This document shows, one piece after another, positions 1-64,000 of a stretch of DNA of 64,000 nucleotides (its first letter is position 1; every line of letters starts with the position of its first letter). The DNA lies in the NCBI GenBank assembly GCA_033391075.1, contig JAWPMV010000001.1, forward strand, positions 4,588,001 to 4,652,000. Reading direction: 5' to 3'. The notes under the pieces are model-generated. The model made no database searches, was not told the DNA's origin, and saw nothing but the letters and a program-made list of their open reading frames with translations. This DNA comes from Bacteroidia bacterium (GTDB lineage: Bacteria; Bacteroidota; Bacteroidia; J057). The position numbers and the translations under genes are program-made.

Positions 1-90
1 CTTCTGCTGAACATAAGAAGCTAAACAGATCAGGGATATTTGGGTTAGATAATAGAGTCAGCCGGTAAAACGAATTGAGCTTGAATTTTC

Positions 91-98
91 TATCTTTG
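91..98 (+). promoter_or_regulatory. Bacteroidota -7 box before mrp
   Basis: TATCTTTG matches the Bacteroidota -7 consensus TAnnTTTG and ends only 4 nt before the ATG at 103. A transcript starting at the usual distance would begin at or next to the start codon, so the mRNA may be leaderless. No TTTG lies 19 bp upstream, so the -33 element is weak or absent. Confidence 0.5.
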
Positions 99-102
99 CT
101 AT

Positions 103-1221
103 ATGCTTTTCAATAAGAAAAATAAAGGGATCACCCGCGAGGCTGTTTTAGCTGCTCTGAGTCATGTCGACGATCCGGATCTAAAGAAAGATCTGGTGAC
201 CTTAAACATGATACAGGACATAAAAATTGAAGACAAGAAAGTAGAGTTTAAAGTCGTACTCACTACTCCAGCTTGTCCCATGAAAGACGCTATCCAAAGG
301 GCCTGTATAAATGCCATCCATCTGATGGTTGATAAAGAAGCAGAAGTGCATGCCATCATGACTTCTCAGGTAAGTAGCGATGATAGCAATCAAAGCTTAC
401 CCAATGTCAAAAACATAATTGCGATTTCTTCCGGCAAAGGAGGCGTAGGAAAATCTACCGTCGCGGCCAATCTGGCCGTTGCACTTGCACAGAGTGGAGC
501 GAAAGTAGGGCTGATAGATGCCGATATCTATGGTCCGAGTATGCCGATCATGTTTGGATTTGAGGGAGAAAGGCCCCAACTGGAAAAGATCGGAGAAAAA
601 GACATGCTTATTCCTTTTGAAAAACATGGGGTAAAGCTTATGTCTATTGGTGTGCTGGTTCGTGAGGGACAAGCCATTGTTTGGAGAGGGCCTATGGCTT
701 CTAAGGCCTTGCGTCAATTGATCTTTGATACCAATTGGGGAGAAATCGACTACCTCCTGGTAGACCTTCCTCCGGGCACGGGAGACATTCACCTGACACT
801 TGTGCAGGCATTATCTGTGACGGGAGCAGTCGTGGTTACGACTCCTCAGAAAGTAGCGGTTTCAGATGCACGCAAAGGAGCTGAGATGTTTCGCAGTCCA
901 CAAATCCAGGTTCCTATACTTGGCGTGGTAGAGAATATGTCCTTTTTTATTCCGGATGATGCCCCTGAGAAGAGGTATCCTATTTTTGGAGAAGGAGGCG
1001 GGCAAACACTCGCTCAGTCGATGGGTACGGAAATGATTGGCCAAATCCCCATGCGACAAGCCATTGCAGAAAACGCAGACGCAGGAAAACCCGTTACCGT
1101 TTATAAAGACGGAGTTCTGGCAAAAGCCTATCAGGACGTAGCAGGAAGTCTGGCTCAACGTATAGCTATCAGGAACGCTCAACAATCTCCAACCAAGAGA
1201 GTTGAGATTCAAAGACCTTAA
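103..1221 (+). CDS. mrp: Mrp/ApbC/NBP35-family iron-sulfur carrier P-loop ATPase
   Basis: This 372-residue cytoplasmic ATPase belongs to the Mrp/NBP35 family, whose members bind and transfer Fe-S clusters to apoproteins. Residues 8-85 form a MIP18/DUF59-type domain. A ParA-like P-loop domain follows, with the deviant Walker A GKGGVGKST at 111-119 and a DLPPGTGD switch motif. The CxxC pair that bridges the cluster in many homologues is not visible: the stretch after ENMSFF runs straight to an IFGEGGG motif without cysteines. An NifU-like protein follows after 74 nt in the same direction, which fits an Fe-S assembly role. The ATG at 103 is the first in frame and sits directly after a -7 box. 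The family call is secure; the exact client proteins cannot be told. Confidence 0.93.
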   Translation: MLFNKKNKGITREAVLAALSHVDDPDLKKDLVTLNMIQDIKIEDKKVEFKVVLTTPACPMKDAIQRACINAIHLMVDKEAEVHAIMTSQVSSDDSNQSLPNVKNIIAISSGKGGVGKSTVAANLAVALAQSGAKVGLIDADIYGPSMPIMFGFEGERPQLEKIGEKDMLIPFEKHGVKLMSIGVLVREGQAIVWRGPMASKALRQLIFDTNWGEIDYLLVDLPPGTGDIHLTLVQALSVTGAVVVTTPQKVAVSDARKGAEMFRSPQIQVPILGVVENMSFFIPDDAPEKRYPIFGEGGGQTLAQSMGTEMIGQIPMRQAIAENADAGKPVTVYKDGVLAKAYQDVAGSLAQRIAIRNAQQSPTKRVEIQRP

Positions 1222-1295
1222 GCCAAATCGCCTACTGGCAGTTGGCTAATACAGCCAAGATTGATTTACTAAGTCTAATTTCCTTATTTTGGGAT

Positions 1296-1544
1296 ATGAT
1301 CGTACAAGAAGAATTGAAAAACCGGATCGAAACTGCTTTAGATAGCATCAGGCCTTATCTGGTTTCTGATGGAGGGGATGTAAAAATTCACCAGATCAGA
1401 GAGGATGGAGTACTGGAATTGATTCTGCTCGGAAATTGTGAATCCTGCAGCATGAGCCAAATGACCATGACCGCAGGTATCGAACAAGTGGTATTTCGGG
1501 TTGCTCCGGAGATCCATAAAGTAGAAGCTGTTACCCCCGAATAA
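1296..1544 (+). CDS. NifU-like C-terminal domain protein (Fe-S scaffold)
   Basis: This 82-residue protein is a stand-alone NifU C-terminal domain. It has the cluster-binding CxxC motif at Cys48 and Cys51 (GNCESCSM) and the preceding SDGGDV motif typical of Nfu proteins. Such proteins hold a [4Fe-4S] cluster between two monomers and donate it to target enzymes. An open frame extends upstream to a TTG at 1242, but homologues begin near MIVQEELKNR, so the ATG at 1296 is chosen. It lies 74 nt after mrp on the same strand and is closed by a strong terminator at 1566-1602. Confidence 0.92.
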   Translation: MIVQEELKNRIETALDSIRPYLVSDGGDVKIHQIREDGVLELILLGNCESCSMSQMTMTAGIEQVVFRVAPEIHKVEAVTPE

Positions 1545-1565
1545 GCGGGATATCATATAAAGAAC

Positions 1566-1602
1566 ATCGCCTCCGGAAATCTTCCGTGAGGCGATTTTTA
1601 TT
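1566..1602 (+). terminator. Intrinsic terminator after the nifU-like gene
   Basis: ATCGCCTC (1566-1573) pairs with GAGGCGAT (1588-1595), with inner GGAA/TTCC pairs, and is followed by TTTTTATTT. It ends the mrp-nifU unit. Confidence 0.85.
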
Positions 1603-1648
1603 TGAATCCCAATATTTTTGCTAATTTGGAACAAAAGTCCCTCCCCGC

Positions 1649-2665
1649 ATGTCAGAGAAGTTGGATGTACAGAAAGCGCTATTTCAAAAAGTAAAAGAAA
1701 AGCTGCCTACCCATACCTCCCTGGTAGATGAAATCGCTGAACGCTTAAGTATAAGCAGTGATGGAGTCTATCGTCGCTTGAGGAATGAAACCCCATTACG
1801 ATTGGATGAAGCCGCAAAGCTTTGCCAGGAGTTCAATATCTCCCTGGATGAAATCGTACAGGAAAATCAAAACCACTCCATTGTATTTCAACCTACCGGA
1901 ATCCGAAATGGAGCCCTACAATTTGAGGAATACCTTCATGGTCTTCTGGGCTTATTTACAGAAATCCAGAACAAAGGAGTGAAATCCAGCCTCTATGCTG
2001 CCAAAGATATTCCAGTCTTTCATCTCTATCAGTTCCCTGAGCTCGCCTTATTCAAGATGTTTTTCTGGAGAAAAACCATTTACAATGATCCGGAACTGAA
2101 TGGTAAACAGTTTGAATTGAATATCAATGATGAAAGCCAGGATCGATGCATTTCTCTTTGCAAACAAATCGCGGAAAAATATGCCCTGATCCCAAGTACG
2201 GAGATTTGGAATGAAGAAACCTCTTATAGCTTTGTCAAACAGATCGGCTATTATTATGAAGCCGGCTTATTTAAAAGAAAGCAGGATGCTATCTTACTCT
2301 GCGAACAGGTAGAGGCTCTTTTTGTACATCTTAAAAAGGAAGCGGAGCTTGGCTATAAATTTATGGCTGATAATCCTCCCGAGTCTCGTGTAAAGAATTT
2401 CTGGCTATACTATAATGACCTCATTTTAATTGACAATGTGATCGTAGTTGATTTTGAGGATTTCCGCCAGGCCTTCCTGATTTACAATTCCATCGATTAC
2501 CTCAGCACCCGAAACCCTGTGTTTGCAGAAGAAGTGAAAATCTGGTTGGAAAATATTACCCGAAAATCTGAATTGATCAGTGAGGTCGCGGAACGCATGC
2601 GCAACAAATTCTTCATGAAAACCCAAAGAAAAATAGAAGGTCTCAAAGAAATTCTTGCTCAGTAA
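1649..2665 (+). CDS. HTH-type regulator with Bacteroidota-specific C-terminal region
   Basis: This 338-residue cytoplasmic protein has an N-terminal helix-turn-helix of XRE/BetR type at about residues 18-66, where SISSDGVYRRLRNETPLRLDEA is the recognition region. The remaining 270 residues are largely helical and have no motif I can name. Proteins of this layout are common in Bacteroidota genomes and have no well-defined regulon. Its stop codon overlaps the convergent DUF3179 gene by 7 nt. It could be a sensor-regulator whose C-terminal part binds a ligand; that is inference. Confidence 0.75.
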   Translation: MSEKLDVQKALFQKVKEKLPTHTSLVDEIAERLSISSDGVYRRLRNETPLRLDEAAKLCQEFNISLDEIVQENQNHSIVFQPTGIRNGALQFEEYLHGLLGLFTEIQNKGVKSSLYAAKDIPVFHLYQFPELALFKMFFWRKTIYNDPELNGKQFELNINDESQDRCISLCKQIAEKYALIPSTEIWNEETSYSFVKQIGYYYEAGLFKRKQDAILLCEQVEALFVHLKKEAELGYKFMADNPPESRVKNFWLYYNDLILIDNVIVVDFEDFRQAFLIYNSIDYLSTRNPVFAEEVKIWLENITRKSELISEVAERMRNKFFMKTQRKIEGLKEILAQ

Positions 2666-3717
2666 ATCTCAATAGCTGGATAAAATGCTCCCCAGGAAAA
2701 CCAATATCCTATAAAGGATAAGGGTCTTTCCAGTTTCTGTCCGACATCTGGTCCTTCTATAATCCTTCCTGCCAGATCGTAGTAGTTGCCGGCATCATCT
2801 TTCACTATGCGAGGGAAATCATCTTCTAAAGCGGAATAACTACGTCCTGCAATGGGATAAAAGGCAGCATTGATATTGTCTAGTTGAGAACGCACAATTA
2901 GCAAAGCTTTATCATCCAGCGTATCCTGAATCACTTCCATCCCCTGCCCTACATCATTGAAGCGGTAAGCCCGCTGCGCATTTTCTTCCATCACGCCCAA
3001 AACTCTCTCTTTCAGGGGCAGTCTTCTGTCCAAAGGTTCAACCGGAAAGAAAAAGAGCTCTTCTTCCTCTAAATAGTTCCCATAGGGATATTCTATATAT
3101 CGAATGTCGAAATCGGTATCTGCATTGAGGATTTTGGAATTAGGAAAGGACTTTTTCCAGGTTTTAAATGTTGTCTCAATTAAGGTATAGGTTTGGGGAA
3201 TGCGTCCACGTAAAGGGCCATTCACACATTCCAACCTTTGTTGGGACCAGGTACTTCCCGTACGTCGGTCGTAGGGCATAAGGTTGGTATTGAAAAGTAG
3301 TCCGGATACTCCATAGGAGGTAAGGAATCCGTCGATCCGACGATCCCAGCCAATACCCGTTCCGGTAAGAGGACAATAGGTAATGGCTATTTCCTTTCCA
3401 TTGATCTCATCATTGATGATCTCATGCCAGTTCAACATAGAAAAAGGATAGGCTTTTAGTTCTCCTTCATGCTCAATTCCTAATACGAGTACATCATCAA
3501 AAGCAGGATTGATTTCTTCCGGCATGCTAAATTTTGGATCATCCAAAGAGGGAATTCCATCTTTCCCTACTCCTGCATCAAAGACATCCTCCACAGGAAT
3601 GATCCACTGATCAAAGGGGGAAACATAGTCAGGATTGCTGATAGGGCCTTCACCTTCGCAAGCACTGAAAAGCAGGAAGATACAGCCTAAAATAATTTGT
3701 ATGTTGCCTCTATTCAT
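2659..3717 (-). CDS. DUF3179-family lipoprotein
   Basis: This 352-residue protein starts with a lipoprotein signal ending in LLFSAC (Cys20). Acidic residues after the Cys resemble the Bacteroidota surface-export signal. The rest matches the DUF3179 family, with blocks such as VLGIEHEGELKAYPFSML, the YCPLTGTG stretch and a TGSTWSQ motif. DUF3179 proteins are extracytoplasmic and biochemically uncharacterised; a conserved Cys and His suggest metal or cofactor binding, but that is not established. It is transcribed divergently from the SusC-like gene at 3868 and overlaps the upstream HTH gene by 7 nt at its 3' end. Confidence 0.88.
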   Translation of the reverse strand: MNRGNIQIILGCIFLLFSACEGEGPISNPDYVSPFDQWIIPVEDVFDAGVGKDGIPSLDDPKFSMPEEINPAFDDVLVLGIEHEGELKAYPFSMLNWHEIINDEINGKEIAITYCPLTGTGIGWDRRIDGFLTSYGVSGLLFNTNLMPYDRRTGSTWSQQRLECVNGPLRGRIPQTYTLIETTFKTWKKSFPNSKILNADTDFDIRYIEYPYGNYLEEEELFFFPVEPLDRRLPLKERVLGVMEENAQRAYRFNDVGQGMEVIQDTLDDKALLIVRSQLDNINAAFYPIAGRSYSALEDDFPRIVKDDAGNYYDLAGRIIEGPDVGQKLERPLSFIGYWFSWGAFYPAIEIY

Positions 3718-3867
3718 CCTATTTTAAATCAGGAATACCGAATTCTACCTCTAAAAATTGCCTTCCTGCTGATTGCTGTTTGTCATCGAGATGACAACTT
3801 ACCGGATATACCAACGGTTGAACCCTCCCTCTTGAACTGACACAATTAAAACTACTCGATAAAAACC

Positions 3868-6558
3868 ATGTTTAACAAAATCCTCCAAAGTCTGCTATCA
3901 ATTCTATTAATTTCAGGCTTTCTACGCGCACAAAATCTATCTACAGATAGTACAGAGCAGTCTGGTCTATCTTTTCACATGCATCAAAAGATCCAAGCCA
4001 AAGACTTCAATTCCGGCTTGATCCACAATCCACTCCAGCTTATTCAATCTCGTTTTGCCTCTCTCATGGTATCTCGAATTGGAAATGATCCCAATGGAGT
4101 GATCGAAGTGAGAAACAGGGGCCTGACTTCCTTTAATAAAACAGAACCTATTTATCTGCTGGATGGGATGCCTATAGAAAATTTTCAAGGCCTTCATCCC
4201 GGAGATATTGAATCTATAGAAATTTTACAGGATGGAGCGAGCCTGGCTTTATGGGGTATGCGTGGAAGCAATGGAATCATTTCTATCACAACAAAAAAAG
4301 GACAATCAGGAAAACCTCAACTCAGGTATCAGACTTCCTTCGCCCTGGAAGCTATTGGGAAAACACCCCAAATGCTGGATGCAGAAGGATTCGTAAGGTT
4401 TGGCGGATCTGACTATGGAGCAAGGACAGATTGGTGGGAGGAAATTAGTCGGAATTCATTTTCACAGACCCATCACCTATCCATGAGTGGTTCTACAGAA
4501 AACAGTTCCTATTATGCTTCAATTGGGTATGACAATATCAATGGAGTTATCAAAAGATCAGGATTCGAGCGGATCAATGGTCGTTTTTCATTTGAGCAAA
4601 GAGCCTTAAATGATCGACTAAAAATAGGACTTCAAATAGGAGCCACTCAAAATAATCGCCAACACATCCCCAGAGATCTTTTCAGATATGCGTCTTCTGT
4701 AAATCCTACCTGGCCCATTAGGAGCGAGAGTCCGCAATTTGAAGAATATGGGGGTTATTTCCAGTTATTACTTTTCAACACCTATAATCCAGTTTCCATG
4801 CTGGAAACCATAGATATAGAGGAAAGATATAGTCAGTTGATGGCGCATGCGAAGGCAGAATTTTCCATCACTCCCGAACTTACAATTTCTACCCAATATG
4901 GAAATCAGGCCGAAGAAGTTTCAAGCGCTTTTTATGTCCCTTCTACCAGTTTGTATATGAGTGGGCCCTTTACGGGGGGAAATACTGAAAGGGCTTATTC
5001 AAAAAAGGAGAATCAATATTTCAAAACTGCTTTATCCTTTGACAAAAACTGGAAGAAGTTGCGGCTGCATGCAAATTTTCTATATGACTACCAGGGCATC
5101 CATAGTCAAGGGGTAAGTGTGTACAATCGAGACTTTCTTTCAGACGAATTTATGTTCAACAATCTGGCTGCAGGACAGGGGAATGAAAATGGGGATGCGA
5201 GAATTCAGAGTTCACAAGGCCTGGTAGAATTTAGTCGCTATGGGGGAAATTTAAGCCTTGAAGTCGGCGAAAAACTGTATCTGGCAGGAACTTTTATGAG
5301 AGAAGGAGCTTCCAATCTCGGGAAAAATAATAAGTGGGGCAGTTTTTATGGAATTTCAACTGCCTATAAATTAAATGAAGACATAAGAATCCGGGCTTCC
5401 TTGAGCAAGACGGGAAATGCTCCACAAGAACCCTACATTAGCAGTTCTATTTTCAGCCCGACTAATATTTTCTACTTCAATGGAGGCTTTAGGGAAGGGT
5501 ATGGATTGACCCAAAGTGGCAATCCCGACCTCAAATGGGAAGAAAATCAGGAAATAAGTTTTGGATTGGATTTCCCCCGCCTTCTGGGAGGCAAATTGCA
5601 GGCGAATCTGGATTATTACCATACCCAATCCAAGGACATCATCCAGTTTATTCCTGTTTCCAGCTTCAATACTGCCGGTGCCAGTTACTTTTCCAATGAA
5701 GGAGGACTTAGCAGTTCGGGGCTTGAATTTACCCTAAACTATTCCCTGATCAATCGAAAAAAATTCTCCTATCGCATGAGTTTGACAGGGTCTCGATACT
5801 TTAATACAAAACTTACCGATTATGAGTCCGGAGGAAGCAGCTTCACTTACAACGGATGGATTGGAGGTAGTTGCAATTTTCCGGTTATGCGATTAGAAGT
5901 GGGAGAAGCTATTGGAGAAATTTGGGGCAGACAAATTATAGAGGAAAATCCCATTGTCAATGGAGAATTTAACTTTGTAGATGGGAATGGAAATGGTTTC
6001 CAGGAGGACAGAGAGGACTATATCGCGATTGGAAATGCTTTCGCAAAATCCTATGTAGGAATCAATCACCAGCTAGATTGGGGGAGATTCAAACTATCAG
6101 CCCTGTTTCGCGCCGTCTTGGGTCATCATCTGATCAACCACTTTCATTCTTTTTATTCTTTCCCACGATCGATCGTCGCTCACAATATTCTGGAAACGGG
6201 TATAGAGGAACAGAGAGGTCTGGATTGGGGGATACCCGAATATACCAGTCGAGATGTAGAAAATGCTTCTTTCCTTAGATTAGAAATTCTCCAGCTAGCT
6301 TATAACTTACCTCTGCGTTTAACTGGTGATAAACAAGCACTTGAGATTTCCTTTACAGCTCAAAACCTCTTGACCATCAGTGGCTATTCAGGACTTAATC
6401 CAGATTACCGCATTGAGGATATTCTGGATAGAAATCAGCGTATACCCTTTATAGGCGTGAACTACTCACGGGGAGATCCCATGGTTCCCGGTATGGACAG
6501 AAGAAATTCCTATCCCCTAAGTCGAGTTTTTGTTTTGGGATTGAAAATGAATCTGTAA
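3868..6558 (+). CDS. SusC/RagA-like TonB-linked outer membrane receptor (orphan)
   Basis: This 896-residue outer membrane protein has a signal peptide ending near FLRAQ and a TonB-dependent plug at about residues 45-150, including the SusC/RagA signature (YLLDGMP, DIESIEILQDGASLALWGMRGSNGIISITTKKG). A long beta-barrel follows, ending in an aromatic/hydrophobic strand with a terminal MNL. It lacks the carboxypeptidase-D-like N-terminal domain of most SusC proteins, and no SusD lipoprotein lies beside it. Such receptors import glycans, peptides or other large ligands with TonB energy. Neighbouring sulfatases suggest a sulfated ligand, but this is only context. Confidence 0.9.
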   Translation: MFNKILQSLLSILLISGFLRAQNLSTDSTEQSGLSFHMHQKIQAKDFNSGLIHNPLQLIQSRFASLMVSRIGNDPNGVIEVRNRGLTSFNKTEPIYLLDGMPIENFQGLHPGDIESIEILQDGASLALWGMRGSNGIISITTKKGQSGKPQLRYQTSFALEAIGKTPQMLDAEGFVRFGGSDYGARTDWWEEISRNSFSQTHHLSMSGSTENSSYYASIGYDNINGVIKRSGFERINGRFSFEQRALNDRLKIGLQIGATQNNRQHIPRDLFRYASSVNPTWPIRSESPQFEEYGGYFQLLLFNTYNPVSMLETIDIEERYSQLMAHAKAEFSITPELTISTQYGNQAEEVSSAFYVPSTSLYMSGPFTGGNTERAYSKKENQYFKTALSFDKNWKKLRLHANFLYDYQGIHSQGVSVYNRDFLSDEFMFNNLAAGQGNENGDARIQSSQGLVEFSRYGGNLSLEVGEKLYLAGTFMREGASNLGKNNKWGSFYGISTAYKLNEDIRIRASLSKTGNAPQEPYISSSIFSPTNIFYFNGGFREGYGLTQSGNPDLKWEENQEISFGLDFPRLLGGKLQANLDYYHTQSKDIIQFIPVSSFNTAGASYFSNEGGLSSSGLEFTLNYSLINRKKFSYRMSLTGSRYFNTKLTDYESGGSSFTYNGWIGGSCNFPVMRLEVGEAIGEIWGRQIIEENPIVNGEFNFVDGNGNGFQEDREDYIAIGNAFAKSYVGINHQLDWGRFKLSALFRAVLGHHLINHFHSFYSFPRSIVAHNILETGIEEQRGLDWGIPEYTSRDVENASFLRLEILQLAYNLPLRLTGDKQALEISFTAQNLLTISGYSGLNPDYRIEDILDRNQRIPFIGVNYSRGDPMVPGMDRRNSYPLSRVFVLGLKMNL

Positions 6559-6578
6559 AAGAAATTAGCATTTGAGAA

Positions 6579-6617
6579 ATGCCCTTTTGTTTTATCTACA
6601 CAAAAGGGCATTTTTTT
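6579..6617. terminator. Bidirectional terminator between convergent genes
   Basis: A perfect 12-bp stem, ATGCCCTTTTGT with ACAAAAGGGCAT, is followed by seven T on the plus strand and preceded by A-rich sequence. It ends the SusC-like gene, and its T tract overlaps the stop codon of the convergent sulfatase. Confidence 0.85.
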
Positions 6618-8328
6618 AATCCGGTCTAGGTATTGTTCCGCTTCTCTTCGCCCAGGCCATCCACATTCCAGCCATTTTCTGGACCTGATCCGGATGCTCA
6701 GCAGCGATATTCTGCGTCTCAGTACGATCTTTCTCCATATCAAAAAGCTCCCAATCTGCTATTTCCATTTCCTCCACCTTATCCCAGATAAAGGATCGCT
6801 TTTTATTGGCTTTGGAAACCAGTTTCCATTTCCCCATCCGGACTGCTCGATTTCCTTCATGTTCCCAGTAAATCGCTTCTCTATCCAGGGGTATATTATC
6901 GAAAGCTGGGACCAAACTTTTCCCCTCATACGGGATAATTGTATTTCCCTTATAATTTTGCGGATAGCTGGCATTTGCTACATCCACACAGGTCGCCATG
7001 ATATCAATGAGGTGAGAAGGTTCCTGACGGAAAGAGCCATCTCCTTTGATGCTTGCGGGCCAGTGTACAATAAGCGGACTGGCGATTCCCCCTTCATGGA
7101 CCCAGTGCTTGTATTCTCGAAAAGGGGTATTGCTGGCATTGGCCCAGGGAAGACCATAAGCCGTATAACTTTCAGGAGGTCCGGGCTGAGCTTCTTTCAT
7201 GAGTTTTACCACTTTACCATCGCGCGTTATGGGAGGAATCATTTGCGTTTGAAAAGCTCCGGCCTCCATCGGTTTTCTCATCTCTTCTGCTACTTCCGGT
7301 AAAGGATACATCCAGCTCAAATCTTCTGCACAGGCTCCATTATCCTGCAAAAAGAAAATCAGGGTATTTTCATACTCCCCTTTTTCCTTGAGACTTGCTA
7401 CGATCTTTCCTATGCCTCTATCCATACAATCTACCATGGCTGCATAAACTTCCATATTGGCAATTTCCCATTCTTTATCCGGGATATCCTCGGACCATGC
7501 AGGAACATGTTCATCTCTGGGTGTCATCTTTGTCTCCGGGGAAATCAGTCCCATGGCCTGCATGCGTTTCATTCGCTCTTCTCTCACTACATCCCAGCCT
7601 TTGTCATATTTTCCTTTATACTTTGCAATATCTTCCGGCCAGGCATGCATGGGCCAATGAGCAGCCGTATAGGCTACATACATAAAAAAAGGATCCTCTC
7701 CCTCATGTTCCTCAATGCGATCCAGGGCATAATCGGTGACAGCATCTGTAAAATAAAAATCCTCATTGGGAGCGATCCATTCATTATCTTCGGCCAGGGA
7801 GCGAGGATCATATAAGCTCCCGGCACCCGAAATCATCCCAAAAAATTTATCGAATCCCCTTTGCCTTGGCCAATTGTGCTTGCGGGGATTGGAGATACCT
7901 TCCGGACTGTCATCGTAAGGAGTGATGTGCCATTTGCCCGACATATAAGTCGAATATCCTGCACCTTTCAAAACTTCAGCAATGGTAACTGCCTGCTTAC
8001 TTAAATCTCCCCGATAAGCATCCGTTCCCCGATCACTCATCATATGCCCAATTCCTGCCTGCTGAGGATAGAGTCCCGTCATAAGGGAAGCACGTGTGGG
8101 ACAACAGCGAGCCGTATTGTAAAATTGGGTAAAACGAAGGCCTTTCATCGCAAGCCCATCGAGATTGGGGGTATTGATTTCCCCTCCATAACAAGCCAGA
8201 TCAGAATAGCCCATATCGTCTCCCATGATAAGGATGATGTTGGGAGGACCTGGGTCTTTTTCTGTTGGTATAGGGGAACAGCTGGCCAATGCCAGCAGGC
8301 TGAGTAGTAGGAGTGGTAGGTTAGGCAT
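6616..8328 (-). CDS. Type I sulfatase, lipoprotein (arylsulfatase-like)
   Basis: This 570-residue protein has a lipobox (LLALASC, Cys17) and the alkaline-phosphatase-fold sulfatase domain. The formylglycine motif is CCPTRASLMTG with the modified Cys at residue 75, and the metal-binding IMGDDMGYSDL block is present near 34-44. Further matches are GKWHI and QDNGA. Type I sulfatases hydrolyse sulfate esters of glycans or aryl compounds after maturation by a sulfatase-modifying enzyme, which is not encoded in this window. The length and the QPGPPESYTAYG segment fit the larger arylsulfatase A-like groups. The substrate is unknown. It is followed on the same strand by no other gene and shares an 86-bp gap with the next sulfatase. 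Confidence 0.93.
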   Translation of the reverse strand: MPNLPLLLLSLLALASCSPIPTEKDPGPPNIILIMGDDMGYSDLACYGGEINTPNLDGLAMKGLRFTQFYNTARCCPTRASLMTGLYPQQAGIGHMMSDRGTDAYRGDLSKQAVTIAEVLKGAGYSTYMSGKWHITPYDDSPEGISNPRKHNWPRQRGFDKFFGMISGAGSLYDPRSLAEDNEWIAPNEDFYFTDAVTDYALDRIEEHEGEDPFFMYVAYTAAHWPMHAWPEDIAKYKGKYDKGWDVVREERMKRMQAMGLISPETKMTPRDEHVPAWSEDIPDKEWEIANMEVYAAMVDCMDRGIGKIVASLKEKGEYENTLIFFLQDNGACAEDLSWMYPLPEVAEEMRKPMEAGAFQTQMIPPITRDGKVVKLMKEAQPGPPESYTAYGLPWANASNTPFREYKHWVHEGGIASPLIVHWPASIKGDGSFRQEPSHLIDIMATCVDVANASYPQNYKGNTIIPYEGKSLVPAFDNIPLDREAIYWEHEGNRAVRMGKWKLVSKANKKRSFIWDKVEEMEIADWELFDMEKDRTETQNIAAEHPDQVQKMAGMWMAWAKRSGTIPRPD

Positions 8329-8414
8329 GATTTGAAGTGTTGTGGTGTTTTAGTGTTGTAGTTAAGAAGTATTTGCTGGATTCTGTGAAGAGAAGCTATC
8401 ACACTAAAACACTT
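8329..8414. repeat. GTGTT-type hairpin repeat between two sulfatase genes
   Basis: The whole 86-bp gap is an imperfect inverted repeat. GTGTTTTAGTGT on the left (from 8345) pairs with ACACTAAAACAC on the right (8401-8412). It belongs to the dispersed family also seen near 20.4, 28.0, 36.7, 41.5 and 62.6 kb. Confidence 0.6.
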
Positions 8415-9788
8415 TTATTCCGCTCTTTGCCAGGGCACTTGCCCTGCCTTCTGAAGATGCTTCATCAGAAGGGCATTGAGTTCCTGATACTTATCTGTTT
8501 CCTCCTCGATGAGGTTATTTTCTTCTAAGGGATCCTCTGGTAAATAATAGAGTTCCTGGGGAGCAAAAGGACTGTTTTGCAAAAGCTTCCAGCCATTGAG
8601 TTGAACAGCCTGTATGGTCAAGCCTCCATACCTTCTTCCCCCTTCTCTCCTGGAAAAGAAGAGAGGACGATCAGCATCAGACATATCCTCTCCCAGCAAT
8701 AGCTTCGCAAAACTTTTTCCTTCTATTGCATGTTCCATCTTCCCACCTATCAAATCGAGCAAGGTAGGATATAGATCCATGCTCAAAGCTCGATAGTCTG
8801 TAGTAGTTCCTGCTTTTATTTTTCCTTCCCAGGAAATGAAGGTCGGGACCTTAAGTCCACCTTCGTAGACACTCTGCTTCCCATCTCTTAAAGGACCATT
8901 ATTCGCAGCATCTCCCAACAGACCTCCATTATCACTACTGAAGACGATGATGGTATTTTCATATTGACCACTTTTTTTCAAGGCCTCCACTACCTGACCG
9001 ATTCCATCATCCAGGTGCTCAATAAATGCAACCAGTTCTGCTCGTTTATCTGAAAGCTGAGGTTCTCTTTCTTTTACTTTCGCCAACCAATCTTCCTTGG
9101 GTTGAACCGGAAAATGGGGAGCATTATAAGCCAAATACAAGAAAAACGCTTGATCATTCTCAGCCTGCTCCTCCACATACTTTACCGCCCAATCCGTAAA
9201 CACATCTGTTGCATGCCCAGCCGGATCAATAGAATCCTGGTCCCTGCGCATATAATTGATACCATGTCTCCGCTTATGGGTATAATCCTCCATCATATCT
9301 CCTAACCATCCGTGAAAATAGTCAAAGCCCCTCTCCGGAGGCGTATTGGGAGATTCCAGGCCTAGATGCCATTTCCCAACCAAAGCTGTATGATATCCCT
9401 CCTCCTTCAATTCATCCGAAATAAGTTTGGCCTCTGGATCAAGATGGCCCCAATTATCTCTATCATAAGTGCGAATCACTCCGGGAACTCCCACGAATTC
9501 CTGATAGCGCCCACTTAAAAGAGCTGCGCGTGTAGGAGAGCAAACCGGGCAATTCGCATAAAAATTATCGAAGCGCATACCGGCCGCTGCCATTTCATCC
9601 AGATAAGGAGTACGGATATCCTCTGTCCCATAATAGGAGACATCGTGGTAGCCCTGGTCATCAGTCAGGATGAGAAGAATATTGGGTTTTGAAGAAAGAT
9701 CTGCCTCCGTAGAGGCTTTGGCAGATCTTTCAGGAGAATTGCAGGCTAGTAAAAGGCTTATCATAGCCAGCAGTGTAGTAGTTCGCAT
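8415..9788 (-). CDS. Type I sulfatase, lipoprotein
   Basis: This 457-residue sulfatase has a lipobox SLLLAC (Cys16), the metal-binding ILTDDQGYHD block near 40-49 and the formylglycine signature CSPTRAALLSGRY with Cys83. GKWHLG and SSDNGG further support an intact active site. The predicted location is the periplasm or cell surface. It lies upstream of another sulfatase on the same strand and divergent from the oxidoreductase at 9965. The three sulfatases of this block differ in length and motif, so they are not recent duplicates and probably act on different sulfate positions or sugars. Confidence 0.93.
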   Translation of the reverse strand: MRTTTLLAMISLLLACNSPERSAKASTEADLSSKPNILLILTDDQGYHDVSYYGTEDIRTPYLDEMAAAGMRFDNFYANCPVCSPTRAALLSGRYQEFVGVPGVIRTYDRDNWGHLDPEAKLISDELKEEGYHTALVGKWHLGLESPNTPPERGFDYFHGWLGDMMEDYTHKRRHGINYMRRDQDSIDPAGHATDVFTDWAVKYVEEQAENDQAFFLYLAYNAPHFPVQPKEDWLAKVKEREPQLSDKRAELVAFIEHLDDGIGQVVEALKKSGQYENTIIVFSSDNGGLLGDAANNGPLRDGKQSVYEGGLKVPTFISWEGKIKAGTTTDYRALSMDLYPTLLDLIGGKMEHAIEGKSFAKLLLGEDMSDADRPLFFSRREGGRRYGGLTIQAVQLNGWKLLQNSPFAPQELYYLPEDPLEENNLIEEETDKYQELNALLMKHLQKAGQVPWQRAE

Positions 9789-9964
9789 AGCAAGGAAGTA
9801 GAGGTGTGAATTCTAATATAGCATGAAAGCAGGTAGAGAATCAACGCAAGTCTCAATTATTGTCAAAATAACCATAAGCAGCTCATTTGATTGGACTTAG
9901 TCGGAAATAATTTCAATCTTGAAGAAGAAGCCCCACATACTATCCATTATTTACTACTACCGAA

Positions 9965-11308
9965 ATGAAAAGAAGAAAATTTATTTACCAAAGTTCGGCC
10001 CTTGGCCTGGGAAGTTTGGCCATAGGCAATCCACTCCTCCAAGCTGCCAGCAAAAGGATTTCACCTAATGACAAATTGCAGATAGGAGTCATTGGGTGTA
10101 ATGGTATGGGATGGTCCAATACCAATTCTCTTTTGAAAATGAAGGATGTGGATCTGATTGGAATCTGCGACATTGATCAGAGGGTCATTAAGCAAAAACT
10201 CCAAGCCTATGGGAAACTTAGAGATAATGCACCAAAAACTTATGGAGATTATCGGGAATTATTGGCTGATCCTTCGATAGATGCAGTAGTCATTGGTACT
10301 CCAGATCATTGGCATTGTATGCCTATGGTAGAGGCTGTGCAGGCTGGAAAGCATGTCTATGTAGAAAAGCCTATTGCCAATACAATCGAAGAATGTCGCC
10401 TCATGGTAGCTGCACAGGAAAAGACAGGCAAAGTCGTACAGGTGGGTCAGTGGCAAAGAAGCGGACCGCATTACCGTCAAGCAATAGATATAGTTCGTTC
10501 CGGCGTTTTAGGACAGATAAGATTGGTGAAAGTCTGGGCCTATCAGGCATGGATGAAACCCGTGCCTGTTTTAGCCGATGGAAATGCTCCGGAAGGGGTC
10601 GATTATGATTTCTGGTTGGGCCCTGCAGAAAAAAGAGCTTTCAATCAAAACAGATTTCATTTCAATTTCCGATGGTTTTGGGATTATGCAGGAGGTTTGA
10701 TGACAGATTGGGGCGTTCATGAAATCGATATTGCCCTTTTCGCTATGGAGGCCCTGGCTCCCGAATCAGTTATGGCGATGGGTGGAAAATTGGCCTATCC
10801 TGATGATGCTTCCGAAACCCCTGATACCTTGCAAACTGTTTTTAAATACAAGGACTTCTCCATGTTATGGGAACATGCTACTGGTATAGATGGGGGGCCT
10901 TATGGTCGTTCGGAAGGGATTGCATTTATTGGCAACAATGGAACCCTGGTTGTCAACCGTCAGGGTTTTGAAGTCATTGCAGAAAAAGAGCCCTGGAACT
11001 CCAAAAATCGTGGCAAATTGAAAATGGAGAAAATTGATAAAGTAAAAAAACCCGCAAATGTCAATTATCTCGATCTTCACACTCAAAATTTCGCTGCAGC
11101 TATCAAAGCAAATGATCCAGGCATGCTCAATACCCCAATCTCATCAGGAAGTGTAGCGGCCATAAACGCCCAGATGGGCAATATTGCCTATAAAACAGGA
11201 GATCGGGTCTTTTGGGATGCAGAACAAGGTAATTTTGGAGATAATGATGCAGCAAATGCCTTGATCAAAGCGACTTATCACAATGGCTGGAAATTGCCGA
11301 ATATTTGA
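9965..11308 (+). CDS. Gfo/Idh/MocA-family NAD(P)-dependent oxidoreductase with TAT-type signal
   Basis: This 447-residue protein starts with KRRKF and a hydrophobic stretch, a twin-arginine-type signal common in Bacteroidota members of this family. The Rossmann domain shows GVIGCNGMG at about residues 41-49, and the sugar-dehydrogenase motif VEKPI follows. The C-terminal half has the usual RWFWDYAGG and WGVHEID blocks. Members oxidise or isomerise sugars and their derivatives using bound nicotinamide cofactor, and some exported ones act as glycosidases by a redox mechanism. Its place between sulfatase genes suggests work on desulfated sugars. The exact substrate cannot be told. Confidence 0.92.
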   Translation: MKRRKFIYQSSALGLGSLAIGNPLLQAASKRISPNDKLQIGVIGCNGMGWSNTNSLLKMKDVDLIGICDIDQRVIKQKLQAYGKLRDNAPKTYGDYRELLADPSIDAVVIGTPDHWHCMPMVEAVQAGKHVYVEKPIANTIEECRLMVAAQEKTGKVVQVGQWQRSGPHYRQAIDIVRSGVLGQIRLVKVWAYQAWMKPVPVLADGNAPEGVDYDFWLGPAEKRAFNQNRFHFNFRWFWDYAGGLMTDWGVHEIDIALFAMEALAPESVMAMGGKLAYPDDASETPDTLQTVFKYKDFSMLWEHATGIDGGPYGRSEGIAFIGNNGTLVVNRQGFEVIAEKEPWNSKNRGKLKMEKIDKVKKPANVNYLDLHTQNFAAAIKANDPGMLNTPISSGSVAAINAQMGNIAYKTGDRVFWDAEQGNFGDNDAANALIKATYHNGWKLPNI

Positions 11309-11355
11309 TTTGGAAAGTGTTAAGTTATGAGAGCATTAGGGTATGAGTGTTTGCG

Positions 11356-11363
11356 TACCTTTG
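11356..11363 (+). promoter_or_regulatory. -7 box before the third sulfatase
   Basis: TACCTTTG matches TAnnTTTG 48 nt before the ATG at 11412. No TTTG lies at 19-bp spacing upstream, so only half of the promoter is supported. Confidence 0.35.
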
Positions 11364-11411
11364 AACTCTTTTACCTTAATTTTCTTCTTTTAATCCAATA
11401 ATTCTCACTAC

Positions 11412-12797
11412 ATGAAATACTACCTACTGCCCTTATTATTCCTCTTCTTCATATCCTGTGGGGAGAAAGCTAAATCAGACAAAAGCCGAAGCGAAAAACC
11501 CAATGTAGTACTCATCTTTATAGATGACCTGGGTTATGCCGATTTGAGTTGTTATGGGCACCCTACGATACAAACACCTCGATTAGATGAGATGGCAAGA
11601 GAAGGGATGAAATTCAGTTCCTTTTATGCAGCAGCTTGTGTGTGCACTCCCTCGAGAGCTGGTTTACTCACAGGCAGGTATCCGGTTCGGGTAGGTATGC
11701 CGGGCAATTTAGGTCCCGACAGTAAAGGGGGATTGTCTTTGGAGGAAAGAACTCTGGCAGAAGCCCTCAAAGCAAATGGTTACCGAACCGCTGCTTTCGG
11801 GAAATGGCATTTGGGAGCGGTTCCCGATTATTTTCCTACTGACAGAGGCTTTGACGAATACCTGGGCATCCTGTATAGCAATGATATGATGCCTCCCTGG
11901 GTCAATACCAAACGTCCTTTGCATTTATACCGAAATGACCAGCCGACAGAAGAGCAACCTGTAGATCAGACGACCCTCACACAGCGATATACTGATGAGA
12001 CCATTCGCTTTATCAAAGAAGCCGGAGATCAACCCTTCTTTGTCTATCTGCCTCATGCCATGCCACATTTGCCGATATATGCTTCGGCAGCTTTCGAAGG
12101 AAAATCAAAAGGAGGGAAATATGGAGATGTGATAGAGGAAATTGATCATAATGTAGGACGAATTTTAGATGCATTGGAAGAAGAAGGTTTGACGGAAAAC
12201 ACCCTGGTTGTTTTTACCAGTGATAATGGCCCCTGGCGCAATTTGCCTCCCCGCATGTACACCACTGAGCCTGTTGAAAAATGGCATGGAGGAAGTACGG
12301 GAGCATTATGGGGAGCAAAAGCAACTTCCTATGAAGGTGGATATAGAGTTCCCGCCATTATTCGCATGCCCGGCAGTATCCCCCCTAATCAATTGAATGC
12401 AGAGATAGCCACTACTATGGATGTTCATGCGACCATTTTAAAACTGACAGGAAGCAATCCTCCTGAAAAAAGCCTGGATGGAAAAGACCTATGGCCATTA
12501 CTTACCCAAAAGGCTGCTTCTCCCCACAGCTATTACCACTATTTCAAGGGAAAACGATTAGAAGGAGTAAGAAATGCAAAATGGAAATTACGGATCGCTC
12601 CTGCCTGGGACAGTTGGACCTCGCCGGAGACTATGACAAGAAAGGAGCCTGTAGAAGTTCTTTTGTACAATATGGAGGACGATCCCTATGAGCACTTCAA
12701 TCAAGCTGAATCATATCCGGAAGTAGTTGCAGAACTTGAGGCAGAAATGAAGCGAATGGCGGAGGAATTGGGAGCTACTTTATGGGAAAAAGAATAA
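11412..12797 (+). CDS. Type I sulfatase, lipoprotein
   Basis: This 461-residue sulfatase has a lipobox FFISC (Cys16), the metal site IFIDDLGYADL, and the signature CTPSRAGLLTGRY with the formylglycine Cys at residue 78. GKWHLG and SDNGPW follow. CTPSR is the serine-containing variant, whereas the two minus-strand sulfatases have a Thr at that position. It follows the oxidoreductase by about 100 nt. The region before it also resembles a degraded GTGTT element. The substrate is not recognisable from sequence alone. Confidence 0.93.
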   Translation: MKYYLLPLLFLFFISCGEKAKSDKSRSEKPNVVLIFIDDLGYADLSCYGHPTIQTPRLDEMAREGMKFSSFYAAACVCTPSRAGLLTGRYPVRVGMPGNLGPDSKGGLSLEERTLAEALKANGYRTAAFGKWHLGAVPDYFPTDRGFDEYLGILYSNDMMPPWVNTKRPLHLYRNDQPTEEQPVDQTTLTQRYTDETIRFIKEAGDQPFFVYLPHAMPHLPIYASAAFEGKSKGGKYGDVIEEIDHNVGRILDALEEEGLTENTLVVFTSDNGPWRNLPPRMYTTEPVEKWHGGSTGALWGAKATSYEGGYRVPAIIRMPGSIPPNQLNAEIATTMDVHATILKLTGSNPPEKSLDGKDLWPLLTQKAASPHSYYHYFKGKRLEGVRNAKWKLRIAPAWDSWTSPETMTRKEPVEVLLYNMEDDPYEHFNQAESYPEVVAELEAEMKRMAEELGATLWEKE

Positions 12798-12873
12798 AAA
12801 TCAGAGAATAATAAAGGGGCAGCATAACAGCTGTCCCTAAGATTTTATGGAAAATCATCTGGCTGCTTATCTC

Positions 12874-12889
12874 TTAGGTATAAACCTAA
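12874..12889 (+). promoter_or_regulatory. Inverted repeat before the second SusC-like gene
   Basis: TTAGGT-ATAA-ACCTAA lies 10 nt upstream of the ATG at 12899. It could be an operator or a small 5' hairpin; nothing else supports a role. Confidence 0.3.
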
Positions 12890-12898
12890 AGATTAGCT

Positions 12899-15037
12899 AT
12901 GATTACACAAGTACGAAAGCTGCTGATCCTGGGATGTTTATTCCTATATGGTCAGCTATTGATTGCACAAGAAAGTTCGAACCCTTTTTCTCTTGACAAA
13001 AGTATTGAAAATGGCAAAATCATTGAAGGTTCTGTCAGAGCAGAAGATGGGAGCCTTTTAATAGGAGCTTCAATCAAAATACCCGGCACCTCATTGAGTA
13101 CAGTAGTAGATGAAAAGGGAAATTTTCTATTAGAAGTACCCCAGGAATACTTTGACAAGGATAGTCTCGAGATCAGCCATATAATCATGGCTTCTCAAAA
13201 AATAGCCATATCTGGTGTAGAGGCCCCTTTGCAGATTGAGCTTAAGTATCCTACGATTAAGGCACTAGATATCATTAGTTATGGAAGTGTTTGTAGGAAG
13301 AAACTTGTATGTGGTGGCCATACCAGAGGTTTTGGCTGCGGAATGATTATTAACAAAATCAATCAAGATCTTCCCAATAAAATAGTAACCCAACCCGAGC
13401 AATTTGCTCAGGGAAAGATAGTCATCCGATGTGGAAGTTCTATTTCCTCGAATGGCCCATTGTATGTGATTGATGGAGTCCCCTTTACAGAGCTATCTGG
13501 CAGTCCCTTCAATACATTGGCTCCTGAAGACATTCAGGAAATTACCATATTAAAAGGGAATGTGGCATCTGCTATATATGGTAGCAGAGGCAATTACGGA
13601 GTGATAATAATTGTAACAGACAAGAAAAGAGGCTATGGGAATCTGAAATACTTCTCATATGCAGGACTGCTCGGCCTTGCTCAAATGAATGAAACAGTTC
13701 TGGCTTCGCCTCAAATGAGCTTCAGTCAAGCCTTGAAATTCACAAAAAAGACCTCTTCCGATAAGTTTAATATCTCTGGAAATATGAGACAATTGCCAGG
13801 TTTCGAGGAGAATCAACATCGCAAACATTTTGGAGGAAGTGCTTTTTATTCCCGCTTAGCTTTGGATAAGAAATTGGAAGTTGGGGCAAGACTTTCCTTC
13901 AACCATATTCGGGAAAAGACACCTGTACTTGCAGATGTTGTGAAAAAGAATGCGGAAGAAGTTCAGTATGCTACAAGAAGCTTCAATAATTATTTTTCCC
14001 AGGCATTTGCCAAATATGAGTTCTCTGATTACCTCAATGCTCACGTCGATCTGAGTAGGTACCAAAATGAGAACCTCCTATTCGATCGTCTGGGAGGAAA
14101 TTTCTTCAAACCCAGACTAACATTTGACCGAGAATTTGAGTATAGGCACCATATCCAGGCTGAGGCCTATTTCTCTACACAAGCTATTTCGAGTGGAGAA
14201 CAGACCCATTTGCAACAGCTGGCAGCTGGCTTAAAGGCAACTTATAAATACGACCGTTTATTGGAAGGCGAACTCATTATAAGAAAAGAAGACAATTCGC
14301 TACTTAGCCAGGCGCAACAACTACCCGCTCAATATCTCAGTGCAAGAGCCCGGGTAAATTATGACGATTTGGATTTGGATCCCGGAGGGATATGTGCCGT
14401 AAGTCGTGGCTATCTCCAGGCCCAGGCGAATTTGAATCAGACGCCCTTTTTTAACCAAAACACCTTCGCACTAGGAAGTCTTATCAAGATCGGTCGTCAA
14501 TTTAGTTTGAATACTACTTACACCTTTGCCAGTGAGCAAAGGGCCAATAGCCCCATCCCCCAGGATATCAACATACTTGGATTCTTCCCCGCAGCCTATC
14601 AGGTTCTTGAAAATCAGGGATTAGAGATGGCGGTAACCTTCTTCAAAAGGAGTGGAGATTTTTTTCTGGACAGTCGTTTGGACTATCACAGAGGAAATGG
14701 ACTGGCCAGGGAAATGATGAGTCTCAATAATCGTATTGAATGGCGTAAACTGGAATTTGAAACAGGGCTTGAGGGCTTTAAAGGCTGGAAACTATCCGGA
14801 GGAGAACGGGATTTCTTTCGATTGAGTTTTATGGACCTAACCTACAACTTAAAAGATATCCCAAAGCTTAATCTACAGAATCTCAAACTCAGCCTGAGTG
14901 GTCAGAACCTCCTGAGTCTGGGCGATCAGCAAGTCTGGAAGGATCAGCTAGAATTATCACGGCTTCGTGATCCCAGTCAATTTCCTGTGCCTTTAGCCCG
15001 CAATATATTGTTTGGGGTAAAAATGGATATTATGTAA
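12899..15037 (+). CDS. SusC-like TonB-dependent receptor with short barrel and Cys-rich linker
   Basis: This 712-residue outer membrane protein has a signal peptide ending near LLIAQ and a carboxypeptidase-D-like domain at about 41-115. A linker with three Cys (132, 138, 147) precedes a plug at about 160-240 with the SusC signature (PLYVIDGVPF, PEDIQEITILKGNVASAIYGSRGNYG). The barrel is only about 460 residues, roughly half the usual SusC size. No SusD partner is present. A fourth Cys (178) lies in the plug. The protein may be a signalling or specialised receptor rather than a full glycan importer; this is inference. It follows the third sulfatase by 101 nt. Confidence 0.8.
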   Translation: MITQVRKLLILGCLFLYGQLLIAQESSNPFSLDKSIENGKIIEGSVRAEDGSLLIGASIKIPGTSLSTVVDEKGNFLLEVPQEYFDKDSLEISHIIMASQKIAISGVEAPLQIELKYPTIKALDIISYGSVCRKKLVCGGHTRGFGCGMIINKINQDLPNKIVTQPEQFAQGKIVIRCGSSISSNGPLYVIDGVPFTELSGSPFNTLAPEDIQEITILKGNVASAIYGSRGNYGVIIIVTDKKRGYGNLKYFSYAGLLGLAQMNETVLASPQMSFSQALKFTKKTSSDKFNISGNMRQLPGFEENQHRKHFGGSAFYSRLALDKKLEVGARLSFNHIREKTPVLADVVKKNAEEVQYATRSFNNYFSQAFAKYEFSDYLNAHVDLSRYQNENLLFDRLGGNFFKPRLTFDREFEYRHHIQAEAYFSTQAISSGEQTHLQQLAAGLKATYKYDRLLEGELIIRKEDNSLLSQAQQLPAQYLSARARVNYDDLDLDPGGICAVSRGYLQAQANLNQTPFFNQNTFALGSLIKIGRQFSLNTTYTFASEQRANSPIPQDINILGFFPAAYQVLENQGLEMAVTFFKRSGDFFLDSRLDYHRGNGLAREMMSLNNRIEWRKLEFETGLEGFKGWKLSGGERDFFRLSFMDLTYNLKDIPKLNLQNLKLSLSGQNLLSLGDQQVWKDQLELSRLRDPSQFPVPLARNILFGVKMDIM

Positions 15038-15076
15038 TTGAAGGCTGGCGATAGGAATCGCCGATTTCCCTTAACA

Positions 15077-15128
15077 GATCAAAGATTCCCAGGCGATGAT
15101 TGATATCCTTGTCTGGGAATCTTCGATC
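15077..15128 (+). terminator. Long hairpin after the SusC-like gene
   Basis: AAGATTCCCAG (15082-15092) pairs perfectly with CTGGGAATCTT (15113-15123), flanked by GATC/GATC pairs. A smaller hairpin, GGCGAT with ATCGCC, lies just before it. There is no T tract, so termination is uncertain; an mRNA 3'-end stem is equally likely. Confidence 0.4.
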
Positions 15129-15153
15129 TATGACACATTCTGCCTAAAACAGA

Positions 15154-15184
15154 TTTGAAAATCCATAAGCAATAGCTATATTTG
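15154..15184 (+). promoter_or_regulatory. Bacteroidota promoter of hppD
   Basis: TTTG (15154-15157) is followed by exactly 19 bp and TATATTTG (15177-15184), a full match to the Bacteroidota -33/-7 promoter. Transcription should begin near 15189. The -7 box lies inside GCTATA-N5-TATAGC, and GCAATAG occurs twice, 21 bp apart (15169 and 15190). Confidence 0.75.
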
Positions 15185-15191
15185 CTATAGC

Positions 15192-15213
15192 AATAGTTGC
15201 CTTAGCAACTATT
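15192..15213 (+). promoter_or_regulatory. Palindromic operator candidate at the hppD start site
   Basis: AATAGTTGC-CTTA-GCAACTATT is a perfect 9-bp inverted repeat with a 4-bp centre, placed at the expected transcription start. The TTGC-N4-GCAA core resembles MarR-family operators. It could alternatively act as a 5'-UTR hairpin. Confidence 0.5.
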
Positions 15214-15237
15214 TAATAAATTCATAAATACTGACCA

Positions 15238-16377
15238 ATGTCTCAAACTATAGCTAATTCAAATATTCCCAAGATTTTCAATGCTGCTGATGATTTTCTT
15301 CCTTTGAAAGGGACAGATTATCTCGAATTGTATGTAGGCAATTCCAAACAGGCTGCACATTTCTATAAAACAGCTTTTGGTTTTCAGGACCTTGCTTATG
15401 CAGGTTTGGAAACAGGACTCAAGGATAGAGAATCCTATGTGCTTGTTCAGGATAAGATTCGTCTGGTTTTGACCTCTCCGTTGAAAGAAGGTACAGATAT
15501 CGGACGTCATATAGATAAGCATGGAGATGGGGTAAAGGTTGTCGCACTTTGGACCGATGATGCGACCAAAGCTTATGAAGAAACCCTCAAAAGAGGAGCA
15601 AAATCTGCTTTTGAACCCATAGTCGAGGAAGACGAATTTGGAAAAGTGGTTCGATCAGGAATCTATACTTATGGAGAAACGCTTCATGTTTTTGTAGAAA
15701 GAGAAGAATACAATGGCATTTTCCTTCCGGGCTACAAAAAGTTGGAAACCAAATACCATCCTACTCCAACGGGTCTAAAGTATGTAGATCATATGGTAGG
15801 AAATGTAGAATTGGGGAAAATGAATGAATGGGTAAGCTTTTATGAAAATGTCATGGGCTTCGCCAATATCCTTAGCTTCGACGACAATGATATTTCTACA
15901 GAGTATACCGCTTTGATGAGTAAGGTGATGAGCAATGGAAATGGAAGAATCAAATTTCCAATCAATGAGCCTGCTGAAGGCTTGAAAAAGTCCCAGGTGG
16001 ATGAGTATCTTGAGTTTTACAATGGAGCGGGCGTACAGCATATTGCTGTGGCCACAGATGATATCGTAAAAACTGTAAGGGAACTGGAAAGTCGTGGAGT
16101 TGAATTCCTGAGAGTGCCTACCACTTACTACGATCAGCTCCAGGAAAGAGTAGGAGAAATTGATGAGGATATAGATTCTCTCAAAGAATTAGGTATATTG
16201 GTAGATAGAGATGACGAAGGCTACCTCCTTCAGATCTTCACCAGACCCGTTGAGCCTCGCCCGACTATGTTCTTCGAGATCATTCAACGCAAAGGTGCTC
16301 AATCATTCGGAAAAGGAAATTTCAAAGCTCTCTTTGAGGCGATTGAACGTGAGCAAGCAGTAAGAGGGACTTTATAA
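15238..16377 (+). CDS. hppD: 4-hydroxyphenylpyruvate dioxygenase
   Basis: This 379-residue enzyme converts 4-hydroxyphenylpyruvate to homogentisate in tyrosine breakdown. It has two vicinal-oxygen-chelate modules. The Fe(II) ligands are all present: His185 (YVDHMVGNV), His268 (GVQHIAVATDD) and Glu347 (FFEIIQRKG). The C-terminal part has the conserved helix-rich tail and the expected length for bacterial and animal-type HPD. No other tyrosine-degradation gene (hmgA, fah, tyrosine aminotransferase) is adjacent, so the gene appears to be transcribed alone from its own promoter, with a palindromic operator candidate in the leader and a terminator at 16410. Confidence 0.96.
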   Translation: MSQTIANSNIPKIFNAADDFLPLKGTDYLELYVGNSKQAAHFYKTAFGFQDLAYAGLETGLKDRESYVLVQDKIRLVLTSPLKEGTDIGRHIDKHGDGVKVVALWTDDATKAYEETLKRGAKSAFEPIVEEDEFGKVVRSGIYTYGETLHVFVEREEYNGIFLPGYKKLETKYHPTPTGLKYVDHMVGNVELGKMNEWVSFYENVMGFANILSFDDNDISTEYTALMSKVMSNGNGRIKFPINEPAEGLKKSQVDEYLEFYNGAGVQHIAVATDDIVKTVRELESRGVEFLRVPTTYYDQLQERVGEIDEDIDSLKELGILVDRDDEGYLLQIFTRPVEPRPTMFFEIIQRKGAQSFGKGNFKALFEAIEREQAVRGTL

Positions 16378-16409
16378 AATTTAGTGTTATTTTTTTAATC
16401 TAACGCTTT

Positions 16410-16436
16410 GGGGCCTCCTCTGGGGGCCCTTTCTTA
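16410..16436 (+). terminator. Terminator after hppD
   Basis: GGGCCTCC and GGGGGCCC form an 8-bp G/C-rich stem with one G-U pair and a TCT loop, followed by TTTCTT. Confidence 0.65.
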
Positions 16437-16493
16437 TTGGTTTTAGGGGAATGCAAGAAGTTTATTTTCCAGTTTCCTATGTTATTGGGTAAT

Positions 16494-16520
16494 AAAAAAA
16501 GCCCGTTGCCGGGCTTTTTT
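16494..16520 (-). terminator. Terminator of the minus-strand K/E-rich gene
   Basis: AAAAAAGCCCG and CGGGCTTTTTT flank a TTGC centre. The symmetric A and T tracts allow termination from both sides. It lies 18 nt beyond the stop of the minus-strand gene that ends at 16538. Confidence 0.85.
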
Positions 16521-16537
16521 ATAATTAGGTGTTGATC

Positions 16538-17221
16538 TTAATTCTTTTCTACTTTGGCTTTGCCTTCTTTAAGCTTCATCTCATACTCCTTCAACTTTTC
16601 TTCAGCCTTTTCGATCTTTTCTTTTTTGACTTTATAGTCTTCCTCAGAGATCTTCTTATCCTTCATCTCTTTTTCCAACTTCTCTTTTGCAGCATTTACT
16701 TTCTCTCTTGCAGCGCTTGCTGTCTCTTCACCTTTTGCTACTCTTTCTCTGGCTTCAGCTTTTCTGGAAGCATTTCTCTCTCTGGCTTCGGCAGCTCTCT
16801 GCTGACCAAACTCTTTGCCTGAAAGCTCTCCCTTATTCTTTCCATAGGCATTGCCATTATTGGACTTTTCCTTGTTTTTGCCTTTGGCCTTGCCTTCCCC
16901 TTCCTCATCTTCCATTTCGTCCTCATCTTCGTCCATATCTTCATCCTCGTATTCATCGTCCTTGTCTTTCTTCCCTTTGTCCTTCATCTTTTCTTTGGCT
17001 TCCTTCGCTTTTTCCTTGCCTTTGGCTTTGCCTTGCTCCTCCATCTCTTCCATCTCCTCTTCTGCATCCTTTTTCCCTTTCTGGGCTTTATCCTTCATTT
17101 TCTCCATCTTTTCCTGCTTCTTCTCTTGCCCTTTTGCTTTTTCCGATTGACCAAATGCTGGTCCTAGTCCGATGATCCCCAACATACTAATGAGGATCAA
17201 TATGTATTTAAAATGTTTCAT
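16538..17221 (-). CDS. Secreted Lys/Glu-rich low-complexity protein
   Basis: This 227-residue protein has a clear signal peptide (MKHFKYILILISMLGIIGLGPAFGQ). The mature part is made almost only of Lys, Glu, Ala, Asp, Gly and Met. Its first half repeats EKxK and GKAKGKEKAKEA-like units, a very acidic DED/EDE block sits near 90-112, and the last 90 residues look like one long coiled coil. No family is recognised. Such extracytoplasmic polyampholytes can form rods or bind ions or surfaces, but that is inference. It is followed downstream by a strong terminator and preceded by a small lipoprotein gene on the same strand. Confidence 0.75.
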   Translation of the reverse strand: MKHFKYILILISMLGIIGLGPAFGQSEKAKGQEKKQEKMEKMKDKAQKGKKDAEEEMEEMEEQGKAKGKEKAKEAKEKMKDKGKKDKDDEYEDEDMDEDEDEMEDEEGEGKAKGKNKEKSNNGNAYGKNKGELSGKEFGQQRAAEARERNASRKAEARERVAKGEETASAAREKVNAAKEKLEKEMKDKKISEEDYKVKKEKIEKAEEKLKEYEMKLKEGKAKVEKN

Positions 17222-17250
17222 TTTTGTTTTGTTGATTTTGAATGATAGAT

Positions 17251-17472
17251 CTATTCCTGAATGTCTTCTAAAGCTTCCATTAATTCTGCCTCTGTTGCTT
17301 CAAGCTCCTCTATGGAGTTTTCGATGTCTGAGGAAATGGAATCCAATTGTTGAACCTCTTTGACCTCTTCTTCCGTCAAAGTGTTTTGGGTGTTTTGTTT
17401 GCCTCCGCTGCAACTAATCAGTAAAAAACTGAAAGAAGCGATTGCAAAGAGGGCGATAGCTAGTTTCTTCAT
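17251..17472 (-). CDS. Small lipoprotein with acidic helical tail
   Basis: This 73-residue protein has a lipoprotein signal ending in FLLISC and a short acidic helical region rich in Glu and Leu (EELEATEAELMEALEDIQE). The open frame extends upstream, but the ATG at 17472 begins a textbook signal (MKKLAIALFAIASF) and is preferred. It lies 29 nt upstream of the K/E-rich secreted protein gene and is probably co-transcribed with it. Function unknown. The acidic helix could pair with the basic coiled coil of its neighbour; this is a guess from charge only. Confidence 0.7.
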   Translation of the reverse strand: MKKLAIALFAIASFSFLLISCSGGKQNTQNTLTEEEVKEVQQLDSISSDIENSIEELEATEAELMEALEDIQE

Positions 17473-17625
17473 AAGAAATTTGTGTGTAGTACTTAAATGA
17501 GTATATAAAATATACATTTCTTTGCTTTTGGATGAACTTCGTAGCAAAAAGTCTCCAACATGACGAAAAAAATTGCCTGATCCTCAAGGCTTTGAAGATC
17601 AGGCATACGTTTCCATTAAGAAATT

Positions 17626-18168
17626 TTATCGAAGCACCTTGATAACGGGTTTCAGGGAGTAGGTCCCGTTTCCTTTTTCAACCACAGATTCAGCAGCATC
17701 AAAATCCAGCAAAACTGAATTGAGACTATCTTGCCCCATCATGCGATTCAAATTGATTTTCAAACCGGATTGTTGAGCGCTGGGAGTATCCATCGGATAC
17801 AATATGCTGTCCACCATGATGCTGTTATCCGCACCTAAAATCAACCGTACTTGTTGGATTTCATTTAGTGGGATGCTATCACGAACAATCAGGGTATCCA
17901 CTCCATCCTGGAGTTGCAAGAGGTCATAAATACCAGCATACGTATTTACTTCCTGAAAACCGCTGCTATCACGCATTTTTACTTCGACCTGTTGTAAGTC
18001 GATGTTTACCTGGTCAAAATCGCCCGGATTATCTGTCAGATTTATCTGCAGGAGACCTTTGCCATTGGGATCATTGGGATTCAAGCTGCCTTCTTCACAG
18101 GCAGCAAAAAGGGATAGAACAAGAATAAATAGGGGAATAAATCTCGAATAATATGAGTTAATCATCAT
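17626..18168 (-). CDS. DUF4382-domain lipoprotein
   Basis: This 180-residue lipoprotein has a lipobox SLFAAC followed by EE, which fits surface export in Bacteroidota. The mature part matches DUF4382: a GLLQINLTDNPGDFDQVNIDLQQVEVKM-like opening, the YDLLQLQDG block and a C-terminal LKPVIKVL strand. DUF4382 proteins are extracytoplasmic beta-sandwich proteins, often in adhesin-like or carbohydrate-binding settings, with no defined reaction. It stands in a run of minus-strand secreted-protein genes with separate promoters. Confidence 0.85.
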   Translation of the reverse strand: MMINSYYSRFIPLFILVLSLFAACEEGSLNPNDPNGKGLLQINLTDNPGDFDQVNIDLQQVEVKMRDSSGFQEVNTYAGIYDLLQLQDGVDTLIVRDSIPLNEIQQVRLILGADNSIMVDSILYPMDTPSAQQSGLKINLNRMMGQDSLNSVLLDFDAAESVVEKGNGTYSLKPVIKVLR

Positions 18169-18325
18169 AGATCTTTATTGACATTTATCTCCGGCAATAA
18201 AGCTATTATTTCCTCTATTTCAAATTTATCTTATCTGATCATTCAACTTTTTCGAAAAGCTTTCGCAAAGAGTCAAAGGATCATTGCTTCCTCATTTTCA
18301 AACACTTAGTCTTTTGGGTCCAGAT

Positions 18326-19825
18326 TTAGAAAATGTGTTTATCTAGATAAAGTTGCTTTCCCAGAGACGAAATCTCCAGAATTGATATGGAATTCTTTCT
18401 CAAACTTTCAAGGAGAATTTCAGATTGGTTTATGACTTCTCTTTCCCACTCAACTTGTCCTAAGAGATTATACAGCCTAATTGTAATTTGTCCTTGAGGA
18501 AGATTGCTTATCAAGTAGTTTGATTGATCTCTTTGATAGACAATCCGTGGAGTGATCGGTATCCCTTGAATTTGCCTGACGAGCGAATAAGAAAAGCTTC
18601 CATCTATATCTACTTGTTTAATTCGATAAAAAAGTGGCCCAACATCGGGATTATCGTCGAGGTATTCATATTGGCGGATTCCGCTACTATTGCCCCTACT
18701 CAATACACTTCCTATCTCTGCAAAATTTCCAGAGGGACTTCGCCTTTCTATGATAAAACTTTCATTGTTGTATTCTTCTGCTACCTGCCATTTCAATTTC
18801 ACTTTTCCCCTAAATTCTTCCAGTTTGAGGTCCAGCCACCTCAGGGGTAAAGGAGGGTTTACGGAATTCACTTCAGCTGCACAGGAAAAGGCACAATCTT
18901 GCTCACATTTGGAACAACTACTCCCGCTGCATGTCACCGTGCAACCACAACTTCCGGCTCCGATATCATTTATATCATCCAGACCCCCATAATCGGATAC
19001 ATTTGCACTTTTATAGATGATCTGATTTCCGGAGGTATTAGAGGCAGGCGTTAGACTAAATGAAGAAGTAGAATTGGCCGATGGGATCTGACTAAAATTA
19101 ATGTAAAATACCCAGAATACGCCTCCGTTTCCGCAAGCCGTGCTATCTGCACAAACCTGAATCCCTTCGGAATTACAAGGAGCACAAATGGTTGCATCTC
19201 CCCCAGCTGCCGTATTGCAATCGCTAGTACCATAACAGCCGTCAACATTGTAGAGTTCTACATCGCCTCCTGCATTACTTGTACTTAGCTGGACTTCGTA
19301 TTCAAAACAAGGATTCCCACAAACAGCATTACCATCTGATCCTCCACAATTATTGTCTGAATCCATCAAAAAGCTAAAACCAAAAGCTCCGTTTATTTTG
19401 TTTGAAATTCGTAAGGCAAACGCGAGGTATTCATCTCCATTATCTGCGGTACCATCTGGATCGACAACACTGTAATAGGCATAGTCTGAGCCTCCATCAG
19501 TATCTGTCACGATATCTGTGTTTCCACAACCTCCTCCAGACGATAAATCATTATTAGGATCATTTCCAGGTAAAGGAGTCCAGCTTAAATCTGCACCCCC
19601 AGCTCCTGTTAGAACCTCAAATTCGGTAAACTCATTTCGACTCAGGGTATAACCCGAAGAAGAATAACTGGAAAAATATCCATCACTATTCGGATCAAGG
19701 GTGATGCTTGAACCTGTAAGAATCGCTCCAGGATCAGAACATGCTCCCTGACCAAAAGCAATCTGAACAAAAAATACACTACAAAGAACAAGTAAAATTA
19801 TAGGAAGCCGGCGAAAGGGGGGCAT
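18326..19825 (-). CDS. Large secreted protein with degenerate T9SS-type C-terminal module
   Basis: This 499-residue protein has a signal peptide ending near IAFGQ. The central part is rich in Gly, Asn, Asp, Ser and paired Cys, ending in a dense cluster (CGCTVTCSGSSCSKCEQDC). From about residue 325 it has the PPLPLRWLDLKLEE...LKWQVAEEYNNESFIIERR module seen before T9SS sorting domains, and the last 90 residues resemble a type A sorting domain without a clear final Lys/Arg motif. The same WLDF/ER module occurs in the 1016-residue protein at 31971. Likely secreted by type IX secretion; the function of the Cys-rich part is unknown. Confidence 0.72.
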   Translation of the reverse strand: MPPFRRLPIILLVLCSVFFVQIAFGQGACSDPGAILTGSSITLDPNSDGYFSSYSSSGYTLSRNEFTEFEVLTGAGGADLSWTPLPGNDPNNDLSSGGGCGNTDIVTDTDGGSDYAYYSVVDPDGTADNGDEYLAFALRISNKINGAFGFSFLMDSDNNCGGSDGNAVCGNPCFEYEVQLSTSNAGGDVELYNVDGCYGTSDCNTAAGGDATICAPCNSEGIQVCADSTACGNGGVFWVFYINFSQIPSANSTSSFSLTPASNTSGNQIIYKSANVSDYGGLDDINDIGAGSCGCTVTCSGSSCSKCEQDCAFSCAAEVNSVNPPLPLRWLDLKLEEFRGKVKLKWQVAEEYNNESFIIERRSPSGNFAEIGSVLSRGNSSGIRQYEYLDDNPDVGPLFYRIKQVDIDGSFSYSLVRQIQGIPITPRIVYQRDQSNYLISNLPQGQITIRLYNLLGQVEWEREVINQSEILLESLRKNSISILEISSLGKQLYLDKHIF

Positions 19826-19951
19826 GGAAATATTTTTGTGTAAAATAATTTTTACCTTAAAACTTTTTTCCGCCCAAAACGAATATTTCTAACCTCATTT
19901 TCTGGAAACCTGACTCCTTCTAAATTTTTACCGGAGAAAGGATTAATTCAT

Positions 19952-19959
19952 TAATTTTG
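19952..19959 (+). promoter_or_regulatory. -7 box directly before marR
   Basis: TAATTTTG matches TAnnTTTG and ends 4 nt before the ATG at 19964, so the transcript may be leaderless, as proposed for mrp and the GH3 gene. Confidence 0.5.
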
Positions 19960-19963
19960 CGGC

Positions 19964-20404
19964 ATGCTAGAGGAAAAAGGAAGTAAGATCTTTGGCGCCT
20001 ATCTGGATAGAACCATTAGAGTTGTGCGGCTCGACCTGATCCGAAGGTTCAAAGAGGTAGGAGCTGACATAACCCCGGAACAGTGGATCATACTCAGTAG
20101 ACTGGCCGAACAAGACGGACAATCCCAGTCTGAATTGGCAAATGGCAGTTTCAAAAACGCTCCTACCGTATCCAGGATCATTGACCTGCTTTGCGACAAA
20201 GGCCTAACGGTTCGCAAACGCTTTGGCAATGAGAAAAGGAGAAAAAAAATTCAACTCACAGATAAAGGCCGAGAAACCATTCAGCAAGTCCTTCCCGTTG
20301 TCATAGCAGCTCGCCAACAAGGCTGGGAAGGCTTATCTGATCAGGATTACCATGATTTCATTCGGATCATCAATACCATCTTCATGAATATTGGGGGGGA
20401 GTGA
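19964..20404 (+). CDS. MarR-family transcriptional regulator
   Basis: This 146-residue protein has the MarR winged-helix layout: an N-terminal dimerisation helix, a DITPEQWIILSRL start of the DNA-binding domain, the recognition helix near NAPTVSRIIDLL, and the wing KRFGNEKRRKKIQLTDKG with the conserved DxR-like turn shifted to NEKRR. Its ligand and targets are unknown. It stands alone, 153 nt before the haloperoxidase gene on the same strand, and a GTGTT hairpin repeat begins 4 nt after its stop. It might control that neighbour or the palindrome before hppD; both are guesses. Confidence 0.9.
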   Translation: MLEEKGSKIFGAYLDRTIRVVRLDLIRRFKEVGADITPEQWIILSRLAEQDGQSQSELANGSFKNAPTVSRIIDLLCDKGLTVRKRFGNEKRRKKIQLTDKGRETIQQVLPVVIAARQQGWEGLSDQDYHDFIRIINTIFMNIGGE

Positions 20405-20408
20405 AAAG

Positions 20409-20485
20409 AGGTATTCTGGTGTTCTCCTTTGTTTTTTTAATAGCCACAAGAACCCATGAACAGCATAACACGTGAACACGTATTA
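20409..20485. repeat. GTGTT-type hairpin repeat after marR
   Basis: GGTATTCTGGTGTTCTC on the left faces a right arm with CAAGAACCCATGAAC and AACACGTGAACACGTATT. It is an imperfect inverted repeat of the dispersed family, starting 4 nt after the marR stop. Confidence 0.5.
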
Positions 20486-20514
20486 AAAAGCGTGCATATT
20501 TCCTCATGAAGCTG

Positions 20515-20522
20515 TAAATTTG
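20515..20522 (+). promoter_or_regulatory. -7 box before the haloperoxidase-like gene
   Basis: TAAATTTG matches TAnnTTTG 35 nt before the ATG at 20558. No clear TTTG lies at 19-bp spacing. Confidence 0.35.
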
Positions 20523-20557
20523 TCCTTTGACCTAAAAACAACTGAATACAAATACCT

Positions 20558-21940
20558 ATGAAGCTCTCCGTGATCAGCCAAATTACAGCTTTGATCCTTC
20601 TACTGGGACTTAGTTTTTCCTGCAAGGAAAATCCCCAGACCTGGCAGACCAAAGAGAACTTTCAAGAATTAGCAGCCAATCCTGCTATTTTCCATAAAGC
20701 TGTCCAGAACCTTACCGATATCATTGTTCACGATATCTTCTCTCCGCCTGTAGCCAGTCGAGTTTATGCCTATCCCAGTATAGCTGCTTATGAAGTGATG
20801 CAACAAAGCCATGAGGATTATGTCAGTCTGGCCGGACAGGCACATGGTTTATCTGATGTTCCTCAAGCTCCGGAAGGCGAAGTTTGCTATCCCTTGGCTT
20901 CTATTCAGGCCTTTATGAAAGTAGGGGGACAATTGATCTTCTCCGCGGATAAAATGGCCGTCTTTGAAGAAGAAATGTATAAGAATTTTCAGGATGCAGG
21001 TGTGCCCTGGGAAGTTTACCAACGATCCATAAGCTTCGGCAATGCTGTGGGAGATCATATCCTGGAATGGTCCAATCATGACTTATATAAAGAAACTCGT
21101 ACCTATCCTCAGTACACTGTAAATGATTTGAAGGGACGCTGGACCCCTACTCCTCCGGACTATATGTCCGGAATTGAACCTCATTGGAACAAGATCAGAA
21201 CGTTCATCATTGACTCTGCTACTCAATTCGTTCCATTGCCTCCTACCAATTACGATATGGACAAAAGCTCCACTTTCTTCAAAGAGGTGATGGAGGTATA
21301 TAATATTGGAAGGAACCTTACGGATGAACAGGAAGAAATTGCCCAGTTCTGGGATTGTAATCCTTTTGCTACCACCCATGTAGGGCATGTGATGTTTGCG
21401 ACAAAAAAGATCTCTCCCGGAGGGCACTGGATCGGAATTGCAGGAATTGCTGCGAGAAAAGCGAAATGTGATTTCATGCAGACCAGCGAAACCTATGCAC
21501 GGGTATCCATCTCTTTGGCAGATGCGTTTATCAGTTGCTGGGATGAGAAATATCGTTCAAATCTCGTGCGACCTGAAACTGTGATCAATGAATTTGTAGA
21601 TGAAACCTGGGTGCCTTTGCTGCAAACCCCTCCTTTCCCGGAATATACCAGTGGACATAGCGTAATCTCTGCTTCTGCTTCTATCACCCTGACAGATCTC
21701 TTTGGAGAACCTTTTCCTTTTGCAGATTCTACCGAAGTGAAATATGGTCTTCCTGTGAGGTCTTATAATTCCTTTATTGAAGCTTCATTGGAAGCAGCTG
21801 TAAGTAGGCTATATGGTGGTATTCATTATCGTCCGGCTTGCGATATTGGAGTAGTACAGGGAAGAAAGGTAGGAAACTACGTTGTCGATCATCTTCATAC
21901 AAGAAAAGCAGATAATCAAATTTCTTCTATGGGTCAGTAG
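20558..21940 (+). CDS. Vanadium-dependent haloperoxidase / PAP2-superfamily lipoprotein
   Basis: This 460-residue lipoprotein (lipobox GLSFSC, Cys22) has the vanadate/phosphate-binding signature of the PAP2-haloperoxidase superfamily: KYRSNLVRP (K-x6-RP), TSGHS, and SRLYGGIHYRPACD with the conserved Arg and His. The spacing after the His (five residues before Asp) is longer than in classic PAP2 phosphatases and fits the haloperoxidase-like group. Members either oxidise halides with peroxide or hydrolyse phosphate esters; sequence alone does not decide. It acts outside the inner membrane. An SSS symporter gene follows on the same strand after a structured gap. Confidence 0.88.
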   Translation: MKLSVISQITALILLLGLSFSCKENPQTWQTKENFQELAANPAIFHKAVQNLTDIIVHDIFSPPVASRVYAYPSIAAYEVMQQSHEDYVSLAGQAHGLSDVPQAPEGEVCYPLASIQAFMKVGGQLIFSADKMAVFEEEMYKNFQDAGVPWEVYQRSISFGNAVGDHILEWSNHDLYKETRTYPQYTVNDLKGRWTPTPPDYMSGIEPHWNKIRTFIIDSATQFVPLPPTNYDMDKSSTFFKEVMEVYNIGRNLTDEQEEIAQFWDCNPFATTHVGHVMFATKKISPGGHWIGIAGIAARKAKCDFMQTSETYARVSISLADAFISCWDEKYRSNLVRPETVINEFVDETWVPLLQTPPFPEYTSGHSVISASASITLTDLFGEPFPFADSTEVKYGLPVRSYNSFIEASLEAAVSRLYGGIHYRPACDIGVVQGRKVGNYVVDHLHTRKADNQISSMGQ

Positions 21941-21978
21941 AATATGTGCGAAAGAATATATTTAAAAACTCAACTGAA

Positions 21979-22009
21979 TTTGTGAAATCCATTAATCGTA
22001 GTAATTTAC
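21979..22009 (+). promoter_or_regulatory. Candidate promoter of the symporter leader
   Basis: TTTG (21979-21982), exactly 19 bp, then TAATTTAC (22002-22009), which matches the -7 consensus at 4 of its 6 fixed positions. It would start a transcript near 22014, at the foot of hairpin 1. Confidence 0.35.
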
Positions 22010-22118
22010 TTCTGAATTCCGAAGGCCTATAGGGTTTCTGGAATTTAGAAAGACTACTACTCAATGCTCTATAAAAACTAATTACACCGGTTCAAATAAT
22101 ACTGAACGGGTGTTTTTT
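22010..22118 (+). promoter_or_regulatory. Structured leader with terminator hairpin before the SSS symporter
   Basis: Hairpin 1 is an 11-bp stem with one G-U pair, TTCTGAATTCC (22010-22020) with GGAATTTAGAA (22040-22050). Hairpin 2 is a terminator: ACACC and GTTCA (22084-22095) pair with TGAAC and GGTGT (22103-22113), followed by TTTTTTATTTTAT. Only 25 nt separate the terminator from the start codon, too little for a promoter, so the symporter transcript must cross it. TGAA and CCG of hairpin 1 could instead pair with CGG and TTCA of the terminator. It is either an attenuator or merely the end of the haloperoxidase transcript. Confidence 0.4.
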
Positions 22119-22143
22119 ATTTTATAACCTAGAAATTAATCAC

Positions 22144-23820
22144 ATGAACTTCACGCTGGACACCATAGATATTGTCATCATGATTCTCTATGCGGTCGCC
22201 ATGATCTGGTATGGATTGCGACACGCTAAACGAGAAAGCTCCGAGGATTACTTCCTGGCAGGTAGGAATATGATATGGCCTATAGTAGGAATCTCCCTCT
22301 TTGCAGCCAATATTTCCAGTACTACCCTGGTCGGACTGGCGGGAGATGCCTATAGTACCGGTATTTCTGTTTTCAATTATGAATGGTCGGCAGTGATCAT
22401 CCTGATCTTCTTCTCGATGTTCTTCCTGCCTTTTTATTTGAAATCCGGCGTCTATACCATGCCTGAATTTCTTGAAAAGCGTTTTGATGCCCGTTCGCGT
22501 TATTATTTTTCCTTCACTACCTTGATCGGGAATGTATTGATTGAAACGGCAGCTCCGCTTTATATTGGTTCCCTGATCTTTGAACAGGTCTTCCCGGAAG
22601 TTCCTTCCTGGGTCATCATTCTCCTTCTCGCCGTAGCTGCAGCTGCCTATACCATTCCCGGTGGTCTTTCCTCAGTGGTACATACCGAAGTGATACAGGC
22701 CATTCTGCTGATCATAGGTTCTATCATCCTTACTTTCTTTACCCTGGATGCTGTAGGCGGCTGGGATAATGTTCTGGCAGCGATGGAAAGTAAATTCCAG
22801 GGAGGGGAATTGAAAAACAGTCCGGATGATATGTTGAGTTTAATACGACCGATACAGGATTCGGCTGTACCCTGGACAGGACTTATCACAGGTATCCCCA
22901 TTTTCGGATTTTATTTCTGGGCCAATAATCAGTTCATGGTACAGAGAACCCTGAGCGCCAAAGACCTGAACCATGGTCGTTGGGGTGCACTCTTTGCAGG
23001 TTTCCTTAAACTGCCTGTGATCTTTATCATGGTACTACCCGGAACCATGGCCATCGCCATGCCGGAAGAAATATTCCCCACCCTTCCTTCTCCGGACCTT
23101 GTTTATCCTGCTTTGGTGTTTAACCTCTTACCAACGGTATTGAAAGGACTGGTTTTGGCAGGATTGCTGGCAGCTATGTCATCTTCCATTTCTGCTACCC
23201 TCAACTCTGCCTCCACCTTGATTACGATGGACTTTGTGAAAAAGATGAGGCCAGATATGAGTGGCAAGGAACTCGTAAGAGTAGGACAGATTGCTACTGT
23301 CGTATTGGTAATTCTGGCAGCTTTCTGGGCGCCCTTCATCAAAGAATTTGATACCCTTTTCAAATACCTCCAGCAAGTATTAACCTACCTCGCTCCACCT
23401 GTTGTTGCAGCTTTTATGTTGGGACTATTCTGGAAAAGGGCTAATGGGAATGGAGCCTTCGCAGGCTTTATGTTCGCAGCTGGTTTCTCGGTCTACCAAA
23501 TTTTGAATGCCGATAAGATATCAGAGTTTATGCATGGGATTCTCCCGGCTTTTGTGATGGGCGATGCCAGTACCGGTTATTCTATCCACTTTCTGCATGT
23601 TGCCTTTATTCTTTTTGTCTTATGCCTGATGGTAATTGTTGGAGTGAGTCTTGCTTCGGCTCCTCCACCCGCCGAAAAGACAGAAGCTATGACGTGGAGA
23701 AAAGAACTCTTCCAGCAAGAAACAGAAGACCTCAAAGCACTTCCCTGGTACCAGAATTACCGGATTCTATCTGTAATTCTATTGGCTATCACGGCTGTGA
23801 TTGTGGGTATGTTTTGGTAA
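22144..23820 (+). CDS. Sodium:solute symporter (SSS/SLC5 family)
   Basis: This 558-residue inner membrane protein has the SLC5 layout of about 13-14 transmembrane helices. It shows the SSS motifs ISLFAANISSTTLVG (with the sodium-site Ser/Thr stretch) and GLLAAMSSSISATLNSASTL, and a GRNMIWP segment in the first loop. SSS transporters couple sodium entry to uptake of sugars, amino acids, vitamins or anions. The sequence resembles the sugar/inositol-type subgroup of Bacteroidota, but the substrate is not certain. A strong terminator follows at 23838, and a structured leader precedes it. Confidence 0.93.
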   Translation: MNFTLDTIDIVIMILYAVAMIWYGLRHAKRESSEDYFLAGRNMIWPIVGISLFAANISSTTLVGLAGDAYSTGISVFNYEWSAVIILIFFSMFFLPFYLKSGVYTMPEFLEKRFDARSRYYFSFTTLIGNVLIETAAPLYIGSLIFEQVFPEVPSWVIILLLAVAAAAYTIPGGLSSVVHTEVIQAILLIIGSIILTFFTLDAVGGWDNVLAAMESKFQGGELKNSPDDMLSLIRPIQDSAVPWTGLITGIPIFGFYFWANNQFMVQRTLSAKDLNHGRWGALFAGFLKLPVIFIMVLPGTMAIAMPEEIFPTLPSPDLVYPALVFNLLPTVLKGLVLAGLLAAMSSSISATLNSASTLITMDFVKKMRPDMSGKELVRVGQIATVVLVILAAFWAPFIKEFDTLFKYLQQVLTYLAPPVVAAFMLGLFWKRANGNGAFAGFMFAAGFSVYQILNADKISEFMHGILPAFVMGDASTGYSIHFLHVAFILFVLCLMVIVGVSLASAPPPAEKTEAMTWRKELFQQETEDLKALPWYQNYRILSVILLAITAVIVGMFW

Positions 23821-23837
23821 AACAACTTAACAGAATC

Positions 23838-23870
23838 AAAAAGCCCGAATCCTGCGATTCGGGCTTTTTA
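23838..23870 (+). terminator. Terminator after the SSS symporter
   Basis: AAAAAGCCCGAATC pairs with GATTCGGGCTTTTT around a 4-nt loop; A and T tracts on both sides allow bidirectional termination. Confidence 0.9.
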
Positions 23871-23904
23871 TATTTTCAATACATGCTCCTAAGAAAAGCA
23901 GAGA

Positions 23905-24471
23905 TCAATGCTCTCTCTTAATGTCTCCGATCAGGACTTCCCAGAGTTCTATGCTTTCCTCGCCAAATTTTTTAAGCTGCTTTTGAAGCAATAATTGAGC
24001 ATTCAACTTTTCTATTTCCCCCGAGGATTTTGGCAGGCTAAAGGAAGCCTTTGCTCTATATCCATTTTCCCCTGACTCAAAAGGAGAACTAATTTCAATT
24101 TCTATAGATTCTTTTTTCTGGTAGGGGAATGATTGAGTGTTCAAAAATTCATCCAGGCTATTGAATTCCAACATAGCGCTTTCCCCTGAAACAAAAAGAT
24201 CTCTCAATTGATCCTCTACATGCTTCCTCAAACTTTCTTCCAAGTCTTTCGATTGTAGAAAAAAGGCCAGATCCAGAAAATCCTTTATTTTTTGCTTTCC
24301 CCTCTCCTCAAAAGTTTCCAATTGCATTCTTGAAAAGGAATTTCCCTGAAAACTGGCTTCCAATCTATCATAACTATCTGCAGCTCCCATGGAAGCATTT
24401 TGAGCATAGAAAAAACAGGGCATCACCAATCCCCATACACTCACGAGAAGATATTTCACTATTCTACTCAT
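23905..24471 (-). CDS. Small exported protein of unknown family
   Basis: This 188-residue protein begins with a signal peptide (MSRIVKYLLVSVWGLVMPCFFYAQ). The mature part is mostly helical, with an amphipathic C-terminal segment (LNAQLLLQKQLKKFGEESIELWEVLIGD), and no known domain is recognised. The frame is open further upstream, but the ATG at 24471 starts the signal and overlaps the upstream gene by 8 nt, which indicates translational coupling. It is probably a periplasmic partner of the membrane-anchored HTH-like protein encoded just upstream. Confidence 0.65.
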   Translation of the reverse strand: MSRIVKYLLVSVWGLVMPCFFYAQNASMGAADSYDRLEASFQGNSFSRMQLETFEERGKQKIKDFLDLAFFLQSKDLEESLRKHVEDQLRDLFVSGESAMLEFNSLDEFLNTQSFPYQKKESIEIEISSPFESGENGYRAKASFSLPKSSGEIEKLNAQLLLQKQLKKFGEESIELWEVLIGDIKREH

Positions 24472-25402
24472 CCCTATTCTCTTTTTGAATAAATCGCATA
24501 CTGACAATCTTTCCTTTATCATATTGGGTCTCCAGTACCTCGATCTGTCCCAGACTTTGGATAGGAGTCGTGAGCTTATTGATAAATTCTTCCTTATTGA
24601 AGAGTTCCATTCCCAAGGCATTATTCGGAGATACCTGAAAAACCCTTGCGTGCTCAGCAAAAATTTCAGCCAGTATATCTCTACGCTTCTTCCAGTCTTC
24701 TTCTTTATTGCTAGAAAAATAATGGATCATCATGGCATAATCATCCGAACGCAAATCAATGTCCTCGCTTCCGTTTGAACCCTCCAGCTCCCGAAGGATT
24801 GTATCACTATGATAATAGGGAGCAGAAACGACGAATCGCAGTTCTCTTGCCGCTGCCTTTACCTTCAAACAACCTTTCTTATCACAATTCAGCTTCCTCG
24901 GGCTCTGTCCTTCCTCTAGCAAAACCACTTCCAGGAGAGGATCTATAATACTTTCTCCTGTTGTCCCGTCCTTAAAACAAAAACTGTAGGTCTTCTCAGG
25001 ACCAGAAAAGGCCCAAATGCTCAATCCACAAATCGCCAGGAATATTCCTATAAGGGGCAAAAGCCATTTTTTATTTCCGAGAGTCAATGATGAGTCTGAC
25101 AGTGCAAGCCCTTTATGCTGATAGTTAAACTCCTGCCAGCTCTTGTAGCCGGCATATTCACTCAGCAAATTGAGCATATCGATGCGAGGCAGTCGCTTGT
25201 TTTCCCGCTCACGCATATGGGTATAAAACCACTTTTCACTGATCCTCCCCTTCACCTGCGTCTGCAAATCTTCCTGAAAATTGAGAATATCCTGCCCCTT
25301 CCATTCATGGATGGAACGATCACAAGCAGGCTGTCTTTCTTTAAAGACTTTTTCCACCTCCTTTTTCAGCTGCTGAAAGTACAAGACGTCTTGCTCTTGC
25401 AT
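24464..25402 (-). CDS. Predicted membrane-anchored HTH-like protein with periplasmic sensor region
   Basis: This 312-residue protein has a cytoplasmic N-terminal region of about 110 residues. Within it, ISEKWFYTHMRERENKRLP and LNLLSEYAGYKSWQEFNYQH resemble an HTH-like module common in Bacteroidota. One transmembrane helix follows at about 123-145 (KWLLPLIGIFLAICGLSIWAF), then a C-terminal part with a FCFKDGTTGESIIDPLLEVVL stretch, probably a small beta domain in the periplasm. This layout suggests a one-component transmembrane regulator, though it could be a signalling protein that does not bind DNA. The ATG at 25402 is preferred to the longer frame. Divergent to it is a SIMPL-like gene. Confidence 0.6.
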   Translation of the reverse strand: MQEQDVLYFQQLKKEVEKVFKERQPACDRSIHEWKGQDILNFQEDLQTQVKGRISEKWFYTHMRERENKRLPRIDMLNLLSEYAGYKSWQEFNYQHKGLALSDSSLTLGNKKWLLPLIGIFLAICGLSIWAFSGPEKTYSFCFKDGTTGESIIDPLLEVVLLEEGQSPRKLNCDKKGCLKVKAAARELRFVVSAPYYHSDTILRELEGSNGSEDIDLRSDDYAMMIHYFSSNKEEDWKKRRDILAEIFAEHARVFQVSPNNALGMELFNKEEFINKLTTPIQSLGQIEVLETQYDKGKIVSMRFIQKENRDE

Positions 25403-25564
25403 GATAGCGAATATACAAATCTCCTTTCCTATATCGTGCTTCCAAAACAATTGTAAAAGGATTTACAAGGCATTTACAGGGAATTTTCCGGGCCTTCTTT
25501 TCTGAGGCTTGCAAATTGGAGGCAAAACACAAAAAAATTTATGTACACATTAAATCGAAGAATC

Positions 25565-26551
25565 ATGAAAAATTTCCTCATTGCTTTTGGTATTCTCTTT
25601 TCCTTCATATTGCTCCCTGCTCAGAATTCCGGCAATATCAATTACCAGAGCAGTAATAATATCAATCAGAGCATCCGGCTTCCAGACAACAACATAGGAA
25701 GCAATTTTGGCAATCGATATGAATTGATTGCTCAAAGCAAGGGTCTCTATAATCTAAAGGCTGATCATTACGTAGCCATTTTCAATATCGTTCAGATTGC
25801 AAAAGGAGCCGAAGAAGTCAATCAGTTGATGGATAGCCGAATTGAAAAAGTAGCTGAGCAAGTAAAGGCACTTTCAGATACCCGTATGCATGTCGATATG
25901 CTTTCTTTTGTACCCGTATATGAATATGAAGTAGAAAAGAAAGTATTTAGCAAAAAGACCTACAATGAAATCCCAACGGGTTTCGAACTCAAGAAAAACC
26001 TTCATATCGAATACCAGGATCCAGAGGTACTAAATAAACTGATCAGTATTTGTGCAGGGGCCGAGATTTATGATATGGTGCGGGTGGATTATCTATCTCT
26101 GGAAATGGAAAAGGCCCGCAAAGAGCTTCGAGCCAAAGCAAAGAAGGAGATTTTGGAGAAAATGAGTTTTCAAGCTGATTTGCTAGGGATAAAGATCGAC
26201 ACCCTGGAAAAAGAGTTCGCAGAGAACTTCCGTGTCATTTATCCAGTAGAAGCCTATCGTTCCTACCAGGCTTTTTCAAGCCCCACCCTTTACCTCACCA
26301 AAAATGCCCAGGTAAACCATCAGGCAAAATCCCGAACGCTCTACTACCAACCGATTATGGACAAGGAATTTGACTTTGTTTTCAACCCCATAATGGTCGA
26401 ACCCAATATCCAAATCCTCTACGAATTGAAGGTGAAAGTTCATCGCCTCCCTAAAGCAGCTCCACAGGTTCGGGAGATCGTCAAAAAGGAGAGAGAGTAT
26501 TATCTACTCAATCCCAATGGAGAAATCAAGTCAGTACAGTTACAACCTTAG
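25565..26551 (+). CDS. SIMPL/DUF541-like secreted protein
   Basis: This 328-residue protein has a signal peptide (MKNFLIAFGILFSFILLPAQ). Its mature part resembles SIMPL-domain proteins: YNLKADHYVAIFNIVQIAKGAEEVNQLMDSRIEKV near the start, followed by a long helical stretch rich in Lys, Glu and Ala and a second beta-rich part. SIMPL proteins are periplasmic or surface proteins linked to envelope stress, with no single biochemical role. A second ATG 24 nt upstream is possible, but the signal begins at 25565. It is divergent from the membrane HTH-like gene, with about 160 bp between them, and may be its target. Confidence 0.62.
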   Translation: MKNFLIAFGILFSFILLPAQNSGNINYQSSNNINQSIRLPDNNIGSNFGNRYELIAQSKGLYNLKADHYVAIFNIVQIAKGAEEVNQLMDSRIEKVAEQVKALSDTRMHVDMLSFVPVYEYEVEKKVFSKKTYNEIPTGFELKKNLHIEYQDPEVLNKLISICAGAEIYDMVRVDYLSLEMEKARKELRAKAKKEILEKMSFQADLLGIKIDTLEKEFAENFRVIYPVEAYRSYQAFSSPTLYLTKNAQVNHQAKSRTLYYQPIMDKEFDFVFNPIMVEPNIQILYELKVKVHRLPKAAPQVREIVKKEREYYLLNPNGEIKSVQLQP

Positions 26552-26561
26552 TTGACAGAAA

Positions 26562-26590
26562 GGGGGCAAAATTTGTCCCCTTATTTTTTC
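26562..26590 (+). terminator. Terminator after the SIMPL-like gene
   Basis: GGGGGCAA and TTGTCCCC form a stem with one G-U pair around AAT, followed by TTATTTTTT. Confidence 0.75.
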
Positions 26591-26662
26591 CCCTATATAC
26601 TAGAACCAACTTCCCCAGAATCCGTTATTTTGAGCATACACATCTTATAAAAGCTCAACATC

Positions 26663-27955
26663 ATGGAAACACAAATGGCGGCATACGCCCAGGTATTATT
26701 ATTTGCCATCCCTGTCCTTTACTTCTTCATCATTCTGGAAAGCATTTACTCCTGGAAAAAAGGAACCCAGGCATTCAGAAGTTTTGATACCATCGCCAGC
26801 ATTAGCGCCGGTATCACCAATAGCCTGAAGAGCGTTTTGGGCCTCACCTTTTTTGTCATTGGATACGATGTACTGCTGGAACATCTGGCGGTAGTACAAT
26901 TGGAAATCAATTGGCTGCTTTATGTCCTGGCCTTTCTCGCCCTCGACTTTGCAACTTACTGGAGTCACAGACTGATGCATGAAGTCAATTTCTTCTGGAA
27001 CAAACATGTCGTTCATCATGCCAGCGAAGAGTACAACCTATCCGTAGCCCTCCGTCAGCCGATCTCTGAAATTGTGAGCATATTTTTCTTCTTTATGTTC
27101 CCTGCAGCTTTACTAGGAGTTCCCAGTGAAGTGATCGCTGTACTGACACCATTGCATTTTCTCTTGCAGTTCTGGATTCACACGGCTCATATTGGAAAAC
27201 TCGGGATTCTGGAATATATCCTTGTTACTCCCTCCCAACATAGGGTTCATCATGCCCTTAATGATATCTATCTGGACAAAAACCTTTCCGGCGTCTTTTG
27301 CATCTGGGATCGTCTGTTTGGAACCTTTCAGGAAGAACTGGAGGAAGAGCCACCCGTTTATGGCAGCAAGAGGCAGGTCAATAGCTGGAATCCAGTTAGA
27401 CTCAATTTCTCTCACCTCAGTCTCATGATAAAGGATGCATGGCATTGCAAAAGTTACCGGGACAAGCTCAGGATTTGGTTTATGCCAACGGGATGGAGAC
27501 CGAGAGATGTGGCAGAAAAATTTCCGGTAAGGTCTGCAAATCAGCATAGCCTGGAGAAATATGATACCGATCTTTTTACGGGCTTAAAAGCCTGGGCCTG
27601 GTTGCAATGCATCATGGCCAATCTTATGCTCGTCCATCTGCTGTTCTTCTACGCAGAAATCGGTTTCCCCAATCTTTTGCTTTATGGAGGTTTTATCTTT
27701 TTAGGGATCTACAGCTATTCAAGTTTGATGGATCTGGAAAAAACTTCGATCTGGGCAGAGGTAGTTCGATTTATCTTTGGCATGGGACTTCTTTTTTATT
27801 TCGGGGAATGGTTCCAGATTCCGGAACTCAATCTCTTTATGCTCATGTATTTATTGATTTCTCTTTTGCTCCACATTCATTTTGTCATAAAGGAAATTCC
27901 AATTTTGAAGGTAGTAAAGCATTGGGGAAAAGGGATGCCGGGGGTTCATACTTAA
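26663..27955 (+). CDS. Sterol desaturase / fatty acid hydroxylase superfamily membrane protein
   Basis: This 430-residue integral membrane protein has the di-iron histidine boxes of the superfamily: HRLMH, HVVHH and HRVHH. Several hydrophobic helices flank them, and about 120 extra residues with more membrane helices follow at the C-terminus. This layout resembles alkylglycerol monooxygenase (TMEM195)-like proteins. Such enzymes use O2 to hydroxylate or desaturate lipids. The probable substrate is a membrane lipid, but none can be named. It appears monocistronic; a hairpin repeat starts 3 nt after its stop. Confidence 0.9.
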   Translation: METQMAAYAQVLLFAIPVLYFFIILESIYSWKKGTQAFRSFDTIASISAGITNSLKSVLGLTFFVIGYDVLLEHLAVVQLEINWLLYVLAFLALDFATYWSHRLMHEVNFFWNKHVVHHASEEYNLSVALRQPISEIVSIFFFFMFPAALLGVPSEVIAVLTPLHFLLQFWIHTAHIGKLGILEYILVTPSQHRVHHALNDIYLDKNLSGVFCIWDRLFGTFQEELEEEPPVYGSKRQVNSWNPVRLNFSHLSLMIKDAWHCKSYRDKLRIWFMPTGWRPRDVAEKFPVRSANQHSLEKYDTDLFTGLKAWAWLQCIMANLMLVHLLFFYAEIGFPNLLLYGGFIFLGIYSYSSLMDLEKTSIWAEVVRFIFGMGLLFYFGEWFQIPELNLFMLMYLLISLLLHIHFVIKEIPILKVVKHWGKGMPGVHT

Positions 27956-27958
27956 AAG

Positions 27959-28064
27959 ACGTGTTGGAGTGTTAGTGTACTAGTGTGTTGGCGTTTGGGG
28001 ATTGAAGCAAGCGGATAGTCTCATCCCTCTCCAAGAACACTTGAATACAAGAACACCTGAACAT
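27959..28064. repeat. GTGTT-type hairpin repeat after the hydroxylase gene
   Basis: The left arm starts ACGTGTTGGAGTGTTAG (27959). The right arm has CCAAGAACACTTGAATAC and AAGAACACCTGAACAT (28031-28064). The arms form an imperfect inverted repeat of about 33 bp each, starting 3 nt after the stop codon. Confidence 0.6.
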
Positions 28065-28132
28065 CTCCCCGTCCTTGTTCTCCCTTCAATATGTCCTTAT
28101 CTTAAAGGAATAGAAATACACAAACAGGAATA

Positions 28133-28915
28133 ATGGGACAACTCGATTTTTCAAAGGTTTCAGAACAAACTGCAGATGCCATTCTGAAATTCCTTAACCA
28201 GGCTTTCAGGCCACAGGACATTCTCAACAAAGCCCTCATCAAAGAAGAAGGAGAGACCAAAGATTATGGGATCGGTCCGGTAGTCGCAGGGAGAATTATA
28301 AAGCGTAGAAAAGAACTTCCTCGCTGGCGCTTCACCGAACTTTCCCAACTCAATGGCATCAAAGGATTTGGGCAAGATAAATTTGAAGACCTGGTGGATA
28401 CCTTTTCTATTTCATCAGCAGAACATTTACGCTATGTGATAGAATCGAAACCCATCCTCTATGAAAACTTCCCTTTCACCTACCATGCCATCACTTTTTC
28501 GGATGATCAGGAGTTTCAGGAGCAAACTGCAGATGAAGCGAGTCTTCGGAAACTTGTAGCTTCTCATATTGAGCACCTGGCGAGCAGAAAGAATGTTGCA
28601 GAGAAAGATCTGGCAAAGGCACGAGCGCAGATTGATTCAGCCTATATCGAGAAATTCTTTACCGCTTTTCAGGGAGCTTATGCCTGGGCGGTATGGTTTT
28701 ACGGTTTCGATGCGGATAATTGGTTTGGCTTCGATCAAATGAGAATTCCCCTGGAATCCTATCTATATGAAAATGGAGATGATCCAGCTTTATATCTTTT
28801 TAAAGGATTTGAGAACAAGCTGATTCTCAGAGGAATTAGCGTTCTGGATCTGCCGGTTGTGGTGCATCCTGTAGAAAAAACTGTATATCTTTGGGCTGCG
28901 GAGCTTTTTGATTAA
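28133..28915 (+). CDS. Helix-hairpin-helix domain protein
   Basis: This 260-residue cytoplasmic protein has an HhH-like DNA-binding segment at about residues 44-92: IGPVVAGRIIKRRKELPRWRFTELSQLNGIKGFGQDKFEDLV, where the GIGPV and GIKGFG hairpins are clear. The remainder is unfamiliar, with a conserved-looking aromatic stretch (YAWAVWFYGFDADNWFGFDQM). Proteins with such HhH repeats bind DNA non-specifically or act in competence-like processes, but this one lacks a signal peptide. It is 22 nt upstream of the PI-PLC-like gene, so the two are probably co-transcribed although no functional link is evident. Confidence 0.7.
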   Translation: MGQLDFSKVSEQTADAILKFLNQAFRPQDILNKALIKEEGETKDYGIGPVVAGRIIKRRKELPRWRFTELSQLNGIKGFGQDKFEDLVDTFSISSAEHLRYVIESKPILYENFPFTYHAITFSDDQEFQEQTADEASLRKLVASHIEHLASRKNVAEKDLAKARAQIDSAYIEKFFTAFQGAYAWAVWFYGFDADNWFGFDQMRIPLESYLYENGDDPALYLFKGFENKLILRGISVLDLPVVVHPVEKTVYLWAAELFD

Positions 28916-28937
28916 AGCTTTTTTCCGATATTTAAGT

Positions 28938-30041
28938 ATGGAGAAGCTAATGATCCCCCTGCTTCTCATCCTCTTGATGAGCTGTGGGCGGGAAAATAGT
29001 ATGAGGTCTCCAAAACCCAAACAAGACCTCCGGATCAATGAGATCCAGGTGATCGGCAGCCATAACAGTTACAAAACTGCTATAGAGCCGGCACTGATGA
29101 AAATTTTGATGAAAGAGGATTCAGCCACTTTCTTCGCCCTCGATTATTCCCATGTGAAGATCGAGAAACAATTGGATTTAGGGCTACGCAAACTAGAACT
29201 CGATATCGTTCATGATCCTGCAGGGGGCCGTTTTGCGAATCCTTTAGGACTTTCCCTTCTACGAGAACAAGGCATCGAACCTCAAAGCTATGATCCCGAT
29301 AGTGTGATGTATCAACCGGGTTTTAAGGTTTTACATGTTCAGGATCTGGACTTCCGTTCCAATTGCCTTCGTTTGAAAGATTGTTTGCAGGAGATTAAAA
29401 CCTGGTCGGATGCGCATCCGGATCATTTACCCATAGCCATATCTTTCAACGCAAAAACCGATGTCATCAATCGAGCGGGATTTGTCAGACCTTTGGGCTT
29501 TAGTCCCAGCGCATTTGACTCTCTGGATGCAGAAATAAAAAGCATTATCCATGAAGACCGCATTATCAAACCGGACGATATTCGGGGAGGCTATGCGACC
29601 CTGGAGGAAGCTGCACTGGCTGGGAATTGGCCAAAACTGGAAGAAAGTCGAGGAAAGTTTCTATTCGTGTTGGATGAAGGTCCCGAAAAGCGAGCTGCCT
29701 ATTTAAAAGGTCATCCCAATCTACTGGGAAGGGTGATGTTTATAGATGCCGATCCCGGAGATCCAGCAGCTGCTTTCATCATTTTCAATGATCCGATCCA
29801 GCAGCTCGATTCAATTCAGTCTTTGGTCAAAATGGGGTATATGGTTCGTACACGAGCAGATGCAAACACCCTGGAAGCCCGGGTAGGTGATTTGGCGAGA
29901 TTACAGGCTGCCCTGAAGTCTGGTGCTCAATTTATTTCTACGGACTACTATTTAGACAAAAATCCTTTTGGCACCCGCTACAAGGCCGAACTCCCCAATA
30001 AGCAGAACTGGATATTGAATCCGGTTTTGTATGCAAACTAA
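28938..30041 (+). CDS. PI-PLC-like phosphodiesterase lipoprotein (calcium-dependent type)
   Basis: This 367-residue lipoprotein has a lipobox LLMSC (Cys14). The mature part resembles the Ca2+-dependent phosphoinositide phospholipase C-like family: IGSHNSYK with the catalytic-type His, the LRKLELDIVHDPAGG metal-binding block, and HVQDLDF...CLQEIKTWSDAHPDHLPIAISFN. These enzymes cleave phosphodiester bonds of inositol or glycerol lipids by a TIM-barrel mechanism. The true substrate in a marine Bacteroidota is not known. An upstream ATG at 28908 is possible, but 28938 starts the signal. Confidence 0.87.
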   Translation: MEKLMIPLLLILLMSCGRENSMRSPKPKQDLRINEIQVIGSHNSYKTAIEPALMKILMKEDSATFFALDYSHVKIEKQLDLGLRKLELDIVHDPAGGRFANPLGLSLLREQGIEPQSYDPDSVMYQPGFKVLHVQDLDFRSNCLRLKDCLQEIKTWSDAHPDHLPIAISFNAKTDVINRAGFVRPLGFSPSAFDSLDAEIKSIIHEDRIIKPDDIRGGYATLEEAALAGNWPKLEESRGKFLFVLDEGPEKRAAYLKGHPNLLGRVMFIDADPGDPAAAFIIFNDPIQQLDSIQSLVKMGYMVRTRADANTLEARVGDLARLQAALKSGAQFISTDYYLDKNPFGTRYKAELPNKQNWILNPVLYAN

Positions 30042-30068
30042 GTCTCTCTGCCCCCCTCCAAGACCCTT

Positions 30069-30187
30069 CCGCTGCAAGCCCGTTTCCCTCAAGAAGGAAA
30101 CGACCCGCATCTGGCATTCCGAAATCTCTACTGGCCTGCGCGCACTCCTTAATCCTATCAGGAGAAGGGAGTGTGGGCTTGAGGCGG
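30069..30187. repeat. Multi-branched inverted-repeat element between convergent genes
   Basis: The outer stem CCGC/GCGG and CAAGCCC/GGGCTTG (with a 2x2 loop) closes 119 bp. Inside are the hairpin CGTTTCC/GGAAACG (30081-30102) and the nested hairpin CACTCC/GGAGTG with TCCT/AGGA (30143-30173). Together they can form a three-way junction. It could be a MITE-like repeat, a structured RNA or a complex terminator. Confidence 0.5.
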
Positions 30188-30191
30188 TGGG

Positions 30192-31688
30192 TTATTTTTC
30201 GTACCAAAAAAATGGAGAGAAAAGCATCAGCACTGTAAAGAGTTCCAATCTACCCAATAACATGAGGAAGGATAAAAACCATTTGCCGAAATCGGGGATG
30301 GCGGCGAAGTTTTGAGAATTGCTGGGACCTACCGCCCCCAGCCCCGGACCGATATTGCCCAGGGTAGCAGCTACAGAACCCAGGATGGTATCAAAATCAT
30401 CAACCATAGTCGCCATAACAAAGCAACCAAAAATGTAGATCCCTAAAAAAATCATGAAGAAAACCACCATTTTTGAAACGATGTCTTGCTGAACGCCTTT
30501 GCCATTGAAACGAACCGGTAAAATGGCTTTGGGATGGATCTGACGTTTGAGTTCGAGATAAGCATTTTTAATAACGACTACTGAACGTACCATCTTCACG
30601 CCTCCACTGGTCGAACCTGCACATGCCCCGGTAAACATGAGTACAAAGAAAGTGATAAGCAAAAATGGCCCCCAGGAAGTATAATCAGCCGTACCAAAAC
30701 CCGTAGTTGTCATTATTGCAACTACTTGAAACGCAGCATCCCGAAAACTCTTTTCCCCTGGCTCTCCATTTCGGAAATAAATAATCAAACTAGCCACAAT
30801 TGTGATTATCAAAACCGCAAATAAGTACACCCGAAATTCCTCATTCTTCCAGAGCTTTAGCGGCTTTCCCCTAAGGGCGAAATAGGTAAGGGAAAAGTTG
30901 ATTCCCGCCAGAAACATAAAGATGATTACAATGTATTGGCTATAGGCTCCAAAAGCTCCCAGACTGGCTTGTCTGGTTGAGAATCCTCCGGTCGAAAGGG
31001 TAGCCATGGCATGACAGATCGCATCGAAGAAATTCATTTCCCCCAGCATCAGAAGAACGGTCTCCAAAATGGTTAAACCAAAATATACTAGCCACAAACG
31101 CTTGGCAGTCTCCTTTACACGCGGCGTCAATTTATCCGGTGTAGGTCCGGGAACCTCTGCCGCATACAGCTGCATTCCCCCAATCCCCAATAAGGGAAGT
31201 ATGGCAATCGTCAATACAATAATTCCCATACCCCCGATCCAGTGCGTCATAGCCCTCCAGAAATGAAGCCCTTTGGGCAAGGCTTCAATATTATCCGCGA
31301 GAATACTTGCCCCCGTCGTGGTAAATCCCGACATGGTTTCAAAAAATGCATCTGTAAAACTCGGAATAGCCCCACTGGCAACATAAGGGATTGCACCAAT
31401 AAAAGACATCACCAACCAACCCAGGGTAACGATGACATAACCATCTCTCTTCTTTACTTCTCGCCCACCGATGTAGCGATTACTGATCAACCATATGCCT
31501 GCTCCAAAAAGCAAGCTCAGCAAACCAGAATACAAAATGGCTGTAGGAGTATTGTGGTGGATAGGATGGCTCACCGCATCCATCGGTGCATCATAATAAT
31601 AGGAAAATGGCAGAGACAACAGGATCGCAAAGCCGCTGATTGCAATCAACATTCCCAGCACATTTACAATCGACTTCCAGTGAAACAT
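30192..31688 (-). CDS. trkH: TrkH-family potassium uptake protein
   Basis: This 498-residue inner membrane protein has the four pore-loop repeats of TrkH/KtrB channels: SGFTTTGASIL, ATLSTGGFST, IMTTTGFGTAD, and the fourth GNIGPGLGAVGP. About ten hydrophobic helices surround them. TrkH imports potassium together with the cytoplasmic regulatory ring TrkA. A trkA gene is not next to it here: upstream is a 282-bp gap, then an unrelated plus-strand gene. TrkA must be encoded elsewhere. The full length and intact selectivity-filter glycines indicate an active transporter. Confidence 0.95.
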   Translation of the reverse strand: MFHWKSIVNVLGMLIAISGFAILLSLPFSYYYDAPMDAVSHPIHHNTPTAILYSGLLSLLFGAGIWLISNRYIGGREVKKRDGYVIVTLGWLVMSFIGAIPYVASGAIPSFTDAFFETMSGFTTTGASILADNIEALPKGLHFWRAMTHWIGGMGIIVLTIAILPLLGIGGMQLYAAEVPGPTPDKLTPRVKETAKRLWLVYFGLTILETVLLMLGEMNFFDAICHAMATLSTGGFSTRQASLGAFGAYSQYIVIIFMFLAGINFSLTYFALRGKPLKLWKNEEFRVYLFAVLIITIVASLIIYFRNGEPGEKSFRDAAFQVVAIMTTTGFGTADYTSWGPFLLITFFVLMFTGACAGSTSGGVKMVRSVVVIKNAYLELKRQIHPKAILPVRFNGKGVQQDIVSKMVVFFMIFLGIYIFGCFVMATMVDDFDTILGSVAATLGNIGPGLGAVGPSNSQNFAAIPDFGKWFLSFLMLLGRLELFTVLMLFSPFFWYEK

Positions 31689-31970
31689 AGGGGGAAGAAT
31701 CTGTTAAAATGTTCTCAGGTTTTGGAGGCTTGAGTATATGGATGTGCAAGTTTGTGAGGAATATTTTGAAATCAAAATCACATATATGCTCCGAAAATTG
31801 GGAGTAAAAAAAGAAGGAATCTCCTGATTATTAAGGAAATATCTCCTAAATTTCATCAGAAAATATTATTTACCTACCCTAAAATGTTTCCTTGAGCCAT
31901 AATTTGGTGTCTAACATATAAAGCACATGAGCCCGAAATAAGATCTAACCAATTCAAGCAAAACAACATT

Positions 31971-34900
31971 ATGAAAAGCCTTTGGGTCCTGCTACCAAGC
32001 TTTCTCATTCCCCTCTTGTGTTCCGCTCAACTATCCATGACGGGTAGTAATTTAAACATCGATTTTACCGGCTATGATGGTTCCGGTTTTGGAAATCCAC
32101 CAACTGTCGGCCAACTCAGTTCCACTGCCTGGCTTTTGTCTGAGACCACCAATCTCTCACAGGGACTATCAACGGGTGGGGAAACTGCTGCGGGATTTTA
32201 TTCCCTGGATAATGCCGGAGATGCCAGACTTTGGTTTCAAACTACAGGAGGCTATATGACTCCCGGAACCATTAGCCTTGTCATTCAGAACAATACAGCC
32301 GGCCCTATTACCGAATTAAATATCAGCTATGATATTCTGGTCCTAAATGATCAGAACCGCGCCAATAGTTTCAATTTTCTCTTTTCTGAGGATAATGTGG
32401 TTTTTACCCCTCAAGCGGTATTGGACTTCACCTCGATAGAAGCCGCTGATGCCAATCCGCAAATAGAAATTCATCCGAAGGGTATTTCTCTTACAGGCCT
32501 GAACATTCCCCTGGGAACCAATTTTGCCTTACAATGGCAAACGGATGATGTATCAGGTATAGGTTCCAGAGATGAATTGGGTCTGGACAATGTAAGTCTT
32601 GATCTTGGTCCCATCATTACTGCGACAGAACTCCGCTTTATGAATCTCCCGGCCTTTTTTGTGGCGGGACAGACCTACGAACTACAAGTATGTGCCACAG
32701 ATGCTGCCGGGAATGTAGCCATTGGAAATACAGATCCTATTAGTCTATCTGAAGTTACGGTATCGGGTTCTGCCATACAGGACGGTATTCAGGGAGCGGG
32801 CTGTAAGACATTTTTCATTAGTCCGGGAATAAGTGGACCTGTAGAAGTCCGGGCAGCCAATGCAATTCTTCCTGATCAATTGAGTGGGAATATACCCATC
32901 GCTCCGGGTTCTGTATTCATTTCCGAATATGTAGAAGGAAGTGGCAGCAATCGATGCATCGAAATTTACAATGCAACCGGAGCAGACATCAACCTCGGGA
33001 CTGCGGCTTATGAATTACTGATTTATGATAATGGAGCTACAAGCCCTAATCCTACCGATGTTTATCCGCTTACGGGCATACTAGCTGCGGGAGATGTTTT
33101 TGTAGTCTGTAATGAGAATGCGGGGCCAGATTTTCTGGCTCAAGCGGATCAAACAGAACCCGAAGGAGATTTCCTCTTTGACGGAGATGATGCCATTGAA
33201 TTGAGAAATAATAACGGTACACTGGATTTTATCGGAAAGCTGGGAGAAGACCCTGGGACAGCATGGAGCGGAGGAGGCTGTGGTACCAATGATGAAACGC
33301 TCATCCGAAATGCAGGAATAAATTTTGGAGATACAGATACAGGCGATGCTTTCGATCCTTCTTCCGAATGGTCCTGTGAAATCAAAAATACCTGGGCCTA
33401 TCTCGGTTACCATAATTTATCAATTGCAGCGACTGAATTACGAATTCGACGTTTGGAGCCCGACTCGACTTCCTGTATTTCGGAAGCAGATTATTTTGCA
33501 GTGGAATTTTGTGCATTTGATGCGGTAAATGGCTTTAATGATCCCGCCTTTGCCCCAGCCATCAGTCTCAATTCCTCTGGAGTGGGTCCCTGGGAGATTG
33601 CTGGCTTGAATGGAGGTATAAGTAAAAGTGTAGATGAAAATGGATGTGCTGTCTTCTATTTTCGAAATTTTAGCTCGGAGAGCTTTACGATTACGGCATC
33701 AGCTTCAGGAGTAGCCAGTGTAAATACCAGTACAATTACTATTGCTGCAACTTGTACGGATGCCCGCATTCTGCAAAGCGTTATCAATCCTTGTGGTAAT
33801 GAAACACAAAACGAATTCCTCAGTGTTTTGAATGGAGATACCCCTTTGGACCTGGCCGATATGAGCCTGGCATCTGTGGATCATCTTTCCGGTGCTCCTC
33901 AACCCAATTACAATTACACCTTCAATAGTACGGCAACAGCAACAGCAGATAATCCTGCCCCCTGTAATTTGACCGATAATGTTTGTCTGCAATGGCTCAA
34001 TGTCAATGATGCCAATCAGCGGCAAATGCTCATCAACCTCCGGGATGAACTCAACACCATAGCTGGCTGTACTATTTTTGAAATCCCCAATCAGAGCGGA
34101 GGTACTTTTGGAGAAATTCCTGCGGGGGCCCGTATGATGGTCTTTTTAGGGGCTGGAGGAAATGGGACGCTGGGCAGCGAAGGATTTGATGATGCACCAA
34201 ATAATCTGGACTTTGCTTCCTTCTGCGCATCCGGTATCCAGCCGGTTTATATAGTGGTCAGTACTGCGAAAGCTGGTTTTGGCGGATATTTTAGCAATAC
34301 GGACGCAAGAACTGTCAGGATGATCATCAATGGATCGACCTATGATGTACAGGGAACGGACCCATCTGGCACAACTGAAGCCGAAGTCATCAATACCTTT
34401 GGGGAATATCAATCAGGTCAGAGCTGCGTTCCTCCTATTGCCTTTAATGCTACTCCTTTGCCATTGAGCTGGCTGGATTTTCAGGTGGAGAAAAATGCAA
34501 ATAATCAGGTGTTACTCTTCTGGGAAACAATCCATGAATCCAATACGCATTTTTTTACGGTGGAAAGAAAACATGAGGCTTTGGATCGTTTTGAAGATTT
34601 AGGGATGGTAGCAGCAAGTGGAAATACGGAGGGAGTTGAGAGCTATAAATTTATGGATGTAAAAGTCTTAAGTGGCAGGAACACCTACCGCATTCGTTTG
34701 ACTGATTTGGATGGAAGTATTGATTATTCGGATAGTCGAGAGTTGTGGGTTGAAAGAGATCCAGGCGAAAGGACTTTTACTATCTACCCTCAACCTGCTA
34801 GGGATGTATTGAGCCTACATTGGGAATCTGGAGAGCGATCAATGTTTTATGTGAAGGTTTTGAATTTGCAGGGGAAAATACTGATCAAAGATCAGCGTAT

Positions 34901-35021
34901 GGCAGATCCAGGGGCAAATAACTGGAAGTTGGATATACGTAAGCTGGCTGGAGGATATTATTTGCTTGAGCTCATGGAAAATGGAAGGAGTCTGGGGATG
35001 AGGAGTTTGGTAAAGGAATGA
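31971..35021 (+). CDS. Secreted lamin-tail-domain protein with T9SS sorting domain
   Basis: This 1016-residue protein has a signal peptide ending near LLCSAQ, a beta-rich N-terminal part, and a lamin-tail (LTD) domain at about residues 315-480 (ISEYVEGSGSNRCIEIYN, GDDAIELRNNNG). Further beta domains follow. Residues 828-925 carry the PLPLSWLDFQ...FTVERKHE module, and the last 80 residues form a T9SS type A sorting domain (FTIYPQPARDVLSL, LQGKIL, LAGGYYLLEL). LTD domains occur in surface and nuclease-linked proteins and may mediate adhesion. No catalytic motif is recognised. It is probably exported by type IX secretion and attached to the surface. Confidence 0.87.
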   Translation: MKSLWVLLPSFLIPLLCSAQLSMTGSNLNIDFTGYDGSGFGNPPTVGQLSSTAWLLSETTNLSQGLSTGGETAAGFYSLDNAGDARLWFQTTGGYMTPGTISLVIQNNTAGPITELNISYDILVLNDQNRANSFNFLFSEDNVVFTPQAVLDFTSIEAADANPQIEIHPKGISLTGLNIPLGTNFALQWQTDDVSGIGSRDELGLDNVSLDLGPIITATELRFMNLPAFFVAGQTYELQVCATDAAGNVAIGNTDPISLSEVTVSGSAIQDGIQGAGCKTFFISPGISGPVEVRAANAILPDQLSGNIPIAPGSVFISEYVEGSGSNRCIEIYNATGADINLGTAAYELLIYDNGATSPNPTDVYPLTGILAAGDVFVVCNENAGPDFLAQADQTEPEGDFLFDGDDAIELRNNNGTLDFIGKLGEDPGTAWSGGGCGTNDETLIRNAGINFGDTDTGDAFDPSSEWSCEIKNTWAYLGYHNLSIAATELRIRRLEPDSTSCISEADYFAVEFCAFDAVNGFNDPAFAPAISLNSSGVGPWEIAGLNGGISKSVDENGCAVFYFRNFSSESFTITASASGVASVNTSTITIAATCTDARILQSVINPCGNETQNEFLSVLNGDTPLDLADMSLASVDHLSGAPQPNYNYTFNSTATATADNPAPCNLTDNVCLQWLNVNDANQRQMLINLRDELNTIAGCTIFEIPNQSGGTFGEIPAGARMMVFLGAGGNGTLGSEGFDDAPNNLDFASFCASGIQPVYIVVSTAKAGFGGYFSNTDARTVRMIINGSTYDVQGTDPSGTTEAEVINTFGEYQSGQSCVPPIAFNATPLPLSWLDFQVEKNANNQVLLFWETIHESNTHFFTVERKHEALDRFEDLGMVAASGNTEGVESYKFMDVKVLSGRNTYRIRLTDLDGSIDYSDSRELWVERDPGERTFTIYPQPARDVLSLHWESGERSMFYVKVLNLQGKILIKDQRMADPGANNWKLDIRKLAGGYYLLELMENGRSLGMRSLVKE

Positions 35022-35057
35022 TGGGATGACAGATTATGTACCTTAGCTCAATTCAGG

Positions 35058-35094
35058 CTGTCATCCCGGCCTTAATACAAGAGCGGGGATCTCT
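35058..35094. repeat. 37-bp dispersed repeat, copy 1
   Basis: CTGTCATCCCGGCCTTAA and the following ACAAGAGCGGGGATCTCT match copy 2 at 36422-36458 at 29 of 37 positions by eye. It lies in the 190-bp gap after the lamin-tail gene, followed by CGCTCTCGCTCAGGATGA-like sequence typical of degenerate intergenic repeats. Confidence 0.55.
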
Positions 35095-35211
35095 AGCTGT
35101 AAATCTATCTTAAAACAAGCGCGTCAGCCCGAGCCTAGTTGAGGGAAGGAGCTGGATGAAATAAATAGGTCTTTCGCTCTCGCTCAGGATGAGGGGGCGG
35201 TTAAATATCTA

Positions 35212-35748
35212 CTACGGATTAATCGCATCGCGAATAAATTGTTTCAGGACCTCAGTCTGATCTTTCCCCAAAGACTCCCCATACTTGCCCGCCAGATAAG
35301 CCGTCAGCATAATGAGAATTGCCAGAGGGAAAGCCCAAAGGTATAGGGTAATTTCCCCTAGCATCCATTTGGAAATGCCGTATGAAGATATCGCAAATCC
35401 AATGAGCCCTATCGTAAAATAAATAAACATAAACATCGTCCAGACTGCAGGTCGGGGTCCAATCAATCCTCTGAGAAAAACCTGATCAGGATGCCATTCA
35501 TCTTCTTCGACCCGAAAATCGAGATGAGGCGACCAATAATGTAACTCATCCTCAACGATGTCCAGGATGATATGATTATCAACGATCTTCCCACTGAGAT
35601 GTGGATGATCCCCTTCGAGCATGCCCGTGATTTTTGTCAGAATCTCCTCTTTTGAATAAGAGACGGGTATTTCAAAGCGAGGCCTGATATGAAGAATAGA
35701 GTTTTCGATAAGAATGGGATTAGTGGTAGATATAGCTCGTTCAGGCAA
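35212..35748 (-). CDS. Membrane protein of unknown function (two TM helices)
   Basis: This 178-residue protein has a soluble N-terminal part of about 100 residues with alternating beta strands (SGKIVDNHIILDIVEDELHYWSPHLDF), then two transmembrane helices at about 105-127 and 133-153, and a short helical tail. No family is recognised. A central RGLIGPRPAVWT motif just before the first helix may be diagnostic for homologues. It lies between a repeat-bearing gap and the divergent CBS gene, so its own promoter should sit within 35749-35878. Confidence 0.65.
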   Translation of the reverse strand: MPERAISTTNPILIENSILHIRPRFEIPVSYSKEEILTKITGMLEGDHPHLSGKIVDNHIILDIVEDELHYWSPHLDFRVEEDEWHPDQVFLRGLIGPRPAVWTMFMFIYFTIGLIGFAISSYGISKWMLGEITLYLWAFPLAILIMLTAYLAGKYGESLGKDQTEVLKQFIRDAINP

Positions 35749-35878
35749 ATTGGATTCGCAATATTCTCAAGCTATAAAAGACTCATATCAAATGGGAAAA
35801 CAAAAGTCAGTATGGCAAGCATAAAAACTCATTCATAGACCTATATTCAAGGACTACCTTAGGCTCAAACAAAGGATT

Positions 35879-36301
35879 ATGAAATTAAAAATAGCTGACC
35901 TTATGGTCAAAAATGTCGTTACCACACAAGCTCACAAATCCATCGGCCACTTACGCGATATCATGCAAAAAAACCGAATCAGTTCGGTGCCAGTAGTCAA
36001 TTCGGACAATGAACCTATAGGAATTGTCACCTCTAATGACCTAAGTCGACCCGATCTCAATGATGCCTCTCCGGTCAGTACACTTTTATCTGGTCATATA
36101 TACAAAGTCCCAGCCTACAACGATATCTCCGTTGCAGCCAAAGTCATGCGCAAACATAAATTTCATCATTTGCTGGTTACACATGAACAGGAATTGGTAG
36201 GTATCATCAGTGCCTTTGACCTGCTTCAGTTGCTGGATGAGCATAAATTTGTCATGAAAAATCCCCCCACAAAGAATAAAAAGGTGAAGAAAGTCTATTA
36301 A
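35879..36301 (+). CDS. CBS-domain pair protein
   Basis: This 140-residue cytoplasmic protein consists of two CBS motifs, at about 8-60 (VKNVVTTQAHKSIGHLRDIMQKNRISSVPVVN, IGIVTSNDLSR) and 68-122 (IYKVPAYNDISVAAKVMRKHKFHHLLVTHE, VGIISAFDLLQLL), and a basic tail. CBS pairs bind adenosyl nucleotides and act as energy or ion-strength sensors. As a stand-alone protein its partner is unknown. Confidence 0.92.
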   Translation: MKLKIADLMVKNVVTTQAHKSIGHLRDIMQKNRISSVPVVNSDNEPIGIVTSNDLSRPDLNDASPVSTLLSGHIYKVPAYNDISVAAKVMRKHKFHHLLVTHEQELVGIISAFDLLQLLDEHKFVMKNPPTKNKKVKKVY

Positions 36302-36421
36302 GTTCTTCGAATCTAATTTGGTCAAATAGGGGCGGGTGATCCATCTGTCCCTATGTTTTTTAGGAGGTTTGGGTTAATGATTGCTAAGCTTAGTCCAGGG
36401 TGCCACTTTATACCTGTAAGT

Positions 36422-36458
36422 CTGTCAACTCAGCCTTAAGACAAGAGTCAGAATCTCT
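36422..36458. repeat. 37-bp dispersed repeat, copy 2
   Basis: Matches copy 1 (35058-35094) at 29 of 37 positions, with the shared cores GCCTTAA, ACAAGAG and ATCTCT in the same order and spacing. Confidence 0.55.
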
Positions 36459-36549
36459 CACTCCCCCAGGAATAAAATAAATTGTAAGTTTGTACTACTT
36501 TGACGAAATTATGAAAAGAGGTATTTCTTTGTAAACACACAATACATTT

Positions 36550-36658
36550 CGCAGCACAACGTTTATTCATGTACAAGCACAAACCCAAACAAAGCATATC
36601 AGCGTTACCGTCCTGTTATGCTGCGATAGCCTTCCTTCGGAAGGCTATTTGCTTTTTT
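36550..36658 (+). ncRNA. Candidate structured small RNA ending in a terminator
   Basis: CGCAGCACAAC (36550-36560) pairs with GTTATGCTGCG (36615-36625) through 7 + 3 bp with one mismatch, closing a 54-nt loop. It is followed at once by a terminator, ATAGCCTTCC with GGAAGGCTAT and TTGCTTTTTT (36626-36658). No protein frame fits. The 5' end is not defined; a weak TACTTTG box lies at 36496-36502. It could be the decayed end of a former gene instead. Confidence 0.3.
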
Positions 36659-36664
36659 GAGAAG

Positions 36665-36753
36665 ACGTGTTCTGGTGTTCTCGTGTTCATATATTCTGGT
36701 GGCATATAGCCTTATCTTAACTAGAACACCAGAACACAAGAATACATGAACCC
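36665..36753. repeat. GTGTT-type hairpin repeat
   Basis: ACGTGTTCTGGTGTTCT on the left pairs with AGAACACCAGAACAC on the right (15 bp perfect). The right arm continues with AAGAATACATGAAC. This is the clearest copy of the family. Confidence 0.65.
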
Positions 36754-37201
36754 TTCTCTTTTTCTTCCTTAATTCTGGAAAAACGTGTTGGCGTACGGCT
36801 GTGTTGGTGTTGAGGAACCCTCTAATCCTGTAAACACTAAAGCGAGTCGGCAACAAAAATTCGGTGTTCGGGGCCGGATTGTGGGGCGGCTTTAGAATTT
36901 TTGCGGTTTTTGCTGACTTTTTGCCGCCAAAAAGTCAGAAGAAGAAAAAAATCCCATAAATCCATTTAGAAAATATAACTCTCTCCCACTACTATATGAA
37001 AGCACCTCAGTCGTCAGGAATAGAAGCAATGCCGAATACCCATACCCTAAAAATTCCAAGAATACTGTAGGCATCGCTTCTCTCCGGAGGCGAGGCCCTT
37101 TCTACTATTAACATTTAGCTACCCATCAATTTCATGCCTTCGGCTACAGGCTTTTCTGTGTCCGGTTGGCGCCATCGCTAAACGTAATTAACCCAAGAGA
37201 G

Positions 37202-37657
37202 ATGTTAACACAAACCTTTTCTTACAAAGGGCTGGGAGAGCTATGCCCTATTTTTTCCAAAATGGCTTTCATGTTTTTGCTGTTGATTGTTGCTTTTGCT
37301 TCGCAGGAGGTGAATGGGCAGATCGTAGTTGAATTGGAAGAGTTAGATGCAGCCGCAAACTCCTCGTCAGAAAAAAGTTTTCATTTAGTAAAAATCGAGA
37401 AGATAGCTACTGATGAAGCAACAACTGCAAATGTTTTCCCAAATCCATTTTCTTACCATTTGACCATTCAAGTATCAAACAATGAAGGTTTGGAATATAT
37501 GGAGCTAATGGATGAAAATGGTGTACAGGTTTGGGAAAGAAATGTTTATTCTGTACCAGATAAGTTCATCATTGAGCCTTTGGATCCTGGTACCTATTAC
37601 CTAAATCTTTCTATGTCAGGGGGAACTGTAACTGAAACCTTGATTTATTCTCCATAA
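37202..37657 (+). CDS. Small secreted protein made of a T9SS type A-like sorting domain
   Basis: This 151-residue protein has a late hydrophobic signal (MAFMFLLLIVAFASQEVNGQ at about residues 21-40) and then little more than a T9SS type A-like domain: NVFPNPFSYHLTIQVSNNEG, YMELMDENGVQVWERNV, IEPLDPGTYYLNLSMSGGTVTETLIYSP. With almost no cargo, it may be a surface-attached small protein, or a remnant of a larger T9SS cargo that lost its N-terminal part. A TTG at 37166 would extend it, but the ATG at 37202 after AAGAGAG is preferred. A terminator follows at 37680. Confidence 0.72.
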   Translation: MLTQTFSYKGLGELCPIFSKMAFMFLLLIVAFASQEVNGQIVVELEELDAAANSSSEKSFHLVKIEKIATDEATTANVFPNPFSYHLTIQVSNNEGLEYMELMDENGVQVWERNVYSVPDKFIIEPLDPGTYYLNLSMSGGTVTETLIYSP

Positions 37658-37679
37658 GCAGTCGATAAACTCAATAATA

Positions 37680-37713
37680 AATCCCCAGCGTCTTTAGAGA
37701 TTCTGGGGATTTT
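37680..37713 (+). terminator. Terminator after the small T9SS-type protein
   Basis: AATCCCCAG (37680-37688) pairs with CTGGGGATT (37703-37711) and runs into TTTTC. Confidence 0.75.
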
Positions 37714-37722
37714 CGCAATATG

Positions 37723-37845
37723 TGTCATCCTGAGCATAGTGAAGGACCTAAATCTTCGCAGCCACCTCTTTTCCACGGTCTTCATATGAGCTTGGTAAAG
37801 GAGGAAGGTAAAGCCGTAGGCCCTTCGACGGGGCTCAGGGTGACA
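37723..37845. repeat. GTCATCCTGAGC-type inverted repeat
   Basis: TGTCATCCTGAGC and AGTGAAGGACC at the left face CCCTTCGACGGGGCTCAGGG and TGACA at the right. This widespread type of intergenic palindromic repeat in Bacteroidota ends 13 bp before the stop codon of the convergent gene. Confidence 0.6.
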
Positions 37846-37857
37846 CTAGGTTTGAGT

Positions 37858-39294
37858 CTAACTCTTATTCAAAGTCATCCATTCTATATTTTCATCACAT
37901 TTTTCAATTAGCCATTCAGGTGATGCTATTTTCCTTTTCTCCAAAATATTTTCTTTTAATGATTCATATTCTTCTGCCAATTTAGCCTTGCACAATTTTT
38001 CAAAAAAGTAAATTCTCAGAAGGTTCCTTTCCAATCTCGCAGGCCCCAGCTTTTTTGCTCTGTTTTTAATAGCAGTCTTTAAAAGGCTCAATTGATATTG
38101 TAAATCCTCAAGTTTACCTAATTCATAATGAGTCTGTAACAAATAGAATCGAGCAACTATGTATTCACTAAAATTCCCATAGGACAACAAGAAGAAAGGC
38201 AATGCTTCTTGAAATCTTTTTTGATAGAAAAAATATCGTCCTTTAGCCAAATTTAAAGACTCTTCTTTAATCCCGGTTGGGAGAAGCCTTCCATAAACAT
38301 TTATCATATGCTCTACCTCATCCCAATACTCCAACTTTAGGCCTAACGTTATTACGTTTTTAAAATGAATATAAGGCAACCTACCCTCTACGCTTAAGAG
38401 TTCATTAGAAATTAGCCAATTGTAAAATTGAAACTGCTTCTTTTTATAATCCCTATCTAATCGTTCATTATTGATCCTAGTGAACTTATTTAGAACGATA
38501 AACGCAAAATTTAAATATTCCGCTTTATCTCCAACCTCGCATATTGAATAACTCAAATCTTGTCTATGCTCCCAAATATTTTCAAAACGATTAAGAAATG
38601 AATCAGATATTTCAATGTCATCATATCGAAATCTGTATAGGTCTTTATACAATGCTTCTAAAGTATTAGAGCTGTATCTAAAATTCCTGGCTTCAAATTC
38701 ATAGTTAAATAGATTGGCGAATTGTTCTTTATTATTTTTTCTTTGAGATAGGAGAGCATTCCTCAACAACTCCAAGTTCAAGGCCCGCTCCAAATTGCCC
38801 TCCACATCCCGGAAGTAATCCAACTTCTCCTTTCTCGGAAATTTACTCGCATGGTGAAAATTCTCCCCCTCCAATTCATAAAGCGCCCAATAATAGCGAC
38901 TATTTCGGATCGGCTGCCTCTCCCAACGCTGCTTGACTTTGCGGAAGAAGTAGCGAAAGCTTTCTGCCAGGCCTCGACGATTGATTCCTTTGATGAGATA
39001 GAGGTCGCGTAAGAAAGGGGCTTTGCGAAATTGCTGGAAGGCAATGTAGTCCTCCAGGTATTTGCCCAATTCGTGGAAGAGGTTGCGTAAGCGGTTGTCA
39101 TTATAGACTTCTGTGCCGTACAGCTTTTTCCAGATTAGCTCATCTTCCCGATTTCTTTGCATGGCACGGAAGAGTTTAGAGACCATGGCATCCTTTCCTC
39201 CAACACTTGCTGTGATCCAGGCATGACAAACGTTCACTTCTTTTTCTGACAAAAGATCGTAGAGATCCCAAATTTTTCTTCGACTATTCGGCAT
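37858..39294 (-). CDS. Unrecognised 478-residue helical repeat protein with mosaic composition
   Basis: No known family is recognised. The protein is all-helical, rich in Leu, Arg, Tyr and Phe, and its C-terminal half has TPR-like pairs (LAKGRYFFYQKRFQEALPFFLLSYGNFSEYIVARFYLLQTHYELGKLEDLQ). The N-terminal 180 residues (KIWDLYDLLSEKEVNVCHAWI...RNSRYYWALYELEGENF) are encoded by DNA near 50 percent GC; the rest is much more AT-rich (25 percent in one 60-nt line checked). The ATG at 39294 is preferred. It may be one of a set of paralogues with a conserved head and a variable helical body. A role as a scaffold is inference. Confidence 0.6.
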   Translation of the reverse strand: MPNSRRKIWDLYDLLSEKEVNVCHAWITASVGGKDAMVSKLFRAMQRNREDELIWKKLYGTEVYNDNRLRNLFHELGKYLEDYIAFQQFRKAPFLRDLYLIKGINRRGLAESFRYFFRKVKQRWERQPIRNSRYYWALYELEGENFHHASKFPRKEKLDYFRDVEGNLERALNLELLRNALLSQRKNNKEQFANLFNYEFEARNFRYSSNTLEALYKDLYRFRYDDIEISDSFLNRFENIWEHRQDLSYSICEVGDKAEYLNFAFIVLNKFTRINNERLDRDYKKKQFQFYNWLISNELLSVEGRLPYIHFKNVITLGLKLEYWDEVEHMINVYGRLLPTGIKEESLNLAKGRYFFYQKRFQEALPFFLLSYGNFSEYIVARFYLLQTHYELGKLEDLQYQLSLLKTAIKNRAKKLGPARLERNLLRIYFFEKLCKAKLAEEYESLKENILEKRKIASPEWLIEKCDENIEWMTLNKS

Positions 39295-39595
39295 TTTTTT
39301 GTTTCCTGAAGCAAAAATATCCTGCGAAATGTGGCAATCAGCAAAAAGGTACAAAAAAATTCATCTAACAAAAATAAAATAATTTATTCATAAATTATTA
39401 ATTATTAGAATGTTAACAAATCAATATTAGGAAACACAATTAACAAACTGAAAAATTTTCATCTAAATTAGGCTTGTTTTCAATTGGATAAGTATCTGCC
39501 AAGCCGTACTTTTATTATACATCCCTAACAGAGTTATTATCACTTGTTGTAATTTCGGATAGCCCTTGTGGCTAGCCCCTTAAACTTAGCGTCGT

Positions 39596-39970
39596 ATGTT
39601 TAATAGTCCTGTTTCCAACAACGGGCAAGAGGATTCGGTACGCCTGAATTTTATCAAAAAAATTCAGCAGAGCGTAGAAGAAAACTACCTCAAACCGGAT
39701 TTCAATGCCCACCGGCTGGCAGACGAACTCTGTGTAAGCCGTGTACAATTGTACAGAAAGACCAAAGAAGCTCAGTTAGCTTCACCGGCCAATCTCATCA
39801 GGGATAGAAGGCTAGAAGAAGCTTTCAAGCTACTCATTTCGGGAGAATACTGTGTAACAGCTGCCTGTTTCGACTGCGGCTTCAACCATCTCTCCTATTT
39901 TGCGCGCTGCTTCAGAAAAAAATACGGGGTAAATCCCTCTGTAGCAGCTAAGGGAAATTTATCAAATTAA
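39596..39970 (+). CDS. AraC-type DNA-binding domain protein
   Basis: This 124-residue protein is little more than an AraC/XylS double HTH: FIKKIQQSVEENYLKPDFNAHRLADELCVSRVQLYRKTKEA for the first helix pair and ITAACFDCGFNHLSYFARCFRKKYGVNPS-like sequence for the second. There is no ligand or receiver domain, unlike most AraC regulators, so activity may be set by expression level. It lies directly upstream of the FeeM-like acyltransferase gene, with a 13-bp inverted repeat in the 105-nt gap, and is a plausible local regulator. Confidence 0.87.
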   Translation: MFNSPVSNNGQEDSVRLNFIKKIQQSVEENYLKPDFNAHRLADELCVSRVQLYRKTKEAQLASPANLIRDRRLEEAFKLLISGEYCVTAACFDCGFNHLSYFARCFRKKYGVNPSVAAKGNLSN

Positions 39971-39979
39971 TGTCAACAT

Positions 39980-40033
39980 GAGAAGTCCTTATTCCGTATA
40001 TGTAAATGAGCATAACCCATATAAGGACTTCTC
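39980..40033 (+). promoter_or_regulatory. 13-bp perfect inverted repeat between araC-type and acyltransferase genes
   Basis: GAGAAGTCCTTAT (39980-39992) and ATAAGGACTTCTC (40021-40033) are perfect complements separated by 28 nt. It may be a weak terminator (only TCCTTCTTT follows) or a recognition site for the AraC-type protein encoded upstream. Confidence 0.5.
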
Positions 40034-40075
40034 TCCTTCTTTATCCGAAATCACAATAAGCACAATACCCATACT

Positions 40076-40768
40076 ATGAAACATAGAAAGATCATTAACC
40101 ATCTGGAGGGATTTATTTTTGAAAACCAGGGCTTCCGTGCCCAGCTTTGTCAAGACAAAGAAAGTCTCCGACACGTTTTCGAACTCCGCTACAAAGCCTA
40201 TGGCAATCTGGAAGATACTGTAGTCATGGATGAGCAATACGAACTCTTTTATGATGGACTGGATTTCCAACCCAATACCCGTGTACACCTGATCTGGTAC
40301 GAAGACAAGCCGGTCGCCAGCGTAAGAAGTTGTATCTGGTCTGACCGATACAATTGGCGTACGATTGAGAGCACCAAATACTGCAGCGCGGACATTGATG
40401 CCCATATGGGCATTGACAGTCGACTCCTGGAGTCCAATCGCTATGTAGTGGATCCGGACTTCAAAGGCCGGAAATCCATCTACGCCCAGATCCTGTTGTT
40501 CAAGGCGCATGCGATCGCCTCTTTAATAGAAGGCTGTTCGCATATCATTACCATGGTTCGCCCAAAACACATCCCTTTTTACGAACGGATGCTGGGTTTT
40601 GAGCAAATCTCAGGGATGGTACCCCTCTCCGATTTTGATACGGAGGTTACTTTGCTGTCCGCTACTCGTGGGAAGAGTATGGAAGTGGCATTGAGTAAAG
40701 GGATGCCGCCTTACACAGAAGAGGAAGTGGCGCGTTATCGTGCCCTCCTGACAACCGAGGCCTACTAA
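40076..40768 (+). CDS. GNAT-fold N-acyltransferase, FeeM/autoinducer-synthase-like
   Basis: This 230-residue protein resembles the FeeM-type N-acyl amino acid synthase group, which shares a GNAT fold with LuxI-type enzymes. Supporting blocks are LRHVFELRYKAYGNLEDT at about 28-45 (the start of the acyl-donor domain), ASVRSCIWSD, the ESNRYVVDPDFKGRKSIYAQILLFKA acceptor segment, and the C-terminal IPFYERMLGF. Such enzymes join an acyl chain from acyl-ACP to an amino acid or similar amine. The product here is unknown. A methyltransferase gene follows 34 nt downstream, suggesting a two-step pathway for a small lipid or signal. An ordinary GNAT acetyltransferase is the main alternative. Confidence 0.7.
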   Translation: MKHRKIINHLEGFIFENQGFRAQLCQDKESLRHVFELRYKAYGNLEDTVVMDEQYELFYDGLDFQPNTRVHLIWYEDKPVASVRSCIWSDRYNWRTIESTKYCSADIDAHMGIDSRLLESNRYVVDPDFKGRKSIYAQILLFKAHAIASLIEGCSHIITMVRPKHIPFYERMLGFEQISGMVPLSDFDTEVTLLSATRGKSMEVALSKGMPPYTEEEVARYRALLTTEAY

Positions 40769-40802
40769 AGCCTCTTTTTGAAAAACACATTTTATTATCC
40801 AA

Positions 40803-41525
40803 ATGATCAAGCAAGAACAAGGCCTGGACTGGTCCGTCTATGCGAAAAGCTATGACCTGCTCCTGAGCTATAATCCTTTTTATCAAAAACTGCAGGAAGA
40901 CATCCTCAAGACCTGCCGGGGCTGGGACATCGCCGGGGACGACCTCATCGTCGACCTCGGCGCCGGCACCGGCAACTATTCTCTTCCCCTTTCAAAATTC
41001 TATCCGGAAGCACAGGTCCTTCATATCGAACCCAATGAAGGTATGAATATGCGAACCCGAGAAAAAATGAAAGAAAAGGGAATTGAGAATGTGAGCATTC
41101 TTCCCTGCTATGCAGAAGATGTAAAGCTTTCTGAGAATTCTGTGCAGGGCTGTACCTGTATACATGCTCTGTATACTTTCAAAGATCCTGAACATATGAT
41201 ACGCCAAATCTATCGATGGCTCAAACCTGGAGGTCAGGCTGTATTAGTAGATGCCGGACGGAAAGTAAAGGTTCTGGAATGGCAAATCGCTATCGGTTGG
41301 CATCTATTGACAACTTATGGATGGAAAAAATCCGTAGAGATCATGCGTTCCGGCAAAGAGGTCAGCAAGCAAAATGCATATATCCGCAAAAAACAACAGT
41401 CTGGAGAATACTGGCTCCATAGTCATGAAGAGTTTTTATCAATCATCCGTAATACCGGATTCGAAATAATGGAGGCAAAAACCAGCTTCCGCGGGATCAG
41501 TGATTTTGTAGTGGTGAGGAAATAG
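40803..41525 (+). CDS. SAM-dependent class I methyltransferase
   Basis: This 240-residue protein has the class I methyltransferase fold: motif I IVDLGAGTGNYS at about 49-60, the acidic EPN after strand 2, a CIHALYTFKDPEHMIRQIYRWLKPGG block and a basic C-terminal half. The acceptor is unknown. It is 34 nt after the acyltransferase gene and probably co-transcribed. An oddity is that 26 consecutive codons around motif I (40899-40976) all end in G or C, a stretch over 70 percent GC in an otherwise AT-leaning gene. A GTGTT hairpin repeat begins just after the stop codon. Confidence 0.88.
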   Translation: MIKQEQGLDWSVYAKSYDLLLSYNPFYQKLQEDILKTCRGWDIAGDDLIVDLGAGTGNYSLPLSKFYPEAQVLHIEPNEGMNMRTREKMKEKGIENVSILPCYAEDVKLSENSVQGCTCIHALYTFKDPEHMIRQIYRWLKPGGQAVLVDAGRKVKVLEWQIAIGWHLLTTYGWKKSVEIMRSGKEVSKQNAYIRKKQQSGEYWLHSHEEFLSIIRNTGFEIMEAKTSFRGISDFVVVRK

Positions 41526-41526
41526 A

Positions 41527-41610
41527 ACGTATTGGAGTTTTAGCGTGTTAGCGTGTTAGAGTTATCATTTGATTTAAGGTCAACGCACCAATACTCCAAC
41601 ACATGAATAC
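41527..41610. repeat. GTGTT-type hairpin repeat after the methyltransferase gene
   Basis: ACGTATTGGAGTTTTAG at the left faces CCAATACTCCAACAC and ATGAATAC at the right. The element starts 1 nt after the stop codon and ends just before the tRNA promoter. Confidence 0.6.
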
Positions 41611-41623
41611 TTCACAAAATCCT

Positions 41624-41654
41624 TTTGCGAAAATAAAACAAACTCCTATATTTG
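41624..41654 (+). promoter_or_regulatory. Promoter of tRNA-His
   Basis: TTTG (41624-41627), exactly 19 bp, then TATATTTG (41647-41654), a full match to the Bacteroidota promoter, 16 nt before the mature tRNA. Confidence 0.75.
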
Positions 41655-41670
41655 CAATCCGGTTCTTTAC

Positions 41671-41745
41671 GGTGGCTATAGCTCAGGTGGTTAGAGCACC
41701 AGATTGTGGTTCTGGGGGTCGTGGGTTCGAGTCCCATTAGCCACC
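41671..41745 (+). tRNA. tRNA-His (anticodon GUG)
   Basis: The 75-nt cloverleaf includes the extra G at position -1 that pairs with C73, as in all bacterial tRNA-His. The acceptor stem is GTGGCTA/TAGCCAC. The anticodon stem CCAGA/TCTGG encloses TTGTGGT with anticodon GTG. The T arm is GTGGG-TTCGAGT-CCCAT. The CCA end is not fully encoded (C then CAC follows). It has its own promoter and a terminator 10 nt downstream. Confidence 0.96.
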
Positions 41746-41754
41746 CACTGAAAG

Positions 41755-41786
41755 AAAAAAAAGCTACCCTTCGGGGTGGCTTTTTT
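41755..41786 (+). terminator. Terminator after tRNA-His
   Basis: GCTACCC-TTCG-GGGTGGC with a UUCG tetraloop, A-rich before and six T after. Confidence 0.9.
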
Positions 41787-41877
41787 GCTTTTCATCCGTC
41801 AAAACGACAATTATTGGCCGTTTTTGACTATCTTATATATAGAATAAGATCTATCCGGCGGATACTTGAAGCTAATT

Positions 41878-42564
41878 ATGAGGGTTTTCCTATTTACATT
41901 ATCTGTATCCATTTTTCTGGGACTCAGTCTCTATGCTGCCATTTGGTATACACAAACCTATCTGGGGCCCGTAGACCCTTTGGCTTCTTCTATAGAAGTA
42001 GGACATCTGGAAAATCTTTTTGCAGAGAAAGTTAGTGATAGTCAGGAAGCTTCTTTTGAAGAAGATTGGGGCTGGGAAGGAGATAGTTCTTCTACAGATA
42101 AGCCGGAAGAAGTAGAAGCAGAAAATGAGGAAGAAAAGTTCAGTGGTCCTATTGTAGAAAAGAAAAAGGAAGCGCCTAAAGGTATCCCTCGTGGAAAACT
42201 TAACCAAAGCATTCATGACTTTGGTTCCATAGATGAAGGAGTTAGAATCGATCATACGTTCAAACTTATCAACCGCGGAACCGGAGATTTACGAATTGTA
42301 GATTTTGAAGTCGGTTGTGGCTGTACCATGGTAGAATTTCCCCGAACCCCTATTCCTCCCGGCAAAAGCATAGACATCAAAGCCGTATTCGATAGCAAAG
42401 ACAAACTGGGGCCCCAGAATAAAATGATCCGTCTACGCACCAATGGTAGCCCCAGAAATCTGGAATTGTTTTTTAAAGGCTGGGTTTATCCTAAGAATTT
42501 TGGAAAGGAAGAAAAAAAGGAAAATAAAGAAGATATGCCTAAAGATACGGTCAAAAAAGGCTAA
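41878..42564 (+). CDS. DUF1573 protein with N-terminal membrane anchor
   Basis: This 228-residue protein has one hydrophobic N-terminal helix (RVFLFTLSVSIFLGLSLYAAIWY), an acidic linker of about 60 residues, and a C-terminal DUF1573 immunoglobulin-like domain at about 110-210 (SIHDFGSIDEGVRIDHTFKLINRGTGDLRIVDFEVGCGCTMVEFPRTPIPPGKS). The conserved CGC pair of the family is present. DUF1573 domains are extracytoplasmic and common in Bacteroidota, with no known reaction. A TTG start 12 nt upstream is possible. Its 3' end lies 6 nt from the stop of the convergent ABC-F gene. Confidence 0.88.
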   Translation: MRVFLFTLSVSIFLGLSLYAAIWYTQTYLGPVDPLASSIEVGHLENLFAEKVSDSQEASFEEDWGWEGDSSSTDKPEEVEAENEEEKFSGPIVEKKKEAPKGIPRGKLNQSIHDFGSIDEGVRIDHTFKLINRGTGDLRIVDFEVGCGCTMVEFPRTPIPPGKSIDIKAVFDSKDKLGPQNKMIRLRTNGSPRNLELFFKGWVYPKNFGKEEKKENKEDMPKDTVKKG

Positions 42565-42570
42565 GCTATT

Positions 42571-44499
42571 TTAGTCTTCCCCCAATTCCTCCAATTGCAT
42601 CGAGACTTCCTCCCATTTCTCTGTAAGTTCCATCAATTCCTCTCCCAACTTATCGAATTGAGTTTGCAGCTCAGATAATTTTTGAAAATCACGGGCATTT
42701 TCCGGATCAGCCATTGCCTTTTCCAGATCAGCCTGCTCCCCTTCTTTGCTCTCAATCTCATTTTCAAACTTTTCCTGATCGCGAGTTAACTTACGGATCT
42801 GGTTCTGACGTTTTCTTTGTTCTTTATAGGAAAGATTGGAATCCTGCTTTTTTTCTTCTTTTTCTAATTGGGCCTGACTTTCCTGGTCTGAAAGTTCGAT
42901 CTCCTGGCGAGTTTTCCATTCTGCATACTCTTGATAGGTTCCGGGATATTCTTTGATCTGTTTATCTTCAATATACCAGACCTTATTGCTTACCCTTTGC
43001 AGAAAGAAACGGTCGTGGGAAACAACCACATAGGTTCCCGGATATGCATCCAATGCCTCCACTAGCATCTCGATACTTTGGATATCCAGGTGATTGGTAG
43101 GCTCATCCAGCAATAGAAAGTTGGCTTCAGAAAGTAGCGTCTTGGCTAAAGCGACCCGAGATTTTTCGCCCCCGGAAAGGACCGATATCTTTTTATCTAC
43201 CTCTTCTCCCGAAAACATAAAGCTTCCCAATACATTGCGGACCTCTGTTTCCGTTTTACCCGTCGCAGCAGCCTGAACTTCATCCAGAATGGTATTTTTC
43301 AGGTTTAAAGCTTCTAATTGGTGCTGAGCGAAAAAATCAAAGTTGACATTATAGCCCAACTTATGCTCTCCCTCAAAGGATTCCCTTTCGGCAATGATCC
43401 TCAACAAGGTAGATTTTCCCAATCCATTTGCCCCGATCAGCCCAATTTTATCACCACGAAGAATTTCTCCCCCGGTATTTTTTAAAATCTCTTTGGGACC
43501 ATAAGCTTTCCCAATATCTTTCAGCTTCAATACTTCTTTGCCGGAAGCCTGATTCATCACAAAGCGGATTTTCAAATTGAAACCTTCTTCCTCAGGCGCC
43601 TCAATCCGCTCCAGTTTCTCCAGTTGCTTGAGTTTGCTCTGTGCCTGCCGGGCTTTGGTCGCTTTCGCCTTGAAGCGGTTGATAAATCGTTCCTGCTCTG
43701 CTATATGCTTTTGCTGATTCTCATAGGCACGTTGATGCTGATCTTTCCGCAAATCCTTCTCCTTTAAATAATAGGCATAATTCCCATTATAAATATGGAG
43801 TCGCCTGAGACTTATTTCCAACACCTTTTTTGCCATCCGATCCATAAACATTCGGTCATGCGAAACGATGATACAGGCACCGGCAAAATTTTTCAAATAA
43901 GATTCCAGCCACTGAATTGAGGGCAGGTCGAGGTGGTTGGTAGGTTCATCCAGCAAAAGATAGTCGGGTTCTGTCAGCAACATTTTCGCCAACAAAATTC
44001 TCATCCGCCATCCTCCGGAAAAGGTATGGAAAGGCATTTCATGCTCTTCGGCCTTGAAACCCAGCCCGGACAATACTCCATGAACAACCGCATCTATACC
44101 CGGACCACCCATGGTTTCAAATTCGGCCTGCTTTTTCGCCAATTGATCCCAAAGCTCGGGATCTTCTTCTCCTGATTCTATCTTCTCCAGCAAGACATCA
44201 ATCTCGGCTTTCAACTTCAATTGCTCTGCAAAAGCCTCTCGTGCTACCGAAACCGCAGATTTTTCGGTTTGAAAGGATAGCAAATCCTGGCTAAAAAAAG
44301 CAATTTTTGTTTTTCCTGAGAAATGAATGTTTCCTTCTGAAGGAGTGATATCTCCGGCAATCATCCTAAGCAAGGTAGATTTACCAGCACCATTGCGGCC
44401 AATCAAGCCTACGCGATCACCTGCTACGAATTGGTAACTCGCTTCCCGTAGAAGCCAGTTGCCTCCGAAATCTATGCCGACCTTATCCAAACTGAGCAT
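42571..44499 (-). CDS. ABC-F family ATPase
   Basis: This 642-residue cytoplasmic protein has two ATP-binding cassettes and no membrane part. Walker A motifs are GRNGAGKST (about 35-43) and GANGLGKST (about 355). Signature motifs are FSGGWRMRI and LSGGEKSRV, and both Walker B regions read LLLDEPTNHLD. The inter-cassette linker is highly charged and helical (QQKHIAEQERFINRFKAKATKARQAQSKLKQLEKLERIEAP). The last 110 residues form a coiled coil as in Uup-like members. ABC-F proteins act on the ribosome to relieve stalling or give antibiotic protection. The long C-terminal coil suggests a housekeeping Uup/YheS-like role over a resistance role, but that is not certain. Confidence 0.95.
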   Translation of the reverse strand: MLSLDKVGIDFGGNWLLREASYQFVAGDRVGLIGRNGAGKSTLLRMIAGDITPSEGNIHFSGKTKIAFFSQDLLSFQTEKSAVSVAREAFAEQLKLKAEIDVLLEKIESGEEDPELWDQLAKKQAEFETMGGPGIDAVVHGVLSGLGFKAEEHEMPFHTFSGGWRMRILLAKMLLTEPDYLLLDEPTNHLDLPSIQWLESYLKNFAGACIIVSHDRMFMDRMAKKVLEISLRRLHIYNGNYAYYLKEKDLRKDQHQRAYENQQKHIAEQERFINRFKAKATKARQAQSKLKQLEKLERIEAPEEEGFNLKIRFVMNQASGKEVLKLKDIGKAYGPKEILKNTGGEILRGDKIGLIGANGLGKSTLLRIIAERESFEGEHKLGYNVNFDFFAQHQLEALNLKNTILDEVQAAATGKTETEVRNVLGSFMFSGEEVDKKISVLSGGEKSRVALAKTLLSEANFLLLDEPTNHLDIQSIEMLVEALDAYPGTYVVVSHDRFFLQRVSNKVWYIEDKQIKEYPGTYQEYAEWKTRQEIELSDQESQAQLEKEEKKQDSNLSYKEQRKRQNQIRKLTRDQEKFENEIESKEGEQADLEKAMADPENARDFQKLSELQTQFDKLGEELMELTEKWEEVSMQLEELGED

Positions 44500-44748
44500 G
44501 GGGCAAAAATACTAGGATGAGGCTAAAAGAAAAAGCCGCTTTGCGTATCCTCAAAAATTAATCTCAGCCGAATAGCTGGCAGAGAAAATTTGGGATTTGG
44601 TCAAAAAGACCATAAAGCATTGCTACAAAGCCTGATTTTTTGCGTAAAATAGCAGAATATATTCACCTAAAATCCCTAACAATCAAATCGGCTACTGAGT
44701 TTTATTAAGGATCTACTTAACAGGACTAAGCTATAATTTTCCAAATTC

Positions 44749-47700
44749 ATGAAAAAGACCATTCTACTCCTGCTGGGAATTCTCCTCTTCAGCCTTAGTG
44801 GCTGCAACAATCAGAGATCAGGAAATCCCAAGCTGCTAGTCTTCAGCAAAACAGCAGGTTTCGTTCATTCTTCCATTCCCGCAGGTATAGCTGCGATTCA
44901 AAAACTTGGACAAGAACACAACTTCAGCGTAGACACGACTTCTCAGGCTGAATATTTCGAGGAAGATAATCTCAAACAATATTCAGCTGTCGTTTTCCTC
45001 AATACTACCGGCAATATTCTGGACCCTAAACAGGAAGCCGCATTCGAACGCTTTATCCAGGCAGGTGGTGGCTTTGTAGGAGTTCATGCTGCAACGGATA
45101 CTGAATACAGCTGGGGCTGGTATGGAAAACTGGTCGGTGCCTATTTCAAAAGTCACCCAAGAACTCAAAAAGCAAACTTTCTGATTGAGGATAAAAATTT
45201 TGGAGCAACCAACTTCTTCCAGGAAACTTCCTGGACCAGAACCGATGAGCTCTACAATTTCAAAAAGATGAATCCAGATGTTAAGGTGCTGGTAGCAATA
45301 GATGAAAGTTCCTATGAGGGAGGAGAGAATGGAGATAACCATCCCATGAGTTGGTACCACGAATACGATGGTGGCAGAGCTTTTTATACAGCTCTTGGAC
45401 ATACAGAAGAAAGTTATACAGAAGAAAATTATCTCAAACACCTTTTAGGTGGGATTCAATATGCGATAGGAGATAATCGTGAACTCGATTATAGCAAAGC
45501 CCACTCTCAATTTCCTCCGGATGCAGATCGCTTTAGTAAAGTCAAGCTGTCCAGTGGGGAATTTAACGAGCCAACAGAAATGACCATCCTTCCTAATTTC
45601 GATGTATTGATTGCGGAAAGAAAAGGTCGCCTTTGGTGGTTCAATAATGAGACAAAGGAGTTGAAGCAGGTAGCGGATATGAATGTCTATTATAAAGCCA
45701 ATGTTCCCGGGGTAAATGCAGAAGAAGGATTCATGGGGCTTCAAAAGGACCCAAATTATGCGGAGAATAATTGGGTTTATGCTTATTATTCTCCTCTGGG
45801 AGATGAGTCTGTAAACCGTCTTTCCCGCTTTACCTTCAAAGAAGGTGTCTGGGACATGGATTCAGAACAAAAAATTCTGGATGTTTGGAGCCAAAGAGAT
45901 ATTTGTTGCCATACGGGTGGTTCCATCACTTTTGGGCCAGGCGGTTTGCTCTACCTTTCTACCGGAGATAATTCGACTCCTTTTGATGAAGCGGGAGCTC
46001 CATATGTCAACAATGGATATGCACCTCTCAATGACTTGCCGGGCAAAGAACAGTATGATGCACGTAGATCTTCCGGTAATACCAACGACCTGCGAGGCAA
46101 GATCATCAGAATCAAAGTAAATGAGGATGGTTCTTATGACATTCCCGAAGGCAACCTTTTCCCCAAAGGAATGGAAAAGACCCGAGCTGAAATTTATACC
46201 ATGGGCCACAGAAACCCTTACCGTATTTCGGTCGATCCCAAAAATGGCTATCTGTATTGGGGAGAAGTAGGTCCCGATTCGCGAGAAGATAATTTTGAGA
46301 CCAGAGGTCCCAGAGGTTATGATGAAATGAACCAGGCCAAAGAAGCCGGAAACTATGGCTGGCCCTATTTCGTCGCCAACAACAAAGCCTATGTAGATTA
46401 TGATTATAGCAATGGCAACTCGGGCATTACTTTCGACCCTAAAGCTCCCATCAATGAATCCGCTAATAATACCGGACTCAAAGATTTGCCTGCTGCAAAA
46501 GCAGCCTATATCTATTATGATTATGGACAATCTCAGGATTTTCCGGAAACAGCAGCCGGAGGAAGAAATGCAATGGCTGGGCCGATCTATTATTCAGATC
46601 TCTATCCCGGACATAATAAATTGCCTGACTACTACGATGGCAAGGTAATTATATACGACTGGATCAGGGGTTGGATGAAAGCCGTTCACCTATTCCCTAA
46701 TGGCGACTTCAATAAAATGGAAGCCTTCGCTGAGGAAATCCAACTCAATAATCTTATTGACATGGAACTGGGACCAGACGGAAGAATCTATTTGCTTGAA
46801 TATGGAACCACCTGGTTTAAAGCCAATGATGATTCCGGCTTGAGCTTTATAGAGTACAATGGAGGAAATCGTCCACCTGTCATTGATGAGATTAGTTTGG
46901 ATAAAAGCACAGGACAACTTCCCCTAACAGTAAAAGTAGAAGTTGATGCGAGGGATAGAGAAAAAGATCCGGTGACATACATCTTTGATTTTGGAGATGG
47001 TAATACAGAAGAAAGTAATGAGGCAGGCATTTCTCACACTTATGAAAAAGCGGGAGACTATAAGATCAGCGTTTCTGTAAAAGACGATCAGGGAGCTACT
47101 GTCGAAAGTGAAAAGCTTTCAATTTCAGCTGGAAATACACGGCCGGAACTGGCGATCAATATAGAAGGCGGAAATTCCTCATTCTTTTTGCCGGGTGTCC
47201 CGATCAATTATAGCGTTTCAGTCAATGATCCCGAAGATGGAAGTACGGGTATAGATGAGTCCCGGATTTATGTTTCCGTTGATTATATGGAAGGTTTTGA
47301 TGAAGCTTCCCTTTCACTGGGTCATCAGCAACTTTCGGAAGCCGCGCAAGGAGAGGCCGTTGCCTTATCTCTGGATTGTAAGGCTTGTCATAAAGCCCAG
47401 GAAAAATCAGTCGGCCCTAGCTATGAAGCGATTGCCCTGAAATATGAGAAGGACCCTCAGGCAGCTAAATATCTACGAGAACAAATTATCAATGGAAGCA
47501 GTGGAGTCTGGGGAGATAAGGTAATGCCCGCTCACCCAGATTTAGAATCCTTATCTGTTAATCAAATCGTTGCCTATATCCAATCTCTGGCTGGGGAGAA
47601 AAACAAAAAACCGAGTTTGCCAGCCAAAGGAAGCTATACGCCTGAAGCCTCACAGGCCAACAAGGTATTAGTAATGACTGCCAGTTATACGGATCAGGGA

Positions 47701-48156
47701 GGAACAGAAGCAAAGCCACTTACGGGCATCAAAAAGATTGCCCTGAAAAGTAGCAGCATAGGATTTACAGAAGATACGCCTAATCAGGGATTCCGTCATG
47801 TGAAGTTTGGAGAGATGAATCTCCTGATTGCTCCTCGTGATGGAGGCTGGTTTGCTGTAGAAGATATTGATCTTACAGGTGTACGCTCTTCCAATCTCTT
47901 GCTAGGCTGGCAGAATGCTCCAGATAAAGGTATGAAGTTTGAATTGAGGCTAGGTGCTGCAGATGGAGAAGTAATAGGAAAGGGAGGCTTTGCAAAGCCT
48001 GCTTCCGGAGCACAAGGAGCAATGGTCAATATAAAATTGACGAAAGAACTCACAGGAAGCCAAAGTCTTTACTTTGTGTATGCTCCTTCAGAAGGGGAAA
48101 AGATAAAGGAAGGGATGTTTACAGCAGTAAGTTCTCTTAGCTTCTCTGGAAAATAA
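44749..48156 (+). CDS. Multidomain lipoprotein: ThuA, sugar dehydrogenase-like beta-propeller, PKD, cytochrome c, CBM-like
   Basis: This 1135-residue lipoprotein (lipobox SLSGC, Cys19) has five modules. A ThuA-like glutamine-amidotransferase-fold domain covers about 26-245 (GFVHSSIPAGIAAIQKLG, GGGFVGVHAATD). A PQQ-type glucose/sorbosone dehydrogenase-like propeller covers about 260-700 (EEGFMGLQKDP, CHTGGSITFGPGGLLYLSTGDN, GHRNPYRISVDP). A PKD domain follows at about 712-800 (FDFGDGNTEES). A c-type cytochrome carries the haem motif CKACH and the Met ligand in VMPAHP. The C-terminus is CBM6-like. It probably oxidises a sugar or alcohol at the cell surface and passes electrons to its own haem. 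Similar fusions are known in Bacteroidota and Planctomycetes; the substrate is unknown. Confidence 0.9.
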   Translation: MKKTILLLLGILLFSLSGCNNQRSGNPKLLVFSKTAGFVHSSIPAGIAAIQKLGQEHNFSVDTTSQAEYFEEDNLKQYSAVVFLNTTGNILDPKQEAAFERFIQAGGGFVGVHAATDTEYSWGWYGKLVGAYFKSHPRTQKANFLIEDKNFGATNFFQETSWTRTDELYNFKKMNPDVKVLVAIDESSYEGGENGDNHPMSWYHEYDGGRAFYTALGHTEESYTEENYLKHLLGGIQYAIGDNRELDYSKAHSQFPPDADRFSKVKLSSGEFNEPTEMTILPNFDVLIAERKGRLWWFNNETKELKQVADMNVYYKANVPGVNAEEGFMGLQKDPNYAENNWVYAYYSPLGDESVNRLSRFTFKEGVWDMDSEQKILDVWSQRDICCHTGGSITFGPGGLLYLSTGDNSTPFDEAGAPYVNNGYAPLNDLPGKEQYDARRSSGNTNDLRGKIIRIKVNEDGSYDIPEGNLFPKGMEKTRAEIYTMGHRNPYRISVDPKNGYLYWGEVGPDSREDNFETRGPRGYDEMNQAKEAGNYGWPYFVANNKAYVDYDYSNGNSGITFDPKAPINESANNTGLKDLPAAKAAYIYYDYGQSQDFPETAAGGRNAMAGPIYYSDLYPGHNKLPDYYDGKVIIYDWIRGWMKAVHLFPNGDFNKMEAFAEEIQLNNLIDMELGPDGRIYLLEYGTTWFKANDDSGLSFIEYNGGNRPPVIDEISLDKSTGQLPLTVKVEVDARDREKDPVTYIFDFGDGNTEESNEAGISHTYEKAGDYKISVSVKDDQGATVESEKLSISAGNTRPELAINIEGGNSSFFLPGVPINYSVSVNDPEDGSTGIDESRIYVSVDYMEGFDEASLSLGHQQLSEAAQGEAVALSLDCKACHKAQEKSVGPSYEAIALKYEKDPQAAKYLREQIINGSSGVWGDKVMPAHPDLESLSVNQIVAYIQSLAGEKNKKPSLPAKGSYTPEASQANKVLVMTASYTDQGGTEAKPLTGIKKIALKSSSIGFTEDTPNQGFRHVKFGEMNLLIAPRDGGWFAVEDIDLTGVRSSNLLLGWQNAPDKGMKFELRLGAADGEVIGKGGFAKPASGAQGAMVNIKLTKELTGSQSLYFVYAPSEGEKIKEGMFTAVSSLSFSGK

Positions 48157-48176
48157 AATTAGCTCATCTAAAAAGC

Positions 48177-48213
48177 GAGGCAGCAAATCATGGATTTGCT
48201 GCCTCATTTTTTT
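48177..48213 (+). terminator. Terminator after the multidomain lipoprotein
   Basis: GAGGCAGCAAATC and GATTTGCTGCCTC form a perfect 13-bp stem with an ATG loop, followed by ATTTTTTT. Confidence 0.92.
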
Positions 48214-48251
48214 GCCTGACTCTTAGGTACTTAAATAGAATGGGGATTCTT

Positions 48252-48284
48252 TGTGCAAAAATATACACTAATTTTATTTGCACA
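48252..48284 (+). promoter_or_regulatory. Inverted repeat before the first S24-like gene
   Basis: TGTGCAAA (48252-48259) and TTTGCACA (48277-48284) are perfect complements 17 bp apart. Nearby are two GCTAAT copies (48289 and 48307). They lie about 70-100 bp before the ATG at 48350 and could be operators for the adjacent LexA-like proteins. Confidence 0.4.
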
Positions 48285-48349
48285 TATAGCTAATTTTATT
48301 ATCATTGCTAATATAAGTCAAACATCACTCGCAAACTGCTCATACTGCC

Positions 48350-48862
48350 ATGAAGGTTTATTTCAAGTATGATTCTCATTCCAGCTATCCCCCGGAGCCT
48401 AAAAAGCCATCTTCTAACAGAAGTAGTCAGGGACGGATACTTCCTATTGCCCTTGACAAAGATGGCAGGGAGCGTATAGGTTTTGTAGCAAGCAATCAGT
48501 ACGAGCCATATGCACTCTTTCATCAGGACCCATCTTTCATCAGCCAGCTTCCCAACTTTCATTTACCTATGCTGGGAGTTGGTTCTTTCCGTGCATTTGA
48601 AATTGCGGACGACTCTATGTTTCCGCTGGAGCCTGGCGCTATTGTCGTAGGAGAATATGTGAAAGACTGGGCAAAAATTCAGAGCGGAAAGACCTGTATA
48701 GTCCTACATAAAGAGCAGGGACTGCTATATAGAAGGCTTTACCCTCAGAAACAAAAAGCGGAAATACGGCTGCTTGCAGAGAAAAGAAGCTATCCGGCCC
48801 AAACCGTTAATCTTAGCAAAATCTATGAAATATGGCAGGCGCGAATGTTCATGAGCCTCTAA
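48350..48862 (+). CDS. S24/LexA-like protein without HTH and without catalytic Lys (probable inactive paralogue)
   Basis: This 170-residue protein aligns by eye with the C-terminal two thirds of the next gene's product, from ILPIALDKDGRERI to EIWQARMFMS. It lacks any DNA-binding HTH. The catalytic Ser is kept (ADDSM, Ser89), but the partner Lys is Arg128 (YRRL where the paralogue has YKRI). The Ala-Gly self-cleavage pair of the paralogue is replaced by Glu52-Pro53. It should therefore neither bind DNA nor self-cleave, yet may keep the dimer surface. It is 134 nt upstream of its paralogue and could act as a decoy or partner subunit. Confidence 0.8.
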   Translation: MKVYFKYDSHSSYPPEPKKPSSNRSSQGRILPIALDKDGRERIGFVASNQYEPYALFHQDPSFISQLPNFHLPMLGVGSFRAFEIADDSMFPLEPGAIVVGEYVKDWAKIQSGKTCIVLHKEQGLLYRRLYPQKQKAEIRLLAEKRSYPAQTVNLSKIYEIWQARMFMSL

Positions 48863-48966
48863 AAAGTAAATACTTTTTGCATTTTGCGGAAAAAATGGAA
48901 AAATCTCTATGTTTTTTTAGTTTATATACTAATTTTTTTATAGTTTGCTAAAAAATAGTTCACGCT

Positions 48967-48981
48967 GCTAATCGAATTAGC
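48967..48981 (+). promoter_or_regulatory. GCTAAT palindrome before the LexA-like gene
   Basis: GCTAAT-CGA-ATTAGC is a perfect 6-bp inverted repeat 15 bp before the ATG at 48997. GCTAAT also occurs twice upstream of the paralogue, which supports a shared autoregulatory site. Confidence 0.45.
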
Positions 48982-48996
48982 CTAAAATCAAACGTT

Positions 48997-49821
48997 ATGG
49001 GAGACAAAGACTCGATGGTTATCGACAAAAACCTAAAATTTCTGCGCAAGAGAAAGGGGCTTACCCAACAGGAGCTAGCCAATCACCTTGGAGTAAGGAG
49101 AGCTTCTATAGGTGCTTATGAAGAAGGAAGGGCGACTCCCCGCTATGATACCCTTGAGCGGGTATCTGATTTCTTCCAGGTTTCTATAGACTTGCTTATC
49201 AAAGAAAACCTTACGGAACTCAGTGAGGAGGATTTTGAAAATTTCCAAAATGCGAAAGCAATGATGGATGCGGAAGGAAAAAGACTTCGTATCCTTCCTA
49301 TTACTATAGACCATGAAGGCCGGGAAAACATCGAATATGTTCACCAAAAGGCATCTGCCGGTTACCTCAATGGATATGCCGATCCTGAGTATATCGAAGA
49401 GCTCCCCAAGTTCCAGCTTCCTATGTTGGGCAATGGAACATACAGAGCTTTTGAGATTAAGGGAGATTCTATGCTTCCTTTGAAACCAGGCACCATTGTT
49501 ATTGGTGAGTATGTACAGGATTGGACAGAGATCAAAGAAGGTCAAACCTATATTCTAGCATCCACTACTGAAGGTGTTGTTTATAAGCGAATCTTTAACC
49601 GAACTGCCAATGACGGTAGCAAATTGTTGACCTTGAAGTCAGACAATCCAGCTTATCCGCCCTATGAGGTTCGTATAGAAGATGTGCGGGAGATTTGGAA
49701 AGCAAAGATGTTCATGAGCCAGGAATTCCCTGATCCGGATATCTCTCTTGAGAAACTCTCCTCGATCGTTCTTGACTTACAACAGGAAGTCATTCGCATG
49801 AAACGTCCTGGCAGTAATTAA
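48997..49821 (+). CDS. XRE/S24 (LexA-like) self-cleaving transcriptional repressor
   Basis: This 274-residue protein has an XRE HTH at about 11-66 (LKFLRKRKGLTQQELANHLGVRRASIGAYEEGRATPRYDTLERV) and a peptidase S24 domain at about 145-235. The cleavage pair Ala121-Gly122 lies in KASAGYLNGY. The catalytic dyad is Ser158 (KGDSM) and Lys197 (VVYKRI). This is the pattern of LexA- and phage-repressor-like proteins that cleave themselves when activated by RecA or another signal, and are abundant in Bacteroidota. A C-terminal 35-residue extension with a short coil follows. No SOS or phage gene is adjacent. It may repress itself and its truncated paralogue. Confidence 0.9.
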   Translation: MGDKDSMVIDKNLKFLRKRKGLTQQELANHLGVRRASIGAYEEGRATPRYDTLERVSDFFQVSIDLLIKENLTELSEEDFENFQNAKAMMDAEGKRLRILPITIDHEGRENIEYVHQKASAGYLNGYADPEYIEELPKFQLPMLGNGTYRAFEIKGDSMLPLKPGTIVIGEYVQDWTEIKEGQTYILASTTEGVVYKRIFNRTANDGSKLLTLKSDNPAYPPYEVRIEDVREIWKAKMFMSQEFPDPDISLEKLSSIVLDLQQEVIRMKRPGSN

Positions 49822-49942
49822 GAATTGCTGTATTTAGGCAAAAGCTATCTTGAAGATATCTTTGGAAGCATGTCCTAAATACCTTGAACAAGTACCCCAT
49901 AACAACTTCCGCAGCAACATTTTCTAAAAACAACATGTCGAC

Positions 49943-49988
49943 AGGCGTCTGTTCCTTTTGCTAAAGCAAATCCGGGCAGACGCCTTTT
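49943..49988 (+). terminator. Terminator after the LexA-like gene
   Basis: AGGCGTCTG (49943-49951) pairs with CAGACGCCT (49977-49985), with an inner TTTGCT/AGCAAA hairpin, followed by TTTTC. It lies 120 nt beyond the stop codon. Confidence 0.75.
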
Positions 49989-50063
49989 CAATTGCATATT
50001 TTTCCTAAAAATCCTTGCTATGCCCTTAGCTTTTATTTAAATAGGCTTTTTAAACGGATAAGT

Positions 50064-50852
50064 ATGAAAACATTGTCTGGCTTTTCCGGGCTATTATTAC
50101 TCCTTCTCTCTCTCCTTATTGCTTGCGCTCCCTCAAAAAGCGGTTCGACTGATTCCGAATCTCAGGATTCTATTTCCGTCGAAATTGATAGTATCGAAAT
50201 ACCGGTACCTACTGATTCTGCCCTGCTTTATGAGGAACCCGATACTTCGGACCTGGAACGCACCCTCATTTCTCAAGGACTGGTCAATGTGCTGACTGTT
50301 GTAGATGATATCGTAGTAGAGATGAAATACAGCACTACAGATAATTTTCTGGCTGAAGATGTCTATGAAGATTATACCCATTGCTATCTACAGAAAGAGG
50401 TAGCCGATAAGTTGGCCAAGGTTCAGGCTAGTATAAAATCTAAAGATGAAAGACTTAGCATCATCGTCTTTGATTGTGTGAGGCCGCGATCTGTTCAATA
50501 CAAGATGTGGGAGATCGTAAAAGGAACCGATCAACAGAAATATGTTGCAGCTCCCGGTGGAAGCGGCTCTATGCATAATTATGGCGCAGCCGTTGACTTA
50601 TCGCTGGTGCACCTTGATACAGGATATGTAGATATGGGAACTCCTTTTGATTTCTTTGGGGATCTGGCACAGCCGAGATATGAAGAACAATATTTAAAGG
50701 AAGGAAAGCTCAGCCAGGATCAATTCAACAACCGCAGGTTGTTTAGAGGAGCTATGCTACAAGCCGGATTCCATGGAATACTTTCTGAATGGTGGCACTT
50801 CAACGCTTTTCCCCGCGAGGTGGTGAAGAAGAAGTATCAGATTGTGGAATAG
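50064..50852 (+). CDS. VanX-like D-alanyl-D-alanine dipeptidase, lipoprotein
   Basis: This 262-residue protein has a lipobox SLLIAC (Cys21) and a linker rich in Ser, Asp and Glu. The M15D peptidase domain has all key residues: DCVRPRSVQ (the transition-state Arg), SMHNYGAAVDLSL (the zinc-binding SxHxxGxAxD motif) and SEWWHF (catalytic Glu and zinc His). The reaction is hydrolysis of D-Ala-D-Ala or related dipeptides in the periplasm, most likely for wall turnover, since no vanA/vanH is nearby. The frame is open upstream to 49992, but 50064 begins the signal. Its 3' end overlaps the convergent OstA-like gene by 53 nt. Confidence 0.92.
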   Translation: MKTLSGFSGLLLLLLSLLIACAPSKSGSTDSESQDSISVEIDSIEIPVPTDSALLYEEPDTSDLERTLISQGLVNVLTVVDDIVVEMKYSTTDNFLAEDVYEDYTHCYLQKEVADKLAKVQASIKSKDERLSIIVFDCVRPRSVQYKMWEIVKGTDQQKYVAAPGGSGSMHNYGAAVDLSLVHLDTGYVDMGTPFDFFGDLAQPRYEEQYLKEGKLSQDQFNNRRLFRGAMLQAGFHGILSEWWHFNAFPREVVKKKYQIVE

Positions 50853-52770
50853 ATAAAGGGAGCTGTATAGGAACTCCAGGAAGCTTTACAAAAATTTCAG
50901 GCTTTTCGGGTCGTTCTTCTCCCCGCCATATCAAGCCATCGAGCTTATTTTCTTTGAAGACAACTTCGAAAAAAGGATAGAAGGTTCCTTCAGGTTTAGA
51001 AACAAAGACGATTCGCTGAATTTCATTGTCCACGAAATACATGAACATTTCCTGAGCCAATGCCTGGTTCATGCCCTCATAAAAGATATTGGTGCTGTCA
51101 TCTTCATTTTTGGCGAAATAGATACTCTCTGAGTTGCCAATGACATGAAGACGGTAGAGTTTATTGTCCACAAACTTTGCCCGCATCTCTTTCCCCTTGA
51201 TCTGATTGTACCCAACCGTATCTTCTTTAGAAGCCAGAAAAGCATTGGCTCCAACCCACATAGAATCAATCTTACTATCTTTCATCCAGATAATGATACT
51301 ATCTCCTGTTATCTGACTTTCATCTGCCCACAGTACCGGTTTCTGGTACATATAGATCATTGAGTCATCAAACATATAAATCAAGGAATCAGCCCTCCCC
51401 TGCATATCATTCATAAAGAGTCGGACATTCTTATAAGCTCGAAAGACCCTGCTTTCCACAGAATCCCTCCTCCCCAGCGTATCAACAGCCAGGCTATCAT
51501 CCGGAGGTTTAATGGAAAAGGGATTTACGCCTGTTAAAGAGCTGGAATCAGTAGGTACCTGACCCAAGGCAGGAGCTTTTTGCAATTGCTCGTAAGCAGA
51601 ATCAGGAATAACAGCCGAAGGCTTTTCTATCTGCAAATCAGGCAGTGTAGCAATCGTTGAATCAATAGCTGGTTTATCCTTTAGTAAGCTGTCTCTTTGT
51701 GCCAGATTCTGAATCAAACTATCCGCCCCTACACTTATGCTATCCTGCTTGAGAGAATCAGCTTCCTCAACAGGCCGCTTTATATTAAGTGACAATAAAG
51801 TATCTGCAAACATATAGAGGGTATCATCCTCCATAAACTGGATAGCAACCGGATCCTGGGTCACCATACTTTCATCCGTCTTCCTATTAAACTGTCCATA
51901 CTGTCCCCTTATCTCCAAACTGGAGTCCTCTTCCTGTATATATACATTTCCAAGCGCATACCCCATATTATCCTGATCTTCATAGCGCAAAGAATCAGCC
52001 GTCAACACATAACTGGAATCTTCTACCGTACTTCTTTCAAAGAGGTTGATCTTTTTATCTTCTGTCGAATAGTTACCATTAGTTGTAGTAATCTCTCCAT
52101 CTTCACTGATGATCTTTGTAAAGGTGAGGAATTTAGCCACCTTGGTATCAGTATTATATCCCAGAGTATCCGTTTCCAGATTATAGTCCGGACTCATCAA
52201 GACCACATCTCCCCTGAAAAAGGCATCCTTGGTCTGGGGATAGTAATACCCCAATTTACTGGTAAGCGTATCTGTACCATTTAACAACTCCCCTCCATCC
52301 TCATAAAATCCAAAATCTTCTACACGTTGATAAGTCATCCGATCCGTCGTCAATATAGCTTCCTGATCGGTCAGGGTTATATTATCATAGACCTCGGCAA
52401 TTTTGGTATCAGAGAAATAAATCAGTCTATCTCCCGTCAAGGTGACACTATCAGACATTTCGATCCTGACATTATCATATGCTTCCAGACGGTTTTGAGT
52501 TTCATAATGATAGGCACTATCGCAATAGAAGAAGGTTGAGTCTTGTTGAATACGAACATTGCCAATCAATTTCTGAATGGGGATTCCATCAACCTTCTCA
52601 AACATCAACAAATCAGAATTCAGGATCTTGATTCTGTCATCTTCCAGGGAATCAGTAGCCGTACTATCAGGCGGAGGATCTGAAAATGTAGGAACTACCT
52701 GTGTCCACCCTTTACCAGGGAAAAAAAGGAGACACAAAAAGGCACTATATATAATAAGTTTCTTTCCCAT
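50800..52770 (-). CDS. OstA-like (LptA/LptD-N type) organic-solvent-tolerance protein
   Basis: This 656-residue protein has a signal peptide (KKLIIYSAFLCLLFFPGKGWTQ) and an N-terminal set of OstA/LptA-type beta-jellyroll repeats (LIGNVRIQQDSTFFYCDSAYHYETQNRLEAYDNVRI, VTLTGDRLIYF). Further OstA repeats continue to about residue 380, then a Ser/Asp-rich linker and a final OstA-like part (VESRVFRAYKNVRLFMNDMQGRADSLIY). Bacteroidota carry such large OstA-like proteins in place of or beside LptA, presumably for lipopolysaccharide transport across the periplasm. The C-terminus is proline-rich and lies in the 53-nt overlap with the VanX-like gene. Confidence 0.9.
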   Translation of the reverse strand: MGKKLIIYSAFLCLLFFPGKGWTQVVPTFSDPPPDSTATDSLEDDRIKILNSDLLMFEKVDGIPIQKLIGNVRIQQDSTFFYCDSAYHYETQNRLEAYDNVRIEMSDSVTLTGDRLIYFSDTKIAEVYDNITLTDQEAILTTDRMTYQRVEDFGFYEDGGELLNGTDTLTSKLGYYYPQTKDAFFRGDVVLMSPDYNLETDTLGYNTDTKVAKFLTFTKIISEDGEITTTNGNYSTEDKKINLFERSTVEDSSYVLTADSLRYEDQDNMGYALGNVYIQEEDSSLEIRGQYGQFNRKTDESMVTQDPVAIQFMEDDTLYMFADTLLSLNIKRPVEEADSLKQDSISVGADSLIQNLAQRDSLLKDKPAIDSTIATLPDLQIEKPSAVIPDSAYEQLQKAPALGQVPTDSSSLTGVNPFSIKPPDDSLAVDTLGRRDSVESRVFRAYKNVRLFMNDMQGRADSLIYMFDDSMIYMYQKPVLWADESQITGDSIIIWMKDSKIDSMWVGANAFLASKEDTVGYNQIKGKEMRAKFVDNKLYRLHVIGNSESIYFAKNEDDSTNIFYEGMNQALAQEMFMYFVDNEIQRIVFVSKPEGTFYPFFEVVFKENKLDGLIWRGEERPEKPEIFVKLPGVPIQLPLSIPQSDTSSSPPRGEKR

Positions 52771-52948
52771 ACAGGCAATCCACTAAGAGGCTTGCAAGTT
52801 AAGTCCTAAAAATCGGACTTGCCAATACCAAGCTTCCTAGGAATGTACCCTATCAAATGGAAAAGGTTGTAAAGTGTAGAGATAGTTCCATGATTAGGAT
52901 ATTTTTATATTGCAGGTGGAATAGACCCATATTGACTGAATCTCCTCT

Positions 52949-54601
52949 ATGTCAGATCTGAACACTACTATCCCAGTCATTGTACTCGCATATGCCAATG
53001 AACGTAGCGAAAAAGGCTTCCTAAGACAATTGACTACGGAGTTGAAAACTGTCATGCAGGCCCTTGAGCCTTCGGTACAAAAAGGCCGGGTACACCTCAA
53101 AGTAATCCCGGCAGCCACACAAGAGGAAATCGTTGAGGTTTTTCAGGACGAATGGTACAGTAATCGCATTCAGATTTTTCATTACGGAGGGCATGCTGCT
53201 AAAGATCAATTGTGGCTGGAAACAGAAGATGGAGGAAACGAATCTTTTTTCTCTCTGGGATTGGCGAAATTCCTGGGAGCTCAGAAAGGTCTTCGACTGG
53301 TTTTCTTAAATGGATGTGCTACAGAGGACCATGCCAGACTTATGTTGGCAGAGGATATCCCAGCGATCATTGCTACCTCTGAAAAGATCAATGATCTTAT
53401 GGCCAGACGCTTTGCAGAAGTATTTTATTCAGGCATGGCAGGAGGCGCATCTATAGAAGAATCTTTTGCTGAGGCCGAAGGAATCTTACTAGGTTCATAT
53501 GGACCAAGTAGTTTTGTCATCGAAACAGGCAAACGATCTCTATACTGGGAAGAAGAGGAAAGCGAACAAGGGCTTGACCTTCCCTGGAAGCTGGCCCTTA
53601 AAGAAGGGAGCTCCTGGTTTCCGGCACAGTGGCGTTTATTTTACAAGTTGGATGAGGATGCAAATGAGGATGAAGAATCCATAGATGCCAAAGAGTTTGT
53701 TGGGGAGACCATCAACAATTACCGCATACTTGAGCTTTTGGGTTCGGGGAGCCTGGGTTCAGTCTATAAGGCACTACATATCGGATTAAATGAAGAACGT
53801 GCTATAAAAATTACACACCGGGTAATCGAAGGTTACGATTATCTGAAAGACATAGTTCTTGCAGGAAATAAAGGATTGGCTTCCATCAAACATGCCAACG
53901 TGGTCAAGTTCTATGATGTTGGAGAAGTGCAACTTTTTGGCCAAAAACGCATGTATATGGTCATGGAATTGGTGAACGGAGACCGCCTCGATAAAGTTGG
54001 TATTGAGAGCCTTTGTACTGAGCCTGCAAGCCTGGTTGACCTGGTCGTTCAGATCGCGTCGGGTCTTGAAGCCGCACATAAAACCAGCTTCACTGATGCC
54101 GCCGGTATGCCACGCGAAGGAATCATTCACGGTAACTTGAAAACTCGAAAAATCCTTCTCAGTGAAGGAAAAAGCCCTAAATTGATTGATTTCCTTTTCG
54201 CAGACATCAGCCGTAATTATCAAATAAAACTAGATATTCCTGAAGACGTACAGAAGAAAAAGAAAGCCGAAAGACTTTCTCGGTATTTTCCTGAAGAGGT
54301 TCTTTCCGGCAAATCTCCTGTCAGCAAAAAAACAGATATCTATTCTTTAGGAGCTGTATTATTTGAAGTATTCTCAAGAGGTAAGGCAATCGCAGATTTT
54401 GACTTCAAATCGGTAAATTCCCTTCATAGATTTGTAAAAAGCGAAACTCAGATTATTCCGTTAAATGTGAGTAAAGCTATATTCAAAGCGACCCGAAAAG
54501 ATCCAGACGAGAGATACGATGCAATGAATGAGATGATTCAGGACTTGCTGCTAAACGTATCCTGGTTCAAAAAAATCCTTTACTGGTTGCGCAGAAAATA
54601 G
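52949..54601 (+). CDS. CHAT-domain protease fused to a pseudokinase
   Basis: This 550-residue cytoplasmic protein begins with a CHAT (caspase HetF-associated) peptidase domain at about 8-190. The catalytic pair is intact: His82 in FHYGGHA and Cys123 in FLNGCAT. Residues 255-540 form a Ser/Thr kinase fold with the glycine loop GSGSLGSVYKA (265-275), Lys287 of the VAIK position and Asp463 of helix F (KTDIYSLG). However, HRD reads HGN (Asp to Asn396), the metal-binding Asn is Lys401, and DFG reads DFL. The kinase is thus predicted inactive, perhaps serving as a ligand or partner sensor for the protease. A basic aromatic tail (SWFKKILYWLRRK) could touch membrane. The gene stands alone with 393 bp behind it. 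Confidence 0.88.
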   Translation: MSDLNTTIPVIVLAYANERSEKGFLRQLTTELKTVMQALEPSVQKGRVHLKVIPAATQEEIVEVFQDEWYSNRIQIFHYGGHAAKDQLWLETEDGGNESFFSLGLAKFLGAQKGLRLVFLNGCATEDHARLMLAEDIPAIIATSEKINDLMARRFAEVFYSGMAGGASIEESFAEAEGILLGSYGPSSFVIETGKRSLYWEEEESEQGLDLPWKLALKEGSSWFPAQWRLFYKLDEDANEDEESIDAKEFVGETINNYRILELLGSGSLGSVYKALHIGLNEERAIKITHRVIEGYDYLKDIVLAGNKGLASIKHANVVKFYDVGEVQLFGQKRMYMVMELVNGDRLDKVGIESLCTEPASLVDLVVQIASGLEAAHKTSFTDAAGMPREGIIHGNLKTRKILLSEGKSPKLIDFLFADISRNYQIKLDIPEDVQKKKKAERLSRYFPEEVLSGKSPVSKKTDIYSLGAVLFEVFSRGKAIADFDFKSVNSLHRFVKSETQIIPLNVSKAIFKATRKDPDERYDAMNEMIQDLLLNVSWFKKILYWLRRK

Positions 54602-54994
54602 ATCGCTTTCCCCTGTTGCGCTTGTTTCCAGTTTTACTTTTTCAGCCTGTCATTTGCGTGTTAGGATTTCTGTCTGAAATCACTTTTAGATATCGCTCCA
54701 TGCCTTGTGCAATATTGAACGATTAAACAAAATTATAAATACAAAAAAAATTCAAAATTTAGGATTAGTCAGACAGTAAATAAGATAGAGCGTGTATTTT
54801 TGTACTTTATTCTAAATTACCTAACATGCATATCTTTAATATTTTGAAATATTCACGGCACTGTGTTAATTGCATTTGACTATTAGACAGGTTAATGGAT
54901 AGAATCAAAAACCGAAACACAAGAAATTTCGTATAATTTCGAAATGAGATAAACAAACCTTAACAGATTAACCTACCAAATATCCAGAAAAACT
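54602..54994. other. 393-bp AT-rich gap without a gene
   Basis: No coding frame or known RNA is seen. TATTTTTG at 54795-54802 matches the -7 consensus, and TAATTTCG near 54932 is a near match 60 nt before marR; neither has a TTTG at 19 bp. No hairpin with a T tract is visible after the CHAT-kinase gene. Confidence 0.5.
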
Positions 54995-55438
54995 ATGCAG
55001 AAGGTATCTAATGGCGAATTAAACAACTTGCAAGGAACGTCCAACCTGGAGAGACAATTACTTATGATGAGAGATGCTTTTCGTCAGCATCAGAATGAAA
55101 TCAGAAAAAAGTATAAAATCTCTGCCAATGAGATGGAGATCATATTATATGTAAATGATTTTGGTCCTCAGAGAATGAAGGGAGTCGGTGAGCAGTTCAA
55201 AATAAAATTCAGCACACTAACCAGCCTGGTTGACAAAATTGAGAGATTGAATCTCGTAAAAAGAGTCAACTCTAAAGAAGACCGCCGTTCAATCCTGGTA
55301 ACTATTACCAAGAAAGGCAAAAAAATGCTAGAAGAGTACAACAGTCAAATCAAATCTCTGGCTGATCGTATTACTGAGATTACTCAGTCTGAAGACTTAC
55401 CTCAGATTGTAGCAACTTTAGAGCAGGCAACTGCTTAA
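54995..55438 (+). CDS. MarR-family transcriptional regulator
   Basis: This 147-residue protein has a MarR winged helix: ISANEMEIILYVNDFGPQRMKGVGEQFKIKFSTLTSLVDKIERL for the HTH and VKRVNSKEDRRSILVTITKKGKKML for the wing with the conserved DRR turn. The N-terminal and C-terminal helices form the dimer arm. It differs from the MarR at 19964 and is not a close copy. It lies between the CHAT-pseudokinase gene and the GH3 gene, each with its own gap, so no operon is evident. A bidirectional-looking terminator follows 88 nt downstream. Confidence 0.9.
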   Translation: MQKVSNGELNNLQGTSNLERQLLMMRDAFRQHQNEIRKKYKISANEMEIILYVNDFGPQRMKGVGEQFKIKFSTLTSLVDKIERLNLVKRVNSKEDRRSILVTITKKGKKMLEEYNSQIKSLADRITEITQSEDLPQIVATLEQATA

Positions 55439-55526
55439 ATATCAGAATCGACCTTCATCTAGGATAGTTCTGAATATTTATACTGATCTCACATTTGTCA
55501 GTACGACGTAAACAAAAGGAAAGAAA

Positions 55527-55556
55527 AAAGGCTGCATGTTTTTCATGCAGCCTTTG
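55527..55556. terminator. Terminator between marR and the GH3 gene
   Basis: AAAGGCTGCATG and CATGCAGCCTTT form a perfect 12-bp stem around five T, with A-rich sequence before it. The T tract after it is short (TTTGATTATTTT). Confidence 0.75.
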
Positions 55557-55582
55557 ATTATTTTACAGCACTCATTTTTTCT

Positions 55583-55590
55583 TACCTTTG
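55583..55590 (+). promoter_or_regulatory. -7 box directly before the GH3 gene
   Basis: TACCTTTG matches TAnnTTTG and ends 5 nt before the ATG at 55596. This supports that start over the ATG at 55536, because the transcript would begin at or just before 55596. Confidence 0.5.
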
Positions 55591-55595
55591 CTGCC

Positions 55596-57095
55596 ATGAG
55601 TCTCAAGACTTTTGTCAGTAAAATATGGGCCCGTTCACTCGCTCGCAAGTATCAAAAGATGAGCGAAAATGCCCTCAGCCTCCAGGAAAAAACTTTCCAT
55701 CAACTTATTCAGACGGCAAAGCATACCGCCTTTGGGCAGGCCCATGATTTTGCCTCGATAAAAAAGCCTGATGATTTCAGGAAGAATGTTCCCATCAGGG
55801 ACTATGAAAAGGCCAAAGAATGGTTTGATCGAATCTACCAGGGAGAAGCAAATGTAAGTTGGCCCGGCAAACCATTATACCTCGCAAAAACATCAGGAAC
55901 CACCTCCGGAGCCAAATACATTCCCATTTCAAAAGCCTCTATCCGGAAACAAGTCAATGCAGCTCGTGATGCCTTGCTGCTCTATATAGCTGAAAGCGGT
56001 AAAGCATCCTTTCTCGATGGAAAAATGATGTTTCTATCTGGTAGTCCTGAAATAGAGAATAATAAACATGGCCTACGAACGGGTAGGCTCTCCGGGATCG
56101 TCAATCATTTTGTACCCAATTACCTCCAAAGCAATAAGGTTCCCAGTTATGAAGCTAATATTATCGATGATTGGGAGGTGAAAGTAAAACGTATTGTAGA
56201 AGAGGTAAAAGATAAAGACCTCCGCCTCATCTCCGGGATTCCTCCCTGGGTACAGATGTTCTTTGAAGAACTTGAAGCCCAAACAGGAAAAACGCCCCTG
56301 GAAGTATGGCCAAATCTTAGCCTGTTTGTTCAGGGAGGAGTTGATTATAATCCCTACAAACCCATATTCGAAGGATACTTTGGGAGCAATGTGGACATCT
56401 CAGAAGTTTATCCCGCTTCAGAGGGATTTTTCGCCTTTCAAAACTCTCAAAAAGATGATGGCCTTCTTCTATTGCCAGATCAGGGAATTTACTACGAATT
56501 CATCCCTATGGATGAGTATGGGAAAGAAAATCCAAAGCGACTAGGTCTTTCCGAAGTCAAACTCAACGAACAATATGCCCTCATCATTTCTACCAATGCA
56601 GGACTTTGGGCCTATGACATCGGAGATACCATAAAATTCACTTCCTTAAATCCCTGGAAGATCCGGGTGTCTGGCAGGGTCAAGCATTTCATCAGTGCCT
56701 TTGGAGAACATGTAATCCAGGAAGAAGTCAATAAGGCTATGATTGCTGCCACAGCAACTACAGGTGCAAGTTTTCAGGAATTTACCGTAGCCCCTCTCAT
56801 CAAGGAAGAAAAAGGAACTTCTGCACATGAGTGGTTTGTAGAGTTTAATAAAGAACCAGAAAACATGGAAGCATTTGCTGAGATCCTGGATGCTGAAATG
56901 CGAAAGCTCAATCCTTATTATGAAGACCTGCGTGCGGGTAACATCCTCAAGATTGCACAGATCAGAAAATTGAAAAACAATGCTTGCCGTGATTACATGA
57001 AATCCATTGGAAAGTTGGGCGGGCAGAATAAATTTCCGAGATTAAGTAATGAACGGAAGATTGCAGAGGCGCTAAACGGATTTATTTTAGATTAG
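55596..57095 (+). CDS. GH3-family acyl-acid-amido synthetase-like protein
   Basis: This 499-residue cytoplasmic protein belongs to the bacterial branch of the GH3 family, adenylating enzymes that in plants join hormones to amino acids. The ATP-binding signature is LAKTSGTTSGAKYIPIS (about 95-111). The second motif is SEVYPASEGFFAFQ, and the YDIGDTIKFTSLNPWKIRVSGR block closes the N-terminal domain. Bacterial GH3 substrates are mostly unknown. An ATG 60 nt upstream is in frame but lies within the terminator and promoter region, so 55596 is chosen. Confidence 0.92.
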   Translation: MSLKTFVSKIWARSLARKYQKMSENALSLQEKTFHQLIQTAKHTAFGQAHDFASIKKPDDFRKNVPIRDYEKAKEWFDRIYQGEANVSWPGKPLYLAKTSGTTSGAKYIPISKASIRKQVNAARDALLLYIAESGKASFLDGKMMFLSGSPEIENNKHGLRTGRLSGIVNHFVPNYLQSNKVPSYEANIIDDWEVKVKRIVEEVKDKDLRLISGIPPWVQMFFEELEAQTGKTPLEVWPNLSLFVQGGVDYNPYKPIFEGYFGSNVDISEVYPASEGFFAFQNSQKDDGLLLLPDQGIYYEFIPMDEYGKENPKRLGLSEVKLNEQYALIISTNAGLWAYDIGDTIKFTSLNPWKIRVSGRVKHFISAFGEHVIQEEVNKAMIAATATTGASFQEFTVAPLIKEEKGTSAHEWFVEFNKEPENMEAFAEILDAEMRKLNPYYEDLRAGNILKIAQIRKLKNNACRDYMKSIGKLGGQNKFPRLSNERKIAEALNGFILD

Positions 57096-57215
57096 AATTC
57101 GCTTAGGATCGAAACCTATCCACCTGAAAGACAGTTATTAAATTACACACAAGACTATTGGACGACATTTTTGTCGACCACTTTTTGTAATTTGTACCTA
57201 AAGGCCCCAAGAACC

Positions 57216-59282
57216 ATGAACAGATTTACTCTTTTCATTTTTGCATTCCTTTATGTATTCCTGGCTCTACCACAAGCTATACTGGCTCAGGATGATTTAG
57301 AGAAAAGAATCCTAGAGTTTGGAAAGCTGGATCCGGAATTCCTTGATGAGGATTTATTTAGGTTTTATAAAGACGAAGATGCTGTCATTATCAATGATCT
57401 CGGCAGAGTATCACTTTTGATGATGGGCAATTCACCCAAAGTGCTTTATACCTATGTCCGCAGGATAAAAATCCTCAATAAAGCCGGGGAAAGATATGGC
57501 AAAGTAAAGATAGAAGTGGATGAATCCATTGGGGATGCTTTGCTGGAAATAAAAGCGGTTACTCATAAGCTCAATAGCGAAAGGGAAACTGTAACTTTCC
57601 CCGTTAGTAAGAGAAAAGTAAAACAAGAGCGAATCAAAGGAGAAAAGCGAATCTTTAGCTTTGAGTTTCCTTTTGTAGAACCCGGGGTCGTGCTGGAATA
57701 CAGTTACCAGATCAGGTCCAGAAATATTGACCAACTAAAGCCCTGGACTTTCAATCAGGATATTCCCGTAGTCCAAAGCGAATACCAGACCTTTATTCCT
57801 CGTTCCTTTGAATACTTGCCGGTTATCACGGGCAACATTACGCGTATCAGACAATTCCGGGACAATTATCAAACCCGTGACGATAGAGATAGATTCAGAA
57901 ATCGAAGTCGCATCAGAAACAACTCTCCATTTTACAACAATTCTCTCTACGGCCAGCAGAGCCTTTTCGGCAATTTCAATGCGTATATCATGACAGATGT
58001 ACCTGCATTGAGAAAAGAAGCATTTTCTTTAGAATCCAATGCAGGAGGAACACAAATCTCCCTACAGTTGAGAAAGGATAGCTTTAGAGGAAGGTCCAGC
58101 GCGGTAGCTTTTGACAATTGGAATGATCTCAATAAGCACATGCTCAAAAAAGTGAAGCCTGCTAAAGTGAGAGCCCGTAAAAAACTGGTCAGAGCAAAAA
58201 CCAATCAATTGCAAAAACTATCCCGGGGGAAACGAGTCTTACTGGAAAACACCCTGGCTGCAGTACAAAAACAAATCAAATGGAATGGCAAATATGGATT
58301 GGATGGAGTGAATGTCGAAAGGGCTAAAAATAAACGGCAGGGAAGTGCAACAGAGATCAATATGTACCTCTATCATCTATTGAAAGAGGGTGATATAGAA
58401 GTTTATCCGGTTATCCTGAGTACCAGAGATCATGGCGTAGTTAGTTCTCAATATGCCAGCCTTGCTCAGTTTAATCATGCGATCGTTCTAGCGGTCATTG
58501 ATGGCGAAGAGATACTGCTGGATGCCAGTAGTGATTTGGACCGATTAGGTATGCTTCCTCAAAATGACCTCAATCAGTTTGGTTATGTGGTCAATGGAGA
58601 TGGTGGCAGGTGGGTTACCCTTAAATCCAGAAATAAAGTCAATCGGGTTACCTATAGTAGATTCAATCTCGATCAGCAGGGCGTTTTGAATGGGGAAATT
58701 TCGGTTGAGAACCGGGAGTATAGCGTTGTATTGGAACAGAAAAAGCTGGAAGGATATAAAGGCAAAAATGAGGAGTATTTACTAGAGGAAATTTTGATTG
58801 GTCTCAAAGACCCTAAAATTTTCCAAAATGCACTCAATCAACCCGAAGATGAGAAAGATCCTTTGATCGTAACCTGTGAATTGCGTACGGGAGATTATGT
58901 TGAAGTCGCAGACGAAGGAGAATTCATCATCATCAAACCCATGATGATTAAGGCGGTATTGCAGAATCCTTTCGACAATGAGATTCGAAATACACCCGTA
59001 GATTTCCCCTATCCACTTACTGATTCTCATATGATTGGGATTCGTTTGCCAGAGGGTTATGAAATTGCTCAGGCCCCTACTCCTATTCGAGTTTTACTTC
59101 CAAACGGAGGGGGATCTTTCACCTACAATGTGCTGGAAATGGGAAATATTATCCATTTTACCAGTGCAATCAATATCAACCAAACCACCTATCCTCCAGA
59201 ACAATACGCAGGAATCAGGGACTTCTTCCAGTATGTGGTTAACAAGCATCAGGAAGACATCGTGATAAGGAAGATCCAATAA
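57216..59282 (+). CDS. DUF3857/transglutaminase-like secreted protein
   Basis: This 688-residue protein has a signal peptide (MNRFTLFIFAFLYVFLALPQAILAQ). An N-terminal DUF3857 domain covers about 45-210 (YTYVRRIKILNKAGERYGKVKIEVD, FPFVEPGVVLEYSYQIRSRNIDQLKPWTFNQDIPV). A transglutaminase-like core follows at about 340-450 (KNKRQGSATEINMYLYHLLKEGDIEVYPVILSTRDHG, FNHAIVLAVIDGEEILLDASSDLDRLGMLP). The usual catalytic Cys of the transglutaminase motif is replaced (GSATEIN), though the His (FNHAIV) and Asp (LDAS) remain, so catalysis is doubtful. The C-terminal 200 residues are a beta-rich domain typical of the family. The role is unknown. The trp leader promoter starts 3 nt after its stop. Confidence 0.88.
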   Translation: MNRFTLFIFAFLYVFLALPQAILAQDDLEKRILEFGKLDPEFLDEDLFRFYKDEDAVIINDLGRVSLLMMGNSPKVLYTYVRRIKILNKAGERYGKVKIEVDESIGDALLEIKAVTHKLNSERETVTFPVSKRKVKQERIKGEKRIFSFEFPFVEPGVVLEYSYQIRSRNIDQLKPWTFNQDIPVVQSEYQTFIPRSFEYLPVITGNITRIRQFRDNYQTRDDRDRFRNRSRIRNNSPFYNNSLYGQQSLFGNFNAYIMTDVPALRKEAFSLESNAGGTQISLQLRKDSFRGRSSAVAFDNWNDLNKHMLKKVKPAKVRARKKLVRAKTNQLQKLSRGKRVLLENTLAAVQKQIKWNGKYGLDGVNVERAKNKRQGSATEINMYLYHLLKEGDIEVYPVILSTRDHGVVSSQYASLAQFNHAIVLAVIDGEEILLDASSDLDRLGMLPQNDLNQFGYVVNGDGGRWVTLKSRNKVNRVTYSRFNLDQQGVLNGEISVENREYSVVLEQKKLEGYKGKNEEYLLEEILIGLKDPKIFQNALNQPEDEKDPLIVTCELRTGDYVEVADEGEFIIIKPMMIKAVLQNPFDNEIRNTPVDFPYPLTDSHMIGIRLPEGYEIAQAPTPIRVLLPNGGGSFTYNVLEMGNIIHFTSAININQTTYPPEQYAGIRDFFQYVVNKHQEDIVIRKIQ

Positions 59283-59285
59283 AAA

Positions 59286-59316
59286 TTTGCTATATATTCA
59301 ACATACTTTATATTTG
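59286..59316 (+). promoter_or_regulatory. Promoter of the trp operon
   Basis: TTTG (59286-59289), exactly 19 bp, then TATATTTG (59309-59316). It is a full consensus match with start near 59321, giving a short 5' end before the leader peptide ATG at 59340. Confidence 0.8.
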
Positions 59317-59339
59317 TAGTCGAAAATCGAAAAGAAATA

Positions 59340-59399
59340 ATGAAAGTTTTGCAGAATACTAATTTTTGGTGGTGGCACGGATCTGATACAGAGTCGTAG
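59340..59399 (+). CDS. trpL: trp operon leader peptide
   Basis: The short frame reads MKVLQNTNFWWWHGSDTES (19 residues), with three consecutive TGG codons at 59367-59375 and a TAG stop at 59397-59399. It lies between a consensus promoter and a terminator just before trpE, the classic setting of a trp attenuation peptide. A ribosome stalled for charged tRNA-Trp on these codons would mask the segment at 59377-59386 and leave 59393 onward free. It is too short for automatic annotation and has no homology to test, so the evidence is position, Trp run and RNA folding logic. Confidence 0.85.
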   Translation: MKVLQNTNFWWWHGSDTES

Positions 59400-59471
59400 C
59401 TTCAGCCGTATTTGCAAAATTTAGAGAATATTTGGGCTTGCTGTCTACGACATTGCAAGCCCATTTTTTAT
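59377..59471 (+). promoter_or_regulatory. trp attenuator: anti-antiterminator, antiterminator and terminator
   Basis: Three exclusive pairings are seen. (1:2) ACGG and CTGA (59377-59386) with TCAG and CCGT (59402-59409). (2:3) GTCGTAG (59393-59399, over the trpL stop codon) with CTACGAC (59445-59451), 7 bp perfect, aided by GCC with GGC. (3:4) GGGCTTGC and TGTC (59434-59445) with GACA and GCAAGCCC (59449-59462), followed by ATTTTTTATTT, an intrinsic terminator. Stalling at the Trp codons favours 2:3 and readthrough into trpE; a ribosome reaching the stop codon covers segment 2 and allows termination. Confidence 0.82.
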
Positions 59472-59483
59472 TTGACAAACATT

Positions 59484-60920
59484 ATGAACACCTATCCTCT
59501 CATCAGTAGCTACAAAAAGCTGCTAGCAGATACAGTTACTCCCGTTAGTCTCTACCTGAGATTGAGGGACCAGTTTGCAAACTCCATCATGTTGGAGAGT
59601 TCAGATTATCATAGCCAGGATAATTCCTATTCTTTTATCTGCTTTGATCCTATCTCATCTATTGAGGTAAAAGAATCTATGGTTTACATGAATTTCCCCG
59701 ATGGAAAGAAAAAAGAGGTGGAATTGAGAGATCCGCAAAGTCTATGGCCAATTTTACAAAGCTATGTGGATAGTTTCGAAGTAGAGGAATTGGACCTGAA
59801 ATTCAGTTACAATGGCCTTTTTGGCTACCATAGTTATGATGTGGTTCGACATTATGAAAGTGTCGATATCCAGCAGTATCAGGATGAAGCCAGAGAGATT
59901 CCGGATCTCCTGTATCAGGCCTATCGCTTTATGATCGTCATCGACCATTTCAAAAATGAAATGTACCTGCTGGAACATAGAAATGAGGAAGAAGATTCTC
60001 AGTTGGAGAAAATTGAGACCCTGCTGAAACACCATGTTTTGCCTCATTTTAGCTTTACGCCTGTAGGAGAGGAGTCCAGTAATATCACGGATCAGGAATA
60101 CCTTAACATCGTACAAAAAGGCAAAGACCATTGCCAGAGAGGAGATGTCTTTCAGATCGTACTTTCCCGTCAGTATGCCCAAAGTTTTGAAGGGGATGAG
60201 TTTAATGTCTATCGTGCACTTCGATCCATCAATCCTTCACCTTACCTCTTCTACTGTGATTATGGATCATTCAAACTCATGGGTTCCTCTCCGGAAGCGC
60301 AATTGATCATTCAGGACGATACCGCGACTATCCATCCCATTGCAGGAACTTTTAAAAGAACCGGCAATGATGCAGAGGATTTGGAGCAGGCGAAAAAACT
60401 CTTCGATGATCCTAAGGAAAATGCAGAGCACGTTATGCTGGTTGATTTGGCCAGAAATGATCTAAGCAGAAGTGGCACTGATGTAGAAGTAAACACTTAT
60501 AAAGAAATTCAATACTATTCCCACGTCATCCATTTGGTTTCAAAAGTAACGGCCAAGATAGATGAAAATGCTTCTTCAATGAAGCTGGTAGCTGATACCT
60601 TTCCGGCAGGAACCCTTTCCGGTGCGCCTAAACACAGAGCCATGCAATTGATCAATCAGTATGAAAACCAGAATAGAGGTTTTTATGGAGGCTGCGTGGG
60701 ATATCTCGGATTCGACGGAACTTTCAACCAGGCCATCATGATTCGTTCTTGCCTCAGTAAAAAGAATGTACTCTACTACCAGGCAGGTGCGGGTATCGTA
60801 TCCAAATCCAGTCCGGAAAGTGAACTCCAGGAAGTTCACAACAAATTGGGAGCAATGCGAAATGCGCTTCAGGTAGCAGCAACTCTGGGAGATCGCAAAC
60901 CTTCAGCTGTCATACAATAA
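59484..60920 (+). CDS. trpE: Anthranilate synthase component I
   Basis: This 478-residue enzyme converts chorismate with ammonia from TrpG to anthranilate. The N-terminal part has the feedback-inhibition motif (MLESSDYHSQDNSYSFICFDP; the usual LLES-like element near 36-40). The chorismate-utilising core shows GDVFQIVLSRQY, MGSSPEAQLII, HPIAGTFKRTG, DLARNDLSRSG, FPAGTLSGAPKHRAMQLI and YYQAGAGIV, all in order. It is full length. The frame is open upstream to 59412, but that region is the attenuator, so the ATG at 59484 is the start. It lies 13 nt after the terminator T tract and 34 nt before trpGD. Confidence 0.97.
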   Translation: MNTYPLISSYKKLLADTVTPVSLYLRLRDQFANSIMLESSDYHSQDNSYSFICFDPISSIEVKESMVYMNFPDGKKKEVELRDPQSLWPILQSYVDSFEVEELDLKFSYNGLFGYHSYDVVRHYESVDIQQYQDEAREIPDLLYQAYRFMIVIDHFKNEMYLLEHRNEEEDSQLEKIETLLKHHVLPHFSFTPVGEESSNITDQEYLNIVQKGKDHCQRGDVFQIVLSRQYAQSFEGDEFNVYRALRSINPSPYLFYCDYGSFKLMGSSPEAQLIIQDDTATIHPIAGTFKRTGNDAEDLEQAKKLFDDPKENAEHVMLVDLARNDLSRSGTDVEVNTYKEIQYYSHVIHLVSKVTAKIDENASSMKLVADTFPAGTLSGAPKHRAMQLINQYENQNRGFYGGCVGYLGFDGTFNQAIMIRSCLSKKNVLYYQAGAGIVSKSSPESELQEVHNKLGAMRNALQVAATLGDRKPSAVIQ

Positions 60921-60954
60921 CACTTATTCTAAAAACCCGCCAAGCCTTATATAC

Positions 60955-62559
60955 ATGAAGATTCTAGTTCTAGATAATTACGATTCTTTCACCTATAACC
61001 TGGTACACATCATTCGTGAACTGGGATATGGAGAAAATCTGGATGTATATCGAAATGATAAGATTAGTCTGGATGATGTGGCTCGCTATGATAAGATTGT
61101 CCTTTCACCAGGACCAGGCATACCCTCAGAAGCCGGGATCATGCCTGAACTGATCAAAAGATACGCGAGTAGGAAACACATTATCGGTATTTGCCTGGGA
61201 CATCAGGCCATCGCCGAAAACTTTGGTGCGACTCTCTATAATATGCCCGAGGTACTCCACGGGATTCGAACTCCAGCTACCGTATTGAAACCCAAAGATC
61301 CCATTTTCAAAGGCTTACCCAAAAATCTTGATGTGGCACATTACCATTCCTGGGCCGTTGAAAGAGACTCGATCAATGGCGAAATGGAGATACTTGCAGA
61401 AGATGAGGACAAATGTGTCATGGCCCTTCGTCATAAAAATCTACCCCTCTATGGTCTTCAATTTCATCCTGAGTCCGTCATCACAGATCACGGCATCAAG
61501 ATGATGAAAAACTGGTTGGAAATGCCCCTGAAAGAAGTGGTAAAACCCAGCGCACCCAGTTCTGCCAATATGAAAGGTATATTGAATCACCTTTTCTCTC
61601 ATCAGACCCTCGATAAGCAACAGGCCAAAGAAATCCTGACCAATATTGCCAAAGGAGGCATGTACAATAATTCGCAGGTGGCTGCTTTCCTGACAGTCTT
61701 CATTATGCGGGGAATTACCGTCGAAGAATTGGGAGGATTTAGAGAAGCCATGCTCGAACTTTGCATTCCCGTTCCCCTGGAAGAGTTTGATCCCATTGAT
61801 CTTTGTGGAACCGGGGGAGACGGTAAAAACACCTTCAATGTATCTACCCTAGCCTCTTTTGTGACAGCAGGAGCAGGGGTAGCTGTTGCAAAACATGGCA
61901 ATTATGGAGTCTCATCCGTATCTGGTTCCTCCAACGTAATCGAATACCTCGGAGGTACATTCAGCAAAGACATCGATGAATTGAAGCGACAAATGGAGCG
62001 TTCCAATCTCTGCTTCCTTCACGCCCAGCTCTTTCACCCGGCCATGAAAAACGTAGGCCCCATCCGCAGGGAACTTGGCGTAAAAACCTTCTTCAATATG
62101 CTGGGACCCATGGTAAATCCTGCTTTCCCTAAAAAACAATTGGTAGGCGTATTTGATTTGCAGTTGGCGAGGCTATATGGATATCTCTATCAGAAAACGG
62201 ATAAGAATTTCGTCATTCTCCATTCTCTGGACGGTTATGATGAAATTTCCCTGACAGCTGATACGAAATACCTTTCCAATGAAGGCGACAACCTGATCAG
62301 TCCGGAAATGATGGGCCTCAATCGTTGGCAGGCAGAAGATTTGCATGGAGGAGATACCGTAGAAGAAGCAGCCAAAATCTTCATGAACGTTCTCCAAAAT
62401 CAAGCTACAGAACCGCAGAAACAAGTCGTTATCGCCAACGCTGCGATGGCAATTCATTGTTCCAAAGGTATCAGCATTTCAGATGCAGTAGCCAGTGCGA
62501 GAGAATCCCTCGATAGCGGCAAGGCATTGGATAGTTTTAAGAAGTTCATCAAAAAATAG
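60955..62559 (+). CDS. trpGD: Fused anthranilate synthase component II and anthranilate phosphoribosyltransferase
   Basis: Residues 1-195 are the TrpG glutamine amidotransferase: DNYDSFTYNL, SPGPGIP, the nucleophile in GICLGHQA (Cys at about 81), and FHPES with the catalytic His and Glu. Residues 205-534 are TrpD: GGMYNNSQVAAFLTVFIMRG, the PRPP-binding CGTGGDGKNTFN, and KHGNYGVSSVSGSSNVIEYLGG. The fusion gives two activities, the ammonia supply for TrpE and conversion of anthranilate to phosphoribosylanthranilate. Both active sites are intact. TrpGD fusions are known from enteric bacteria; here it sits in a Bacteroidota-type operon. A hairpin repeat separates it from trpC. Confidence 0.96.
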   Translation: MKILVLDNYDSFTYNLVHIIRELGYGENLDVYRNDKISLDDVARYDKIVLSPGPGIPSEAGIMPELIKRYASRKHIIGICLGHQAIAENFGATLYNMPEVLHGIRTPATVLKPKDPIFKGLPKNLDVAHYHSWAVERDSINGEMEILAEDEDKCVMALRHKNLPLYGLQFHPESVITDHGIKMMKNWLEMPLKEVVKPSAPSSANMKGILNHLFSHQTLDKQQAKEILTNIAKGGMYNNSQVAAFLTVFIMRGITVEELGGFREAMLELCIPVPLEEFDPIDLCGTGGDGKNTFNVSTLASFVTAGAGVAVAKHGNYGVSSVSGSSNVIEYLGGTFSKDIDELKRQMERSNLCFLHAQLFHPAMKNVGPIRRELGVKTFFNMLGPMVNPAFPKKQLVGVFDLQLARLYGYLYQKTDKNFVILHSLDGYDEISLTADTKYLSNEGDNLISPEMMGLNRWQAEDLHGGDTVEEAAKIFMNVLQNQATEPQKQVVIANAAMAIHCSKGISISDAVASARESLDSGKALDSFKKFIKK

Positions 62560-62562
62560 TAA

Positions 62563-62650
62563 GAAGTATTCTTGTGTTCAGCTGTTCTCGTGTTATGGTT
62601 GAATGAATCCTGACAAGAACACCTGAACATGAGGACAGCCCAATACGTTA
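62563..62650. repeat. GTGTT-type hairpin repeat inside the trp operon
   Basis: AAGTATTCTTGTGTTCAG and CTGTTCTCGTGTT on the left face GACAAGAACACCTGAACAT and GAGGACAGCCCAATACGTT on the right. The arms match in phase as GTATT, TGT, TGTTC and TGTT blocks. The element begins 3 nt after the trpGD stop and ends 14 nt before the trpC start. Confidence 0.6.
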
Positions 62651-62664
62651 ACAAGGTTTTACCC

Positions 62665-63486
62665 ATGACCATTCTAGACGAAATAATTGCACATAAAAAG
62701 ATTGAAGTAGAAGAGCGAAAAGCCCTTTATCCGATAAAATTATTGGAGAAAAGCATCTACTTCGACACTCCGGCTGTTTCGATGAAACACTATGTGAGTC
62801 GGCCCGACCTAAGCGGCATCATTGCCGAGATAAAGCGAAAATCTCCTTCTAAAGGAGATATCAATCCTTTTGTATCGGTAGAAAAGGTTTCCATTGGCTA
62901 TATGCAGGCTGGAGCCTCGGCCCTTTCCATCCTCACGGATACCAAATATTTTGGTGGGAAGAATGAAGACCTGACTCTTGCTCGCCAAATGAACTATTGC
63001 CCTATTTTGAGAAAGGAGTTTATCGTCGATGAGTACCAAATCCTGGAGGCGAGATCCATAGGCGCTGATGCAATTCTCCTAATAGCTTCGGCACTTTATC
63101 CCGCAGAACTCAAGAAATTGGCGGCCTTTGCAAAATCAGTTGGGCTGGAAGTACTCATGGAAGTTCACGACCAAATGGAACTGGATCGTTCTCTCAATGA
63201 GCACCTCGATCTGGTGGGAGTAAACAATCGCAACCTTAAAGATTTTAGCGTTGACATCAAGACTTCCTTGCAATTAGCAGATCAGATTCCGGCGGAGTTT
63301 ACCAAAGTTGCAGAAAGTGGAATCAGCGATCCCAAAGAGGTAGTCAAACTCAAGCAGGCAGGCTTTCAGGGATTTTTGATGGGACAAAAATTTATGGAAA
63401 CCAGTGCTCCGCATAAAGCTTGTGCAAAGTTTGTTGACGAACTGGAAAAACTCCTGAAGGAAAATAAAGTATTGCAAGGAAAATGA
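62665..63486 (+). CDS. trpC: Indole-3-glycerol phosphate synthase
   Basis: This 273-residue TIM-barrel enzyme closes the carboxyphenylaminodeoxyribulose phosphate ring in Trp synthesis. Matching motifs are ILDEIIAHKKIEVEERK at the start, IIAEIKRKSPSKG (catalytic Lys), ALSILTDTKYFGG, LRKEFIVDEYQI (catalytic Glu/Lys region), DAILLIASAL, EVLMEVHD, VGVNNRNLKDFSVD and AESGI. An ATG at 62629 lies within the upstream repeat; the one at 62665 starts the conserved part and is preferred. Its stop overlaps the trpF start as ATGA. Confidence 0.96.
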   Translation: MTILDEIIAHKKIEVEERKALYPIKLLEKSIYFDTPAVSMKHYVSRPDLSGIIAEIKRKSPSKGDINPFVSVEKVSIGYMQAGASALSILTDTKYFGGKNEDLTLARQMNYCPILRKEFIVDEYQILEARSIGADAILLIASALYPAELKKLAAFAKSVGLEVLMEVHDQMELDRSLNEHLDLVGVNNRNLKDFSVDIKTSLQLADQIPAEFTKVAESGISDPKEVVKLKQAGFQGFLMGQKFMETSAPHKACAKFVDELEKLLKENKVLQGK

Positions 63487-64000
63487 AGGCTGGCTCGGAC
63501 ATAAAATTAAAAGTGTGCGGCATGAAGTTCCCGGATAATGTGGAACAATTGCGGGAGCTAAGCCCCGATTTCATGGGCATGATCTTTTATGAAAAATCCA
63601 GCAGGAACGTGGGAGACAGTCTGGAAGCAAATAGGATAAAGGCACTTTCTCATCCTCAAAAGATTGGCGTCTTTGTAAATGCGGAAAAGGAATTTATGCT
63701 AAAGAAGGCAGAAGATTTTGGCCTTGACTACTTACAACTGCATGGTCAGGAAACGCCCCGACTTTGCAAAGAACTACAGGAAAGAGGGATCGGGATTATC
63801 AAAGTCTTCTCTGTAGGCAATGGATTTGATTTTAGCATACTCAAAGACTACGAGTCCTATGTCGATTTTTTCCTTTTCGATACCAAAGGAAAACATCCGG
63901 GAGGAAATGGAGTGGTCTTCAATTGGGATATTCTGAATCAATACCCCAGTCATGTACCTTTCTTTTTGAGTGGGGGAATCAGTTTGGAGAATGCCGGTGC
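63483..64000 (+). CDS. trpF: Phosphoribosylanthranilate isomerase (partial, runs off the window)
   Basis: The frame starts at the ATG that overlaps the trpC stop (ATGA) and is open for 172 codons to the end of the window. It opens MKAGSDIKLKVCGMKFPDNV; KVCGMK is the TrpF signature with the catalytic Cys. The family blocks MGMIFYEKSSRNV, IGVFVN, LDYLQLHGQE, FFLFDTKGKHPGGNGVVFNW (catalytic Asp in LFDT) and FLSGGI follow. The enzyme isomerises phosphoribosylanthranilate to the ribulose form used by TrpC. The missing C-terminus is about 30-40 residues. Translational coupling with trpC is indicated by the 4-nt overlap. Confidence 0.95.
   Translation, partial: MKAGSDIKLKVCGMKFPDNVEQLRELSPDFMGMIFYEKSSRNVGDSLEANRIKALSHPQKIGVFVNAEKEFMLKKAEDFGLDYLQLHGQETPRLCKELQERGIGIIKVFSVGNGFDFSILKDYESYVDFFLFDTKGKHPGGNGVVFNWDILNQYPSHVPFFLSGGISLENAG

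Follow-up and report, generated by a model that had tools for sequence, protein, structure and literature searches.

In the stretch of DNA analysed here, a 64,000-nucleotide window from a Bacteroidia bacterium, a single gene joins an N-terminal CHAT (caspase-like) protease domain to a C-terminal kinase fold devoid of catalytic residues (Table 1). Because the catalytic losses are found in every relative examined and the gene is a fixed, inherited core gene of one Bacteroidota family, the dead kinase is most likely a switch for the protease rather than a decayed enzyme. We give an even chance to the proposal that the protein, here called CHAT-pseudokinase, is a signalling protease, inherited vertically and present in single copy, whose pseudokinase would gate the CHAT domain in a layout like that of MLKL.

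Table 1. Features of the CHAT-pseudokinase locus (positions in the window)
Feature	Position	Strand	Remarks
CHAT-pseudokinase gene	52949..54601	+	ATG start, 550 aa plus stop; orthologues in 13/13 family genomes
N-terminal CHAT (caspase-like) domain, about residues 9-222	52973..53614	+	Pfam PF12770; SAVED-CHAT 8tl0 by sequence and fold
CHAT catalytic His82 (HYGGH)	53192..53194	+	aligns with HFIGH of SAVED-CHAT; kept in all covering orthologues
CHAT catalytic Cys123 (NGC)	53315..53317	+	aligns with NAC of SAVED-CHAT; kept in all covering orthologues
Pseudokinase domain, residues 250-535	53696..54553	+	Pfam PF00069; PknA/PknB fold, Z about 24
Retained VAIK Lys287	53807..53809	+	14/14
Gly306 at the alphaC-Glu site (Glu lost)	53864..53866	+	Glu in 0/14 pseudokinases vs 14/14 active kinases
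Region with family-specific insertion before the catalytic loop, about residues 378-393	54080..54127	+	15/15 pseudokinases
HGNLKTRK, residues 394-401: HRD to HGN, metal-binding Asn to Lys401	54128..54151	+	H, G, N and Lys401 invariant, 15/15
DFL, residues 414-416: DFG Gly replaced, Asp kept	54188..54196	+	Asp 15/15; third residue L 8, M 6, A 1
Basic aromatic amphipathic C-terminal tail (WFKKILYWLRRK)	54563..54598	+	similar orthologue tails; helix in model
MarR-family regulator, conserved 3' neighbour	54995..55438	+	orthologue in 13/13 family genomes, adjoins fusion in 10/13
GH3-like acyl-adenylase (distantly OlsH-like), after MarR	55536..57095	+	NCBIfam NF052613, 411 bits, below 620 cut-off; order-wide

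The domain anatomy is firm. A Pfam search of the 550-residue protein placed CHAT (PF12770) at residues 21-178, scoring 31 bits against a cut-off of 24, and Pkinase (PF00069) at residues 258-483, scoring 93.8 bits against 31.7; it gave no SAVED or TPR match. The N-terminal half has the profile, the caspase-like fold and the His/Cys dyad of a CHAT peptidase. Its profile finds SAVED-CHAT of type III CRISPR (PDB 8tl0) in sequence searches (E 2e-13) with the His and Cys motifs aligned, and the modelled CHAT part alone matches the same protein (Z 16.0, rmsd 3.6, 188 residues aligned) well above the next folds, caspases and separase (Z about 10). The earlier note had claimed an intact dyad; its numbering of His82 and Cys123 is correct, and both residues are kept in every orthologue copy that covers them. 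The kinase part of the model matches PknA (Z 24.3, rmsd 2.8, 250 residues aligned). The whole-chain model has a mean pLDDT of 75.4; that of CHAT alone reaches a modest 64.4 and is poor at residues 83-101 after the His, and the orientation of the two domains is not informative because the pTM of the whole-protein model is 0.55.

Residue states were compared in an alignment of the family pseudokinases with 14 active bacterial kinases. The pseudokinases amount to 15 domains, the second domains of two tandem forms included, and one of them is a C-terminal fragment, leaving 14 at N-terminal positions. From the residues expected of an active kinase, the HRD Asp, the metal-binding Asn and the DFG Gly are lost in 15/15 domains and the alphaC Glu in 14/14, while the DFG Asp is kept (15/15), as are the VAIK Lys (14/14) and the APE Glu (15/15). 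Two features had been overlooked in the earlier note. One is the loss of the alphaC Glu, replaced by Gly in 11 of the 14 domains; the other is an insertion of about 11 residues just before HGN, with Gly386 and Gly391 invariant, that occurs in all the pseudokinases and in none of the active Bacteroidota kinases used for comparison. Some family members have a partly eroded Gly-loop. The cleft nevertheless ranks with the best conserved parts of the domain: eleven of the 19 canonical kinase positions belong to the 22 columns, out of 280, that do not vary (hypergeometric p 2e-9, a guide only, the test taking columns as independent and ignoring kinship). The altered HGN and Lys401 vary no more than the retained positions, which speaks for selection on the dead state, and the domain is probably unable to transfer phosphate. 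The motifs named in the earlier note are confirmed (Lys287, HGN 394-396, Lys401, DFL 414-416) and their changes are family-wide, which rules out the private decay of one kinase and makes the fusion of CHAT to a catalytically compromised kinase in a single chain a conserved state.

All 13 family genomes carry an orthologue (about 35-58% identity), one locus each, and none of the nine other genomes of the order does. The orthologue of genome G006 is split across two contig ends (C43, C84), and some other copies are cut by contig ends. The tandem forms, also overlooked earlier, belong to two genomes and carry HGN in both pseudokinase copies. Homologues with intact HRD and DFG, which the earlier note would have taken as the sign of private decay, were not seen among the orthologues, and neither was a family-wide loss of the CHAT His or Cys. 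CHAT fusions with an intact kinase were likewise not found among 22 genomes of the order, nor among the top few candidates per genome in 395 phylum and 395 class genomes, a search that a divergent fusion could escape, nor by a pattern scan of one genome per species in 84,980 species, limited to the pattern used. CHAT-kinase fusions of independent origin may nevertheless exist beyond Bacteroidota.

Phylogeny traces the fusion and its pseudokinase to one origin. All the pseudokinases, from 13 genomes, form a single clade against the 14 active kinases (support 100/100), and all the CHAT domains of the fusion form a single clade among their paralogues (support 99/97). This CHAT clade groups with the same-genome proteins L076 (CHAT-nSTAND1-FGE), L077 (CHAT-nSTAND1-WD40), L087 and L078 (CHAT-iSTAND) with support 98/97. 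L077, L076 and L078 are the nearest CHAT relatives; they have an intact dyad and, like CHAT-pseudokinase, place the effector first and the switch behind, but they use a STAND or inactive-STAND fold as the switch where CHAT-pseudokinase has a kinase fold. From the topology, the dead kinase would therefore occupy the STAND or inactive-STAND position of its near relatives. The idea of the earlier note that a pseudokinase stands in place of the sensor thus holds, related CHAT proteins of the genome carrying STAND, WD40 or TPR modules there.

The same genome encodes about 20 CHAT proteins (L076-L093), most of them with the same N-terminal CHAT type, whose C-terminal modules are nSTAND1-FGE, nSTAND1-WD40, iSTAND, NB-ARC-TPR, UvrD-like helicase, WD40, TPR or none. 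Five of them (L079, L081, L083, L084 and L085) and L149, from another family, share a C-terminal half without a Pfam match, which contains a motif resembling LNLSPFVIDKN and may be an undescribed domain. The paralogues L089, L090 (325 aa) and L092 have no catalytic His, and L092 has no Cys either, so pseudo-proteases exist beside active ones. L091 and L093 are LRR-Roc-COR (Roco) proteins with CHAT at the C-terminus. The 1608-residue CHAT protein at L082:4417-9240 (minus strand) contains near-identical WD-type repeats, which suggests a recent repeat expansion.

The genomic context is conserved as well. A divergent gene (52770 and down) lies upstream, and 393 bp separate the fusion from the start of the next gene downstream, in agreement with the single-gene unit described in the earlier note. 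The neighbours are OstA-like, D-Ala-D-Ala dipeptidase and LexA-like regulator genes, followed by MarR, the GH3 enzyme and, judging from sequence, trp genes. The order fusion-MarR-GH3 recurs in most family genomes, and the three in which MarR does not adjoin the fusion belong to one genus. At 48350-49821 of the window lie two adjacent LexA/S24-like genes, the first of them short, without HTH and without a Pfam match. When ten neighbours were scanned with PADLOC, only the LexA-like regulator was matched, through generic HTH models, and no Cas genes were found; CHAT-pseudokinase itself matched generic kinase models only. No full-length counterpart of it came up in searches of plasmids and phages, and a scan of viral contigs returned two kinases only, both nearer to active kinases and without CHAT similarity. 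The patchy distribution and the defence neighbours of a defence island are thus missing, and neither the defence-island setting raised by the earlier note nor a mobile-element one is supported, given the synteny, the presence in 13/13 genomes, the housekeeping surroundings and the missing full-length plasmid or phage match. From its family-wide presence, synteny and surroundings the gene looks like part of the inherited core rather than a passenger of a defence island, although an immune role is still conceivable.

Several known systems share parts of this architecture. SAVED-CHAT has the same CHAT fold and aligned catalytic motifs, but its CHAT domain comes after the cyclic-nucleotide sensor SAVED and its gene lies in a CRISPR locus, whereas in CHAT-pseudokinase CHAT is N-terminal, the pseudokinase follows and the scanned neighbours include no CRISPR genes. 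Csx29 (TPR-CHAT) of type III-E CRISPR (PMC10028731) likewise keeps a CHAT protease under the control of another module; it has, however, a TPR sensor and a Cas7-11 partner, neither of which CHAT-pseudokinase possesses, and it was not among the matches listed by sequence or fold. CHAT-pseudokinase thus shows neither the SAVED or TPR sensor nor the CRISPR-Cas neighbours of CRISPR-linked CHAT proteins. With Hanks kinases of the PknA/PknB type it has the kinase fold in common, but it differs from them in the missing catalytic residues, in the insertion before the catalytic loop and in having no transmembrane or PASTA part. The families ActPs1-3, CP1, DYD and DLHK, catalogued in a review (PMC12599244), are likewise degenerate bacterial Ser/Thr kinase folds; DLHK is described there as keeping the HRD Asp and the metal-binding Asn and losing the VAIK Lys, the opposite of CHAT-pseudokinase, which therefore falls outside DLHK.

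We propose that the N-terminal CHAT domain, by virtue of its dyad, would be a proteolytic effector and that the pseudokinase, located where STAND-type NTPase switches lie, would be its built-in regulator. Because selection keeps the cleft (Lys287, Lys401 and Asp414 are invariant), its likeliest role is to bind a nucleotide or another ligand, perhaps metal-free with Lys401 in the former place of the metal-coordinating Asn, or to dock a partner; cleft conservation can also reflect fold stability or protein docking. The bound state might then hold or release the CHAT protease. In MLKL, an N-terminal effector is followed by a C-terminal pseudokinase gate, and the pseudokinase of CHAT-pseudokinase would act on CHAT as that gate acts on the N-terminal killer domain. 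The likeness to MLKL, a protein of vertebrate necroptosis, is one of analogy only, as the effectors are not homologous and MLKL kills by membrane damage and not by proteolysis; the HGN motif of JAK JH2 domains is also an analogy only. The basic aromatic tail reported in the earlier note is present, recurs among orthologues and is modelled as a helix. In complete orthologues with one pseudokinase it is basic and aromatic with a net charge of +3 to +7, and in the tandem forms, where it follows the second pseudokinase, it is less basic (+1 and +3). Its composition suggests that the helix may place the protein at the membrane.

Other functions have been weighed against gating by the pseudokinase. 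In the view of the earlier note the protein is an anti-phage or abortive-infection effector, the pseudokinase sensing a phage product and the CHAT protease killing or arresting the cell. Dead kinases have been reported among the effector modules of vWA-MoxR conflict systems (PMC7159879), which is consistent with this view, as are the membership of its CHAT in an expanded set joined to STAND, iSTAND, NB-ARC, WD40 and TPR modules typical of conflict systems and the fact that its nearest solved relative is a CRISPR effector. A single-copy gene with conserved synteny in all family genomes, amid housekeeping genes, with neither a defence-specific PADLOC match among its neighbours, nor other than generic kinase matches of its own, nor a full-length plasmid or phage match, argues the contrary. 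Defence genes usually turn over faster, and we consider an anti-phage role rather doubtful. The tail and the pseudokinase might instead sense the state of the membrane or its lipids and lead to cleavage of a regulator, a housekeeping proteolysis for the control of envelope lipids exerted perhaps together with MarR and the GH3-type enzyme. The equally family-wide and mostly adjoining MarR gene, the basic aromatic tail and the resemblance of the next gene to OlsH of ornithine-lipid synthesis, the subject of PMC12493201, point in this direction, but the fusion lies away from MarR in one genus, the GH3 gene occurs throughout the order and scores far under the OlsH cut-off, and no operator-like sequence common to the regions upstream of the two genes, fusion and MarR, was found. 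Lipid control seems unlikely.

The cleft could also perform some chemistry other than phosphorylation, for instance AMP or glutamate transfer as in SelO and SidJ, and so modify CHAT or a partner. The ATP-contact residues Lys287 and Asp414 are invariant, and pseudokinases with new chemistry are known (PMC12599244). The metal-binding Asn is nevertheless lost and HGNxxxxK offers no second acidic residue, while SelO, whose motif is given as Hgvmntdn in the same source, keeps an Asn at that site; we find such a transferase very improbable. That the domain is still a weak protein kinase is hardly credible: the VAIK Lys and the DFG Asp are kept, and some pseudokinases retain low activity, but the alphaC Glu, the HRD Asp, the metal-binding Asn and the DFG Gly are missing in every covering orthologue.

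The pseudokinase-gated signalling protease that we favour concerns two poorly charted groups, since bacterial pseudokinases are mostly uncharacterised and the sensors of CHAT proteases are known in few cases only. No description of a CHAT-pseudokinase fusion was found in the open-licence literature searched, which is weak evidence, and the pseudokinase review PMC12599244 mentions neither CHAT nor caspase apart from author names. Tentatively, and below an even chance, the protein may be a convergent bacterial counterpart of pseudokinase-gated cell-death executioners, in which a nucleotide-sensing pseudokinase replaced a STAND NTPase and became fixed as a core gene. A putative sensor, a putative effector and perhaps a membrane anchor are united in one family-conserved chain of 550 residues with an invariant altered active site, and the gating of a caspase-like protease by a pseudokinase is therefore directly testable. 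The finding suggests that CHAT effectors exchange their switches among STAND, inactive STAND and dead kinase, nucleotide-binding folds that are unrelated to one another.
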